Below, one piece after another: positions 1 through 52,609 of a DNA stretch of 52,609 nt. The notes under the pieces were generated by a model. It worked only from the letters and a program-made list of their open reading frames with translations. It had not been told where the DNA came from and ran no database searches. Source of the stretch: an uncultured Gemmiger sp. Its GTDB lineage: Bacteria; Bacillota; Clostridia; Oscillospirales; Ruminococcaceae. Where the stretch lies: positions 1 through 52,609 of the forward strand of contig CALXHN010000007.1 of assembly GCA_944388105.1 (NCBI GenBank), given 5' to 3'. Made by a program: the position numbers and the translations under genes. The first letter of the stretch is position 1; each line of letters starts with the position of its first letter.

Positions 1-72
1 CGAAGAGGCGCCCCTGCTAAGGGCGTAGGGTCTTAACGGGCCGCGAGGGTTCAAATCCCTCTTACTCCGCCA
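1..72 (+). tRNA. tRNA-Ser(GCU), 5' end outside the window
   Basis: The anticodon stem CGCCC (9-13) pairs with GGGCG (21-25) around the loop CTGCTAA, giving anticodon GCT at 16-18. A long variable arm follows (GGTC 29-32 with GGCC 39-42), as expected for serine. The T arm is GAGGG/CCCTC (45-49, 57-61) around TTCAAAT. The 3' acceptor strand ends with G69 and an encoded CCA at 70-72. The acceptor 5' strand and most of the D arm lie before base 1. Confidence 0.95.
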
Positions 73-125
73 AAAGAAAACCGCGTATACATGAGGAAAT
101 CTCATTGTTGCGCGGTTTTCTTTAT
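73..125 (+). terminator. Intrinsic terminator after tRNA-Ser
   Basis: Bases 73-85 (AAAAGAAAACCGCG region) pair with 111-123 (CGCGGTTTTCTTT), with a smaller inner hairpin ATGAG/CTCAT at 91-105. The 3' arm runs into T-rich sequence directly behind the CCA end. Confidence 0.8.
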
Positions 126-208
126 GTGTGATACTGCATAATAATGTAAAATACAGTATGAATTTAGGTTGTATTTGAGTCGTAAAGTCGTAAAAAAATC
201 GTATAAAC

Positions 209-252
209 AAAGCCCCCGACTTTCCGGAAATTCCGAACAGTTGGGGGCTTTT
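209..252 (-). terminator. Terminator of glnS
   Basis: On the minus strand, AAGCCCCC (250-242) pairs with GGGGGCTT (218-211 region), followed by a T-containing tail. It sits 30 bases past the glnS stop codon. Confidence 0.8.
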
Positions 253-281
253 CTATGGCCTATTTTGTATATTCAGATCAA

Positions 282-1946
282 TCAGTTCAATTTGAAGCTG
301 TCCTTCAGGATCACAATGCGGTTGTACACATGCGGATCATGGCTGTCCGGCGTGAAGTAACCGGTGCGCACGAACTGGAACCGTTCACCGGGCTGGGCGC
401 CTTCCAGGCTCTTTTCCAGCTTGGCATGGGGCATGACGGTGACGCTTTCCGGGTTCAGATAATCCTTGAAGTCGGCGTCGTCGGGGATGCTGTTCATGTT
501 GGCTTCGGTAAACAGCTTGTCATACAGGCGCACCTCGGCATCCACACAGTGTTCGCAGCTCACCCAATGGATGGTGCCGCGGACCTTGCGGCCATCGGCG
601 GGGTTGCCGTTGCGTGTTTCCAGGTCGGCCTCGGCGTGAATGGCGGTGATGTTACCCTCCGCATCCTTGTCCACGCCGGTGCAGCGCACCAGATAGGCAC
701 CCATCAGGCGGACTTCGCTGCCCAGGGTCAGGCGCTTGAACTTCGGCGGCGGGACCTCAAAGAAGTCACTGCGGTCGATCCAGACTTCCCTGGTGAAGGC
801 CACCTGCCGGGTGGAAGAATCGTTGGCCTCCCGGTTGGGGTTGTTGGGCAGGTCAAAATATTCGCAGCTGTCGGCGGGGTAGTTGTCGATGATCAGTTTG
901 ACCGGGTCCAGAACCGCCACGCGGCGCTGGGCGCTCAGTTCCAGCTCGGCGCGCAGCACAGCTTCCAGCTGACGCATGTCCACCAGACTGTCCGCCTTGG
1001 AGATGCCGGCGCCGCGTACGAACTCAAAGATGCTGGTGGGAGTGTAGCCCCGGCGGCGCAGACCGCTCAGAGTGGGCATGCGGGGATCGTCCCAGCCGTC
1101 CACAATGCCTTTTTCCACCAGTTCCCGCAGATACCGCTTGCTCATGACGGTGTTGGTCACGTTCAGGCGGGCAAACTCGCGCTGTTTGGGAAATTCGCCG
1201 CCGAAGATGTTCCGGATGACCCAGTCATACAGCGGGCGATGGTTCTCGAATTCCAGACTGCACAGGGAGTGGGTGATCCCCTCGATGGCGTCCTGGATGG
1301 GATGGGCAAAGTCGTACAGGGGATAGATGCACCACTTGTCGCCCTGGCGGTGATGATGCACGTGCTTGATGCGGTAGATGGCCGGATCACGCAGGTTCAT
1401 GTTGGGGCTGGCCAGATCGATCTTGGCGCGCAGGGTCTTTTCGCCGTCGGCAAACTCGCCGGCGCGCATGCGGCGGAACAGGTCCAGGTTCTCCTCCGGC
1501 GTGCGGTCACGGTAGGGGGAAGGCCGGCTGGGCTTGCCCGCATCGTTGCCGCGGTACTCCTGCATCTCTTCCCGGGTCAGGTCGTCCACATAGGCCTTGC
1601 CTTCTTTGATGAGTTTCTCAGCGTACTCGTAGCACTTTTCAAAGTAATCGCTGCCGTAGAAGATGCCACCGTTGGGTTCGGCGCCCAGCCACTTCAGATC
1701 GCGCAGGATGCTCTGCACATATTCGTCGTCTTCCCGGGCGGGGTTGGTATCGTCATAGCGCAGATTGAACTTGCCGCCGTAGGTTTTGGCCACCATGTAG
1801 TTGATGTAGATGGCCTTGGCGGAACCGATATGCAGGTAGCCGTTGGGTTCCGGCGGGAACCGGGTGTGGATCTCCTTGACCTTGCCTTCGGCCAGGTCGG
1901 CGTCGATGACCTCGGTTATAAAATTGGAAAATTTTTCTTCAGACAT
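282..1946 (-). CDS. glnS: Glutaminyl-tRNA synthetase
   Basis: Class I aminoacyl-tRNA synthetase of 554 residues that charges tRNA-Gln with glutamine in the cytoplasm. The catalytic fold shows the PPEPNGYLHIGSAK signature (HIGH-type motif at about residue 39) and a KMSKS-type VMSKRYL at about 265. The C-terminal half matches the GlnRS anticodon-binding beta-barrel and ends with the typical QFVRTGYF stretch. Length equals that of the E. coli enzyme. It has its own promoter in the 66-bp gap after tsaD and a terminator downstream. Many Bacillota lack GlnRS and make Gln-tRNA by the GatCAB route; GlnRS in Clostridia is generally attributed to transfer from other bacteria, so both routes could coexist here. 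Distinction from GltX rests on overall similarity to GlnRS and is firm. Confidence 0.97.
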   Translation of the reverse strand: MSEEKFSNFITEVIDADLAEGKVKEIHTRFPPEPNGYLHIGSAKAIYINYMVAKTYGGKFNLRYDDTNPAREDDEYVQSILRDLKWLGAEPNGGIFYGSDYFEKCYEYAEKLIKEGKAYVDDLTREEMQEYRGNDAGKPSRPSPYRDRTPEENLDLFRRMRAGEFADGEKTLRAKIDLASPNMNLRDPAIYRIKHVHHHRQGDKWCIYPLYDFAHPIQDAIEGITHSLCSLEFENHRPLYDWVIRNIFGGEFPKQREFARLNVTNTVMSKRYLRELVEKGIVDGWDDPRMPTLSGLRRRGYTPTSIFEFVRGAGISKADSLVDMRQLEAVLRAELELSAQRRVAVLDPVKLIIDNYPADSCEYFDLPNNPNREANDSSTRQVAFTREVWIDRSDFFEVPPPKFKRLTLGSEVRLMGAYLVRCTGVDKDAEGNITAIHAEADLETRNGNPADGRKVRGTIHWVSCEHCVDAEVRLYDKLFTEANMNSIPDDADFKDYLNPESVTVMPHAKLEKSLEGAQPGERFQFVRTGYFTPDSHDPHVYNRIVILKDSFKLN

Positions 1947-1979
1947 AATGACACCCCAAATCGAATGTTACAATCCCAT

Positions 1980-2008
1980 ATTTTACAATAAATGGCCGTA
2001 GAACGCAA
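1980..2008 (-). promoter_or_regulatory. Promoter of glnS
   Basis: On the minus strand TTGCGT (2008-2003), a 17-base spacer, and TAAAAT (1985-1980) lie in the tsaD-glnS gap, about 35 bases before the glnS start codon. This allows glnS expression independent of polA-tsaD. Confidence 0.6.
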
Positions 2009-2012
2009 CCCC

Positions 2013-3020
2013 TCACCGGTAGTCGATCTCCAGGGTAGGCAGGCCGTTGAGGGTCCAGTCGGCCAGGTTGTCGTCCAGATACTCATAATACCCTTGTGCT
2101 GCGATCATGGCTCCGTTGTCTCCGCAGTATTTCAGCTCGGGCAGATACACCTTGGCGCCAAGCTTCTGTACGCCGTCGTTCACCAGCTGGCGCAGCCGTC
2201 CGTTGGCTGCCACGCCGCCGGCAAGACAGACCGTCTTGGCGCCGTTGTCGGCTGCGGCGGCCAGAAGCTTCTTGGCCAGGATCTGGGCAATGCGCTCCTG
2301 GAAGCTGGCGGCCATATCGGGCACGCTCACCGTCTCGCCCCGCTGCTGAGCGTTGTGGACCTCGTTGACCACGGCGGTCTTCAGCCCGGAAAAACTCACG
2401 TTGTATTTGCCCTGTACATGGGGCACCGGCAGGCGATAGGCATGGGGGTCGCCGGTGCGGGCCGCCTGGGATACGCTGGGGCCGCCGGGGTAGGGCAGGC
2501 CCAGGGTGCGGGCGACCTTGTCAAAGGCTTCGCCGGCGGCATCGTCCACCGTGCGGCCCAGGATCTGATACCGGCACCAATCCTGCACCAGTACGATGTG
2601 GCTGTGCCCGCCGCTGGCCACCAGACACAGGAAAGGCGGCTTCAGGTCCGGGTGGGTCAGATAATTGGCCGCGATGTGGCCGCGCAGATGGTGCACCGGC
2701 ACCAGGGGCTTGCCGGCGGCGTAGGCCAGCCCTTTGGCAAAGTTGACCCCTACCAGCACAGCACCGATCAGCCCCGGCGCAAAGGTCACGGCCACGGCGT
2801 CGATGTCTGCCATGGTCAGGTTGGCATCCGCCAGGGCCTTTTCGGCCACGGCGCTGATGTTTTCCGCATGACGGCGGCTGGCGATCTCCGGCACCACGCC
2901 GCCGTACAGGGCCTGCTCGGCCACGCTGGTGGCAATGACGTTGGAGCAGACTTCCCGCCCATCCTTGACCACAGCGGCCGCGGTCTCGTCACAGGTGGAT
3001 TCAAATCCCAGTATATACAT
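2013..3020 (-). CDS. tsaD: tRNA N6-threonylcarbamoyladenosine transferase subunit TsaD
   Basis: 335-residue Kae1/Gcp/YgjD-family protein with an ASKHA ATPase fold. It transfers the threonylcarbamoyl group to A37 of ANN-decoding tRNAs, working with TsaB, TsaC and TsaE. The N-terminus LGFESTCDET is the family signature, and the metal-binding HxxxH (H111, H115 in HHLRGH) is intact, as are the phosphate-binding SGGHSH and the C-terminal GGVAANxxLR. It starts 25 bases after the polA stop codon, so the two are probably co-transcribed. No tsaB or tsaE is visible in this window. Confidence 0.97.
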   Translation of the reverse strand: MYILGFESTCDETAAAVVKDGREVCSNVIATSVAEQALYGGVVPEIASRRHAENISAVAEKALADANLTMADIDAVAVTFAPGLIGAVLVGVNFAKGLAYAAGKPLVPVHHLRGHIAANYLTHPDLKPPFLCLVASGGHSHIVLVQDWCRYQILGRTVDDAAGEAFDKVARTLGLPYPGGPSVSQAARTGDPHAYRLPVPHVQGKYNVSFSGLKTAVVNEVHNAQQRGETVSVPDMAASFQERIAQILAKKLLAAAADNGAKTVCLAGGVAANGRLRQLVNDGVQKLGAKVYLPELKYCGDNGAMIAAQGYYEYLDDNLADWTLNGLPTLEIDYR

Positions 3021-3045
3021 AAAAATCCCAGTCCTCTTTTTATAT

Positions 3046-5562
3046 TCAGTGTGCTTCCAGCCAGGTCTTGCCGGTTCCCACCTCGGCGGTCAGGGGCACG
3101 CGGTACTGCACCACCTGCTCCATCTCCTGCTTCAGCAGGGCCTTGACCTGTTCCACTTCCTCCAGCGGTGCTTCCACAATCAGTTCGTCGTGCACCTGCA
3201 AGAGCAGCCGGGACCGCAGGCCTTCGTCCCGCAGCCGCTGCCACACATGGACCATGGCCAGCTTGATGATGTCCGCGGCCGTTCCCTGGATGGGGGTGTT
3301 GCGGGCCATCCGCTCGCCGGAACTGCGCACCTGGAAGTTGGAACTGGCCAGCTCGGGCAAAGGCCGGCGGCGGCCGAAGAGGGTCTCCACATATCCCTTT
3401 TCCTTGGCGTGGGCAATGCAGTCTTTCATATATCCGTCCACACTGGGGAAGGTGTTCAGATAGGTCTGCAAAAACCGTTCGGCTTCCTTCACCGGAATGT
3501 TCAGGTCCTTACCCAGGGAGAAGGCCCCCTTGCCGTACATGATGCCGAAGTTGATGGCCTTGGCAGCGCTGCGCAGCTCGTGGGTGACTTCCTCTTCCGG
3601 AATGTGGTAGATCTTGGCCGCGGTGGAGCGGTGGATGTCCGCCCCGGAGGCGAAGGCATGGCACATGGCCTCGTCGCCGGTGATGTGGGCCAGGATCCGC
3701 AGCTCGATCTGGGAATAGTCGGCATCCACCAGGGTGCAGCCCTCCCCGGCCACAAAGTAGCCCCGAAGACGGCTGCCCAGCTCGGTGCGGATGGGAATGT
3801 TCTGCAGATTGGGTTCGGTGGAGCTGATGCGCCCGGTGCGGGCTTCGGTCTGGATGAAGGTGGAATGGATGCGCCCGTCCGGCCCCTGGGCTTTCAGCAG
3901 TCCCTCCACATAGGTGGAAAGCAGCTTGGCATAGGTGCGGTATTTCAGGATGTCGTCCACCACTTCGCTGTAGGGGCGCAGGCTTTCCAGCGTCTCGGCG
4001 TCGGTGGAATACCCGCTCTTGGTCTTTTTGCGGGGCGGCAGCCCCAGCTTGTCAAACAGGGCTTCGGCCAGCTGTTTGGGACTGTTCAGATTGAACTCAT
4101 ACCCCACGGCGTTGTAGATGCGCCGCAGAATCCCGTCCAGTTCCGCCCGCAGACTGTCCCCGAAAGCGCGGATGCCCTCGGCGTCCACCGCAAAGCCAAT
4201 GCGTTCCATGTCCGCCAGCACCCGGGCCAGGGGCAGTTCCATCTCGGCCAGCAGCCTGTGCTGCCCCTGCTCATCCAGGTGTTGGGCCAGGGTGTCGCAC
4301 ACAGCGGCCAGCACGCCGGCATCCGGGTATTCCTCGCAGGCAAAGGCAGGGGCAACACCGTATTCTGCCGCCAGAGGCGCTACCTGGTAATCACTGGCGG
4401 ACGGATTCAAAAGGTAAGCGGCCAGCTTGCCGTCAAACCGGATGGCGGCTCCCACGCCGCCGTGCTCCAAGGCCAGCCGGTACAAAGGCTTGGCATCAAA
4501 CACAAACAGATCGGCGCTGCTGTCCAGCAGTCCGGACAGGCGGCTTTCGTCCAGGGCGAACACCTCGCTGCCCTGCACGGCATACCAGGCCCCGCCCTCC
4601 TTACCGGCGGTGCAGGCCAGATAATACCGGCCTTCCGGCACCAGAGGCAGGGCAGAGGCGGTCACCTTCGGCAGTTCTTCCTGGGGTTGTTCGGCGGATT
4701 CCGCCTGGTTCAGCCCCCAGCGGGCGGCCAGCTTGTGCATTTCCAGTTCCGCCAGCAGCTTGGCTGCGGCGGCGGGGTCCCCCTTGGTCCGGCGGTAATG
4801 CTCCGGGTCGGTGTCAATGGGGGCATCCCGGCGGATGGTGCCCAGCATGTGGGAGAGGTCGGCCATCTCCCGGGAAGCTGCCAGCTTTTCCCGCTGCTTG
4901 GGTTTGATGGCCTTGTCATCCAGATGCTCGTACACCCCTTCCAGGCTGCCGAACTTCTGGACAAGAGCCAGGGCGGTCTTTTCGCCGATTCCCGGCACGC
5001 CCGGAATGTTGTCCGAGGAATCCCCCATCAGGCTCTTCACTTCAATGAGCTGAATGGGCTCCACCCCGTACTTTTCCCGGATGGCGGCCGGATCCATGAC
5101 AAGAGTCTCCTTGTTGGTGGCAAGCAGAACGGTGGTGTTGTCGTCCACCAGCTGCAGGCTGTCCCGGTCCCCGGTGGCCAGCAGGGTCTGTCCGCCGGCG
5201 GCCTCACAGGCGGCGGACAGGGTGCCCAGGATGTCGTCGGCTTCCCATCCGGCCAGACTCACCTGGGCAAATCCCAGGTCGGTGAGCAGCTGCTTCATCA
5301 CCGGCATCTGCTCGGCCAGTTCGGGGGGCATACCGTGACGGGTGGCCTTGTACCCGTCAAAGGCGTTGTGGCGGAAGGTGGGGGCGCGTTCGTCCCAGGC
5401 AATGGCCACGGCGTCGGGGCTGTGGTTTGCCAGCAGATTCAGAAGAATATTCTGGAATCCGAAAATGGCATTGGTGTACTTTCCGTCCTTGGTGGTCAGT
5501 ACCCGAATGCCGAAAAATGCGCGGTTCAAAAGGCTGTTGCCATCCAGTACCAGCAGTTTCAT
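3046..5562 (-). CDS. polA: DNA polymerase I
   Basis: 838-residue family A polymerase for gap filling, RNA primer removal and repair. Residues 1 to about 290 are the 5'-3' exonuclease (starts with LVLDGNSLLNRAFFG, with conserved acidic clusters). Residues about 300-460 occupy the place of the 3'-5' proofreading domain but I cannot find the ExoI-III acidic motifs there, as in Bacillus and Thermus enzymes. The polymerase domain carries motif A DADYSQIELR (about 612), motif B with RSAAKAINFGIMYG (about 670) and motif C VHDELIVEA (about 790). The start ATG sits behind a GGAGGA-type site. First gene of a probable polA-tsaD unit. Confidence 0.97.
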   Translation of the reverse strand: MKLLVLDGNSLLNRAFFGIRVLTTKDGKYTNAIFGFQNILLNLLANHSPDAVAIAWDERAPTFRHNAFDGYKATRHGMPPELAEQMPVMKQLLTDLGFAQVSLAGWEADDILGTLSAACEAAGGQTLLATGDRDSLQLVDDNTTVLLATNKETLVMDPAAIREKYGVEPIQLIEVKSLMGDSSDNIPGVPGIGEKTALALVQKFGSLEGVYEHLDDKAIKPKQREKLAASREMADLSHMLGTIRRDAPIDTDPEHYRRTKGDPAAAAKLLAELEMHKLAARWGLNQAESAEQPQEELPKVTASALPLVPEGRYYLACTAGKEGGAWYAVQGSEVFALDESRLSGLLDSSADLFVFDAKPLYRLALEHGGVGAAIRFDGKLAAYLLNPSASDYQVAPLAAEYGVAPAFACEEYPDAGVLAAVCDTLAQHLDEQGQHRLLAEMELPLARVLADMERIGFAVDAEGIRAFGDSLRAELDGILRRIYNAVGYEFNLNSPKQLAEALFDKLGLPPRKKTKSGYSTDAETLESLRPYSEVVDDILKYRTYAKLLSTYVEGLLKAQGPDGRIHSTFIQTEARTGRISSTEPNLQNIPIRTELGSRLRGYFVAGEGCTLVDADYSQIELRILAHITGDEAMCHAFASGADIHRSTAAKIYHIPEEEVTHELRSAAKAINFGIMYGKGAFSLGKDLNIPVKEAERFLQTYLNTFPSVDGYMKDCIAHAKEKGYVETLFGRRRPLPELASSNFQVRSSGERMARNTPIQGTAADIIKLAMVHVWQRLRDEGLRSRLLLQVHDELIVEAPLEEVEQVKALLKQEMEQVVQYRVPLTAEVGTGKTWLEAH

Positions 5563-5617
5563 TTTGTCCTCCGTTGTAAAAGTTCGGCTGAAACAGCCGG
5601 AACCAGTATATCACAAA

Positions 5618-5646
5618 TTGCGAACTTGTGGGGAGTGTGGTACAAT
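5618..5646 (+). promoter_or_regulatory. Promoter of the dihydrouridine synthase gene
   Basis: TTGCGA (5618-5623), a 17-base spacer and TACAAT (5641-5646), 52 bases before the start codon, in the divergent gap shared with polA. Confidence 0.7.
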
Positions 5647-5697
5647 AATCTGACCGGGCGCACGGCGCCCGTACCGTTTTGTAAGAAAGAGGTCCCC

Positions 5698-6675
5698 ATG
5701 CAGTTACGAAACCTGAATATCCCGGCGGGAGCGGTGTTCGCCCCCATGGCCGGATTATCCGACGCCGCCTGCCGGCATCTTATGATGCGGCACGGTGCGG
5801 CCTGGAGCGTCAGCGAGATGGCCAGTGCCAAGGCCATCACCTTCGGCGATCATAAAAGTGTGCAGCTTTTGCGGGATGATGCCCCCGGCGGGGTATATGC
5901 CATCCAGCTGTTCGGCAACGAGCCGGAGATCCTGGCCCATGCCATTGCCATTGTGCGGGAAAAGGGCGTCAAATTCGATATCCTGGATATCAATATGGGA
6001 TGTCCGGCGCCCAAAATCACCGGCAGCGGAGCGGGCAGCAAACTGATGCTGGACCCGGATCTGTGCGGGGCCATGGTCAAAGCCGCCCGACAGGCTCTGG
6101 GCCCGGATACCCCTCTCACCGTCAAGATGCGCATCGGCTGGGACGAGGAACACCTGACCGGTCCCCGGGTGGCTGCTGCCTGTGAGGAAAATGGCGCCGA
6201 CCTTCTGGTGGTGCACGGCCGCACCCGGGAACAGATGTACATCCCGCCGGTGAACGTGGAAGCCATCGCCGAGATGAAAAGGGCGGTGTCCATCCCGGTA
6301 CTGGCCAACGGCGACATCACCACCGCCGAGGGCGCCATGGAGATGATGGAACGCACCGGCTGTGACGGTGTCATGATCGGCCGGGGCGCCTTGGGGGATC
6401 CCTGGCTGTTTGAGCGGGTGCGGGCTGCCATGCTGGGTCAGCCCCAGCCGGCGGAGCCCACCCTCAACCAGCGGATGACCGCCCTTCGCAACCAGATCTA
6501 CGAAATGTGTGAGGAAAAAGGGGAGTGGGCGGCCATGCCCCAGGCCCGCAGTCAGGCCATGCATTATATGAAAGGTCTGCGCGGGGCGGCCGCCCTGCGC
6601 CGTGCCTGTGCCACCCTGTCTCATTTTGAGGATGTGGACAAACTCATCGACGCGGTCTACCGCTGTCAGGAGTAA
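5698..6675 (+). CDS. dus: tRNA-dihydrouridine synthase (DusB-like)
   Basis: 325-residue FMN enzyme that reduces uridines in the tRNA D-loop with NADPH. A TIM barrel is visible: APMAGLSD at the N-terminus (FMN binding), the catalytic cysteine in NMGCPAPK, the KMRIGWD and VVHGRTREQ segments, and GDI/IGRGALGDPW near the C-terminal end, which bind flavin phosphate. The start ATG is chosen because GAAAGAGG lies 5 bases upstream and the family usually begins LxxxxxAPMAG. The frame stays open far upstream only because it runs antisense to polA. It ends 3 bases before the convergent nucleotidase gene, with no clear terminator between them. Confidence 0.95.
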   Translation: MQLRNLNIPAGAVFAPMAGLSDAACRHLMMRHGAAWSVSEMASAKAITFGDHKSVQLLRDDAPGGVYAIQLFGNEPEILAHAIAIVREKGVKFDILDINMGCPAPKITGSGAGSKLMLDPDLCGAMVKAARQALGPDTPLTVKMRIGWDEEHLTGPRVAAACEENGADLLVVHGRTREQMYIPPVNVEAIAEMKRAVSIPVLANGDITTAEGAMEMMERTGCDGVMIGRGALGDPWLFERVRAAMLGQPQPAEPTLNQRMTALRNQIYEMCEEKGEWAAMPQARSQAMHYMKGLRGAAALRRACATLSHFEDVDKLIDAVYRCQE

Positions 6676-6678
6676 GGC

Positions 6679-7281
6679 TCAGAACCGTCCCCGGGTCAGC
6701 TCGTCCAGGTTCTGGGTGTAGCAGGGGAGCATGTGCTCCATGAAATAGTCGGCTTCCGGACAGTGCATGTCCACCAGCGCCTGACGCTGCTGCGCCATGG
6801 CCGCCTCGAATTCCCGGTTGCCGGCCTGACTTTCCTCTATGCACTTGATCAGGGCCGAAAGCCGGTCCGCCGCTTTCAGCAGTTTGCGCTCCGCATCGGA
6901 AAGCACGGTCCCGGTCAGATACAGCACCCCGGTGTTCTGCAATTCCGGGGGCAGCAGTCCGGCCATAGCCCGGGCGCTCTCCGCCTCCACTGCCTTGTAG
7001 GCGGTGCGCAGGGCATCGTTCTTGTATTTTACCGGCGTGGGCATGTCTCCGGTCAGGATCTCCGGGGCATCGTGGTACAGTGCCGCGGTGGCCACCGTGT
7101 CCGGTCGGATGCCGGCTCCCGTACCGGTGCAGTTCTGGGCGATCAGGCACAGGGTGTGGGCGATGAGAGCCGTGTCGGCGGTGTGTTCGCTCAGGCTTTC
7201 GGGCCGGCCATTGCGCATCAAAGCCCATCGTGTGATGTATTTCATCCGCCCCAGCAGGGCGTTGAAGGGAAACGTTTTCAT
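6679..7281 (-). CDS. HD-domain 5'-deoxynucleotidase (YfbR-like)
   Basis: 200-residue HD-domain phosphohydrolase. The segment MKYITRWALMRN followed by ESLSEHTADTALIAH is typical of YfbR, which removes the 5' phosphate from deoxynucleoside monophosphates. The metal-binding residues are seen as H in SEHT, the HD pair in ALYHDAPE, and the downstream aspartate in LKAADRLSAL. The chosen start ATG has AGAAAGGA 8 bases upstream and an extended -10 promoter further up. It is convergent with dus and divergent from the YfhO-type gene. The substrate is inferred from family membership only. Confidence 0.88.
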   Translation of the reverse strand: MKTFPFNALLGRMKYITRWALMRNGRPESLSEHTADTALIAHTLCLIAQNCTGTGAGIRPDTVATAALYHDAPEILTGDMPTPVKYKNDALRTAYKAVEAESARAMAGLLPPELQNTGVLYLTGTVLSDAERKLLKAADRLSALIKCIEESQAGNREFEAAMAQQRQALVDMHCPEADYFMEHMLPCYTQNLDELTRGRF

Positions 7282-7312
7282 CTGAGCAGATCCTTTCTGA
7301 AACAATAGATTC

Positions 7313-7321
7313 AGTATACCA
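7313..7321 (-). promoter_or_regulatory. Extended -10 element of the YfbR-like gene
   Basis: Minus-strand TGG immediately before TATACT forms an extended -10, 32 bases ahead of the start codon. The -35 (TTTTCC at 17 bases) is weak. Confidence 0.5.
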
Positions 7322-7372
7322 CATTCCCCGGCGTTGGAAAACGGTTTTTTCCGTCCAAAGGAGGGTTTTTCC

Positions 7373-9733
7373 ATGTCGTTGCTGCCTTTGCGTGCGCGCC
7401 GCACCTGCTACTGGCAGGTGTTCGGCCTTTGTCTGGTGCTGGCGGCCGTTCTGTTCGTGCCCCATTGCATCATTGACGGGGTCACCGGCGGCTTCTTCCA
7501 TTATGCAGGCGACTTCAACGACCAGATGATCCCGTTCTACGCCTACGCCAACGATTTCGTCAAGCAGGGCGGTTCTTTCAGCTGGGCCACCGACCTGGGC
7601 AGCGGGTTCCTCAATGCCTACTCCTATTATTGCCTGGGATCGCCCTTTTTCTGGCTGACCATCCTCATCCCTGCCCGCTGGATGCCCTTTACCATGGTGC
7701 CCATGCTCTGCCTGAAATTTGCCGTGGCAGGGGGCGGGGCCTACCTTTGGATGCGCCGGTGGGTGCGCAGTGAGGAATGGAGTATCATCGGCGGCGTGCT
7801 GTACGCATTCTGCGGATTCAATATCTACAATATCTTCTTTTATTTCTTTCTGGACGCCCCGGCTTTGTTCCCATATATGCTCAACGCCCTGGATGAGGCG
7901 GTGCTGGACCGTAAATATGGCCGGTTCCCCTTCTGGGCGGCCCTGAACCTGCTCAACAATTATTTCTTCTTTGCAGGACAGGCGGTGTTTCTGGTCGTCT
8001 ACTTTGTGTGCATGTGCCTGTCAAAGCGGTATCGCCTGACCCTGCGCCTGTTTGGCCGCCTTGCCCTGGAAACCCTGCTGGGCTGTGCCATGGGGTGTGT
8101 ACTGCTCCTTCCGGCGGGACTGTCTCTTCTGCAGAATCCACGGACCATCGATCCTTTCAATGGATATGGCTATCTGGTGTACGGCAATCCCCAGCAGTAT
8201 CTGGCCATCCTGTACAGTGCCTTTATGGCGCCGGATGCGCCCTATCTCACCGACCTGTTTACCCAGGGCATCACCAAATGGACCAGCCTGACGGCGTATC
8301 TGCCGGTGGTGGGGATCGTGGCCGGTCTGGCCTTCTGCCGGGTCTGGCGGCGGCACCCCTTCACCCGGATCCTGAAAGTCTGTGTGGTCTGTGCCTTCGT
8401 GCCGGTGCTCAACAGTGCCTTTTACGCCCTCAATTCCAGCTATTATGCCCGCTGGTACTACATGCCCATCCTGATTCTGTGTGCGGCCAGTGCCATGGCC
8501 CTGCGCCACGAAGGCGTGCGGGAAACGGAAGTCCCCCGGGCCCTGGGGCTGGCAGCTGTGGTGACTGTATCCGCCGCCGCCTTTGCCCTGGTGCCCAACA
8601 CCGACGAGGACGGCAATTTTGTGCTGGGCGTGGTGGATAACCAGTACCGTTTCTGGGGATTGTTCATCCTCAGCCTGTTGGGGGTGGGGCTGTTTGCCTT
8701 GCTGCTGCGCTACGGCCTGCGGCGTCCCCGCCGTTTTTCTTCGGTGCTTCTGGCGGGCATCCTGGGGTTTACCTTTGTGTACGGTACCGTGCACATTTCC
8801 ATTTGCAAATACGGACAGTGGGACCATGACCTGGACTATCCTGCCGAAACCTGGGGTGATGTGGACGAACTGAACGACGCTCTGCCCTCGGACGGCTTTT
8901 ACCGGCTGGACGCCTATGAGTGCTACAATAATATGGGCATCTGGCTGGACAAGAGCTGCATCCAGTGTTTCCATTCCACGGTGGCGCCCCATATTCTGGA
9001 ATTCTATCCCTCTGTGGGCGTCACCCGGGATGTGAGTTCCAAACCGGATATGGACCTGTATGCCCTGCGGGGATTGCTCAGCGTGCGCTATACCCTGGTG
9101 CCGGAGGACAAGGTCTCGGCCTGGGAAGCCGATATGACCCGCAGCTGGGCCCTGGTCAGTTCCACCGAACACTACGCGGTGTACGAAAATCAGGATTGGG
9201 TCCCTATGGGATTTACCTATGAGTATTATATCACCCCCGACCGCTTTGAGAATCTGCCGGAAAATGAGCGGGCCCAGGTTCTGATGAAAGCCCTGCTCCT
9301 CACCGAAGAACAGGCCGAAACCTGGGGCGGCTCCCTCCAGCCGCTGCCGGAGGACCTGCTGGAATCCCGGGACTACGAGACGTATGTGCAGGACTGTGCC
9401 GACCGCCGCTCCAGCGGGGTGACCGGTTTCACGGCCACCCGCACCGGGTTTTCTGCCGTGAGCAGCCAGCAGGAAGACACGCTGGTCTTTTTCAGCGTTC
9501 CCTACGATGACGGGTTTACCGCCACCGTCAACGGACAGGAGGTGCCCATCCTCAATGTGGATAACGGGCTGATGGCGGTACCGGTGCCGGCAGGGGAGAG
9601 CGAGATTCTCTTTACCTACCGCACCCCCGGCCTGTCCGTGTCGGTGCCCGTCAGCCTGACGGCTCTGGCCGCATATGCGGTCTATCTGCTGGTTTTGCGC
9701 CGCCGGAAGCAGCCCGAAAACCACCTATCATAA
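7373..9733 (+). CDS. YfhO-family multi-pass membrane protein (GT-C-like glycosyltransferase)
   Basis: 786-residue integral membrane protein with about a dozen hydrophobic segments in the first 450 residues and one near the C-terminus (about 760-780), separated by a roughly 300-residue extracytoplasmic domain. The early GDFNDQMIPFYAYAN loop after TM1 is typical of YfhO proteins, which resemble GT-C transferases. In Bacillus and Listeria, YfhO-type proteins add sugars to lipoteichoic acid using undecaprenyl-linked donors. The start ATG is set by AAAGGAGGG 8 bases upstream. No CsbB/GtrA-type partner gene is nearby, so the substrate is unknown. The gene is 53 bases upstream of tex. Confidence 0.8.
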   Translation: MSLLPLRARRTCYWQVFGLCLVLAAVLFVPHCIIDGVTGGFFHYAGDFNDQMIPFYAYANDFVKQGGSFSWATDLGSGFLNAYSYYCLGSPFFWLTILIPARWMPFTMVPMLCLKFAVAGGGAYLWMRRWVRSEEWSIIGGVLYAFCGFNIYNIFFYFFLDAPALFPYMLNALDEAVLDRKYGRFPFWAALNLLNNYFFFAGQAVFLVVYFVCMCLSKRYRLTLRLFGRLALETLLGCAMGCVLLLPAGLSLLQNPRTIDPFNGYGYLVYGNPQQYLAILYSAFMAPDAPYLTDLFTQGITKWTSLTAYLPVVGIVAGLAFCRVWRRHPFTRILKVCVVCAFVPVLNSAFYALNSSYYARWYYMPILILCAASAMALRHEGVRETEVPRALGLAAVVTVSAAAFALVPNTDEDGNFVLGVVDNQYRFWGLFILSLLGVGLFALLLRYGLRRPRRFSSVLLAGILGFTFVYGTVHISICKYGQWDHDLDYPAETWGDVDELNDALPSDGFYRLDAYECYNNMGIWLDKSCIQCFHSTVAPHILEFYPSVGVTRDVSSKPDMDLYALRGLLSVRYTLVPEDKVSAWEADMTRSWALVSSTEHYAVYENQDWVPMGFTYEYYITPDRFENLPENERAQVLMKALLLTEEQAETWGGSLQPLPEDLLESRDYETYVQDCADRRSSGVTGFTATRTGFSAVSSQQEDTLVFFSVPYDDGFTATVNGQEVPILNVDNGLMAVPVPAGESEILFTYRTPGLSVSVPVSLTALAAYAVYLLVLRRRKQPENHLS

Positions 9734-9786
9734 ATTTTATATATCTTTAGTATATAAAAGGTCATTTCAGTGAAAAAGGAGAAACC

Positions 9787-11952
<2,166 letters not shown>

Positions 11953-12260
11953 AAAATGACGGGATCGGGGGAGAAAAACCGAAAAACCTTTTCATTATGG
12001 AGTAATGTTGTGCGTACGATGCGAACAACCCTTATACAGAATGTGCAAAAAATGGAAAAAAAGGCCCGAAACCATAAAATGGAAAACTATCATATAAAAA
12101 TAAAGAAATAATGATATAAAAACTGGTGATAAAAAGGCGGAAGTGTTCACTGAAAATTGTAATAGCCCACAAAACGGAAAATGAAGAAATAGCCCTTTTG
12201 TGCATCCTGTAGAAAACAAGACCTCCGTTGTCTGCAACATGAATTCCAGGGCGATAATCA
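11953..12260. other. AT-rich non-coding stretch between tex and the HPr-like gene
   Basis: This is part of a 411-bp gap. It is much richer in A and T than the surrounding genes and has many short runs of A. I see no tRNA, no convincing terminator and no gene with a ribosome site. A minus-strand open frame across it (11995-12453) has no RBS and overlaps the HPr-like gene, so I do not count it. Confidence 0.5.
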
Positions 12261-12269
12261 TGCTATAAT
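12261..12269 (+). promoter_or_regulatory. Extended -10 promoter of the HPr-like gene
   Basis: TGC directly before a consensus TATAAT (12264-12269). The -35 region (GAATTC at 17 bases) is poor, which fits an extended -10 promoter. Transcription would start near 12276, right at the structured leader. Confidence 0.65.
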
Positions 12270-12277
12270 ACCCACGC

Positions 12278-12337
12278 AAGGCAAAGGTACGGAGCGCGGC
12301 TCCCGATGCCTTGTCCGCGCCGGAATAGGCCGGCGCG
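12278..12337 (+). promoter_or_regulatory. Structured leader RNA upstream of the HPr-like gene
   Basis: Two adjacent hairpins fill the leader. The first closes with AAGGCA/TGCCTT (12278-12283 and 12307-12312) and holds an inner GGAGC/GCTCC hairpin (12291-12303). The second is a GC-rich perfect stem CGCGCCGG/CCGGCGCG (12316-12323 and 12330-12337). No U-tract follows, so it is not a simple terminator. The RBS GGAGGT lies 14 bases downstream. It fits none of the riboswitch consensus patterns I know. Confidence 0.5.
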
Positions 12338-12363
12338 TGGGGATATGTATGGAGGTCTTCAAT

Positions 12364-12585
12364 ATGGTAAGACAAGTCAAGGTTTCCAACTTCACCGAAG
12401 TACAGGGGATCGTGTCTGCCGCTGCCAAATGCTATAACGAGGTTGGCGTGCATGACATGAAGGGCAGCATCGCCGATGCGAAGAGCATCCTCGGCATGAT
12501 GAGCCTGGACTACAGCCGCCCTGTCAAGATCGTCTGCGAAGACGAGCAGGAACTGGACCGCGTTGTCCGTGCGCTGAAGCAGTAA
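12364..12585 (+). CDS. HPr-like protein lacking the active-site histidine
   Basis: 73-residue protein with the HPr fold of the phosphotransferase system. IVSAAAKCYNEV aligns with the first helix of HPr, and DAKSILGMMSL aligns with the regulatory Ser46 region (here Ser41). The active-site loop that normally reads GLHARPA is replaced by a shorter FTEVQG, so neither the phosphorylated histidine nor its partner arginine is present. It therefore cannot carry phosphate in the normal PTS way. The regulatory serine remains, so a Crh-like signalling role is possible, but this is inference. The start is ATG 12364 (GGAGGT 7 bases upstream), not the earlier ATG at 12337. Confidence 0.85.
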   Translation: MVRQVKVSNFTEVQGIVSAAAKCYNEVGVHDMKGSIADAKSILGMMSLDYSRPVKIVCEDEQELDRVVRALKQ

Positions 12586-12622
12586 TGAAGGAAACCGCCC
12601 CGCAACGGGGTTGAAAAAAGCA

Positions 12623-12663
12623 GGGCCCGCTCCCGGTCAGGGAGCGGGCCCCTTTTGTTTTTC
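12623..12663 (+). terminator. Terminator after the HPr-like gene
   Basis: GGGCCCGCTCCC (12623-12634) pairs perfectly with GGGAGCGGGCCC (12640-12651) around a 5-base loop, followed by CTTTTGTTTTT. Confidence 0.92.
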
Positions 12664-12668
12664 ACAGC

Positions 12669-12709
12669 AAAAAAATCAGGCGGCGGACCGATAGGCCCAC
12701 CGCCTGATT
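12669..12709 (-). terminator. Terminator of the MATE gene
   Basis: On the minus strand AATCAGGCGG pairs with CCGCCTGATT (12709-12700 and 12683-12674), followed by a run of seven T. It is placed just beyond the MATE stop codon. Confidence 0.88.
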
Positions 12710-12727
12710 CTGATTTGGCAGGGAGGA

Positions 12728-14089
12728 TCAGATCACCTTGTGTTCCATCCATTTGCCGCGCACGAACCGTACCATAAAGAAGATGCCGCGGCAGATCCAG
12801 TCAATGAACATGCCCAGCCATACGCCCAGCAGACCCATGTGCAGCTGCAGCACGAAGAAGTAGCTCAGGATCACCCGGAACAGCCACATGCTGAAAATGC
12901 TCACCGACATGGTATATTTGGTGTCGCCGCCGGAGCGAAGGGCATTGGGCAGCGTAAAGCTGCATGCCCAGAAGAAGATGCTGAACACCGCAAACCAGCG
13001 CAGGACCTGCTCACACATGATGGTGGCTTCGGGACTCAGATTGTACAGACGGCACATCAGCGGAGCGCTGAGGAACAGGGCCATGTTGGTGGCTGCCAGC
13101 CCGATTACCGCGATTCCCAGCAGCAGCCAGGCGTAGTGCTTGGCCTGCTTTTTCTCACCGGCCCCCAGGCATTGCCCCACCACCGGGATCATGGCAAGGC
13201 TCATGGTATTGCCGGGGATGTTGGTCAGGCTGCTGATGGAGTTTGCCACCGCATTGGCTGCAATGGCCGACGTGCCAAGGGTGGATGTCAGGCTGCTCAC
13301 GCAGAGCTTGCCGATCTGGAACATGCCGTTTTCCAGCCCGGAGGGGATACCGATCCCCAGAATGCGCAGGATCATGGTCCGGTCAGGGCGCATATCCTGC
13401 CATTTTTCAATGCGCAGGGGATTTTCAAACTGCTGCTGCTGCCAGAACACCCAGCAGGCTGCGAAAATACGCCCCACCAGGGTGGCCAGGGCCGCACCCA
13501 GTACGCCGAGTCCGAATCCATAGATCAAAAGGGCATTGCCCGCAATGTTGATGATGTTCATGACCAGGCTGGCCAGCATGCTGATGCGGCTGTTACCCTG
13601 GGCACGGAACAAAGCCGCGCCAGCGTTGTACGCGCCGATAAACGGGTAGGAGATGGCGCTGATGATGAAATAGGTCTGGGCAAAGTTCATCACGTCGTCA
13701 TCGATCTGCCCGAATACCAGCCGCAGAATGGGGCGGCAGAGCAGAAGGGTGACCAGCATGACCGAAATGGTGGAAACCGCCAGCACCGTGTACAGCTGGG
13801 CGGCGCTGCGGCGGGCATTGTCCTCGTCGTGCCGGCCGATGTACTGGCTGCCGATGACCGCGCCGCCGGTGGCCAGGGCGGACAGGATCTGGATGATCAG
13901 AATATTGATGCTGTCTACCAGACTTACGCTGGAAACCGCCGCTTCGCCCACGCCGGATACCATCAGGGTATCCGCCATACCCATGGTCACACTCAGAAGC
14001 TGTTCCAGCAGCATGGGAAAAATCAGCCGCTGCAGGGCCTTACGGCTGAACATGGGCTGTCCCGCCCGAATCTGTGCCGTGTCTGTCAT
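12728..14089 (-). CDS. MATE-family efflux transporter
   Basis: 453-residue integral membrane protein of the MATE (NorM/DinF) family, which exports drugs or metabolites in exchange for Na+ or H+. Two six-helix halves are visible. Each repeats the pattern of a first helix after LIFPMLLEQLLS (half one) and a related ILGIGIPSGLENGMFQIGKL (half two). The motif MADTLMVSGVGEAAVSSVSL in TM1-2 is typical. Translation start is uncertain: ATG at 14089 is used here, but GTG at 14101 is also in frame, and the GAAGGGGAA site lies 14 bases from one and 2 from the other. A perfect-hexamer promoter precedes it. The substrate cannot be told from sequence. Confidence 0.92.
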   Translation of the reverse strand: MTDTAQIRAGQPMFSRKALQRLIFPMLLEQLLSVTMGMADTLMVSGVGEAAVSSVSLVDSINILIIQILSALATGGAVIGSQYIGRHDEDNARRSAAQLYTVLAVSTISVMLVTLLLCRPILRLVFGQIDDDVMNFAQTYFIISAISYPFIGAYNAGAALFRAQGNSRISMLASLVMNIINIAGNALLIYGFGLGVLGAALATLVGRIFAACWVFWQQQQFENPLRIEKWQDMRPDRTMILRILGIGIPSGLENGMFQIGKLCVSSLTSTLGTSAIAANAVANSISSLTNIPGNTMSLAMIPVVGQCLGAGEKKQAKHYAWLLLGIAVIGLAATNMALFLSAPLMCRLYNLSPEATIMCEQVLRWFAVFSIFFWACSFTLPNALRSGGDTKYTMSVSIFSMWLFRVILSYFFVLQLHMGLLGVWLGMFIDWICRGIFFMVRFVRGKWMEHKVI

Positions 14090-14141
14090 TTCTGGATGCA
14101 CTTCCCCTTCACATGTTTCGGCAAAATGCCGTGTATCGGCT

Positions 14142-14171
14142 ATTATACGCCCCTGCCCGGGGAAATGTCAA
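14142..14171 (-). promoter_or_regulatory. Promoter of the MATE gene
   Basis: Minus-strand TTGACA (14171-14166), 18-base spacer, TATAAT (14147-14142). Both hexamers match the sigma-A consensus exactly. The spacer contains CCCCGGGCAGGGG, a partly palindromic stretch that could be a regulator site. Confidence 0.8.
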
Positions 14172-14340
14172 TATCGATGCAAAACGCATAAATATTGCGC
14201 TTTTTGCTTTCGGAGACAAGGGCATAATACCCGGCAAACAACCGGCAAAAAGGGGAAGAGAGCGGGACACCTGCCGGGAACGCATCTTTTTTGCACCGGA
14301 GGAAGAACCACTACCAAAATGTGCCGGACGGCGGTATAAT

Positions 14341-14372
14341 AAAAAAGGCGGCTGCCTGTGCGGGACAGCCGT
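14341..14372 (-). terminator. Terminator of the YheO-type regulator gene
   Basis: On the minus strand ACGGCTG (14372-14366) pairs with CAGCCGC (14354-14348) around an 11-base loop, followed by six T (14346-14341). Confidence 0.7.
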
Positions 14373-14382
14373 TGGGGATGGC

Positions 14383-15024
14383 TTATGGTTTGGCGGGGCG
14401 GTTCAGATACCGGTAAACGGTGGGGACCGACACCGAAAGCTGTGATGCAATCTCGCTGACGGCGCCCTTGATGTTCATGACGCCGCTTTCGCTGAGACGA
14501 TGCACCACTTCCACTTTTTCCGGCACCGACATCCGGGCCGGCGGAATGCCGTATTCCCGGATCACGTCGGAGACACGCTGCTGCATCATGGAAGTCAGGG
14601 TGGGGACGGACAGTGCAGGGGCTGCCTCCCGGGGCTGTTCCAGCGCGAACCGTTCCAGCACAGCCTGCAAAGCGCCGTTCAGCTCCCTGGCGGGGGAGAG
14701 ATCCCTGGTTATGCACAGCAGCCCTGCGGGGTGTGCGGCGTCGCCGATGGGGCATACCCGGCAGCAAAGATCTGCGTTGTGGCCCTGCCCGGGGGGAAGC
14801 GTGACCCAGTCCTGCGGTGCGGAAAAACCGGCATCCGCCACCTCACGCAATGCCTGGGGGAGGGGACTGCCCGGAGTGTGGCCGGTCCGCGGATGACAAA
14901 CGGCCACCAAGGATTGTTCCGGAACGGAAAGATCATACACGCAAATTTCGGTGCCGGAGCCGCACACTTCCCCCAAAAAAGGGACGAACTGTTTGACCAG
15001 TTCTAACATTTCGTTGTCGCTCAC
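14383..15024 (-). CDS. YheO-type PAS / helix-turn-helix transcriptional regulator
   Basis: 213-residue regulator. The N-terminal half (LVKQFVPFLGEVCGSGTEICVYDLS) has the YheO-like PAS domain that probably senses a small ligand. The C-terminal half (IKGAVSEIASQLSVSVPTVYRYL) is the associated helix-turn-helix. The start is taken as GTG 15024 because AGGGAGAG lies 7 bases upstream; a TTG at 15057 is in frame but has no ribosome site. It is divergent from the MalY/PatB-type gene, which makes that gene its most likely target. A minus-strand promoter TTGCGA-17-TATCTT is present. Confidence 0.85.
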   Translation of the reverse strand: MSDNEMLELVKQFVPFLGEVCGSGTEICVYDLSVPEQSLVAVCHPRTGHTPGSPLPQALREVADAGFSAPQDWVTLPPGQGHNADLCCRVCPIGDAAHPAGLLCITRDLSPARELNGALQAVLERFALEQPREAAPALSVPTLTSMMQQRVSDVIREYGIPPARMSVPEKVEVVHRLSESGVMNIKGAVSEIASQLSVSVPTVYRYLNRPAKP

Positions 15025-15102
15025 AGGAACACTCTCCCTTATATTTGACTCAGCCAAGCCGATTTGTAAGCAAAATTTGAAAAGAATATCACTTTATTAA
15101 AA

Positions 15103-15131
15103 AAGATAGCAAAATTTTCCAATTTTCGCAA
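15103..15131 (-). promoter_or_regulatory. Promoter and possible operator of the YheO-type regulator
   Basis: Minus-strand TTGCGA (15131-15126), 17-base spacer, TATCTT (15108-15103). The spacer contains an imperfect inverted repeat GCAAAATT (15109-15116) / AATTTTCGC (15121-15129), and GCAAAATTT recurs at 15070-15078, so autoregulation and control of the divergent gene are plausible. Confidence 0.5.
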
Positions 15132-15222
15132 CAGGCAAGTTGCACAAAGCGGAACAGGAATTTTTTCCGCCGAAAAACAGGCCGTGCGAAGGATGCAGAA
15201 CGGGAAAAAAGGAGAATACAGT

Positions 15223-16428
15223 ATGGAGTACGATTTTACATCTCATCTGGAACGTCATGGCATGGATGCCATCGCGGTGGACGGTGTGGGGCATGGCACA
15301 GCGCCCGGTGCACCAAAAGACGGTTTTGATGTCATTCCCATGTGGGTGGCGGACATGAACTTCCCCACCTTGCCGGACATCCCCGCGGCCATTACCCGGC
15401 GGGCCCAGCATCCGGCTTTCGGATACTTCAGCCCCACGGACGCATACTATGACGCCATCTGCAGCTGGCAGAAACAGCGCAACGGGGTGCAGGGGCTGAC
15501 CAGAGAGCATATCGGCTATGAGAACGGTGTGTTGGGCGGTGTGGTATCCGCGCTGTCGGTCATGGCGGCTCCCGGGGACGCGGTCCTGGTGCACAGCCCC
15601 ACCTACATCGGCTTTACCCACAGCCTGGAAAGTGCCGGGTACCACATTGTGCACAGCCCGCTGCATCTGGATGAAAACGGCGTCTGGCGGATGGATTTTG
15701 CGGACATGGAACAGAAACTGCGCCAGAACCACATTCATGCAGCCATTCTGTGCAGCCCCCACAATCCCTGTGGCCGTGTCTGGTCCCGGGAAGAGCTGGA
15801 ACAGGCCATGGAGATCTACCGCCGCTGCGACTGCTATGTGATCTCGGACGAGATCTGGTCGGATATTCTTCTGGACGGGCACAAGCATATCCCCACCCAG
15901 TCCGTCAGTGAGGATGCCCGACAGCGCACGGTGGCCCTGTATGCCCCCAGCAAGACCTTCAATCTGGCGGGGCTCATCGGCAGTTATCATATTATCTACA
16001 ACAGCCGGCTGCGGGACCGGGTAAAGGCTGCGGGCGGCAGATCCCATTACAATTCCATGAATGTGCTTTCCATGCACGCACTCATCGCCGCGTACAGTGA
16101 CGCCGGCAGCCGTTGGGTGGATGAACTCTGCGCAGTCCTCAGTGGCAATGTCCGCTATGCCTGCGACCATATCGCGGCGCGGTATCCGGGGGTCCGGGTG
16201 GCCCACCCTGAAGGCACCTACATGCTGTTCCTGGATTGCAGCGGCTGGTGTGCGGCCCACGGCTGTACCCTGGATGACCTGCTCCGTGCCGGATGGGACG
16301 TGGGGGTGGCATGGCAGGACGGCCGTCCCTTCCACGGTCCCTGCGCCATCCGCATGAATCTGGCGCTGCCCCTGGACCGTGTGCAGGAAGCCTTCCGCCG
16401 TCTGGATACATACGTGTTCCGCGCATAA
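15223..16428 (+). CDS. MalY/PatB-type PLP enzyme (cystathionine beta-lyase / aminotransferase)
   Basis: 401-residue fold-type I PLP protein. The N-terminus DFTSHLERHGMDA and the IPMWVADMNFPTLPDI stretch are typical of MalY/PatB C-S lyases, which release pyruvate, ammonia and homocysteine from cystathionine. The cofactor lysine is K244 in SKTFNLAG. SPHNPCGRVW holds the asparagine that contacts the PLP ring, and ISDEIWSDI holds the aspartate that pairs with the pyridine nitrogen. The start ATG has AAAAAGGAG 8 bases upstream. Separating C-S lyase from aminotransferase activity by sequence is uncertain. The divergent YheO-type gene probably controls it. Confidence 0.9.
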   Translation: MEYDFTSHLERHGMDAIAVDGVGHGTAPGAPKDGFDVIPMWVADMNFPTLPDIPAAITRRAQHPAFGYFSPTDAYYDAICSWQKQRNGVQGLTREHIGYENGVLGGVVSALSVMAAPGDAVLVHSPTYIGFTHSLESAGYHIVHSPLHLDENGVWRMDFADMEQKLRQNHIHAAILCSPHNPCGRVWSREELEQAMEIYRRCDCYVISDEIWSDILLDGHKHIPTQSVSEDARQRTVALYAPSKTFNLAGLIGSYHIIYNSRLRDRVKAAGGRSHYNSMNVLSMHALIAAYSDAGSRWVDELCAVLSGNVRYACDHIAARYPGVRVAHPEGTYMLFLDCSGWCAAHGCTLDDLLRAGWDVGVAWQDGRPFHGPCAIRMNLALPLDRVQEAFRRLDTYVFRA

Positions 16429-16436
16429 ATACCAAC

Positions 16437-16467
16437 AAAAAAGGCTGCCTTCACCGGCAGCCTTTTT
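16437..16467. terminator. Bidirectional terminator between the PLP enzyme and ogt
   Basis: AAGGCTGCC (16441-16449) pairs with GGCAGCCTT (16456-16464), with T on the plus side and A-run (T on minus) on the other. The ogt stop codon (16451-16453) lies in the loop, so the last ogt codons form one arm of the hairpin. Confidence 0.88.
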
Positions 16468-16924
16468 CCAATGTCAGCAGGAATTTCTTGACGTCCAGCC
16501 CGCCGCCGTATCCCCCCAGTCCGCCGTCGGCGTTGATGACCCGGTGGCAGGGGACCAGGATGCTGACCGGGTTGCGGTGGTTGGCCATACCCACCGCCCG
16601 ACAGGCCTTGGCATTGCCGGCCATGGCGGCTACCTGGGCATAACTGCGGGTCTCTCCGTAGGGGATCTGCTGCAGCGCCGCCCACACCCGCAGCTGAAAC
16701 GGTGTGCCGTGCAGGGAAAGGGGCAGGTCAAACGCCTTCCGCTTCCCGGCAAAGTATTCATCCAGTTCCCGGGCGGTGCGCTGCAGCAAGGCATTCTCCG
16801 GACAGGCTGCCTCGGTGGCCTGCCGCACAAAATATACCCCGCATACCCCGGATTCATCGGCGCACAGCCGTAAAAGTCCCACCGGTGTGCTGTGATACAA
16901 AACGGCTTTGATGGATGGCTGCAT
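16451..16924 (-). CDS. ogt: Methylated-DNA--protein-cysteine methyltransferase
   Basis: 157-residue Ogt/AdaB-type suicide enzyme that removes alkyl groups from O6 of guanine in DNA. The acceptor cysteine is C126 in the ILVPCHRVI motif, preceded by the DNA-binding helix-turn-helix (FQLRVWAALQQIPYGETRSYAQ and ACRAVGMANHRNP region). The start ATG 16924 is preceded by CGGGAGG at 9 bases; longer frames upstream lack a site. Length is normal for the family. It is divergent from the PBP gene and convergent with the PLP enzyme gene, with its terminator overlapping its own 3' end. Confidence 0.96.
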   Translation of the reverse strand: MQPSIKAVLYHSTPVGLLRLCADESGVCGVYFVRQATEAACPENALLQRTARELDEYFAGKRKAFDLPLSLHGTPFQLRVWAALQQIPYGETRSYAQVAAMAGNAKACRAVGMANHRNPVSILVPCHRVINADGGLGGYGGGLDVKKFLLTLEKGCR

Positions 16925-17051
16925 ATCCGAAATCCTCCCGTTCTTTTCGCTTTTTCTCATCATACACGCTATGCCCCCAAAGGGCAAGGGCATACCGCTT
17001 CGGATGGCCGCATACCTCTGTGAAAAGAACAACACAGGGGAGGGCAGCGCC

Positions 17052-19109
17052 ATGAATCAAAAGAAGACGGATCGGGCCGGTTCTGTCTGGCGGCCCGTCA
17101 CACCCGGTCTTGACCGGCACATCCGCCGCCGCATCTGGGTGTTTGCGGGCTGTCTGGCGGTGCTTTGCTTTGGCGGGCTGCTGGGGCGCCTGTTCTGGCT
17201 GCAGCTGGTGGACCCGGACGGGTACGCGGCCCACGCCGCTGACCAACAGCTGCGGGATACGGTGGTCCCGGCGGCCCGGGGCGAGATCTATTCGGCCGAT
17301 GGCACTTTGCTGGCGGCCAGTGAGACCTGCTGGACCATCCGGGCTGCACCCCGGGAACTGGCCGATGAGCTGGTGGAACCTGCGGCAAAAGCGCTCAGTG
17401 CCATTCTGGACATTGACGAAGCCGAGACCCTGGAAAAACTCAGCCAGCGCAGCTCCAATGACTGCCTCCTGCGCCGCAGGGTAGACCGGGCCACCGCCGA
17501 CGCGGTCCGTCTCTGGTGTGAGGAAAACGACGCCCAGGGCATCCAGATCCGGCAGGATACCCGGCGGGTCTATCCCCAGGGGGATTTCATGGGCTGCCTT
17601 TTGGGATTCACGGATGTGGACAACGCCGGTCTGTGGGGGCTGGAACTGGAATACAACGAGGACCTGACCGGAGAAAACGGACGGGTCCTCACGGCCAAGA
17701 ATGCCTGGGGGTATGATATGCCGGAAGAGTACAGCACTCTTCAGCCGGCGGTACCCGGCAACAGCCTGACCCTGACCATTGATGCCAACATCCAGCATAT
17801 GCTGGAAGGGGCGCTCGCGGCGGCGGTGACCGAGCATCGGGTGGCGGCCCGGGGGGTGGGGATCGTCATGGATGTGCAGACCGGCGCCATTCTGGCCATG
17901 ACCACCAAGCCGGATTATGATCCCAATGACCCGCGCACCATTGTGGATGAAGAGACCCGTGCGGCGGTCAATGCCCTGTCCGGCGAGGCGCGCAGTCAGG
18001 CGCTGCAGGCTGCCCAGCAGGCCCAGTGGCGCAACAAAGCCATCAGCGATCTGTATGAACCGGGCAGCGTGTTCAAGCTCATCACCTGCGCGGCGGCCCT
18101 GGATACCGGAGCGGTCACCCCGGAGTCCCAGTTTGTCTGTGCGGGCAAGATCAAGGTTTCGGGCACCACGTTCCGCTGCGCCAACGGGCATATCCACGGG
18201 CTGGAGACCCTGGCTCAGGGGCTGGCGGCTTCCTGCAACCCCTGCTTCATCCAGGTGGGGGCCCGGTTGGGAAAAGAGGCGTTCTGTGATTATTTTGCGG
18301 CTTTCGGTCTGCGGGAAGCCACCGGCATTGATCTGCCCGGGGAGATCAAGCGCAGCGAATACTATACCGCCGACCGGATGGGGCCGGTGGAGCTGGCCAG
18401 CTGTTCTTTCGGGCAGAGCAGCAAGGTCAGTTATCTGCAGATGATCACCGCCGTGGCGGCCATCGTCAACGGGGGCAACCTGATGCAGCCGTATATCGTG
18501 CAATCGGTCACCGACGCGGACGGACAGACGGTCAGGACGGTGGAACCGACGGTGAAGCGTCGGGTCATTTCGGAGCAGACTTCCGCCGCCATGCGCACCC
18601 TGATGGAAGGCGTTGTCACAGACGGAACGGGAAAAAACGGTGCGGTGGCCGGCTATCGGGTGGGCGGCAAGACCGGCACCAGCCAGAAACTGGACAGCGA
18701 GGATGCCTCTGCCCGTATTGCCAGCTTTGTGGCGGTGGCACCCATTGATGACCCTAAAATCGCGGTGCTGGTCTGCCTGGATGAACCCCACAGCTGGACC
18801 ACCAGCGGCGGTGCGCTGTCCGGGCCGGTCTGCGCCGAGGTCCTGGAACAGGCCCTGCCGTATCTGGGCATCGAACCCAGCTATACCGAAGCCGAGCTGG
18901 AAAAATACTTCACCCAGGTGCCGGACGTTTCCGGCTGGCGGGTGGCAGCCGCACGGCAGAAGCTGGCGGAATACGGTCTGGAAGCGTCCGTCATCGGGGA
19001 TGGAGAGCGGGTCACCAGCCTGTACCCGGCAGCGGGAACCTCAGTGCGGCGGCAGTCTGCCATCACGCTGGACACCACCGGCAGTTTTGATGCGGCTGCC
19101 GACGAGTAA
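17052..19109 (+). CDS. Class B penicillin-binding protein (PBP2/SpoVD-type) with PASTA domain
   Basis: 685-residue DD-transpeptidase for peptidoglycan cross-linking. One TM anchor lies at about residues 28-48. The dimerisation domain begins at VVPAARGEIYSADGTLLA, and the transpeptidase domain has SXXK as SVFK (nucleophile serine about 339), SXN as SCN (about 394) and KTGT (about 540). A single PASTA domain (VPDVSGWRVAAARQKL) occupies about 615-678. The single TM, one PASTA and gene size fit SpoVD/FtsI of Bacillota. The ATG is set by GGGGAGGG 8 bases upstream. No mraY/murE cluster adjoins it, which would be usual for the main division PBP, so it may be an extra copy. Confidence 0.93.
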   Translation: MNQKKTDRAGSVWRPVTPGLDRHIRRRIWVFAGCLAVLCFGGLLGRLFWLQLVDPDGYAAHAADQQLRDTVVPAARGEIYSADGTLLAASETCWTIRAAPRELADELVEPAAKALSAILDIDEAETLEKLSQRSSNDCLLRRRVDRATADAVRLWCEENDAQGIQIRQDTRRVYPQGDFMGCLLGFTDVDNAGLWGLELEYNEDLTGENGRVLTAKNAWGYDMPEEYSTLQPAVPGNSLTLTIDANIQHMLEGALAAAVTEHRVAARGVGIVMDVQTGAILAMTTKPDYDPNDPRTIVDEETRAAVNALSGEARSQALQAAQQAQWRNKAISDLYEPGSVFKLITCAAALDTGAVTPESQFVCAGKIKVSGTTFRCANGHIHGLETLAQGLAASCNPCFIQVGARLGKEAFCDYFAAFGLREATGIDLPGEIKRSEYYTADRMGPVELASCSFGQSSKVSYLQMITAVAAIVNGGNLMQPYIVQSVTDADGQTVRTVEPTVKRRVISEQTSAAMRTLMEGVVTDGTGKNGAVAGYRVGGKTGTSQKLDSEDASARIASFVAVAPIDDPKIAVLVCLDEPHSWTTSGGALSGPVCAEVLEQALPYLGIEPSYTEAELEKYFTQVPDVSGWRVAAARQKLAEYGLEASVIGDGERVTSLYPAAGTSVRRQSAITLDTTGSFDAAADE

Positions 19110-19123
19110 AACGGCGGGATCGG

Positions 19124-19153
19124 TTGTATGGCACCAGGCCGGTATGGTACAAT
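19124..19153 (+). promoter_or_regulatory. Promoter of the VOC-family gene
   Basis: TTGTAT (19124-19129), 18-base spacer, TACAAT (19148-19153) with an upstream TGG that extends the -10. It starts 15 bases after the PBP stop codon. Confidence 0.6.
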
Positions 19154-19220
19154 GAGCACAAACGGGAAGCGACAGCCCCGACCACAGAGATGAATAACAG
19201 GAAAGACAGAGGTGTCCGGC

Positions 19221-19604
19221 ATGAAATTGAATGCCATCCATCATATTGCCATCATTGTTTCCGATATCCAGACGGCCAAGACTTTCTATGTGGAAAAACT
19301 GGGCTTTCCGATCCTGCGGGAAAACTATCGGCCGGACCGGGAAGACTGGAAGCTGGATCTGCGGGTGAACGAGCAGACAGAGCTGGAAATCTTCGCGGAA
19401 AAGGACCCGCCCAGGCGGGTGAACCGGCCCGAAGCCTGCGGTCTGCGCCATCTGGCCTTTCATGTGGACAGCGTGGAGGCAACCGTGCAGGAACTGGAAA
19501 ACCTGGGAATCGCCTGTGAGCCCGTCCGTCTGGACGACTACACCGGCAAAAAGATGACCTTTTTCTTTGATCCGGATGGCCTGCCCATCGAAATTCACGA
19601 ATAA
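19221..19604 (+). CDS. VOC (glyoxalase/bleomycin-resistance) family protein, YaeR-like
   Basis: 127-residue vicinal-oxygen-chelate protein with two beta-alpha-beta-beta-beta modules. Candidate metal ligands are in the usual places: H in AIHHIAIIVSD, E in ELEIFAE, H in LRHLAFHVD, and E in PIEIHE at the C-terminus. DWKLDLRV and GKKMTFFFDPDGLP match the YaeR/SMU1112c-like group, whose reaction is not established. The start is ATG 19221, with AGAGG 8 bases upstream; a GTG at 19212 overlaps that site. Single gene with its own promoter and terminator. Confidence 0.88.
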   Translation: MKLNAIHHIAIIVSDIQTAKTFYVEKLGFPILRENYRPDREDWKLDLRVNEQTELEIFAEKDPPRRVNRPEACGLRHLAFHVDSVEATVQELENLGIACEPVRLDDYTGKKMTFFFDPDGLPIEIHE

Positions 19605-19609
19605 AACGG

Positions 19610-19646
19610 AACCGTCCGGGACGTGCGCGGCATGTCCCGGACGGTT
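19610..19646. terminator. Hairpin between the VOC gene and the convergent methyltransferase
   Basis: AACCGTCCGGGAC (19610-19622) pairs perfectly with GTCCCGGACGGTT (19634-19646). T-tracts are short on both sides, so termination is likely but not ideal. Confidence 0.7.
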
Positions 19647-19665
19647 TCCTGTATAAACGGATGGG

Positions 19666-20289
19666 TCACGACATCTTCCGGGTTCCCGAAAGGATGTATT
19701 TCTCCTGGTCGGAAATGGCTGTATCCACATCAAACCAGGGGCTGAAAAGCTCGGCCAGCTCTGCGGCAGGCAGCATCCCCATGGACACGCGGGCCGCACG
19801 TCCGGCGTGATGCCGGTTGAGCTGGGCGATGCTCATGCTGTGCGCCACGGTCAGGCGTCCTCCCGGGCGCAGCCAGCCGGACAGGTCCCGGAGCAATCCG
19901 GCCGGATCGGCAAAATGGGGAAAGGCGTTGTAGACAACGCAGCAGTCATAATCACCGCTGCCCTGCAAAGCCTGGATATCGCTGCACATCACCCGGATGG
20001 GCGGCTGTGCCTTTTTCGCCGCGATTTTGGTCATTTCGGGGGAAATGTCCACGGCCAGCACATGGGCCGCCTGCCGCTGGCAGTAAAAGGGGAACAGAAC
20101 CCCGGTGCCGCAGGCTACATCCAGTACCCGCACACCGGGCTCAATGCCGGCTGCGTCCAGAATCAGGTTGATCTTGTCCCGGTCCACGACCAGGTCCCGG
20201 TCCCAGCCGGCAGCCAGCTCATCAAAAAAATGCACCACATCCTGCTTGTCAATAACCGCACAGTGCCGGTCCAGACATTGGAGATTCAT
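19666..20289 (-). CDS. SAM-dependent class I methyltransferase
   Basis: 207-residue Rossmann-fold methyltransferase. Motif I reads VLDVACGTGVLFPF (about residue 55-68), followed by an acidic strand end in VLAVDISPEM, and motif IV-like YDCCVVYNAFPHF. The N-terminus VHFFDELAAGWDRD resembles small-molecule methyltransferases of the UbiE/SAM-MT_11 type. AAAAGAGGTAG precedes the ATG. It lies 31 bases downstream of the GntR-type gene on the same strand, so they form an operon. The substrate is not predictable from sequence. Confidence 0.85.
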   Translation of the reverse strand: MNLQCLDRHCAVIDKQDVVHFFDELAAGWDRDLVVDRDKINLILDAAGIEPGVRVLDVACGTGVLFPFYCQRQAAHVLAVDISPEMTKIAAKKAQPPIRVMCSDIQALQGSGDYDCCVVYNAFPHFADPAGLLRDLSGWLRPGGRLTVAHSMSIAQLNRHHAGRAARVSMGMLPAAELAELFSPWFDVDTAISDQEKYILSGTRKMS

Positions 20290-20319
20290 GGGATTCTACC
20301 TCTTTTCCATATGATGGAT

Positions 20320-21027
20320 TTACTCGGTATAAATTTGTTGATTGCCCGAAATGGCCTGCCCCAGATATTCGTCGATCCACCGGGCTGCGCCTTCCTTGTC
20401 CCGGGCACGGATGAGATCGTACAGTTTTTCGGTGTTGCGGCACAATGCCCCGATACCGTATAGCCGGCAGAACCGGGTCCACAGGGTAATGACCGGAGGC
20501 TTGAAGGAATAGTAGATCAGCGGCAGGATGCTGTTGCCGCTTACCAGGGCCAGTTCATGCTGGTATGTCCAGGCGGCTTCGGCAGCCTGTGCCGGGGTGG
20601 TGCATTCCGCAATGGCGGCCAGCAGCCTGCCCAGTCTGTCCAGGGCCTCGTCGGAAGCCCGGTCAATGGCGTTGGCCACCGCCAGATGTTCCAGCGCCAT
20701 GCGCACTTCCAGGATGGACTGGACCTCCTCCTTTCCCAGCACGCCGCCCTGATACTCCATGATGGCGATCAGGGTGCTCAGGTTTCCCCGGCGGCGGTAG
20801 TCCGCCACCACGGCGCCCTGCCGCGGCCGCACCTCCACAAAGCCCTGTTTGGCCAGTTCGGCCATGCCTCCGTTCACCACCGCACGGCTTACCTGCATTC
20901 GCTGGGCCAGCTCCCGCTCGGGGGGCAGCTGCGTCCCCACAGCCAGTTCTCCGGACAGAATCATCCGCTGCAATTGCTGGATGAACAGATCCTTCAGACT
21001 GGGCGCATTCAGCTTTTCAAATTCCAT
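20320..21027 (-). CDS. FadR-subfamily GntR transcriptional regulator
   Basis: 235-residue regulator. The N-terminal winged helix-turn-helix (about 10-75, with GTQLPPERELAQRMQVSR) is the GntR signature, and the all-helical C-terminal FCD ligand-binding domain has EVRMALEHLAVANAI and a later histidine in TYQHELALVSGN, as in metal-containing FCD domains. The start ATG has AGGAGGT 5 bases upstream. It is divergent from the hypB operon, with candidate operators in the 224-bp gap, and probably controls itself, the methyltransferase and perhaps the hyp operon. Confidence 0.92.
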   Translation of the reverse strand: MEFEKLNAPSLKDLFIQQLQRMILSGELAVGTQLPPERELAQRMQVSRAVVNGGMAELAKQGFVEVRPRQGAVVADYRRRGNLSTLIAIMEYQGGVLGKEEVQSILEVRMALEHLAVANAIDRASDEALDRLGRLLAAIAECTTPAQAAEAAWTYQHELALVSGNSILPLIYYSFKPPVITLWTRFCRLYGIGALCRNTEKLYDLIRARDKEGAARWIDEYLGQAISGNQQIYTE

Positions 21028-21065
21028 GGCGGACCTCCTCTCTGGGCTGTGGCTATACCACATAC

Positions 21066-21088
21066 CATACATGAATTTTATCATACAT
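21066..21088. repeat. Direct repeats, candidate GntR operator
   Basis: CATACAT occurs at 21066-21072 and again at 21082-21088, 16 bases apart, with a related CATACC at 21061-21066. The repeats lie about 40-60 bases upstream of the GntR start codon, overlapping where its promoter should be. Confidence 0.4.
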
Positions 21089-21142
21089 TTCACCAAATAA
21101 AAAGCCTTGCTTTTTCTATATTCACGGAAATGGCCGGACTTT

Positions 21143-21172
21143 ATTGACCATTTTCTCAATGAGCGTTAAACT
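21143..21172 (+). promoter_or_regulatory. Promoter of the hypB operon with overlapping inverted repeat
   Basis: TTGACC (21144-21149), 17-base spacer, TAAACT (21167-21172), 80 bases before the hypB start. A perfect inverted repeat ATTGA (21143-21147) / TCAAT (21156-21160) overlaps the -35 box and could bind a repressor. A small CCGGC/GCCGG hairpin (21196-21211) lies in the leader. Confidence 0.6.
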
Positions 21173-21251
21173 ATTCACAAAAGAAAGTGTGCCTCCGGCC
21201 AATGTGCCGGCGTGTGGCAGAACCACAAACAGAGGAGAAAGGACGATTCCC

Positions 21252-21932
21252 GTGGAAAAGGTAAAGATTCTGGAGATCAAGCAGAGCGTGTTTGCCTCCA
21301 ACGACCGCGAAGCCGATGAGGTCCGCCGCCAGCTGAAGGAAAAAGGCGTGTTCCTGCTCAACCTCATGTCCTCGCCGGGGTCGGGCAAAACCACCACCCT
21401 GCGGCGTACCATCGAGGCGCTGAAGGATGAGATGCGCATCGGCGTCATGGAAGCGGACATTGACTCGGACGTGGACGCCAAAGCCATTGCCGAGACCGGT
21501 GCCAAGTCCATCCAGCTGCACACCGGCGGCATGTGCCACCTGGATGCCGATATGACCCGCCAGGGACTGGAAGGCCTGGGCCTGGAAGACGTGGACCTGG
21601 CCATTCTGGAAAACGTGGGCAACCTGGTCTGTCCGGCGGAGTTTGATACCGGCGCGGTCAAGAACGCCATGATCCTCTCGGTGCCGGAAGGCCATGACAA
21701 GCCCCTGAAGTATCCGCTGATGTTCACCGTCTGCGATGTGGTGCTGGTGAACAAGATCGACGTGATGCCCTACTTTGATTTCGATATGGAAAAATGCAAG
21801 GAATACATCCGCATGCGCAACCCTGAAGCCAAGGTCATTCCTATCTGTGCCCGCACCGGGGAGGGGATTGACCAGTGGGCCGACTGGCTGCGCACCCAGG
21901 TTGCGGCCTGGAAAAATCCGGACAAGCAGTAA
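21252..21932 (+). CDS. hypB: HypB-type nickel-insertion GTPase
   Basis: 226-residue SIMIBI-class GTPase. In known systems HypB, with HypA, delivers nickel to [NiFe]-hydrogenase or urease. The P-loop SSPGSGKTT is at about residues 40-48, the base-specificity NKID at 167-170. The G-domain metal site is complete: C95 and H96 in GGMCHLDA and C127 in GNLVCPAEFD. The histidine-rich N-terminus of some HypB proteins is absent. The start is GTG 21252 (AAAGGA upstream). It is the first gene of the four-gene operon with a flavoprotein and hypA; no hypC-F or hydrogenase gene is in the window. Confidence 0.93.
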   Translation: MEKVKILEIKQSVFASNDREADEVRRQLKEKGVFLLNLMSSPGSGKTTTLRRTIEALKDEMRIGVMEADIDSDVDAKAIAETGAKSIQLHTGGMCHLDADMTRQGLEGLGLEDVDLAILENVGNLVCPAEFDTGAVKNAMILSVPEGHDKPLKYPLMFTVCDVVLVNKIDVMPYFDFDMEKCKEYIRMRNPEAKVIPICARTGEGIDQWADWLRTQVAAWKNPDKQ

Positions 21933-21958
21933 GGACACTACACAGAAAGGAACCGACC

Positions 21959-24727
21959 ATGAGCCAGACCCATTTTCCTCTGGACGAGAGCAAGCTGCCC
22001 TTCAAGATTTCCAAGGACGAAAAGCCCCGGGAAAAGATCCTCAAACTGGGCCAGAAGATCACCGACCGCATCCCGGCCAAACTGCGTCCCCTCACCGCCG
22101 AAGACCCGGAGTACTGGGGTCTGGCGGGGCTCATCACCGATGAGATGGCGGATGTGGCCCTGAAGATGAAGGTCCGCAAACCCATGACCCTGCCCGAACT
22201 GGTCAAGGTCACCGGCAAATCCGCCGAGGAGCTGGAACCCCTTCTGTACCAGATGAGCTATGTGGGCCTGCTGGAATACAACTGGGAGAACGAGCGCCAT
22301 GAAAAGCAGTACGTGCTGCCCATGTTCGTACCCGGCAGTGCCGAGTTCTTCAACATGCAGAAGAGCCAGATCGAAAACAACCCCGAAGTCACCGCCTTCT
22401 TTGAGCGGATGACCTTCCTGCCGCTGGAACACATCACCGCCATGGTGCCGCCGGGAGGCGCCGGCATCGGCATGCATGTCATCCCGGTGGAAAAGGCCAT
22501 CGAGACCGAAAACCAGTCGGTGGACATCGAGCACATCTCCCACTGGCTGAAAAAGTACGATGGCAAATATGCGGCCAGTCCCTGTTCCTGCCGTATGTCC
22601 CGGGCCCGGATGGGGGAGGGCTGCGGCGACGACCCGGAGGACTGGTGCATCGGTGTGGGTGACATGGCCGACTACCTGGTGGAAACCAAAAAGGGCCACT
22701 ATGTGGACTACGACGAGGTCATGCGCATCCTGAAGCGGGCCGAGGACAACGGTTTTGTGCACCAGATCACCAACATCGACGGCGAAAACAAGATCTTTGC
22801 CATCTGCAACTGCAACGTGAACATCTGCAACGCCCTGCGCACCAGCCAGCTGTTCAACACCCCCAATATGAGCCGTTCCGCCTATGTGGCCCATGTCACC
22901 CCGGAAAACTGCGTGGCCTGCGGCCGCTGCGTGGAGTACTGCCCCGCCGGTGCGGTCAAGCTGGGCCAGAAGCTGTGCACCAGCCACGGGCCGGTGGAGT
23001 ATCCCCGCCAGGAACTGCCCGACAACGTGAAGTGGGGCCCGGAAAAGTGGGACATCGACTACCGGGACAACAACCGCATCAACTGCTACGACACCGGCAC
23101 CGCTCCCTGCAAGACGGCCTGCCCTGCCCACATTGCGGTGCAGGGGTATCTGAAGATGGCTGCCCAGGGCCGCTATACCGAAGCGCTGGCTCTCATCAAG
23201 CGGGAAAATCCCTTCCCGGCGGTGTGCGGCCGGGTGTGCAACCGCCGCTGTGAGGATGCCTGCACCCGCGGCACCGTGGACCAGGCGGTGGCCATTGATG
23301 AGGTGAAGAAGTTCATTGCCCAGAAGGACCTGGAAGCGGCCACCCGCTACATCCCGCCCATCAACCCGCCTTCCAACCGGGGCGGCTTCAGTGAGAAGGT
23401 CGCCATCATCGGCGCCGGTCCGGCGGGTCTGTCCTGCGCCTATTATCTGGCTGAAAAGGGCTACCATCCCACCGTGTTTGAAAAGAATCAGAAGCCCGGC
23501 GGCATGCTGACCTACGGCATCCCCTCCTACAAACTGGAAAAGGACGTGGTGGAAGCCGAGATCGACATCATCCGTCAGATGGGCGTGGAGATCCGCTGCG
23601 GCGTGGAAGTGGGCAAGGATGTGACCCTGGACGAGCTGCGTGCCCAGGGGTACAAGGCCTTCTATCTGGCCATCGGCTGCCAGGGCGGCCGCAAGGCCGG
23701 TGTCCCCGGTGAGGACGCCCCCAACGTGGTCACCGCTGTGGAGCTCCTCCATCGCGTGAACGAAGGGGAGAAGATCAATCTCAGCGGCCGCATTGTGGTG
23801 GTCGGCGGCGGCAACGTAGCCATCGACGTGGTGCGTTCCGGTCTGCGCTGCGGTGCTTCCTCGGCGGATATGTTCTGCCTGGAAGCCCGGGACCAGATGC
23901 CTGCCACACCCGGCGAGGTCGCCGAGGCGGAGGAAGAGGGCGCCAAGGTCCACTGCGGCTGGGGCCCCAAGGAGATTTTGACCGAGAACGGCAAGGCCAC
24001 GGCCGTGGTGTTCAAACGCTGCCTGTCGGTGTTTGATGCCGAAGGCCGCTTCAACCCCACTTATGATGACAACGACACCGTCACGGTGGAATGTGAGCAT
24101 GTGTTCCTGAGCATCGGCCAGAGCATCCAGTGGGGGAACCTGCTGGAAGGCAGCAAGGTGGAGCTGGGCCGGGGCGGCCGTGCTGTGGCTGACTCCCTGA
24201 CCTACCAGACCGCCCAGCCCGACGTGTTTGTGGGCGGCGACGTGTACACCGGTCCCAAGTTTGCCATCGACGCCATCGCCGCCGGCAAGGAAGGGGCTGT
24301 CTCCATCCATCGCTTTGTCCAGCCCAACACCAGCATGACCATCGGCCGCAACCGCCGCCAGTTCATCGAGCTGGACAAGACCGACCTGGCCCTGGAAAGC
24401 TACGATACCACCGCCCGTCAGGTGGCCGGCATGGCCCAGGATATCGACTATCACCGCTCCTTCCGGGACGGCCACCAGACCTTCACCGAGGAACAGGTCA
24501 AGAAGGAGACCTCCCGCTGCCTGGGCTGCGGCGCTTCGGTGGTGGACCCCAACAAGTGCATCGGCTGCGGCGTCTGCACCACCAAGTGCGAATTCGACGC
24601 CATCCACCTTTCCCGTGAACGCCCCGAGTGCAGCACCATGGTACGCAGCGAGGATAAATTCAAGGCCATCCTGCCTTATATGCTCAAGCGGGAATTCAGA
24701 ATCCGGTTCGGCAAGAAGGAAGACTGA
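21959..24727 (+). CDS. Large iron-sulfur flavoprotein with GltD-like oxidoreductase domain
   Basis: 922-residue cytoplasmic protein with no signal or TM segment. Residues about 50-110 look like a winged helix. A cysteine-rich module follows (C209/C211, C222, C230, then CNCNVNIC at 283-290). A [4Fe-4S] ferredoxin site CVACGRCVEYC is at 318-328. The middle and C-terminal parts resemble GltD, the NADPH-glutamate synthase small subunit: a Cys-rich N-domain (C384, C388, C423, C427, C431, C435), the FAD fold GAGPAG (485-490), NAD(P) fold GGGNVA (616-621), and the second FAD segment FVGGDVYTGP. A last [4Fe-4S] site CIGCGVCTTKC is at 867-877. It likely moves electrons between NAD(P)H and a partner; no GltB is adjacent. 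Fusion of all these parts, between hypB and hypA, is unusual. Confidence 0.88.
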   Translation: MSQTHFPLDESKLPFKISKDEKPREKILKLGQKITDRIPAKLRPLTAEDPEYWGLAGLITDEMADVALKMKVRKPMTLPELVKVTGKSAEELEPLLYQMSYVGLLEYNWENERHEKQYVLPMFVPGSAEFFNMQKSQIENNPEVTAFFERMTFLPLEHITAMVPPGGAGIGMHVIPVEKAIETENQSVDIEHISHWLKKYDGKYAASPCSCRMSRARMGEGCGDDPEDWCIGVGDMADYLVETKKGHYVDYDEVMRILKRAEDNGFVHQITNIDGENKIFAICNCNVNICNALRTSQLFNTPNMSRSAYVAHVTPENCVACGRCVEYCPAGAVKLGQKLCTSHGPVEYPRQELPDNVKWGPEKWDIDYRDNNRINCYDTGTAPCKTACPAHIAVQGYLKMAAQGRYTEALALIKRENPFPAVCGRVCNRRCEDACTRGTVDQAVAIDEVKKFIAQKDLEAATRYIPPINPPSNRGGFSEKVAIIGAGPAGLSCAYYLAEKGYHPTVFEKNQKPGGMLTYGIPSYKLEKDVVEAEIDIIRQMGVEIRCGVEVGKDVTLDELRAQGYKAFYLAIGCQGGRKAGVPGEDAPNVVTAVELLHRVNEGEKINLSGRIVVVGGGNVAIDVVRSGLRCGASSADMFCLEARDQMPATPGEVAEAEEEGAKVHCGWGPKEILTENGKATAVVFKRCLSVFDAEGRFNPTYDDNDTVTVECEHVFLSIGQSIQWGNLLEGSKVELGRGGRAVADSLTYQTAQPDVFVGGDVYTGPKFAIDAIAAGKEGAVSIHRFVQPNTSMTIGRNRRQFIELDKTDLALESYDTTARQVAGMAQDIDYHRSFRDGHQTFTEEQVKKETSRCLGCGASVVDPNKCIGCGVCTTKCEFDAIHLSRERPECSTMVRSEDKFKAILPYMLKREFRIRFGKKED

Positions 24728-24728
24728 G

Positions 24729-25121
24729 ATGCACGAACTGGGAATTGTCTTTCATATCATCCGCAGCGTGGAAGAAGTGGGCCGCCAGAACGGCGTCAAG
24801 CGGGTCAACGCGGTGACGCTGGAACTGGGGGAGGTCTCCGGCGTGCTGGAAGACTACCTTCAGGACTGCTGGAACTGGGCGGCGGCCAGATCCGATATGC
24901 TGCGCGGCGCCCGACTGCAGGTGGAGACCATCCCCGCCAAGACCCTTTGCGAGGATTGCGGCCTTGTGTACCCCACCGTGGCTCACGGCAGGACCTGCCC
25001 CGGATGCGGCAGCGGACATACGCATCTGATACAGGGCAACGAAACCATGATCCGGGATATTACAGTGCCCGAAGAGGAAGAAGCGGAATCGAAAGAAACT
25101 CCCTCCCCGGACACACTGTAA
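24729..25121 (+). CDS. hypA: HypA-type nickel metallochaperone
   Basis: 130-residue homologue of HypA/HybF, which passes nickel to hydrogenase or urease together with HypB. The nickel-binding N-terminus MHELGI is intact (His2, Glu3), and the structural zinc site has four cysteines (C74, C77, C90, C93 in CEDCG and CPGCG). The acidic C-terminal extension (EEEEAESKE) is not part of the core fold. It starts one base after the flavoprotein stop codon, so co-translation is likely, and is 33 bases before the membrane-protein gene. Confidence 0.93.
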   Translation: MHELGIVFHIIRSVEEVGRQNGVKRVNAVTLELGEVSGVLEDYLQDCWNWAAARSDMLRGARLQVETIPAKTLCEDCGLVYPTVAHGRTCPGCGSGHTHLIQGNETMIRDITVPEEEEAESKETPSPDTL

Positions 25122-25154
25122 GATAAAACGTTATTTTGAACGGAGGAATTTTGT

Positions 25155-26198
25155 ATGTTGTTTCAGATCTACGGCGAAAACGCCGGCTGGCAGCTGTTCG
25201 GATGGCTGCTGGTTTTTGTGGGGCTCATTCTTGTCAATGAGCTGGCCCGCCGTACCAAGCAGGGCGGCATCTTCTGCTTCCTGATTCTGCCTGCAGGCCT
25301 GACGGTCTACTTCATTGCGGTGGCTGTGGGAGCCTCTATGGGGGCTGAGTGGGCGCTGAATAACCCCACCTACCTGTACATGAACAGCTGGTTCCATTAT
25401 GCCAAGCTCTATGCCGCCACCATCGGCTGCATCGGCTTCATGATGCTCAAGTATAAGTGGGGCATCGGCAAGACCCACTGGTTCAAGGCCTTCCCCTTTG
25501 TCATTGTGGGCATCAACATCCTCATCGCCGTGGCCAGCGACTTCGAGTCCGGCATCCGGGGGGCCATGGCTCTGGCCGAAACCGGCAGCCGCTGGTGGCT
25601 GTCCAGCGAGAACGTCTGGGTTTACGGCGGCTGGTGGAACTGGGTCAACGGCATCGCCGGTATCCTGAATATCCTGTGCATGACCGGCTGGTGGGGCATC
25701 TATTCCTCCAAGAAACAGCAGGACATGCTCTGGCCGGATATGACCATCTTCTACATTGTCGCCTACGACCTGTGGAACTTTGAGTACACCTACAACAACC
25801 TGCCCACCCACGCCTGGTACTGCGGTCTGGCCCTGCTGCTGGCACCCACCTTTGCCAACGCCCTGTGGAACAAGGGCGGCTGGATCCAGAACCGCGCCAA
25901 CACCCTGGCCCTGTGGTGCATGTTTGCCCAGGTCTTCCCGCTGTTCCAGGATCAGGGCGTCTTTGCCACCATTCCCGTGCTGTATGTGGACGGCGTGATG
26001 GATCCGGCCACCCATCCCACGGCGGCCGACCCCACCATGCAGGGCGTCATTGCACTGCTGGCCCTGGCTGCCAATGTCATCGTGCTGGCCATCATTATCA
26101 AGCGCTCCATCGAGCAGAAGAAGAATCCCTACACCAACGAGATCTTCACCGATACCAGGGACTTCCAGCTGGCTATGGCACGCGCCGAAGAACAGTAA
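25155..26198 (+). CDS. Multi-span membrane protein of unknown function (DUF5692-like)
   Basis: 347-residue integral membrane protein with eight or nine hydrophobic segments (for example about residues 11-31, 39-59, and the last about 300-322) and an N-terminus outside a signal-peptide pattern. Loops are rich in Trp and Tyr (SRWWLSSENVWVYGGWWNW). Possible ligands of a cofactor include scattered His (SWFHYAK, KTHWFK, LPTHAWYC). I recall the annotation DUF5692 for similar proteins but could not check it. GGAGG lies 9 bases upstream of ATG. As last gene of the hypB operon, it is the likely membrane partner or transporter of that system. A role in nickel uptake or as membrane anchor for the flavoprotein is inference only. 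Confidence 0.8.
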   Translation: MLFQIYGENAGWQLFGWLLVFVGLILVNELARRTKQGGIFCFLILPAGLTVYFIAVAVGASMGAEWALNNPTYLYMNSWFHYAKLYAATIGCIGFMMLKYKWGIGKTHWFKAFPFVIVGINILIAVASDFESGIRGAMALAETGSRWWLSSENVWVYGGWWNWVNGIAGILNILCMTGWWGIYSSKKQQDMLWPDMTIFYIVAYDLWNFEYTYNNLPTHAWYCGLALLLAPTFANALWNKGGWIQNRANTLALWCMFAQVFPLFQDQGVFATIPVLYVDGVMDPATHPTAADPTMQGVIALLALAANVIVLAIIIKRSIEQKKNPYTNEIFTDTRDFQLAMARAEEQ

Positions 26199-26254
26199 CC
26201 CGCCGTACCCAGGCTGCCTTGGCAGACCAAACGGGGCGGACGGACCGGTACAAC

Positions 26255-26308
26255 CAAAAAAGAGAGATTGCCTTTCCCGGAAATGGGGGAGGCAATCTCT
26301 CTTCTTTT
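26255..26308. terminator. Bidirectional terminator between the hyp operon and the LysR gene
   Basis: AGAGAGATTGCC (26261-26272) pairs perfectly with GGCAATCTCTCT (26291-26302), flanked by A-run (26256-26260) and TCTTTTTT, so it can work on both strands. Confidence 0.92.
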
Positions 26309-26342
26309 TTGTCTTTCCTGTCCCTGCCGCGGATAAAGTTTG

Positions 26343-27224
26343 TCAGGCTTTTTCCATATCCCGCAGCACATTGAGAAACCGCTCGGCGGCAGGGGAGAAG
26401 ATCTGGTATTTCTTCCATACAATGTACATGTCTGCCTGCCGCCTGGGTTCCAGCGGGCGAAAACACAGCGGGCTGTCGCCGGTCACATTGATGATGCCGT
26501 CCAGACACAGGGCGTATCCCATACCATCCTCCACCATCAGGGACCCGTTGTAAACCAGGTTGTAGGTGCCCACCACCTGCAGCTGACCGGCCGGTTCTCC
26601 GAACCATTCCTGCAGCCGGCTGGTTTTGTATATCTGCCGGGATACGATCAGCGGCTGTCCTTTCAGGTCGGACAAACGCAGCGCTGCTTTCTGTGCCAGA
26701 GGGCTGTCCCGGCGCATCAGCACACCCCAGGTGTCCTGGTAGGCCAGATGGATCACGTTATACCGGGACAGATCCACCGGCGCAAACAAAAGTCCGAAGT
26801 CAATGAGCCCTTTGTCCAGATCCTCCCGCACGTCGGTGGCATCGCCGCTGGAAATATGGATGCGGATGTCCGGATAGGATTCCTGCAGCTGTCGGGCCGC
26901 CCGGGTCAGGTAATGGACCCCCACCGTCTCACCGGCGCCAATGTACACCTCCCCGGAAACGGCCTCCTCCGTCTGGGCAAACTCCTGCTCGGTCTTCTGC
27001 ACCAGATCCAGGATCTCCTCGGCACGTTTGCGCAGCAGCATTCCCTCCGGGGTCAGGGTCACACTATGGCTACCGCGCACAAACAGTTGCTGGCCAAGCT
27101 CCTCTTCCAGATCGTGGATCTGGCGGGACAGGGTAGGCTGGGTGACATGCAGGGCGTTGGCCGCATTGGTGATGTTGCCTTCCCGGGCAATGGTCAAAAA
27201 GTACCGCAGTACCCGCAATTCCAT
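26343..27224 (-). CDS. LysR-type transcriptional regulator
   Basis: 293-residue regulator. The N-terminal winged helix-turn-helix has MELRVLRYFLTIAREGNI and ALHVTQPTLSRQIHDLE (residues 1-60), a linker helix follows, and the C-terminal part is the two-lobed co-inducer domain (about 90-290). The start ATG has AGGAGGGT 6 bases upstream. It is divergent from the operon of the small protein, DUF3737, iron alcohol dehydrogenase and cyclophilin-like lipoprotein. A nested inverted repeat in the gap makes that operon its most likely target. The effector is unknown; control in response to aldehydes or redox stress is a guess from the neighbours. Confidence 0.93.
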   Translation of the reverse strand: MELRVLRYFLTIAREGNITNAANALHVTQPTLSRQIHDLEEELGQQLFVRGSHSVTLTPEGMLLRKRAEEILDLVQKTEQEFAQTEEAVSGEVYIGAGETVGVHYLTRAARQLQESYPDIRIHISSGDATDVREDLDKGLIDFGLLFAPVDLSRYNVIHLAYQDTWGVLMRRDSPLAQKAALRLSDLKGQPLIVSRQIYKTSRLQEWFGEPAGQLQVVGTYNLVYNGSLMVEDGMGYALCLDGIINVTGDSPLCFRPLEPRRQADMYIVWKKYQIFSPAAERFLNVLRDMEKA

Positions 27225-27265
27225 AAAAGACCCTCCTGTACTTCCTTTATTGTCCCTATACTACC

Positions 27266-27295
27266 AGAAATATGATATGCTTGCAAGGCATTTCT
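27266..27295. promoter_or_regulatory. Nested inverted repeat, candidate LysR operator
   Basis: AGAAAT (27266-27271) and ATTTCT (27290-27295) form the outer arms and ATGC (27277-27280) / GCAT (27288-27291) the inner arms, centred in the divergent gap. Spacing suits a LysR dimer or tetramer site. Confidence 0.4.
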
Positions 27296-27356
27296 GAATA
27301 TAAAATATAAGTATTTGCTATTTTGCGGCAGAAGGACTACACTGAGAGCATACCAA

Positions 27357-27378
27357 GGCAGACGGGAAAAAGTCTGCC
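27357..27378 (+). promoter_or_regulatory. Leader hairpin before the 83-aa gene
   Basis: GGCAGAC (27357-27363) pairs with GTCTGCC (27372-27378) around GGGAAAAA. No T-tract follows. It ends 9 bases before the GGGAGG ribosome site, so it may stabilise or regulate the mRNA. Confidence 0.4.
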
Positions 27379-27399
27379 GAGGAACGGGAGGACGGTCGG

Positions 27400-27651
27400 A
27401 TGGAAACACAGGAACTTACCCCGGAAACGGTTCGCCAGAACCTGAAGGACGCTGGTTTTGCGCCGCAGGCCGCTGCAGGCTTTCTGGCCTGCTGGCAGGC
27501 AGGTGACCACCGGGAACAGATGCGCCTGCTGGCCAAACAGCGCCGCTGTTTGCTGCAGCGCATCCATAAGCAGGAAAAACAGATCAGCTGTCTGGACTAT
27601 CTGGCCTACTGCCTGGACAGTCCGGCATCCGACAACGACAACGGGAGATGA
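27400..27651 (+). CDS. Small helical protein of unknown function
   Basis: 83 residues, predicted almost all helical, with no signal peptide or TM segment. The N-terminal part (LTPETVRQNLKDAGFAPQAA) looks like a short helical pair, and the second half is basic and glutamine-rich (LLAKQRRCLLQRIHKQEKQ), compatible with a small coiled coil. GGGAGG lies 10 bases before ATG. It is 7 bases upstream of the DUF3737 gene and is clearly in its operon. I do not recognise a family. The position next to a divergent LysR gene and an alcohol dehydrogenase suggests a role in the same response, but no function can be assigned. Confidence 0.8.
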   Translation: METQELTPETVRQNLKDAGFAPQAAAGFLACWQAGDHREQMRLLAKQRRCLLQRIHKQEKQISCLDYLAYCLDSPASDNDNGR

Positions 27652-27658
27652 CTCATCC

Positions 27659-28525
27659 ATGAAACGGATTGCAAACCAGACTTTTGATGAAGAGCGGGCC
27701 TTGTACGGGCAGAAAGGCATCTTTGTCACCGACTGCCGCTTTGACGGGCCGGCAGACGGGGAGAGCGCCTTCAAGGAAGGCACCGACATCACGGCGGAAC
27801 ACTGCTATTTCAATCTGCGGTATCCCTTCTGGCATGATACCAACCTGGTGATTCACGACGGCGAGATGACCGAACTCTGCCGCGCCGCGCTGTGGTATTC
27901 CCGCAACGTTACCATCACCGATACCAACCTTCACGGCATCAAGGCCCTGCGGGAGTGCGACAATGTGACCATGCGCCGCTGTGACATCGACTCTCCGGAA
28001 TTTGGCTGGTCGGTGCGGGGCATCACCATGGAAGACTGCACCGCCCGGAGTGAATATTTCATGATGCGGTCGGACCACCTGCAGTTCACCAACGTGACCC
28101 TGAAAGGCAAATACTCCTTCCAGTACATCCAGGATGCTACCTTTGACCATTGCAGCTTCGACACCAAGGATGCTTTCTGGCATGCCAGACACGTGGTGGT
28201 GCGCAACAGCGTGGTAAAGGGGGAGTACCTGGCCTGGTACTGCGAGAACGTCACCTTTGAGAATTGCAGGATCATCGGTACCCAGCCCCTGTGCTACTGC
28301 AAGGGACTGCAGCTCATCAACTGCGAGATGGTGGACACCGACCTGGCTTTTGAAAAGAGCGAAGTCCGCGCCACCATCACCACGCCGGTTCTCAGCATCA
28401 AGAACCCCCGTTCCGGCCGGATCGAACTGCCGGAAGTGGGGCAGGTCATCCGGGACGACCCGGACTCCCACGGCGAGATCATCTGCAAGCGCATCGGCAG
28501 CTGCAAGACCGGCGGATGCGCATGA
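27659..28525 (+). CDS. DUF3737 right-handed beta-helix protein
   Basis: 288-residue protein with repeated strands of about 20-24 residues carrying the pattern N-V-T-I/F-x-x-C (for example NVTITDTNLHGI, NVTMRRCDID, NVTFENCRII), which predicts a right-handed parallel beta-helix. I recognise it as DUF3737. Cysteines recur at turn positions, and the C-terminus ends CKTGGCA. No signal peptide is present, so it acts inside the cell. Beta-helix proteins often act on carbohydrates or bind repetitive ligands, but no catalytic residues stand out. It follows the 83-aa gene by 7 bases and precedes the iron alcohol dehydrogenase by 27 bases. Confidence 0.85.
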   Translation: MKRIANQTFDEERALYGQKGIFVTDCRFDGPADGESAFKEGTDITAEHCYFNLRYPFWHDTNLVIHDGEMTELCRAALWYSRNVTITDTNLHGIKALRECDNVTMRRCDIDSPEFGWSVRGITMEDCTARSEYFMMRSDHLQFTNVTLKGKYSFQYIQDATFDHCSFDTKDAFWHARHVVVRNSVVKGEYLAWYCENVTFENCRIIGTQPLCYCKGLQLINCEMVDTDLAFEKSEVRATITTPVLSIKNPRSGRIELPEVGQVIRDDPDSHGEIICKRIGSCKTGGCA

Positions 28526-28552
28526 ACCTCTGTTTCAGAAAGGAGAATCCCC

Positions 28553-29719
28553 ATGCTTGGCAACTTTACCTACTGCAATCCCACCCGTGTTCATTTCGGC
28601 GAACAATCCCTGGACCAGCTGGGCGCAGAGCTGGCGCAATACGGCAGCAAGGTCCTTTTGACCTACGGCGGCGGTTCGGTAAAAAAATCCGGTCTGTATG
28701 CCCGGATCCTTTCCATTTTGCAGGACTGCGGCAAGCAGGTCTTTGAGGTACCCGGCGTCATGCCCAACCCCACGGTGGAAAAGCTGTATGAGGGCTGCCA
28801 GGTGGCCAAAGACCATCAGGTGGACCTGATTCTGGCCGTGGGCGGCGGTTCCGTGTGTGACTACGCCAAGGCGGTCTCGGTTTCCGCCTGGTGCACCGAG
28901 GACCCCTGGGACAAATACTACCTGCGCATGGAAGAGGTGGACAATCCCATCATCCCGGTGGGCTGCGTGCTGACCATGGTGGGCACCGGCTCGGAGATGA
29001 ACGGCGGCTCGGTCATCACCAACCATGAACAGAAGCGCAAGATCGGCCATGTGTTCGGCAGCAATGTCATGCCCCGCTTCACCATCCTGAATCCCACCTA
29101 TACCTATACCGTGCCCATGCGTCAGATGGTGGCGGGCATTTATGATGCCTTCAACCATATCTGCGAGCAGTATTTTTCCGGTGAGGACGACAACACCACC
29201 GACTACATAGCCGAAGGTCTGATGCGCTCTCTGGTACACAGCTCCCGTATCGCGGTGCGGGACCCGCAGAACTATGAGGCCCGCAGCAACATCATGTGGG
29301 CAGCCACCTGGGCCCTGAACACCCTGCTGGCTATGGGCAAATCCACCGACTGGGAAGTGCATATGATCGGGCAGTCCATCGGTGCTTACACCGATGCCAC
29401 CCACGGCATGACCCTGTCTGCTGTGTCTATGGCCTATTACCGGTTCATCCTGCCCTACGGAACGGCCAAGTTTGCCCGGTTTGCCGCCAATGTGTGGGGC
29501 ATTGATCCCACCGGCATGACCGAAAAGGAACTGGCCGAAGCCGGACTTTCCGCCATGGAAGGCTGGATGAAGGAACTGGGCGTGGCCATGAATATCCGGG
29601 AACTGGGCGTTACCGAGGAGATGATCGAGGGCATCGCCGACGGTACTTTCCTGCTCACCGGCGGCTACAAGACCCTGACCCGGGAGGATGTGATCGCCAT
29701 CCTGCGGGCCAGCCTGTGA
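28553..29719 (+). CDS. Iron-containing alcohol dehydrogenase (YqhD/BDH type)
   Basis: 388-residue group III dehydrogenase that reduces aldehydes to alcohols with NAD(P)H. The N-terminal Rossmann-like part has LTYGGGSVKKSG (nucleotide) and AVGGGSVCDYAKAV, and the C-terminal helical domain carries the metal ligands: D and H in AGIYDAFNHICEQY, H in EVHMIGQ and H in ATHGMTLS. GGGSVKxxG and overall length fit the YqhD/butanol dehydrogenase branch, which acts on many short aldehydes. RBS AGAAAGGAG. Its TGA overlaps the GTG start of the lipoprotein gene. In this operon it probably detoxifies an aldehyde. Confidence 0.93.
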   Translation: MLGNFTYCNPTRVHFGEQSLDQLGAELAQYGSKVLLTYGGGSVKKSGLYARILSILQDCGKQVFEVPGVMPNPTVEKLYEGCQVAKDHQVDLILAVGGGSVCDYAKAVSVSAWCTEDPWDKYYLRMEEVDNPIIPVGCVLTMVGTGSEMNGGSVITNHEQKRKIGHVFGSNVMPRFTILNPTYTYTVPMRQMVAGIYDAFNHICEQYFSGEDDNTTDYIAEGLMRSLVHSSRIAVRDPQNYEARSNIMWAATWALNTLLAMGKSTDWEVHMIGQSIGAYTDATHGMTLSAVSMAYYRFILPYGTAKFARFAANVWGIDPTGMTEKELAEAGLSAMEGWMKELGVAMNIRELGVTEEMIEGIADGTFLLTGGYKTLTREDVIAILRASL

Positions 29720-30255
29720 GGATTGTGGTGAAAACCGGCTTTCTGCGGGCGGCCGCGGTCGTTTTGATGGTGGCGCTGACCGGCTGCGCCCGCCAGCAGC
29801 CGATGCAGACTCCGGTACAGCCGACCCCTGCCCCGGCCGCGGCAGCACCTGCCACCCCTGAGCAAGCAAGCGGGGAAGAGACGCTACAGAAAGAAAGCGA
29901 GGAAGCCATCATGCAGATTCAGATCGGAGAAACCACTTTTACCGCCGTCCCGGCGGATACGGAAGCCGCCGAAGCCCTGATGGAATTGCTGGCGGACGGC
30001 CCCGTCACCATCCAGGCGGAAAATTACGGCGGTTTTGAAAAGGTGGGCAGCCTGCCCCAGGATCTGCCGCAGGCGGACAGCCGCATCACCACCCGGCCGG
30101 GGGATGTGATGCTGTACCAGGGGGACTCCATCGTCTTTTTCTATGGCGCCAACACCTGGGCCTACACCCGTCTGGCCACCATTCAGGATGCCTCCGCCGA
30201 GGAACTGCGGCAGGCTTTCGGCGGCAGTGAAACATCCATCACGCTTTCCCGGTAA
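29716..30255 (+). CDS. Cyclophilin-like-fold lipoprotein
   Basis: 179 residues. A signal peptide with lipobox LTGC (Cys at about residue 24) is followed by a Pro/Ala/Gln-rich linker and a C-terminal cyclophilin-like barrel. The barrel shows IQIGETTFTAVPADTEAAE, GGFEKVGSLPQDLP and TRPGDVMLYQGDSIVFFYG, all typical of the cyclophil_like family (small proteins often adjacent to flavodoxin or aldehyde-reductase genes). The start is GTG 29716 overlapping the dehydrogenase stop; GTG at 29725 and 29728 are alternatives. It lacks residues for prolyl isomerase activity that I can see. A role at the cell surface in the same stress operon is inferred. Confidence 0.85.
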   Translation: MRIVVKTGFLRAAAVVLMVALTGCARQQPMQTPVQPTPAPAAAAPATPEQASGEETLQKESEEAIMQIQIGETTFTAVPADTEAAEALMELLADGPVTIQAENYGGFEKVGSLPQDLPQADSRITTRPGDVMLYQGDSIVFFYGANTWAYTRLATIQDASAEELRQAFGGSETSITLSR

Positions 30256-30265
30256 AAACTTTCCG

Positions 30266-30299
30266 GCGGCAGCTGCTTTTGGGGCAGCTGCCGCTTTTT
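30266..30299 (+). terminator. Terminator of the LysR-controlled operon
   Basis: GCGGCAGCTGC (30266-30276) pairs with GCAGCTGCCGC (30284-30294), followed by TTTTT. Perfect stem. Confidence 0.92.
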
Positions 30300-30365
30300 G
30301 CTGTTCAATATCCCGTATATGCGCAAAATCTGACCGTCAGACAGGAAAAAACTTTCCGCGCCCCC

Positions 30366-30394
30366 TTGCGCCCAAAGGCGGTATGCGGTATTAG
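30366..30394 (+). promoter_or_regulatory. Possible promoter of the DUF368 gene
   Basis: TTGCGC (30366-30371), 17-base spacer, TATTAG (30389-30394), 80 bases before the start codon. The only reasonable candidate in the gap behind the terminator. Confidence 0.4.
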
Positions 30395-30473
30395 TAGTCA
30401 TTGTGAGCCTGCGCCCGCCAACAGCGGCGCGGCCTTTCGGTGTGAAAAACTCCTGACAGAAAGGACACATAGA

Positions 30474-31361
30474 ATGAACGCTGTACTGAACATCCTGCGC
30501 GGTATCGTCATCGGTATCGCCAACGTCATTCCCGGCGTCTCCGGCGGCACCATGGCGGTGTCCATGGGTATTTACGACAAGCTGATCAGCGCGGTCACCG
30601 GCCTGTTCAAGCACTTCAAAAAGAGCATTCGCCTGCTGATCCCTCTGGGGGTGGGCATGGTCATCGGCATTGTGGGCTTCGGCTTCCTGCTGGAATACCT
30701 GCTCAACAATTTTGTGCTGGCCACCTGCCTGACCTTTGTGGGCCTGATCCTGGGCGGCCTGCCCATCCTGTGGATGAACCTGCGCAAGAACATCGAGAAA
30801 AAGCCCTCCCGCCGTATCGGCGCCGGAGAGGTCATCAGCTTCCTGGTGCTGCTGGCCATCGGCGTGGGCCTGCCGCTGGTGCAGGGGGCCGAGGGTGCCA
30901 TCAAGACCCTGACCATTGATCCGGTCACCATCGTGATCCTGTTCCTGCTGGGTCTGATCGCCAGTGCCACCATGGTCATCCCCGGTGTGTCCGGCAGCAT
31001 GGTTCTCATGGTCCTGGGCTATTACAGCACCATCCTCTCGCTGGTCACCGGCACGGTGACCATGCTCAAGGACGGCGACTTCGGCGGTGTGGTGCATAAC
31101 TGCCTGCTGTTGGTTCCCTTTGCCATCGGTGTGGTGCTGGGCATCTTTCTCATTGCCAAGATCATTGAGTATCTGTTCAACCGTTTCCCCAGCCAGACGT
31201 TTGCCGCCATCATCGGCCTGATCCTGTCCTCTCCCTTTGCCATCCTGTACTCGGCCAATGCCTTCGGCGCTTTCTCGGTGGTCGAACTCATTGTGGGCCT
31301 GGTGCTGGCCGCCCTGGGCGCCTGGGTCACCTGGCTCATGGGCAGCAAGGAAGATGTCTGA
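30474..31361 (+). CDS. DUF368 membrane protein, likely undecaprenyl-phosphate translocase
   Basis: 295-residue integral membrane protein with about eight TM helices in two related halves; each half contains a P-G-V-S-G motif (NVIPGVSGGTMA at about 17-28 and MVIPGVSGSMVL at about 165-176). DUF368 proteins (PopT) were reported to return undecaprenyl phosphate across the membrane, along with the DedA family, so this supports cell-wall lipid recycling. RBS AGAAAGGA 8 bases before ATG. It stands alone between two terminators. The function follows from family literature; no local context tests it. Confidence 0.9.
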   Translation: MNAVLNILRGIVIGIANVIPGVSGGTMAVSMGIYDKLISAVTGLFKHFKKSIRLLIPLGVGMVIGIVGFGFLLEYLLNNFVLATCLTFVGLILGGLPILWMNLRKNIEKKPSRRIGAGEVISFLVLLAIGVGLPLVQGAEGAIKTLTIDPVTIVILFLLGLIASATMVIPGVSGSMVLMVLGYYSTILSLVTGTVTMLKDGDFGGVVHNCLLLVPFAIGVVLGIFLIAKIIEYLFNRFPSQTFAAIIGLILSSPFAILYSANAFGAFSVVELIVGLVLAALGAWVTWLMGSKEDV

Positions 31362-31386
31362 GCCGATACCGTAATCCCATACTGAC

Positions 31387-31424
31387 AAAGCCCGCTTTTC
31401 CCCGGGAGGGAAGGCGGGCTTTTT
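31387..31424 (+). terminator. Terminator after the DUF368 gene
   Basis: AAAGCCCGC (31387-31395) pairs with GCGGGCTTT (31414-31422), followed by more T. It may also end the convergent AraC transcript through the upstream A-run. Confidence 0.88.
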
Positions 31425-31432
31425 GTATGGAT

Positions 31433-32206
31433 TCAGTTTCCGGCATGCAGGCGCCGGTATTCGTTGGGGGTCATGCCGAATTCCTGGCGGAAGATGCGGT
31501 TGAAATTGCGGATGGTCTCAAATCCGCACAGGGAGGCGATTTCGGTGATTTTCTTGTCGGTGGCGGCCAGATACCCTTTGGCATACTGGATGCGATATCC
31601 ATTGACATAGGCAGAAAACCCGACCCCGAAATGCCGGTTGAAGAAACCGGAAAGATAACAGTGGTTGTATCCCAGCGCTTCCGCCATGCCTGTCAGGGTG
31701 ACCTTTTCCTGGTAATGCTCCTCGATGTAGGCGGCGATGGCGTTGGTCAGGGCGTAGTCGGATTCATTGGCTTTCTCCCGGTCGCATGTCTCATAAAAGC
31801 GGCTGCACACGTCGTACAGTACAGACCGGATCCGGTATTTGCTGGTGCGCGGATCACACAGGATCTGTACAAAGGCATCACTCTCAAACCGGCAGACCGG
31901 GGGCAGGAACCGCGTGCCCCGCATATCGTTGCAGAAATCTTCCACCCAGTCGTTGGAAAAGATGAACAGAATGCTTTCGTTGAACGTCTCGGTAGCAAAG
32001 GAATGGATCTGCCCCGGCAGGGTCAGCACCGCTTCGCCGGCTGTGGCACTGAACTTGTGTCCATCCACCTCACACAGCAGTTCACCTGCAAATACATAGT
32101 TCAGTTCAAAGCTGCGATGCATATGTTTGCGGAAAACAAAGTCCGTGTTGGTGCTGTGATACAGATATTCCCGCTTGTCCGAACGGTTCGCCTCAAAATC
32201 GATCAT
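31433..32206 (-). CDS. AraC-family transcriptional regulator
   Basis: 257-residue regulator with an N-terminal cupin ligand domain (residues 1 to about 130; HRSFELNYVFAGELLCEVDG) and a C-terminal pair of helix-turn-helix motifs (EKVTLTGMAEALGYNHCYLSG and DKKITEIASLCGFETIRNFN). The start is ATG 32206 with AGGTGG 7 bases upstream; the frame is open further up but without a site. It has its own strong promoter, TTGCCA-17-TATACT, back-to-back with the xylosidase promoter. The divergent GH39 gene is its probable target and a xylose-containing sugar its probable effector (inference). Confidence 0.93.
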   Translation of the reverse strand: MIDFEANRSDKREYLYHSTNTDFVFRKHMHRSFELNYVFAGELLCEVDGHKFSATAGEAVLTLPGQIHSFATETFNESILFIFSNDWVEDFCNDMRGTRFLPPVCRFESDAFVQILCDPRTSKYRIRSVLYDVCSRFYETCDREKANESDYALTNAIAAYIEEHYQEKVTLTGMAEALGYNHCYLSGFFNRHFGVGFSAYVNGYRIQYAKGYLAATDKKITEIASLCGFETIRNFNRIFRQEFGMTPNEYRRLHAGN

Positions 32207-32233
32207 ATGCCACCACCTGAACTTTTGTCTATA

Positions 32234-32262
32234 AGTATAAAACATCTTGCTTGTGTTGGCAA
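32234..32262 (-). promoter_or_regulatory. Promoter of the AraC gene
   Basis: Minus-strand TTGCCA (32262-32257), 17-base spacer, TATACT (32239-32234). Its -35 overlaps the spacer of the divergent xylosidase promoter. Confidence 0.65.
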
Positions 32263-32280
32263 GGCTGCGGGGAGTACACT
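32251..32280 (+). promoter_or_regulatory. Promoter of the GH39 gene
   Basis: TTGTGT (32251-32256), 18-base spacer, TACACT (32275-32280). Weak -35, as expected for an activator-dependent promoter. Confidence 0.5.
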
Positions 32281-32343
32281 GTGCCTGTAAGGCGGCGGGC
32301 AAAGCCCGACCGGAAAACGTTATCTGCCAAGCGAGGAACCACC

Positions 32344-33795
32344 ATGAAAAACGACAAATACTTCAAAAAATGTATCGCGTTCGGTCGGGCCACCGAGGGG
32401 CTGCGCGCCGACTTCCAGGAACAGATGCGGGAACTGCAGCAGGACATCGGCTTTGAATATGTCCGCTTCCACGGCATTTTCCATGATGATATGGCCGTGT
32501 ACGATGAGGACGAAAACGGCAATCCCGTCTACTGGTTCGGATATGTGGACAAACTCATTGACTTTTTGCTGTCGGTGCATATCCGGCCTTTCCTGGAGCT
32601 GGCTTTTATGCCCATCCAGCTGGCCACAGTGCCCAACACCACCTTCTGGTGGAAGGCCAACGGCTGCCCTCCCACCGATTATCAGAAGTGGCATGACCTG
32701 GTCCGGGCCACCATCCTGCACCTGACGGAACGGTATGGGGAGGAAGAACTCAAGACCTGGTATTTTGAAATCTGGAACGAACCCAATCTGGATTCCTTCT
32801 TCCGCGGCACCCAGCAGGAATATTTCCGGCTGTATACCGTCACGGCCGAAGCGGTCAAGTCGGTCTGTCCGGAATATAAGGTGGGCGGCCCTTCCACCAG
32901 CGGTGCCGACTTCCGGGACGGCCTGGGATATCTGAAAGAATTCATCCGCTATGTCAGTGAAAATCATCTGCCGGTGGATTTCTTCTGCGCCCATCCGTAC
33001 CCCACATGCTGGGCGCTGGACGGCGACGGCTCCGAGCGGATGGGATACATCGGCAAGGATATCTGCCTGCAGTTCCTGGACAACATCCGCTCCATCGTGG
33101 ACGGTTCTCCCTACCCGGATGCGGAGATCATGCTCACCGAGTGGAATTCGTCCCCCAGTCCCCGGGATCTGGTGCACGACACCCCCTTCATGGCCTCGTT
33201 CCTTCTGTACAACTATACCCAGAACTATGGCAAGGTGGACAGCCTGGGATACTGGACCTTTACCGACATTTTTGAGGAGAACGGCCCCGGCCGCAGTCCG
33301 TTCCACGGCGGGTTCGGCCTCATCAATGTGGACAACGTGAAAAAGCCTTCCTACTGGGCTTTCTGGATGCTCAACCAACTGGGCGAAGAAATTCTGGAAG
33401 TGGGTGAAGACCATGTCGTCGCCCGCAGCGGAGACAACTATCAGGTCATTGTCTGGAACTACTGCTATTATACCGACGAATTTGCTGACGGTGACCGCAG
33501 CAAACTCACCGAGACCCGGCGGGAGGAAATTTTCCAGAACAAGGAACTGACGGTGGATCTGTCGCTGGAACTGCAGGGAACCTATGACCAGACGGTGTAC
33601 ACCCTGGACGAAGATACCTCCGCCTATCACAACTGGCTCAAGCTGGGGGCGCCCCAGTATCCCACCGCGGACCAGGTGGAGATCATGCAGGAAACCTCCC
33701 GCCCCAAGACGGAGCACAGCACCGTGCAGAGCTTCCATATCCGCCCCACCCTCCGGCCTCACGAGGTCAAGTGCTATATTCTGAACAAACGCTGA
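32344..33795 (+). CDS. xynB: GH39 beta-xylosidase
   Basis: 483-residue glycoside hydrolase family 39 enzyme that removes xylose from xylo-oligosaccharides, with no signal peptide, so it acts in the cytoplasm. A TIM barrel is visible, with the acid/base glutamate in WYFEIWNEPNL (about residue 146) and the nucleophile glutamate in IMLTEWNSSPS (about 265), plus the family's C-terminal beta-sandwich. The start of the barrel (FEYVRFHGIFHDDM) is also typical. Divergent from the AraC gene. No xylan-oligomer transporter is present in the window. Specificity is inferred from family; some GH39 enzymes act on other substrates such as iduronides. Confidence 0.92.
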   Translation: MKNDKYFKKCIAFGRATEGLRADFQEQMRELQQDIGFEYVRFHGIFHDDMAVYDEDENGNPVYWFGYVDKLIDFLLSVHIRPFLELAFMPIQLATVPNTTFWWKANGCPPTDYQKWHDLVRATILHLTERYGEEELKTWYFEIWNEPNLDSFFRGTQQEYFRLYTVTAEAVKSVCPEYKVGGPSTSGADFRDGLGYLKEFIRYVSENHLPVDFFCAHPYPTCWALDGDGSERMGYIGKDICLQFLDNIRSIVDGSPYPDAEIMLTEWNSSPSPRDLVHDTPFMASFLLYNYTQNYGKVDSLGYWTFTDIFEENGPGRSPFHGGFGLINVDNVKKPSYWAFWMLNQLGEEILEVGEDHVVARSGDNYQVIVWNYCYYTDEFADGDRSKLTETRREEIFQNKELTVDLSLELQGTYDQTVYTLDEDTSAYHNWLKLGAPQYPTADQVEIMQETSRPKTEHSTVQSFHIRPTLRPHEVKCYILNKR

Positions 33796-33808
33796 CACCC
33801 TCCTATCG

Positions 33809-33859
33809 GCAGGCAGCTTCCGCAGGGCCTTCCCGGCCCCGGCAGCTGCCTGCTTTTTT
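33809..33859 (+). terminator. Terminator of the GH39 gene
   Basis: GCAGGCAGCT (33809-33818) pairs with AGCTGCCTGC (33844-33853) around an inner GGGCC/GGCCC hairpin, followed by six T. Confidence 0.88.
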
Positions 33860-33960
33860 GTGTTTTTTCACATGGCCGGACAGCTTCGTCACCCTCTCTC
33901 AAAAAGGGACAACAGACTGGTCTTTTGTGCAATTTCCCACCTTTTTTCAATCTTTGTTTA

Positions 33961-33988
33961 TTGTTTGTTTGCAATTTCGTGCTATACT
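33961..33988 (+). promoter_or_regulatory. Promoter of the ABC-FtsX operon
   Basis: TTGTTT (33961-33966), 16-base spacer, TATACT (33983-33988) preceded by TGC, which extends the -10. It lies 45 bases before the ATPase start codon in an AT-rich gap. Confidence 0.6.
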
Positions 33989-34033
33989 AAACACATGTTC
34001 AAGCAGTATGCAACACAGAAAAAGGAGCCGCAC

Positions 34034-34744
34034 ATGTCCAAGCAGTCGTTTGTACAATTCAAAGACGTCTGTAAATATTATCAGATGGGCGATACGCGCA
34101 TCGCCGCGGCCGACCACGTGACCTTTGAGATCGAAAAAGGGGAGTTCTGCGTCATCCTGGGCCCTTCGGGCGCGGGCAAGACCACCGTGCTCAACATGCT
34201 CGGCGGTATGGATACCTGTGACGAAGGCACCATCCTCCTGGATGGGGAGGAAGTCAGTGCTTTTGACCAGAAACGCCTGACCCAGTACCGCCGTTATGAC
34301 GTGGGCTTTGTGTTTCAGTTTTACAATCTGGTACAGAACCTGACCGCCCGGGAAAATGTGGAACTTGCCTCTGAGATCTGCCGTGACCCGCTGGATGCGG
34401 ATCTGGTGCTGGAGGAAGTGGGCCTTTTGCAGCGGCGCAACAATTTTCCGGCGCAGCTTTCCGGCGGCGAACAGCAGCGGGTGTCCATCGCCCGGGCCCT
34501 GGCCAAAAATCCCAAGATTCTTTTGTGTGATGAGCCCACGGGCGCCCTGGACTACAAAACCGGCAAGCAGGTCCTGGCCCTTCTGCAGGATACCTGCCGC
34601 CAGAAAGGCCGTACCGTCATCGTCATCACCCACAACAGCGCTTTGGCCGCCATGGCGGACCGGGTCATCCGCATCAACAGCGGCCATGTCATTGACATGC
34701 AGTGCAACCCGTCGCCGACCCCGGTCGAAAGGATCGAGTGGTAA
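34034..34744 (+). CDS. ABC transporter ATP-binding protein (MacB/LolD type)
   Basis: 236-residue ATPase that powers the FtsX-type permease encoded next. Walker A is GPSGAGKTT (about residue 41-49), the signature [12 protein letters not shown] is at about 140, and Walker B with the catalytic glutamate [11 protein letters not shown] at about 160, the usual order for the MacB/LolD class, which uses mechanical transmission instead of classical import. The start ATG has AAAGGAG 7 bases upstream. Its stop overlaps the permease start (TAATG), so the two are translated together. In Bacillota such pairs export antimicrobial peptides or signal cell-envelope stress; the substrate is unknown. Confidence 0.95.
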
Positions 34745-37700
34745 TGAACAGGACGTACCAAAAAAATATACGCCGCACACTGGCCAGCACACGCAGCCGT
34801 TTTCTGGCCATCTTTTCCATTGTGGCCCTGGGGGTCGGCTTTCTGGCCGGCCTTGTGTCCACCACGCCCGATATGCGGGACTCGGTGGAACGGTATCTGG
34901 ATGATGCCAACCTGTATGACCTGCGCATCATCGGGACCCTGGGACTGACCGATGCCGATGTGCAGGCCCTGGAACAGCTTGATGGCGTGCAGGATGTCCG
35001 GGGCGCCTGGTCGGCGGATGTGCTGGTCAAAACCCCCGAATCCGACCAGGCGGTAGCCCGGGTGCACAGCCTGCCCACCGACGCCGACGGCAACCCGGAA
35101 GGCGCTTCGGTCATCAACCGGCTGGTACTGGAACAGGGCCGCTGGCCCCAGGCCTCCGGCGAGTGTGTGGTGGAAGCCGGGGCCGGGGACCTGACCCGGG
35201 GACTGGACATCGGGGACACCATCCAGGTGCCCGCCAACGACAACGAGGACCTGGAAGATACCCTTGCCACCACCGAGTACACGGTGGTGGGGGTGGTCCA
35301 TGACGCCACCTACTTCTCTTTTGAACGGGAACCCGCCAGTGTGGGCAGCGGCGCGGTGGAAACCATCTTCTACATACTGCCCCAGGATTTCGCCTATGAA
35401 AGCTATACCGAGATCTATCTGACCGTGGACGACGCCCTTGCCATGAACAGCATGGGAGATGCGTATGAAAAGGCGGTCCAGTCAGTCAGCGACGAGGCGG
35501 AAGAGATTGCCGGCGCCCGGTGTGAAGCCCGCCTGCAGGAGGTCAAGTCCGACGCCCAACAGGAGATCGACGACGCCTGGGACGAGTACAACGATGCCGC
35601 TGCCGAGGCGGATGAAGAACTGTCCGATGCCGCCCGGGAACTGGAAGACGGCCGGCAGGCTCTGGCCGACGGGGAACAGGAAGTGGCCGACGGCGAGCGG
35701 GACTATCAGGATGGTCTGGCCGAACTGGCCGACTATGAGCAGCAACTCAAGGACGGCGAAGCCGCCCTGAACGCCGGCATGGCGGAACTGATCAGCGGTC
35801 AGGCACAGTGGCAGGAAAACTGGCAGAAGGCCAAGGACGGCGAGACTGCCCTGGCCGAAGGCAAAAAGCAGCTGGAGGAAGCCCAGCGGCAGTATGAGGA
35901 AGGCAAGGCGGCCTATGACGCGGCTTTGGCCCAGATCGAAGCCGGGGAAGCGGCCCTGGCCGAAAACAAGACCAAGCTGGACACCGCCCAGGCCCAGTAT
36001 GAGCAGCTGGCTGAGTTCAATCAGGGTCTGAATGCGTACGAGGAAGGCCTGCAGCAGTATACCGATGGGGTGAACTATGCCCTGGAACAGTATGCCGCCA
36101 TACTGCCGTATCCCCTTACCGTCACTACGGATCAGATGGAGGACATTCTGCTGGACCTGTCCCAATTGGAGGAGGACCAGTGGCCGGCGGATGATACCCA
36201 GATGATGCTGTACATCGTGAACAAGCTAACCGGAAGCCTGGTGCCGCCCACAGACCCGGGCGAGGAAGTTGTGCCTGAACCCGAAACAGAGGAGCCGGAG
36301 CGGCCGGAACCGGCGGAAACGGTGACGGAAGAGCCTTCCGCTGCCGATGAGGAAAACGCCGGGGAACAGAACGCAGCGGCCGCCCCGGAATCCGACGAAA
36401 AAGACCCCGCTGATACCGCAGAGACCCCCACGGAAGAAAATGCTGCGGATGATCCTGCACCGCAGGAACCGTCCCACACTTCCGAAACCGGAACCGACGC
36501 GGCAGCGGAAGACCCTGCGGAACAAACACCCTCTGTGGCGGAAGCGGACGGCAATGCGCTGTCTGCGTCCCAACCGACGTTCGCCGCCACCGAAACCACG
36601 GAAGACGCTTCCCGCTCGGTGCGGGAAAATCCTGATCCCGGCCAGCAGGACACAGGAAATCTGTCCCTGGTGGAGGGCGCCCAAAAGCTTATTGAGGGTA
36701 AGAAGGAAATCGACGCCGGTATTCAGCTTCTCATCCTGACCTATCAGCAGCAGGGGCAGGAACTGACCGAGGATGAAGCCTACGCCCTGATCTCGGATGA
36801 GAACGTGGCCGCCGTCAAGGCACAGCTGGACGACGGCTGGGCCCAGTACAATGCCGGCGCCGCCCAGCTGGCGGAAGGCCGCGCCCAGCTGGAAGCCAAT
36901 GAGCAGACCCTCATCGACGGCAAAGCACAGCTGGATGCGGGCTGGGCCCAGTACGAAGTCCAGGGGACAGAACTGTATGACGGCATCAACCAGCTGCGTT
37001 CTGCCAAGACCACCCTGGACGAAGGCTGGGACCTGCTCATCGACAAGCAGATGGAGCTGGACGATGCCCGCCGGGAGATCGAGGATGCCCGTGCCACTCT
37101 AGCCGACGCCAAAGCCGAGCTGGAGGACGCCCGACAGACCATTGCCGAAAAGACCCAGGAGCTGCGGGACGGCGAGATCGAATACGCCGATGCCAAAGCG
37201 GAAGCGGACCAGAAGCTGGCCGACGCCCGGGCGGAGATCGAGGACGCCGAAGCCCAACTCAATGACATTGAGGAAGGGGAATGGTACGTCTGGGACCGCG
37301 GCCGCAACGTCAGCTATGCCTCCTTTGATTCCAACTCCACAAAACTGGCTGCCCTGGCCAAGGTGTTCCCGGTGTTCTTCTTCCTGGTGGCGGCGCTGGT
37401 GGTCTCCACCACCATGACCCGCATGGTGGAAGAAGAACGGCTTCAGATCGGCACCATGAAAGCTTTGGGCTACACCAGCGGTGCCATCATGCAGAAATAC
37501 CTGCTCTACGCCCTCACGGCTGCCGCGACCGGGGCGGTGTTCGGGCTGGTGCTGGGATTCTTCGGCTTCCCGCGGGTCATCTGGACTGCCTATCAGATGA
37601 TGTACTACGCTCCGGCCTTCCTGTCCCCCTGGCGGTGGGACGTGGGCCTGCTGGCCGGCGGTTCCCTCATCGCCATCGCCATGGCGGCCACCTGGTCGGC

Positions 37701-38952
37701 CTGCCGTGCCACCTTGCACGAATACCCAGCCGCCCTCATGCGGCCCCGGGCCCCCAAGGCCGGCAAGCGCATCCTGCTGGAACGGATCACCTTCCTGTGG
37801 CGGCGCCTGCCCTTTACCTACAAGGTCACCTGCCGTAATCTGCTGCGCTATAAAAAGCGCTTCTGGATGACCGTCATCGGGGTGGCGGGCTGCACGGCCC
37901 TGCTGGTCACCGGTTTCGGCATTTCGGATTCCCTGAACAGCATTGTCACCAAACAGTTCGGGGAGGTTTACCACTATGACCTGCTCACCGCCGTCACCGA
38001 CGCCGAATATACCCGGGAAGGCCCTGCCTACGAGTACCTCTATCATGACGACGCCGTAAAATCCTCCCTCACCGTCTTCACCCAGCAGGTGGAACAGGAA
38101 CTGGAGGACGGCAGCACCGTGGACTACTATTATATGGTACCGGAGGACGTGGACCGTTTTGCCGATTTTGCGGACCTGCACAACCGCCAGACCAAAAATC
38201 CCACGCCGCTGGGGCAGGAAGGTGTGGTCCTGACCGAAAAGCTGGCCGGTACCCTGGACGTGAAGCCGGGGGATACGGTCACCCTGGAAGATGCCGACGG
38301 CAACCAGGCTCAGTTCACTGTCACCGGCGTGTGCGAGCATTATGTATATAATTATGTGTACATGAGTGCCGAAAGCTACGAAAAGGGCTTCGGCCATGAA
38401 CCGGACTGGAATGCCATCATGAGCCAGCTGACCGATGCCTCCCAGCAGGGGCGGGACGCGGTATCTGCCAGCCTGCTGGCCATGGATGAAGTGGCCAGCC
38501 TGAACTTTACTGCCGACAGCATGGCCATGGTGCTCAACATGCTGGAATCCATCGACGCCGTGGTGGTGCTGATCATTGTCTGTGCCGCCTGTCTGGCCTT
38601 TGTGGTGCTGTACAACCTGACCAACATCAACATTGCCGAACGTGTCAAGGAGATCGCCACCATCAAGGTGCTGGGCTTCTATGACCGGGAGGTGGATGCC
38701 TACGTCAACCGGGAAAGCGTCATCCTCACCCTGATCGGGGCCCTCTTCGGGCTGGTAGGCGGCGTGGCGCTGCACAAGTTCGTCATCCTTACCGTGGAGG
38801 TGGACGCGGTCATGTTCGGGCGGGATATCCAGCCCATGAGCTTCGTGTATGCTCTGGCACTGACCTTCCTGTTCAGCCTGTTCGTGAATCTGGTCATGGG
38901 GCGCAAACTCAAACAGATCTCCATGGTGGAGAGCATGAAAGCCCCCGAATAA
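34744..38952 (+). CDS. Giant FtsX-type ABC permease with coiled-coil extracellular domain
   Basis: 1402 residues. The order is TM1 (about 20-45), a MacB-like periplasmic domain (about 50-250), a long coiled-coil region with heptad-like AALADGEQEVADGE-style repeats (about 265-440), an Asp/Glu/Pro/Ala/Thr-rich, probably disordered insert (about 500-640), a second coiled coil (about 640-845), the first FtsX domain (about 870-1000), a second TM and MacB-like region (about 1040-1270), and the last FtsX helices (to about 1395). The coiled coil must reach far out of the membrane. Homologues of this size usually have coils without the Pro/Glu insert, so that insert is notable. Operon partner is the preceding ATPase. 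Confidence 0.92.
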   Translation: MNRTYQKNIRRTLASTRSRFLAIFSIVALGVGFLAGLVSTTPDMRDSVERYLDDANLYDLRIIGTLGLTDADVQALEQLDGVQDVRGAWSADVLVKTPESDQAVARVHSLPTDADGNPEGASVINRLVLEQGRWPQASGECVVEAGAGDLTRGLDIGDTIQVPANDNEDLEDTLATTEYTVVGVVHDATYFSFEREPASVGSGAVETIFYILPQDFAYESYTEIYLTVDDALAMNSMGDAYEKAVQSVSDEAEEIAGARCEARLQEVKSDAQQEIDDAWDEYNDAAAEADEELSDAARELEDGRQALADGEQEVADGERDYQDGLAELADYEQQLKDGEAALNAGMAELISGQAQWQENWQKAKDGETALAEGKKQLEEAQRQYEEGKAAYDAALAQIEAGEAALAENKTKLDTAQAQYEQLAEFNQGLNAYEEGLQQYTDGVNYALEQYAAILPYPLTVTTDQMEDILLDLSQLEEDQWPADDTQMMLYIVNKLTGSLVPPTDPGEEVVPEPETEEPERPEPAETVTEEPSAADEENAGEQNAAAAPESDEKDPADTAETPTEENAADDPAPQEPSHTSETGTDAAAEDPAEQTPSVAEADGNALSASQPTFAATETTEDASRSVRENPDPGQQDTGNLSLVEGAQKLIEGKKEIDAGIQLLILTYQQQGQELTEDEAYALISDENVAAVKAQLDDGWAQYNAGAAQLAEGRAQLEANEQTLIDGKAQLDAGWAQYEVQGTELYDGINQLRSAKTTLDEGWDLLIDKQMELDDARREIEDARATLADAKAELEDARQTIAEKTQELRDGEIEYADAKAEADQKLADARAEIEDAEAQLNDIEEGEWYVWDRGRNVSYASFDSNSTKLAALAKVFPVFFFLVAALVVSTTMTRMVEEERLQIGTMKALGYTSGAIMQKYLLYALTAAATGAVFGLVLGFFGFPRVIWTAYQMMYYAPAFLSPWRWDVGLLAGGSLIAIAMAATWSACRATLHEYPAALMRPRAPKAGKRILLERITFLWRRLPFTYKVTCRNLLRYKKRFWMTVIGVAGCTALLVTGFGISDSLNSIVTKQFGEVYHYDLLTAVTDAEYTREGPAYEYLYHDDAVKSSLTVFTQQVEQELEDGSTVDYYYMVPEDVDRFADFADLHNRQTKNPTPLGQEGVVLTEKLAGTLDVKPGDTVTLEDADGNQAQFTVTGVCEHYVYNYVYMSAESYEKGFGHEPDWNAIMSQLTDASQQGRDAVSASLLAMDEVASLNFTADSMAMVLNMLESIDAVVVLIIVCAACLAFVVLYNLTNINIAERVKEIATIKVLGFYDREVDAYVNRESVILTLIGALFGLVGGVALHKFVILTVEVDAVMFGRDIQPMSFVYALALTFLFSLFVNLVMGRKLKQISMVESMKAPE

Positions 38953-38965
38953 TGGTTGTTTCTTT

Positions 38966-39010
38966 TCCGGGTGAACCGTACCCTGCCGGGGGTTGGTCAC
39001 CCGGATTTTT
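38966..39010 (+). terminator. Terminator of the ABC-FtsX operon
   Basis: TCCGGGTGA (38966-38974) pairs with TCACCCGGA (38997-39005), followed by TTTTT. It lies 13 bases past the stop codon. Confidence 0.9.
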
Positions 39011-39027
39011 ATTTGGCCAATGGCGGA

Positions 39028-39056
39028 TTGACGGGACGGGACAAGCAAAGTATGAT
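39028..39056 (+). promoter_or_regulatory. Promoter of the nucleoside hydrolase gene
   Basis: TTGACG (39028-39033), 17-base spacer, TATGAT (39051-39056), about 103 bases before the start codon. The leader in between has GGGAAACAAAAC and no obvious fold. Confidence 0.75.
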
Positions 39057-39158
39057 GAAGAAAAGGCGTTTCCCGGGAAACAAAACCGGTACCGGGACAG
39101 GCGGACCGGTCCCCAAAGCGAGGACCGGTCTGACAGACAGGAAAGGCGGACGGATATC

Positions 39159-40094
39159 ATGAATTACCATCAGTATCAATTTTCGGTGCCGCAGGAAAAA
39201 ATGGTCCGGGTCATCACAGATACCGATGCCAAGAATGAGGCGGATGACCAATTTGCCATCGTTCAGGCGCTCCTGAGCCCCAAGTTTGAAAATGTGGGTT
39301 TGATTGCGGCCCATTTCGGCACCGACCGGGTTCCGGATTCCATGGAGCGGAGCTACCGGGAACTGCAGACCATTTTTGAAAAGATGGACCTGCCTTCCCG
39401 GGATATGCTGTACAAGGGTGCGCCCCATGCAATGGAACGGGACGACCTGCCGGTGGAATCGGAAGGGGCCCGTCTGATCGTGCGGGAGGCGATGAAGGCA
39501 GATCCCAGGCCCTTGTATGTGCTCTTTCTGGGGCCGCTCACGGATCTGGCTTCGGCTTACCTGATGGAACCCCGGATCGCCGGACGCTTGTGTGCCATAT
39601 GGATCGGCGGCGGCCGGTATCCGGATGGAGGTCCGGAATACAACCTGGGAAATGACATCACGGCGGCGCGGGTGGTTTTTGCCAGCAATATGGAGCTGTG
39701 GCAGGTGCCGCAGGATGTTTATCAGATGATGACAGTCTCGCTGGCTGAACTGGAATACCGGGTCCGGCCCTGCGGCAAGATCGGTGCCTATCTCTGTGAC
39801 CAGCTGGAAGCGCACAGCCATGAACCGGGGCCAAGAACCAGTCCTTTCCGGGCAGGGGAGGCCTGGGTACTGGGCGATAACCCCGCCGTGGGGCTGCTGC
39901 TGTACGGGCACCGGTATGATTATGATTGTGTGCCGGCACCGCAGATCACGGCGGATGGCCGGTATCTCCACACCGGTCTTTCCCGCAAAATCCGCGTATA
40001 CAACCGGGTGGACAACCGGTTTATCCTGGAAGATCTGTATGCCAAACTGGCTTTGTTTTCCCGAAATCAGGCTTCCTGTCAGACCCATCCATGA
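39159..40094 (+). CDS. Nucleoside hydrolase-family protein with altered metal motif
   Basis: 311-residue protein of the inosine/uridine-preferring nucleoside hydrolase fold, which splits the N-glycosidic bond of nucleosides. The N-terminal metal motif is present but altered: DTDAKNEADDQFAI (D21, D23, D29, D30) in place of the usual DTDPGxDDAxAI. LFLGPLTDLASAY is typical and equals the family's GPLTNxA segment. GGGRYPDGGPEYNLGNDITAA replaces the usual GNxxxxAEFN stretch. The start is ATG 39159, preceded by GGAAAGG; the longer frame upstream overlaps the terminator. Activity on standard nucleosides is likely but not certain. Confidence 0.82.
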   Translation: MNYHQYQFSVPQEKMVRVITDTDAKNEADDQFAIVQALLSPKFENVGLIAAHFGTDRVPDSMERSYRELQTIFEKMDLPSRDMLYKGAPHAMERDDLPVESEGARLIVREAMKADPRPLYVLFLGPLTDLASAYLMEPRIAGRLCAIWIGGGRYPDGGPEYNLGNDITAARVVFASNMELWQVPQDVYQMMTVSLAELEYRVRPCGKIGAYLCDQLEAHSHEPGPRTSPFRAGEAWVLGDNPAVGLLLYGHRYDYDCVPAPQITADGRYLHTGLSRKIRVYNRVDNRFILEDLYAKLALFSRNQASCQTHP

Positions 40095-40108
40095 ATCATG
40101 CCATCGGT

Positions 40109-40148
40109 GCCCCTGTCCTCCGTCCTTCGGAGGCAGGGGCGCTGCTTT
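40109..40148 (+). terminator. Probable terminator after the nucleoside hydrolase
   Basis: GCCCCTG and CCTCCG (40109-40122, one bulge) pair with CGGAGG and CAGGGGC (40128-40140). The T-tract is short (GCTGCTTTT). Confidence 0.65.
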
Positions 40149-40210
40149 TGGGGCAGAAAGAGGGAAGGCAGACAAAATGTGCAGGAAATGTGATTTTTGC
40201 CCGGGAGTCA

Positions 40211-40239
40211 TTGACAGGCGGGCCGACTTTGAGTATAAT
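40211..40239 (+). promoter_or_regulatory. Consensus promoter of the MarR-ABC operon
   Basis: TTGACA (40211-40216), 17-base spacer, TATAAT (40234-40239). Both hexamers and the spacing match the sigma-A consensus exactly, so a repressor, most likely the MarR protein itself, must be holding it down. Confidence 0.9.
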
Positions 40240-40312
40240 GACAGACTGTACGCAATCAAACAGTTGGAACATGAACAATTTCCGCGGCACGAAATGACGG
40301 CCGCCAAGAGAG

Positions 40313-40810
40313 GTGATTCTCACGCAGGAAAAACGGACCGCAGACCCTGATATGCGGCGGGTGGGTCGGGCGCTGACCCACACATCCCACCAGATCAACC
40401 GGGCCCTGGACGCTTGCATCGGTGAGACGGTCAGCCAGGAGCTGACCGGCATGCGGGGGATGGTTCTGGGGTACATTGTCCGTACCACCCGTTCGGGGCG
40501 GCCGGTGTACCAGCGGGACCTGGAACATTGTTTCCGGGTGCAGCGTTCCAGCATCACCACCATGCTCAAGGGCATCGAGAGCGCCGGCTTCATCACCCGC
40601 ACGGCGGTGGAACAGGATGCGCGCCTGAAAAGTCTGGCTGCCACCGAGAAAGGTCTGGCCTGCTACGATCAGCTGGAACGCTGCATCAATGCGTTTGAGG
40701 CGCGGCTGCAGCAGGGCGTGACCGAATCGGAACTGACCAGTCTGGAAACGGTTCTGGACAAGCTGCTGTGCAACGCCAAAGCTGTGCAGACCGATCCGCA
40801 TATCGAATAA
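40313..40810 (+). CDS. MarR-family transcriptional regulator
   Basis: 165-residue winged-helix repressor. The DNA-binding part runs through YQRDLEHCFRVQRSSITTML (recognition helix) and GFITRTAVEQDARLKSLAAT (wing, with the family's conserved D-R pair). The start is not certain: GTG 40313 is used, with AAGAGAG immediately upstream; the better-spaced AGAGGTGA would favour a slightly later non-standard start. It is 28 bases before the first exporter gene and in the same transcript. This arrangement is typical of drug-inducible efflux operons, in which the repressor is released by the exported compound. Confidence 0.9.
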   Translation: MILTQEKRTADPDMRRVGRALTHTSHQINRALDACIGETVSQELTGMRGMVLGYIVRTTRSGRPVYQRDLEHCFRVQRSSITTMLKGIESAGFITRTAVEQDARLKSLAATEKGLACYDQLERCINAFEARLQQGVTESELTSLETVLDKLLCNAKAVQTDPHIE

Positions 40811-40838
40811 GAAAGGAATAGGAGAAAGTACACACACT

Positions 40839-42596
40839 ATGTTTAAGACACTGTACAAAGAGATCGATGGCTTCAAGCTGGTCTCGGTGCTCACACCGGT
40901 GTGCATGATCGGCGAAGTCGTCATGGAAATGATCGTACCGCGCCTGATGGCTTCCATCATTGACGACGGCGTCACCGCCGGCAACATGGAGCACATCTAC
41001 CGGGTGGGTGGCTGGATGATCGTGGCCGCCATCATCGGTCTGGTCTTCGGCGTGCTGGGCGCGGTGTTCGGCTCCCGTGCCGCCACCGGCTTCGCCCGCA
41101 ACCTGCGCCGGTCCATGTACCGCAATATCCAGACCTTCAGCTTTTCCAACATCGACAAGTACTCCACCGCCGGTCTGGTCACCCGTATGACCACCGACGT
41201 CACCAACATCCAGAACGCCTACCAGATGATCCTGCGCATGTTCGTGCGCGCCCCGGCCAGCATGGTCATCGCCATGGTCATGTCCTTTGCCATCAACCGG
41301 GAACTGGCCAGCGTCTATCTGGTGGCCGTTATCCTGCTGGGGGCCGCGCTGATCTTCATCATGACCCGCGCCACCCGCTATTTCGGCGAAGCCTTCCGCA
41401 AGTACGACGACCTGAACGAGAGCGTGCAGGAAAATGTCTCGGCCATCCGCGTGGTCAAGGCATATGTGCGGGAAAAGTTCGAGGGTGAAAAGTTCCAGAA
41501 AGCCAGCGGCAATGTCCAGAAGCTGCTGCTGCGCGCGGAAATGATCCTGTCCTGGAACGCACCCCTGATGCAGTTCACCGTGTACACCTGCATTCTGGTC
41601 ATCTCCTGGCTGGGCGCCCGGATGATCGTGTCCAGCGGTGCTACCGCCCTGACCACCGGCGAACTCATGAGCATGCTGACCTACTGCATGAACATCCTCA
41701 TGAGCCTGATGATGCTGTCCATGGTCTTCGTCATGATCACCATGTCCGCCGCTTCCGCCCGCCGTGTGGCCGAGGTCCTGAGCGAAAAGTCCGACCTGAC
41801 CAACCCCGAGAACCCCGTCATGGAAGTCAAGAATGGCGCTGTGCAGTTCGAGCATGTGGGCTTCCGCTACAAGCGGGACGGACGGGAAGTTCTGTCCGAC
41901 ATCGACCTGAACATCCGTTCCGGCGAGACTGTGGGCATCATCGGCGGCACCGGCAGCGCCAAGACCAGTCTGGTCCAGCTGCTGCCCCGTCTGTATGATG
42001 TCAGCGCCGGCACCGTGCGCGTGGGCGGTGTGGACGTGCGCAAGTACGACCTGGAAACCCTGCGTGACAGTGTGGCCATGGTGCTGCAGAAGAATGAGCT
42101 GTTCTCCGGCACCATTGCCGAGAACCTGCGCTGGGGCAACGCCAATGCCACCGACGAGGAGATCGCCGAAGCCTGCCGTCAGGCCTGCGCCGATGAATTC
42201 ATCGAGCGCTTCCCCGACAAGTATGAGACCCACATCGAGCAGGGCGGCACCAATGTGTCCGGCGGCCAGAAGCAGCGTCTGTGCATTGCCCGCGCTCTGC
42301 TGAAGAAGCCCAAGATCCTGATCCTGGACGACTCCACTTCCGCCGTGGATACCGCCACCGATGCCAAGATCCGGCACAGCTTTGCGGAAAAGATCCCCGG
42401 CACCACCGTGTTCATCATTGCCCAGCGTATCTCCAGCATTGAACACGCCGACCATGTTCTGGTTCTGGACGGCGGCCGTATCCAGGGATGGGGCACCCCG
42501 CAGGAACTGCTGGAAACCAACAAGATCTACCAGGAGGTCTACCGCAGCCAGACCAAGGGCGGCGGCGACTTTGACGAGAAGGGAGGCGAGGAATAA
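40839..42596 (+). CDS. ABC exporter half-transporter, degenerate ATP site
   Basis: 585-residue type IV exporter half with six TM helices (1 to about 310) and a nucleotide-binding domain. Walker A is GGTGSAKTS (about 369-377, Ala where Gly is usual). Walker B ends LILDDSTSAVD, with Asp in place of the catalytic Glu, and the H-loop histidine is replaced by Gln in IIAQRISS. These are the hallmarks of the non-catalytic half of heterodimers such as TM287/288, LmrCD and BmrCD. The signature NVSGGQKQRL is normal, so it completes the active site of the partner. The next gene's ATG overlaps its stop. Confidence 0.95.
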   Translation: MFKTLYKEIDGFKLVSVLTPVCMIGEVVMEMIVPRLMASIIDDGVTAGNMEHIYRVGGWMIVAAIIGLVFGVLGAVFGSRAATGFARNLRRSMYRNIQTFSFSNIDKYSTAGLVTRMTTDVTNIQNAYQMILRMFVRAPASMVIAMVMSFAINRELASVYLVAVILLGAALIFIMTRATRYFGEAFRKYDDLNESVQENVSAIRVVKAYVREKFEGEKFQKASGNVQKLLLRAEMILSWNAPLMQFTVYTCILVISWLGARMIVSSGATALTTGELMSMLTYCMNILMSLMMLSMVFVMITMSAASARRVAEVLSEKSDLTNPENPVMEVKNGAVQFEHVGFRYKRDGREVLSDIDLNIRSGETVGIIGGTGSAKTSLVQLLPRLYDVSAGTVRVGGVDVRKYDLETLRDSVAMVLQKNELFSGTIAENLRWGNANATDEEIAEACRQACADEFIERFPDKYETHIEQGGTNVSGGQKQRLCIARALLKKPKILILDDSTSAVDTATDAKIRHSFAEKIPGTTVFIIAQRISSIEHADHVLVLDGGRIQGWGTPQELLETNKIYQEVYRSQTKGGGDFDEKGGEE

Positions 42597-44521
42597 TGGC
42601 ACAGGAACGCGTAAAGGTTGTCCATGCGGGCCGTGGCGCCCATGGTCCCCGCCCCAAGGTAAAGAACCCCGGCAAGATCCTCAAGCGGATCATGGGGTAT
42701 GTGCTGCATGTGTATCGTGTGCCGTACCTCATCGCCATTGCCTGCATCGTGATCTCGGTGCTGGCCAACATTCAGGGTACTTTGTTCATGCAGACCCTGA
42801 TTGATTCCTACATCCTGCCCCTGCTCACCGAAAAGAGCAACGACTTCTCCGGTCTGCTGTTCGCCATCCTGCGCACCGGCTGCTTCTACGCCATCGGCGT
42901 GGCGGCTACCTTCACCCAGACCCGTCTGATGGCCATCATCACCCAGGGCACTCTGAAAAAGCTGCGTGACGAACTGTTCACCCACATGCAGACCCTGCCC
43001 ATCAAGTATTTCGATACCCACGCCCACGGCGATATCATGTCGGTGTACACCAACGATATTGATACCCTGCGCCAGATGATCAGCCAGAGCATCCCCCAGA
43101 TGCTCAACAGCGGCATCACCATCATCGGCGTGCTCTTCTCCATGATCTTCCTCAGCATCCCCCTGACCCTGGTCACCCTGGTCATGGTGGGCGTCATGCT
43201 GCTGGTCACCCGCTACCTCACCGGCAATTCCGGCCGCTACTTTGTGGCCCAGCAGCGGGAACTGGGCAAGGTCAACGGCTTCATCGAAGAGATGATGAAC
43301 GGCCAGAAGGTCGTCAAGGTCTTCTGCCATGAGGAAAAGGCCATTGAGGACTTCAACATCCTCAACGACGAACTGTTCGAGAGCGCCAACAAGGCCAACA
43401 CCTACTCCCTGGTGGCCATGCCCTTCAACGGCCAGCTGGGCAACCTGAGCTATGTTCTGTGCGCCATCATCGGCGGCGCCCTGGCTCTGTCCGGTGCCAC
43501 CGGTCTGACCCTGGGCAAACTGGCCAGCTTCCTGACCTTCAACCGCAGCTTCAACATGCCCATCAACCAGGTGTCCATGCAGTTCAACTCCATCGTCATG
43601 GCTCTGGCCGGCGGTCAGCGTATCTTTGACCTGCTGGACGAACCCTCCGAGGTGGACGAGGGCAATATCACTCTGGTCAACGCCAAGCGTCTGGCGGACG
43701 ACTCCGTCACCGAAGCCCAGACCCGCACCGGTCTGTGGGCCTGGAAGGTCCCCCAGAAGGACGGCACCAACAAGTATGTGGAGCTCAAGGGCGATATCGT
43801 CTTCAAGGACGTGGACTTCGGCTATGTGCCCGAAAAGATCGTCCTGCACGACATCAACCTCTATGGCCGTCCGGGCCAGAAGATTGCGTTTGTCGGTTCC
43901 ACCGGTGCCGGCAAGACCACCATCACCAACCTGATCAACCGCTTCTACGATATCCAGAAGGGCCAGATCCTCTACGACGGTCTGGATATTACTTCCATCC
44001 GCAAGGACGACCTGCGTTCCTCCCTGGGCATCGTGCTGCAGGATACCCACCTGTTCACCGGCACGGTCATGGAGAACATCCGTTACGGTCGTCTGGATGC
44101 TTCGGATGAAGAATGCCGTGCTGCGGCCCGTCTGGCCAACGCCGAGCTGTTCATCCGCCATCTGCCCAACGGGTTTGATACCATGCTCACCGGCGACGGC
44201 ACCAATCTGAGCCAGGGCCAGCGCCAGCTGCTGGCCATCGCCCGTGCCGCCGTGGCCGACCCGCCGGTTCTGATCCTGGACGAAGCCACTTCCTCCATTG
44301 ATACCCGCACCGAGACGCTGGTGCAGCAGGGCATGGACGGTCTGATGTACGGGCGCACCACCTTTGTCATCGCCCACCGCCTGTCCACCGTGCGCAACTC
44401 CGACTGCATCATGGTTCTGGAGCAGGGCCGCATCATTGAACGCGGTACCCACGACGAACTGATCGAGCAGAAGGGCCGCTATTATCGGCTTTATACCGGT
44501 AATTTTGCGGAAAATTCCTAA
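42596..44521 (+). CDS. ABC exporter half-transporter, canonical ATP site
   Basis: 641-residue partner of the preceding protein. Six TM helices follow a basic cytoplasmic N-terminus of about 35 residues. Walker A is GSTGAGKTT (about 435-443), Walker B LILDEATSSID with the catalytic Glu, and the H-loop His in IAHRLST. The signature reads NLSQGQRQLLAI, with Gln for Gly, so the composite site formed with the partner's Walker motifs is weakened. Together the two halves form a heterodimeric multidrug-type exporter with one active and one degenerate site. ATG overlaps the upstream stop (TAATG). Confidence 0.95.
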   Translation: MAQERVKVVHAGRGAHGPRPKVKNPGKILKRIMGYVLHVYRVPYLIAIACIVISVLANIQGTLFMQTLIDSYILPLLTEKSNDFSGLLFAILRTGCFYAIGVAATFTQTRLMAIITQGTLKKLRDELFTHMQTLPIKYFDTHAHGDIMSVYTNDIDTLRQMISQSIPQMLNSGITIIGVLFSMIFLSIPLTLVTLVMVGVMLLVTRYLTGNSGRYFVAQQRELGKVNGFIEEMMNGQKVVKVFCHEEKAIEDFNILNDELFESANKANTYSLVAMPFNGQLGNLSYVLCAIIGGALALSGATGLTLGKLASFLTFNRSFNMPINQVSMQFNSIVMALAGGQRIFDLLDEPSEVDEGNITLVNAKRLADDSVTEAQTRTGLWAWKVPQKDGTNKYVELKGDIVFKDVDFGYVPEKIVLHDINLYGRPGQKIAFVGSTGAGKTTITNLINRFYDIQKGQILYDGLDITSIRKDDLRSSLGIVLQDTHLFTGTVMENIRYGRLDASDEECRAAARLANAELFIRHLPNGFDTMLTGDGTNLSQGQRQLLAIARAAVADPPVLILDEATSSIDTRTETLVQQGMDGLMYGRTTFVIAHRLSTVRNSDCIMVLEQGRIIERGTHDELIEQKGRYYRLYTGNFAENS

Positions 44522-44534
44522 CAAATTCCGAAAT

Positions 44535-44570
44535 ATTGCCGGGATGTCGCTGGACATTCCGGCAATTTTT
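44535..44570 (+). terminator. Terminator of the MarR-ABC operon
   Basis: ATTGCCGGGATGTC (44535-44548) pairs with GACATTCCGGCAAT (44553-44566, two G-T pairs), followed by TTTTT. Confidence 0.92.
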
Positions 44571-44599
44571 GTACAACTTGCCGTTAGAGCGCCAAAAAC

Positions 44600-44628
44600 T
44601 TGACGTTATGGAAAAAAATGGCTATAAT
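44600..44628 (+). promoter_or_regulatory. Strong promoter of the ricin-type/H1-tail gene
   Basis: TTGACG (44600-44605), 17-base spacer, TATAAT (44623-44628). One mismatch from consensus. It gives a leader of about 140 bases, which includes a short GCAGG/CCTGC hairpin near 44703-44719. Confidence 0.85.
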
Positions 44629-44773
44629 AACCACATAGGGACGGCGAATGCAGTTCCGTTTGCCGCTGTCAGAGGGACAAAAAGCGCAACAATTTTGATG
44701 TGCGCAGGACAGCGGCCTGCCAATGCGTGAATCAAGAAAATTATACGAAAAACCTAACAGGAGGGGTATCAAC

Positions 44774-45517
44774 ATGGCAGTCAGCAAGAAGGTCGCTCAG
44801 ACCGTGATCAAGGAAGACAAGTTCTATACCATCAGCGCCGCCAACGGCAAGGTCGTGGAAGTCGCCGATTACAACACCGACAACGGCGCCCGCATCCAGC
44901 TGTGGGACAACGCCAATGCCGAGTGGCAGCAGTGGGGCTTCGTCCGCGCTGGCGAAGGTGTCTACCGCATCAAGAACCGCTTCACCGGCAAGATGCTGGA
45001 CCTGTACCAGGGCGGCATCGGCGACGGCACCGCTGTCCATCAGTGGGAAGGCGCTCCCGCCAGCAGCCAGCTGTGGGTGGTGGAGGCCGGCAATGATGGC
45101 CGCGTCAAGATCAAGTCCAACGTTTCCGGCAAGTGTCTGGACGTGGTGGGCATGAACAGCGAAAACGGCGCCGGCCTGCAGATCTGGGCCGATGTGAACG
45201 GTGACAACCAGCATTGGGTCATCTCCGAAGTCACCCGCAAGCCCAAGGCTGTCAAGGCTGCCGCCAAGGCCAAGGAAGAGGCTGTTGCCGAAACCAAGCC
45301 CGCTGCCGAGAAGGCCCCGGCCAAGAAAGCTCCCGCCAAGAAGGCTGCCGCTCCCAAGGCCGAAGCCAAGCCCGCCGCTGAGGTGAAGGCTGCTGCCGAG
45401 ACCAAGCCCGCCGCCAAGAAGGCCGCTGCGCCCAAGGCTGCCGAGAAGCCTGCCGAAAAGAAGGCTCCCGCCGCCAAGAAGCCGGCTGCCAAGAAGACCA
45501 CCAAGGCCGGCAAGTAA
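44774..45517 (+). CDS. Ricin-type beta-trefoil protein with histone H1-like tail
   Basis: 247 residues. Residues about 16-152 form a three-lobe ricin B-type beta-trefoil, shown by three QxW repeats (QQW 52-54, QLW 99-101, QHW 146-148) and the matching IQLWD, VHQWE and LQIWA strands. Residues about 155-247 are almost only Lys, Ala, Pro and Glu with AAAPKA and PAAKKA repeats, like histone H1 tails and bacterial AlgP/Hc1-type proteins. There is no signal peptide or TM segment, so the protein is predicted to be intracellular, unusual for a lectin fold. AGGAGG lies 8 bases before ATG and the promoter is near consensus, so it should be abundant. A role in binding nucleic acid or a glycan store is inference. 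Confidence 0.88.
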   Translation: MAVSKKVAQTVIKEDKFYTISAANGKVVEVADYNTDNGARIQLWDNANAEWQQWGFVRAGEGVYRIKNRFTGKMLDLYQGGIGDGTAVHQWEGAPASSQLWVVEAGNDGRVKIKSNVSGKCLDVVGMNSENGAGLQIWADVNGDNQHWVISEVTRKPKAVKAAAKAKEEAVAETKPAAEKAPAKKAPAKKAAAPKAEAKPAAEVKAAAETKPAAKKAAAPKAAEKPAEKKAPAAKKPAAKKTTKAGK

Positions 45518-45538
45518 TTTTTTCCAATATGTTGCTGC

Positions 45539-45576
45539 AAGGCACCCCGTCCGTGTACCGGCCGGGGTGCCTTTTT
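45539..45576 (+). terminator. Terminator of the ricin-type/H1-tail gene
   Basis: AAGGCACCCCG (45539-45549) pairs with CGGGGTGCCTT (45563-45573), followed by TTT. Confidence 0.9.
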
Positions 45577-45610
45577 GTGCTCTGCATCCGGCGCCGCAGC
45601 GGGCCTGCCC

Positions 45611-45639
45611 TTGCGCAATACGGGGCTTTGGGGTACAAT
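45611..45639 (+). promoter_or_regulatory. Promoter of the five-gene sensor operon
   Basis: TTGCGC (45611-45616), 17-base spacer, TACAAT (45634-45639), 34 bases before the Cof-type gene. Confidence 0.7.
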
Positions 45640-45673
45640 GTTAAAAAAACAAAACCGGCAAGGAGCTGCAAAC

Positions 45674-46495
45674 ATGACGCAATATAAAGTTTTGGCCCTG
45701 GATCTGGATGGAACCCTGACCAACAGTGACAAGATCGTGACCCCGCGCACCAAGGCTGCCCTGCACCAGGCTGCGGAACAGGGTGTCCGCATTGTGCTGG
45801 CCAGCGGCCGTCCCACCGCGGGCATCCGTCCGCTGGCCAGGGAACTGGGGCTGGAACAGACCGGCGGCTATATCCTCAGCTATAATGGCGGCAAGATCAT
45901 CGAGTGCGCCACCGGCCAGGAGATGGTCCAGCATCCCTTTCCCGCGGAGCTCATCCCCACAGTGTGCACCTTCGCACGTTACTGGAACGTGGTGCCCCTG
46001 ACCTACGACAACGAGGGAATCGTCACCGAGGTGCCCGACCACCCCTATGTGCTGGAAGAGGCCCGCATCAACAAGCTGCCGGTGCGTCAGGTGCCCGACC
46101 TGCCTGCCGAAGTGACCTATCCCGTCAACAAGCTGCTGCTGGTGGGGGACCCGGTGGATATGCCCCATGTGGAAGAGCTGATGCAGCAGGAATTTGCAGG
46201 CAAACTGTCCATCTACCGCTCCGCTCCCTTCTTTATCGAAACCATGCCCTTGGGTGTGGAGAAAGCGGCATCTCTGAGCGTGCTGCTCCAGACGCTGGGC
46301 CTGACCCCCGCCGAACTCATGGCCTGCGGCGATGGCTGGAACGACCTGCCCATGATCAAGTTTGCCGGTCTGGGCGTGGCCATGGGCAATGCGGTGCCGC
46401 CGGTAAAGGCGGCGGCCGGCTTTGTCAGCACCGACAACGACCATGATGGCGTGGGCGTGGCGGTGGAACGCTTTATTCTGGGACAGGAGGTGTGA
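45674..46495 (+). CDS. Cof-type HAD-superfamily phosphatase
   Basis: 273-residue HAD hydrolase with a type IIB cap, the YidA/Cof class of sugar-phosphate or cofactor phosphatases. Motif I LALDLDGTLTNSDK carries the nucleophile Asp (about residue 10), motif II is VLASGRPTAG, motif III Lys lies in LGVEKAASLSV, and motif IV MACGDGWNDLPMI holds the metal-binding Asp pair. ATG is preceded by AAGGAG. It leads the operon; the next gene begins 2 bases after its stop codon. The substrate is unknown. Confidence 0.93.
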   Translation: MTQYKVLALDLDGTLTNSDKIVTPRTKAALHQAAEQGVRIVLASGRPTAGIRPLARELGLEQTGGYILSYNGGKIIECATGQEMVQHPFPAELIPTVCTFARYWNVVPLTYDNEGIVTEVPDHPYVLEEARINKLPVRQVPDLPAEVTYPVNKLLLVGDPVDMPHVEELMQQEFAGKLSIYRSAPFFIETMPLGVEKAASLSVLLQTLGLTPAELMACGDGWNDLPMIKFAGLGVAMGNAVPPVKAAAGFVSTDNDHDGVGVAVERFILGQEV

Positions 46496-46497
46496 AC

Positions 46498-47481
46498 GTG
46501 GGCAGAAATCTGATTGTATTCGATCTGGAATGGAACATCGGGTATCAGCCCAAGACCTTCCGGTACCATGATACTGAACTCACCCTGCGGGGAGAGATCA
46601 TCCAGATCGGCGCTGTGCGCATCAGCGAGAGCGGGGAAGTCCTGGATACTTTTGAGATCACCCTACGTCCGCGGATTTTCCGCAAGCTGCAGCGTCACAT
46701 TGCCAAGGTCACCGGCATGAGCCAGGGAGACCTGGATGCGGGCGTTCCCATCGCTGAAGGTCTGGCACGATTTGTGAAGTGGGCCGGACCGGATGCCGAA
46801 TTTGCGGAATGGGGCCTGGATGATGTGCCGGTCCTCAAGCAGAACCTGTTCCTGTGCGGGCTGGACGAAAGCTGGCCCACCCGCTGGTATGATCTGCAGC
46901 GGATCTTCCTGCAGGCCTATCCCCGCAAGGAAGGGGAGGGTATGACCCTGGAGAGTGTGGTGGACCGGCTGGGAATTGAAAAGCAGGACCCCTTCCACAA
47001 CGCTCTGGATGATGCCCTGTATACCGTCAAGGTCTGCCGCAAACTGCCTCTGGCGGAAGGCTTGGCCGCCTATCCCGACGAGGAGGCCCAGCTGATCGAA
47101 GCGCTTCTCACCGATCCGGACGCCGATTACCGGGATGTACAGACCTGGTTCGGCCTGATGGAGCATGACGCCTACAAAACGGACCCCGCCTTGTGCCGGG
47201 TGACCTGTCCGGAGTGCGGAGCCGCCCTGACTCTGGGAGACATCTGGCTCAAGCGCGGCAATACCGGCTATTATACCGAGGGTGTCTGTCCGCAGCACGG
47301 CTCCTGGTTCGTGCGGTTCAAGCTGTCTCGCCGGGACGGTCTGCACTGGAATTTTGCCCGCTGCACCGAGGCCATCAGTCCCGATACCTACGAACGCTGG
47401 AAACGGCAGGAAGCCGCCCAGCGGGAACGGATGCGCCGCAAGGCGGAAAAGGCCCGGGCCGAAGCGCTGGAAGACCAATAA
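46498..47481 (+). CDS. DEDDh 3'-5' exonuclease (KapD-like) with C-terminal zinc ribbon
   Basis: 327 residues. Residues 1 to about 185 are a DEDD-family exonuclease: VFDLEW (D9, E11), a mid-domain aspartate in AEWGLDDVPVL, and a final His-Asp set in PFHNALDDALYT. That resembles KapD/ERI-1-type RNA exonucleases. The remaining part is rare: two CxxC-like sites, CPECG and a later CPQHG, suggest a zinc ribbon, followed by a basic Arg/Lys/Ala-rich helix. The start is GTG 46498, 7 bases after AGGAGG; GTG 46492 is too close. Its function in RNA or DNA turnover is not determined. Confidence 0.88.
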   Translation: MGRNLIVFDLEWNIGYQPKTFRYHDTELTLRGEIIQIGAVRISESGEVLDTFEITLRPRIFRKLQRHIAKVTGMSQGDLDAGVPIAEGLARFVKWAGPDAEFAEWGLDDVPVLKQNLFLCGLDESWPTRWYDLQRIFLQAYPRKEGEGMTLESVVDRLGIEKQDPFHNALDDALYTVKVCRKLPLAEGLAAYPDEEAQLIEALLTDPDADYRDVQTWFGLMEHDAYKTDPALCRVTCPECGAALTLGDIWLKRGNTGYYTEGVCPQHGSWFVRFKLSRRDGLHWNFARCTEAISPDTYERWKRQEAAQRERMRRKAEKARAEALEDQ

Positions 47482-47496
47482 AGGAGAGAAGCTCTC

Positions 47497-49110
47497 ATGG
47501 CTGACCAAACCATCTATACCGTTGTGGTGGCGGACGACGAGGACGAACTTCGTCAGGCTGTCTGCACCATGATCCCCTGGGAGGAACTGGGATTTCATCT
47601 GGTGGGCAACGCCAGCAACGGTCTGGACGCCCTGGAACTGGTGGAAAAGCTGGAACCGGATCTGCTGCTCACCGATATCCGCATGCCCTTTATTTCGGGC
47701 ATTGAGCTGGCCCGTCAGGTGCGGGAGATCCGTCCGGCCATGCACATTGCCTTTTTGAGCGGATACGACGATTTTGAATACGCCAAACAGGCCATCCAGT
47801 ACAACATCATCAGCTATATGCTCAAGCCCCTGACCATGGAAGGTCTGGCAACGGAACTGCGGGGGATCCACGAAAAGATCGACCGTCAGTTTGCCGCTTT
47901 TCAGCAGCAGCTGAACGCGGCGGCGGCCCAGACCGGCCGGGATGAGTTCCTGGTCCCTCTGGTACTGGATGGCCATGCCGAGCTGCCTGCTCATGATACG
48001 GAATTTCATCTGCGGGCGGACGCCTGCCGGTGCGGGCTGCTGCGCGGGGCAGATGATCACCCGCAGTATGTGGTGCTGACCACCTCGCTGTATGATGAAC
48101 AGGGCAACAACTGCACCCTGCCCACCTTTGTACATGTGATCGAGACGCTGGCCGGCAAGTATCTGCGCCATGCGGTGTTCTGCAGCCCCGGCCGGGTGGT
48201 GGCGGTGCTCATGGGCAATGCTTCGGACTTTGAAGAGTATCTGCATATCCTGGCGGAAGAGATCCTCCAGACAGCCCACCGTGTGCTGGGCCGGCGGGGA
48301 AGTGTGGGGGTCAGCCGCCGCACCGACCGTCTGGGCGGGCTGCATGCGGCCTATCGGGAAGCTGTTGAGGCCGCCGGCTTTACGCCGTCGGAGGAAGGCG
48401 GCGTCCAGTTTATCACCGACGTTCACCGGGGCACGCCCGCAGCCGTAGAGGCGGTCACCGCCTGCCTGGAAGAGGTGAAGGCGGCTTTCCGTGCCGGAGA
48501 CCGGGATGCATTGTGTGCTGGTCTGTCCCGCATGTGCAGCCAGCAGCCGGGGGAAAGTACCGGCCCCTGGCTGGATGCGGTGGCTATCCAGCTCATGGCG
48601 GAAGTGTACCGGGTCCTGGAAGCCGGTGCCGGACCGGAAGCGCTGAATGAACTGGACCGCCGGGGACTTCTGCCGGACCTGTCTTTCCACTACCGTAACG
48701 CCGGAGAGCTGCGGCAGGCCCTGCAGGACCTGTGCCTGGGAGCCATGGACCAGCTCAGCACCCAACAGAAAAAAGGCGGCAGCCTTCTGTGCCAGAAGGC
48801 CCTGGCCGCCATCGACGAACATTATATGGATAAGGATCTGTCCCTGGTATCCCTCAGTGCCATGCTGGATGTGAGCCCCAACCATCTCAGTGCCTGCATC
48901 AAGAAGTATGCAGGGGAGACCTTCATCAACATCCTCATCGGCAAGCGGATGGATGCAGCCCGGGAGCTGCTTATGACCACGTCGCTGAAGATCCAGCAGA
49001 TCGCTGCCCGGTGCGGGTATACCGACCAGCACTATTTCAGCTACTGCTTCAAGAAATACTGCGGGACTTCTCCCAATGCCCTGCGCCGGCAGCAGGGGGC
49101 GAAGCAATGA
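47497..49110 (+). CDS. YesN-type response regulator (REC + AraC HTH)
   Basis: 537 residues. The receiver domain (1 to about 120) has the acidic pocket VVADDEDE, the phospho-acceptor D60 in LLLTDIRMP and the conserved lysine K110 in YMLKPL. A long helical linker region follows, and the last about 100 residues are an AraC-type pair of helix-turn-helix motifs (LVSLSAMLDVSPNHLSACIK, IQQIAARCGYTDQHYFS). The class normally pairs with a YesM-type kinase and controls sugar uptake genes. Its stop overlaps the kinase start. RBS AAAGGAGAG. Phosphorylation by the next gene's product is strongly suggested. Confidence 0.95.
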   Translation: MADQTIYTVVVADDEDELRQAVCTMIPWEELGFHLVGNASNGLDALELVEKLEPDLLLTDIRMPFISGIELARQVREIRPAMHIAFLSGYDDFEYAKQAIQYNIISYMLKPLTMEGLATELRGIHEKIDRQFAAFQQQLNAAAAQTGRDEFLVPLVLDGHAELPAHDTEFHLRADACRCGLLRGADDHPQYVVLTTSLYDEQGNNCTLPTFVHVIETLAGKYLRHAVFCSPGRVVAVLMGNASDFEEYLHILAEEILQTAHRVLGRRGSVGVSRRTDRLGGLHAAYREAVEAAGFTPSEEGGVQFITDVHRGTPAAVEAVTACLEEVKAAFRAGDRDALCAGLSRMCSQQPGESTGPWLDAVAIQLMAEVYRVLEAGAGPEALNELDRRGLLPDLSFHYRNAGELRQALQDLCLGAMDQLSTQQKKGGSLLCQKALAAIDEHYMDKDLSLVSLSAMLDVSPNHLSACIKKYAGETFINILIGKRMDAARELLMTTSLKIQQIAARCGYTDQHYFSYCFKKYCGTSPNALRRQQGAKQ

Positions 49111-50822
49111 CCGCCCTGCGCCATCCCCGCCGTCCCCGTCTGCTGACCATGCTGGTGGGGATGGTGGCCGGGGTCACCGCCGTGGTGCTGGGCGCTGTCA
49201 GCACCATTTTTATTGCCCAGTACCGGGCCGGTATGGTCCAGAGCGCCAGGACCACCAGTGCGCAGGCCTGCACCCAGGCTGCGGTCACGGTGGCACGGTA
49301 TGTGCGGGATATGAATGAGGTCATGGACCTGGTCCAGACCTCCATGGAATATGAGGGGGCCGAGCGGGATGAATTCCTGCGCGACCTTCTTCGGGTACGC
49401 TCGGATGTGGTGGCGGTCACCACCTATACCGAGGACGGGACCCTGGTGGATTGCTGGGCGCTGGGCCATGAGCCCCGCACCGAGATCCTGCAGAACCTCT
49501 CCTTTGATGCGCAGAGTGCGGCTGTGTCGGACAGCTATGTTACACCACCCCATGTGGAAACCATCTTTGAAGGATATTATCCCTGGGTGGTGACCATAGC
49601 AGCCCGCCTGGAAGGGGAGGAACAGGCGGCATGGGTGTCCCTGGACATCAGCTTTTCCACCATCTCGGAGTATATTTCCAGCGTAGGCATCGGTGCCCAC
49701 GGCTATTGCTTCCTGATGGATGAGGAAGGAACCATCGTATACCATCCCCAGCAGCAGCTGATCTATTCCGGTCTGAAAAGCGAGGATACCGCCCACCTGG
49801 CTGAACTGGGGGACGGAACCTGGGCGGAAAAAACGGTGATCTATTCCATCACCGGCATTGAGAACAGCACCTGGCGGGTGGTGGGCGTCAGCTATGTGGA
49901 TGAGCTGGTGGACCTGAGCGTGCAGGCCATGCTGCGCATCTGTCTGGCCGTGGTGGTCACGGTATTGGCTGTGGTGCTGGGGGCCGGCTGGCTGCTTTCC
50001 CGCATCCTGTCCCGGCCGCTGGCGGCGCTGGCTTCCGCCATGGAACGGTTCGAGCAGGACGCGGACCACTTTGCCTATGAGCCGGTGGCCGGTACCCGGG
50101 AAGTGGAAGAGCTTTCCGATTCCTTCGGCCACATGGTGCACCGCATCCAGCATCTGATGGCCACTGTCCGGGAAGAAGAGGTCAACCTGCGCAAAACGGA
50201 ACTCAAGGCGCTGCAGGCTCAGATCAACCCGCACTTCCTGTACAATACGCTGGATTCCATCGCCTGGATGTGTGAGCAGGGCCGCAATACGGATGCCGTC
50301 AATATGGTGCACGCTCTGGCACGCCTGTTCCGCATCAGCATCAGCAAGGGGCATGAACTCATTCCCATCCGCAAGGAGCTGGAGCATGCCGAAAGCTATC
50401 TGCAGATCCAGAAATACCGCTACAAGAACCAGTTTTCCTATGATTTCCAAGTGGACGAAAGCTGTCTGGACTGTCTGTGCAACAAAATTACCCTGCAGCC
50501 CATCCTGGAAAACGCCATTGCCCACGGTCTGGACCTGATGGTGGAACCCGGTCACATTGATGTGGAGGTCTGCCGTGACGGCCAGGATATCCTGTTCCGG
50601 GTACGGGATGACGGTGTGGGAATGGACGAAGAGCAGGTCCGGCACATCCTGCACAGCGAACCGGGAGACCGTACCGGCATTGGTATCAAGAACGTCAATG
50701 ACCGTCTGCGCATCTATTTCGGGGAGGGCTACGGTCTGCACATCGAGAGTGAGCCGGATGTGGGGACCTGTGTGGAGATCCGCATGCCGCAAGTACGGGA
50801 GGGTGAATATGAAACGAAATAA
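49107..50822 (+). CDS. YesM-type sensor histidine kinase
   Basis: 571 residues. TM1 is at about 13-36, an extracellular dCACHE-like sensor follows to about 270, then TM2 (about 273-297), a HAMP linker, and the His_kinase domain with phospho-acceptor His in LQAQINPHFLYNTLDS (about 376). The ATP-binding domain has the N box LQPILENAIAHG, G1 DDGVGMD and G2 GIGIKNV. The ATG overlaps the preceding TGA (ATGA). The following lipoprotein gene overlaps its end by 14 bases, which makes that sugar-binding protein a likely input partner, as in XylFII-LytS systems. Confidence 0.95.
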   Translation: MTALRHPRRPRLLTMLVGMVAGVTAVVLGAVSTIFIAQYRAGMVQSARTTSAQACTQAAVTVARYVRDMNEVMDLVQTSMEYEGAERDEFLRDLLRVRSDVVAVTTYTEDGTLVDCWALGHEPRTEILQNLSFDAQSAAVSDSYVTPPHVETIFEGYYPWVVTIAARLEGEEQAAWVSLDISFSTISEYISSVGIGAHGYCFLMDEEGTIVYHPQQQLIYSGLKSEDTAHLAELGDGTWAEKTVIYSITGIENSTWRVVGVSYVDELVDLSVQAMLRICLAVVVTVLAVVLGAGWLLSRILSRPLAALASAMERFEQDADHFAYEPVAGTREVEELSDSFGHMVHRIQHLMATVREEEVNLRKTELKALQAQINPHFLYNTLDSIAWMCEQGRNTDAVNMVHALARLFRISISKGHELIPIRKELEHAESYLQIQKYRYKNQFSYDFQVDESCLDCLCNKITLQPILENAIAHGLDLMVEPGHIDVEVCRDGQDILFRVRDDGVGMDEEQVRHILHSEPGDRTGIGIKNVNDRLRIYFGEGYGLHIESEPDVGTCVEIRMPQVREGEYETK

Positions 50823-51795
50823 CACCCGCCTGCGCGCCGTCGGGGCGCTGGGAATGGCCGCTGCCGTCCTGCTCCTGTCGCTGTCCGGCTGTATGGGTGA
50901 CCCCACCGCCGGTGACCCCCACAAGGTGGCGCTGGTGGTCAAATCCAGCGAGACCCAGTTTTTCCTTTCCATGTTTGCGGGTGCGGAGGCCGCCGCCGCG
51001 GAATACAACATTGATCTGACCATCACCGCGCCGGAATCCGAAGAAGACTACGTCGCCCAGAATCTTCTGGTGGAGCAGGCCGTGCAGGATGGTGCCGAAG
51101 CCATTGTTTTTTCCGCCACCGATTATGAGAACACCGCGGTGGCCATTGATTCCGCTGCCCAGAAAGGCGTTTCCATTGTGGCCATTGACTCGGATGTGAA
51201 TTCCACGGCGGTGGCCACCTATATCGGTACCGACAACTATGCCGCCGGCCGTATGGCCGCCCAGGCGGCGCTGGAGCGCACGGAAGGGCAGCTGAACGTA
51301 GGCATCATCAATTATGGTCTGAACAGTGCCAACGGCCAGGAACGGGAACGGGGAGCCTGCGATGCCCTGGAAGAGAGCGGCCGTGCCCAGGTGGTGCAGG
51401 TGGTGCATACTCTGGCGGAAGCCGGCGCCGCCCAGGCGGATACCGTGACCCTTCTGCAGCAGAACCCGGAGATCAATGTCCTGCTCGCCTTCAATGAACC
51501 CACCAGTGTGGGGGCGGCAGGTGCCGTGCGGGAGCTGGGCCTTTCGGATACGGTGTTTCTGGTCGGATTTGACTCCAACGTGGAAACGGTGGATGATCTG
51601 CAGACCGGAGCGGTGGATGCCCTGGTTGTGCAGAATCCCTATGCCATGGGCTATCTGGGGGTGGAAAGCGCCTACAAACTCCTCAGCGGACAGGGGTCTG
51701 AGCTGTCCCAGACTGTGGATACTGCCACCCGCATCGTGGATCGGAAAAATCTTTTCGCTATGGACAGCCAAAAGGCCCTTTTTGCGTTCGGTTAA
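50809..51795 (+). CDS. Sugar-binding (type I periplasmic) lipoprotein, probable sensor subunit
   Basis: 328 residues. A signal peptide with lipobox LSGC (Cys about 28) precedes a full periplasmic-binding-protein type I fold (RbsB/GGBP class), starting HKVALVVKSSETQFF and ending with the VDRKNLF strand. It overlaps the kinase gene by 14 bases and no transporter ATPase follows immediately, so it more likely feeds a signal to the kinase than acts as an import protein alone. The exact ligand cannot be read from sequence; a hexose or pentose is likely from family. Confidence 0.9.
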   Translation: MKRNNTRLRAVGALGMAAAVLLLSLSGCMGDPTAGDPHKVALVVKSSETQFFLSMFAGAEAAAAEYNIDLTITAPESEEDYVAQNLLVEQAVQDGAEAIVFSATDYENTAVAIDSAAQKGVSIVAIDSDVNSTAVATYIGTDNYAAGRMAAQAALERTEGQLNVGIINYGLNSANGQERERGACDALEESGRAQVVQVVHTLAEAGAAQADTVTLLQQNPEINVLLAFNEPTSVGAAGAVRELGLSDTVFLVGFDSNVETVDDLQTGAVDALVVQNPYAMGYLGVESAYKLLSGQGSELSQTVDTATRIVDRKNLFAMDSQKALFAFG

Positions 51796-51882
51796 CGGAA
51801 TAAAATTCCATCATTTGGCCCGGAGTTAAACAATCTGCACAAAAAGTGCCGACAAAATGCTTGCAAAACAGCCAAATGGGAT

Positions 51883-51935
51883 AAAAAAACACCCTGTATT
51901 TCGGTGAAATTTCACCTTGAAAACAGGGTGTTTTT
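51883..51935 (+). terminator. Terminator of the sensor operon
   Basis: AAACACCCTGT (51887-51897) pairs with ACAGGGTGTTT (51923-51933) around an inner perfect GGTGAAA/TTTCACC hairpin (51903-51916), followed by T. Confidence 0.92.
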
Positions 51936-52016
51936 CCTTTACCATAAATATTGTCAGGCGGGACCGTGAGAGGAACGGCTCCGCAAAAAAATCTCATAGT
52001 TAGAAGGAGAAATACT
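51936..52016 (+). promoter_or_regulatory. Leader region before the MglB-like gene
   Basis: The region between the terminator and the RBS AGAAGGAG (about 52003-52010). I see no clear -35/-10 pair, which suits an activator-dependent promoter, with the response regulator as an obvious candidate. Confidence 0.35.
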
Positions 52017-52609
52017 ATGAAAAAAGCGCTTGCATTGACCGTGGCTGCGGCCATGGCACTCAGTCTGGCAGCCTGCTCCGGCGGCGACACCACCACTACC
52101 ACTTCCGATTCCACCACTTCCACCGGCACCTCTGAGGCCGCTACTTCCGCCGATGCCACTTCCGGCGAAGTTGCCAACAAGGACAAGCCTCTGGTCTGGT
52201 TCAACCGTCAGCCCTCCAACAGCTCTACCGGTGAGCTGGACATGACTGCTCTGCAGTTCAACGACAACACCTACTACGTCGGCTTCGACGCCAACCAGGG
52301 CGCCGAGCTGCAGGGCCAGATGGTTCTGGATTACATCACCAAGAACATCGATACCATCGACAAGAACGGTGACGGCATCATTGGCTACGTTCTGGCCATC
52401 GGCGATATCGGCCACAACGACTCCATCGCCCGTACCCGCGGCGTCCGCAGCGCTCTGGGCACCGCCGTTGAGGTTGACGGCGCTGTGAACAGCGATCCTG
52501 TCGGCACCAACACCGACGGCACCGCCACTGCCGTTAAGGACGGCTCTCTGGAAGTCAACGGCAAGACCTACATCGTCCGTGAGCTGGCTTCTCAGGAAAT
52601 GAAGAACTC
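52017..52609 (+). CDS. Galactose-binding (MglB-like) lipoprotein, 3' end outside the window
   Basis: The first 197 codons of a secreted sugar-binding lipoprotein (lipobox LAAC, Cys20), followed by a Thr/Ser-rich linker of about 30 residues. The body matches MglB, the high-affinity galactose/glucose-binding protein: LVWFNRQPS aligns with the strand and loop that contact the sugar, and the calcium-binding loop DKNGDGIIG (residues 115-123) and GDIGHNDSIARTRG are diagnostic. The first roughly 80 residues of the normal mature fold (before the VxFFN strand) are absent, because the linker leads directly into this strand. RBS AGAAGGAG, ATG. The gene runs off the window. Confidence 0.85.
   Translation, partial: MKKALALTVAAAMALSLAACSGGDTTTTTSDSTTSTGTSEAATSADATSGEVANKDKPLVWFNRQPSNSSTGELDMTALQFNDNTYYVGFDANQGAELQGQMVLDYITKNIDTIDKNGDGIIGYVLAIGDIGHNDSIARTRGVRSALGTAVEVDGAVNSDPVGTNTDGTATAVKDGSLEVNGKTYIVRELASQEMKN

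Follow-up and report, generated by a model that had tools for sequence, protein, structure and literature searches.

An operon for an IsrA-like iron-sulfur flavoprotein with its own HypA/HypB pair in an uncultured Gemmiger: a candidate metal client besides hydrogenase and urease

Introduction

Known clients of the metallochaperones HypA and HypB include hydrogenase and urease. A further candidate has already been put forward. IsrA of Acetobacterium wieringae ISORED-2 was proposed as a putative isoprene reductase (Kronen 2023, PMC10134865), and the passages of that report considered here describe a 901-aa protein encoded in an isoprene-induced five-gene operon that also codes for HypB, two HypA and a ferredoxin, in a genome noted to be without a [NiFe]-hydrogenase. 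Among 988 IsrA homologs, the neighbour frequencies given were 0.73 for HypA, 0.56 for HypB, 0.21 for TetR and 0.4 for DUF5692. A six-cysteine site of IsrA was suggested as a possible nickel site, and the same site was also likened to a P-cluster-like or double-cubane Fe-S site (PMC10134865). This was the only open-access paper that our search found on DUF5692 or the putative isoprene reductase; most subscription journals lay outside its scope.

We analysed a window of 52,609 nucleotides from an uncultured Gemmiger sp., which is contig C7 (CALXHN010000007.1) of a 2.37 Mb, 170-contig genome that is 94% complete. A first-pass annotation made from the sequence alone had described hypB, a large flavoprotein, hypA and a membrane protein in one operon, and had proposed that the flavoprotein or the membrane protein may be, or may serve, an unrecognised nickel-dependent redox system.

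Results

The four genes are tightly packed on the forward strand, with gaps of 26, 1 and 33 bases, in agreement with the operon first described, and Pfam names all four products. hypB (21252..21932, GTG start) encodes a GTPase metallochaperone (TIGR00073, 252.4 bits against a cut-off of 121.2) and is followed by a 922-aa iron-sulfur flavoprotein (21959..24727; Pyr_redox_2, Fer4_20 and Fer4), conserved in alignment. hypA, for a nickel metallochaperone (24729..25121, ATG at 24729; PF01155, 103.9 bits against 28.9), precedes the last gene, for a DUF5692 membrane protein (25155..26198; PF18948, 468.2 bits against 27) for which NCBIfam offered no model. Both chaperones keep their metal ligands, as had been claimed: C95, H96 and C127 in HypB, and His2 with two CxxC pairs in HypA, all read from the sequence. 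HypA scored below the NCBIfam hydrogenase-maturation equivalog TIGR00100 (72.3 against a cut-off of 88.1).

Divergent from the operon lies a GntR/FCD regulator gene (20320..21033, reverse strand; PF00392, 56.6 bits; PF07729, 53.4 bits). Its product is a probable local regulator that we take to be FadR-type, and its cluster was found at 38 of the 101 loci holding a flavoprotein-cluster protein. After the operon, a terminator-like hairpin of 20 pairs is followed by a T run (26260..26303, forward strand), with terminator-like sites in the region near chance (7 vs 5.7 in shuffles). Immediately 3' of the operon is a LysR-type regulator, identified by reading (26343-27224, reverse strand), with relatives at five other flavoprotein loci in varying positions. 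A SAM methyltransferase (19666-20289, reverse strand) has relatives of 50-57% identity at five other flavoprotein loci (L101, L113, L124, L138 and L140) and one of 41% identity beside a [NiFe]-hydrogenase in L125; these methyltransferases possibly share a metal-related function.

GltD/NAD(P)-binding oxidoreductase models covered residues 371-885 of the flavoprotein, the best being PRK12771.1 at 444.4 bits against a cut-off of 516. None of the 25 NCBIfam models listed gave a score over its cut-off; for the GltD-type models the scores were 267.7 against 471.75 (TIGR01316) and 275.3 against 482.95 (TIGR01318). Beyond its N-module, Pfam recognised Fer4_20, the FAD/NAD core and a C-terminal 4Fe-4S site. 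The FAD/NAD(P) and Fer4_20 core is common to GltD, the small subunit of NADPH-dependent glutamate synthase, and to NfnB. Unlike these, the window protein has an N-module of about 370 residues, a C-terminal ferredoxin site and accompanying metal chaperones, and it stays below GltD cut-offs.

The N-module had been described as an extra winged-helix/Cys module, and both parts were recovered. Residues of about 25-108 (22031..22282, forward strand) resemble a winged helix, with a partial Foldseek match to 2d1h (probability 0.99, E 0.07); a profile search matched 2d1h too (E 0.0067), and no match to this part reached E 0.001. The Cys module (22583..22828, forward strand), the proposed metal site, contains C209, C211, C230, C283, C285 and C290, which are invariant among the 82 N-modules aligned, and C222, which one of the 82 does not have. 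C318, C321, C324, C328 and C340 were likewise found in all 82. The predicted N-module model had a pLDDT of 82.7, with values below 50 in the ferredoxin stretch 318-329, and Foldseek returned nothing for it at E<=0.001. Among the 60 of 129 solved-structure profile matches listed, which fell on ferredoxin-type stretches and one winged helix, none covered the Cys module by sequence. One locus, L167, has two different flavoprotein copies on opposite strands (best identities 57% and 73%), the divergent copy being without C222.

The flavoprotein is of the IsrA kind, a kinship that rests on architecture and on the spacing of cysteine motifs. According to the passages of PMC10134865 considered, both proteins are about 900 aa long and have an N-module with two CxC motifs and then a 4Fe-4S site, together with a dihydropyrimidine-dehydrogenase-like [4Fe-4S] domain, a FAD/NAD domain and a C-terminal 4Fe-4S site. 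The CxC motifs are spaced by 72 in both (180/182 and 254/256 in IsrA, 209/211 and 283/285 here), and the next 4Fe-4S site, at 289 in IsrA and C318 here, is displaced by the same 29 residues as the CxC motifs. With HypA and HypB adjacent in both operons and a GltD-like core in the protein, the window flavoprotein corresponds to the clade 9 type of that paper. The isr operon lacks DUF5692 but includes a second HypA and a ferredoxin that aligns to IsrA in its N-terminal part, whereas the window operon has DUF5692, one HypA and no IsrA-like ferredoxin; it is therefore not an isr operon in the strict sense. The hosts differ as well, a [NiFe]-hydrogenase being present here and noted as absent in A. 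wieringae (PMC10134865).

This [NiFe]-hydrogenase lies on contigs C83 and C67 together with hypA, hypB, hypC, hypD, hypE and hypF. On C83 (L005 1-9164), antiporter-like, NuoH-, NuoB- and NuoD-like and ferredoxin subunits were found with hypA and the start of hypB, and a FeoB-like gene (by reading) comes after this set. C67 (L006 6393-11493) holds the end of hypB, then hypF, hypC (by reading), hypD and hypE. For the large subunit on C83, PF00374 gave 49.9 bits across 70 of 508 positions, and the best-scoring NCBIfam model was NuoD, under its cut-off (313 vs 360). The subunit has one CxxC near each end, which fits the group-4 class to which we presume the enzyme belongs. The absence of a hydrogenase and of hypC-F, as first noted, is thus true within the window only and not genome-wide. 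Because the hydrogenase carries its own hyp genes, the window HypA and HypB are a second set, 30% (HypA) and 41-43% (HypB) identical to the hydrogenase pair. The first-pass annotation had considered a hydrogenase elsewhere that needs the window pair; the hydrogenase exists, but with its own hypA-hypB it has no need for that pair.

Distribution was assessed in 197 genomes of the same family, with the flavoprotein called by an N-module match at E <1e-20; other N-module matches, all weaker than 1e-8 and mainly to the ferredoxin stretch, were left out. The flavoprotein was present in 18 genomes, HypA over cut-off in 23, PF00374 in 10 and DUF5692 in 14, and all 14 DUF5692 genomes hold the flavoprotein. 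Flavoprotein and HypA co-occurred: 17 of the 18 flavoprotein genomes also have HypA (Fisher p 1e-18, uncorrected for kinship), and 15 of the 18 gave no match to the [NiFe]-hydrogenase large subunit (PF00374). Nine of these 15 genomes are more than 90% complete and six are 73-89% complete. The association between flavoprotein and hydrogenase was weakly positive (3/18 vs 7/179, p 0.05). In G043, a flavoprotein genome in which no HypA was found, the contig ends 377 bases past the gene, and the 7 kb upstream hold no hypB. Three PF00374 genomes, G022, G114 and G185, have no HypA over cut-off; the large-subunit matches of G114 and G185 are strong.

Profile searches of the 15 genomes with flavoprotein and no hydrogenase led us to reject urease, CODH and HypD-dependent enzymes as chaperone clients there. 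HypD was found in none, and CODH in none over the cut-off of 478 (five matches at 20-37 bits). Urease gave no convincing match in these 15: G024 reached 23.5 bits against a cut-off of 23 over 37 positions, and G137 remained below the cut-off. We also searched 49 of the 77 named relatives, whose loci were picked for holding the flavoprotein. The large subunit was absent in 44 of the 49 (genome completeness not stated) and found in five, including both Butyrivibrio genomes.

The number of HypA genes followed that of the candidate clients. Counts were made by hand in 22 HypA-positive genomes, after G116 had been dropped from the 23; its match (36.6 bits) sits, by reading, in a rubrerythrin-like frame of L127 and was judged false. 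HypA gene number equalled hydrogenases plus flavoproteins in 20 of these 22 genomes, one flavoprotein being counted for each of G057 and G123, where contigs are split. G196 has one extra partial HypA. The match rises to 21 of 22 if a stand-alone Cys-module protein in G041 is included. With G116 set aside, G041 is the sole HypA-positive genome without hydrogenase or flavoprotein. Directly upstream of its hypA-hypB lies a 295-residue stand-alone frame (L126 5415-6299) with the flavoprotein-type Cys pattern, found by inspecting the flank of its HypA and not by a genome-wide scan. Profile comparison gave a probability of 96.3 and an E of 1.7e-9, partly via the ferredoxin part. When the loci were scanned for the Cys pattern, 99 matches fell in flavoproteins (duplicates included) and the one other was this protein. 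Its neighbours in L126 are genes for a D-lactate-dehydrogenase-like FAD enzyme, an ETF subunit and 2-hydroxyacyl-CoA dehydratase. This arrangement suggests that the Cys module is the part served by HypA/HypB.

A tree was built from 87 HypAs (114 columns, with many weakly supported forks), the hydrogenase HypA of the window genome not being among them; here the window HypA grouped with flavoprotein-linked HypAs. The hydrogenase HypAs of two same-genus genomes and the HypA of G060 stood apart (98/90 support). G008 and G127 each have three flavoprotein loci, three HypAs and no hydrogenase match, and in both the HypAs occupy three places in the tree: the window type, the divergent L118-L120 type and a pair of their own (L104, L107). 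HypA placement follows the type of flavoprotein, not the genome. The window-type locus of each of these genomes has no hypB alongside. G060 has a hydrogenase and gave no flavoprotein match, yet its HypB shares 62% identity with that of the window; HypB type alone is therefore no marker of client. The window pair belongs to the same families as the HypA/HypB of [NiFe]-hydrogenase operons and keeps the metal ligands, but the window HypA diverges from the hydrogenase HypAs tested in the tree and misses the NCBIfam cut-off, suggesting a different client.

Neighbours within about 7 kb were recorded at 73 flavoprotein loci with enough flank, three duplicates having been removed first. hypA was present at 70, hypB at 65, DUF5692 at 48 and all three at 42, so that the co-occurrence of the four genes in relatives exceeds chance. 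By these counts DUF5692 is accessory, and the constant member is the flavoprotein. hypA and hypB occurred without DUF5692 at 23 of the 73 loci, at least three of which (L103, L106 and L120) carry a distant DUF5692 relative instead. At three loci (L149, L152 and L193), flavoprotein and DUF5692 genes lie side by side without hypA/hypB within about 7 kb.

The model of the DUF5692 protein was confident, helical and membrane-type (pLDDT 86.8), and the family has conserved polar residues. Foldseek found no solved fold for it at E<=0.001, and sequence search gave one match at E 0.23. In L114 (3744-8297, genome G165), a distant DUF5692 relative (profile probability 84), a carotenoid-isomerase/phytoene-desaturase-like gene, a 2Fe-2S reductase-like gene and a DUF5692-like gene lie in a row, and this 16-kb stretch yielded no hypA, hypB or flavoprotein. 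Similar enzymes adjoin divergent flavoproteins in L104, L107 and L120. The four enzymes tested, from L104 and L120, fell below NCBIfam cut-offs, so the carotenoid-isomerase-like and reductase-like names are loose. This company suggests that DUF5692 may handle a membrane-soluble unsaturated substrate.

The relatives found beside carotenoid-isomerase-like enzymes provide a lead to a lipid substrate. Named relatives among the best 80 of 453 include Treponema bryantii strain B25, T. zioleckii, T. saccharophilum, Butyrivibrio, a Roseburia MAG and Blautia hansenii; the closest named locus in this set was that of Gemmiger gallinarum (L132), with 98% identity over the N-module. The passages of PMC6826361 and PMC9533493 considered refer to work from 1971 on how a rumen Treponema, strain B25, hydrogenates fatty acids, and PMC6826361 states that Treponema can hydrogenate C18:2 to trans-11 C18:1. 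Judging from the name, that strain would be T. bryantii B25. The passages of PMC10134865 add that IsrA was induced while a conjugated diene was being reduced and that homologs in Acetobacterium woodii and A. fimetarium neighbour oleate hydratase. No CLA reductase gene is named in the passages of PMC12254105, PMC13365329 and PMC4786556. No lipid gene was recognised beside the window operon, so biohydrogenation stays a lead. We had also presumed steroid 21-dehydroxylation to be a possible link for the flavoprotein family; the literature search and the paper passage available gave it no support.

Discussion

The window operon is real, conserved and of a kind already proposed. Gene patterns in relatives suggest that the flavoprotein itself receives the metal, and this client reading, well supported by gene association, is strengthened here but already in print for the IsrA family in the passages of PMC10134865 considered. 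New in this analysis are the matching of gene counts, the stand-alone Cys-module protein by hypA-hypB, the pairing of DUF5692-like with carotenoid-isomerase-like genes and the occurrence in rumen biohydrogenators.

The genes, their domains, the invariant cysteines, the co-occurrence and the gene-number match favour an explanation that we hold to be probable: HypB and HypA load a metal, likely nickel, into the Cys module of an IsrA-like, NAD(P)H-driven alkene reductase. For the metal, the route of the electrons, the reaction, its substrate and the part played by DUF5692 we infer the following. The operon would make and mature one IsrA-like enzyme, with the GTPase HypB and HypA inserting the metal, most likely nickel, into the cysteine-rich N-module. 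NAD(P)H would reduce the FAD, and electrons would pass along canonical [4Fe-4S] clusters until they reach the Cys-module metal site, where the C=C bond of a hydrophobic, probably conjugated, substrate would be reduced. As a partner in the membrane, DUF5692 may present a membrane-soluble substrate or take it up.

The chaperones could instead be spares that serve the [NiFe]-hydrogenase of this genome, with the flavoprotein a mere neighbour. The genome does hold such a hydrogenase with HypC-F, and within the family the flavoprotein has a weak tendency to occur with hydrogenase, but the hydrogenase locus has its own hypA-hypB, 15 of 18 family genomes and 44 of 49 others with the flavoprotein gave no large subunit, and the hydrogenase HypAs tested form a separate branch; on distribution, gene count and HypA tree we rejected this explanation, which is very improbable. 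It is also quite unlikely that the chaperones serve DUF5692, or that DUF5692 is a nickel permease that feeds them. Its position as last gene of the operon, its retention at 48 of 73 loci and its conserved polar residues would suit such a role, yet hypA and hypB occur without it at 23 of 73 loci (at least three with a distant relative), three loci combine it with the flavoprotein and no nearby hyp genes, and in L114 DUF5692-like genes keep company with other redox genes and with no hypA, hypB or flavoprotein in 16 kb. The original proposal of flavoprotein or membrane protein as the nickel redox system stands for the flavoprotein, and the membrane-protein alternative is disfavoured by the loci without DUF5692 and by L114.

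Two further possibilities are somewhat more plausible, though we consider both doubtful. HypA and HypB might insert another metal (iron, cobalt or zinc) or aid Fe-S assembly in the Cys module, with no nickel involved. The likening of the IsrA site to P-cluster-like or double-cubane Fe-S centres would agree with this, but the nickel-binding residues given for the two families are retained in both proteins, as judged from the motifs in the passages of PMC10134865, and the idea is rather unlikely. The flavoprotein might also be an NfnB/GltD-like electron-transfer or bifurcating enzyme and not an alkene reductase, as its match to PRK12771.1 and other GltD/NAD(P)-binding models over residues 371-885 could imply. 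However, it reaches the cut-off of none of the 25 models listed, the operon genes include no GltB-like or NfnA-like partner, and GltD has no N-module with metal chaperones; we give this alternative a minor chance.

On the reading of the flavoprotein as an IsrA-like alkene reductase, a bolder extension can be entertained, although we regard it as speculative and on balance unlikely: the Cys module might define a widespread, unrecognised class of Ni-Fe-S enzymes with dedicated HypA/HypB, and the DUF5692-linked branch might be a reductase of conjugated polyunsaturated fatty acids, acting in biohydrogenation in bacteria of the gut and rumen. If the flavoprotein is the client, HypA/HypB would gain a further client type besides hydrogenase and urease, and finding a hypA-hypB pair in a genome should not be taken as evidence of a [NiFe]-hydrogenase. 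A nickel-dependent alkene reductase, if borne out, would represent a new class of enzyme, carried by many anaerobes of the gut and rumen, and would provide a concrete candidate gene for the hydrogenation of unsaturated lipids under anaerobic conditions, which shapes the fat of ruminants.
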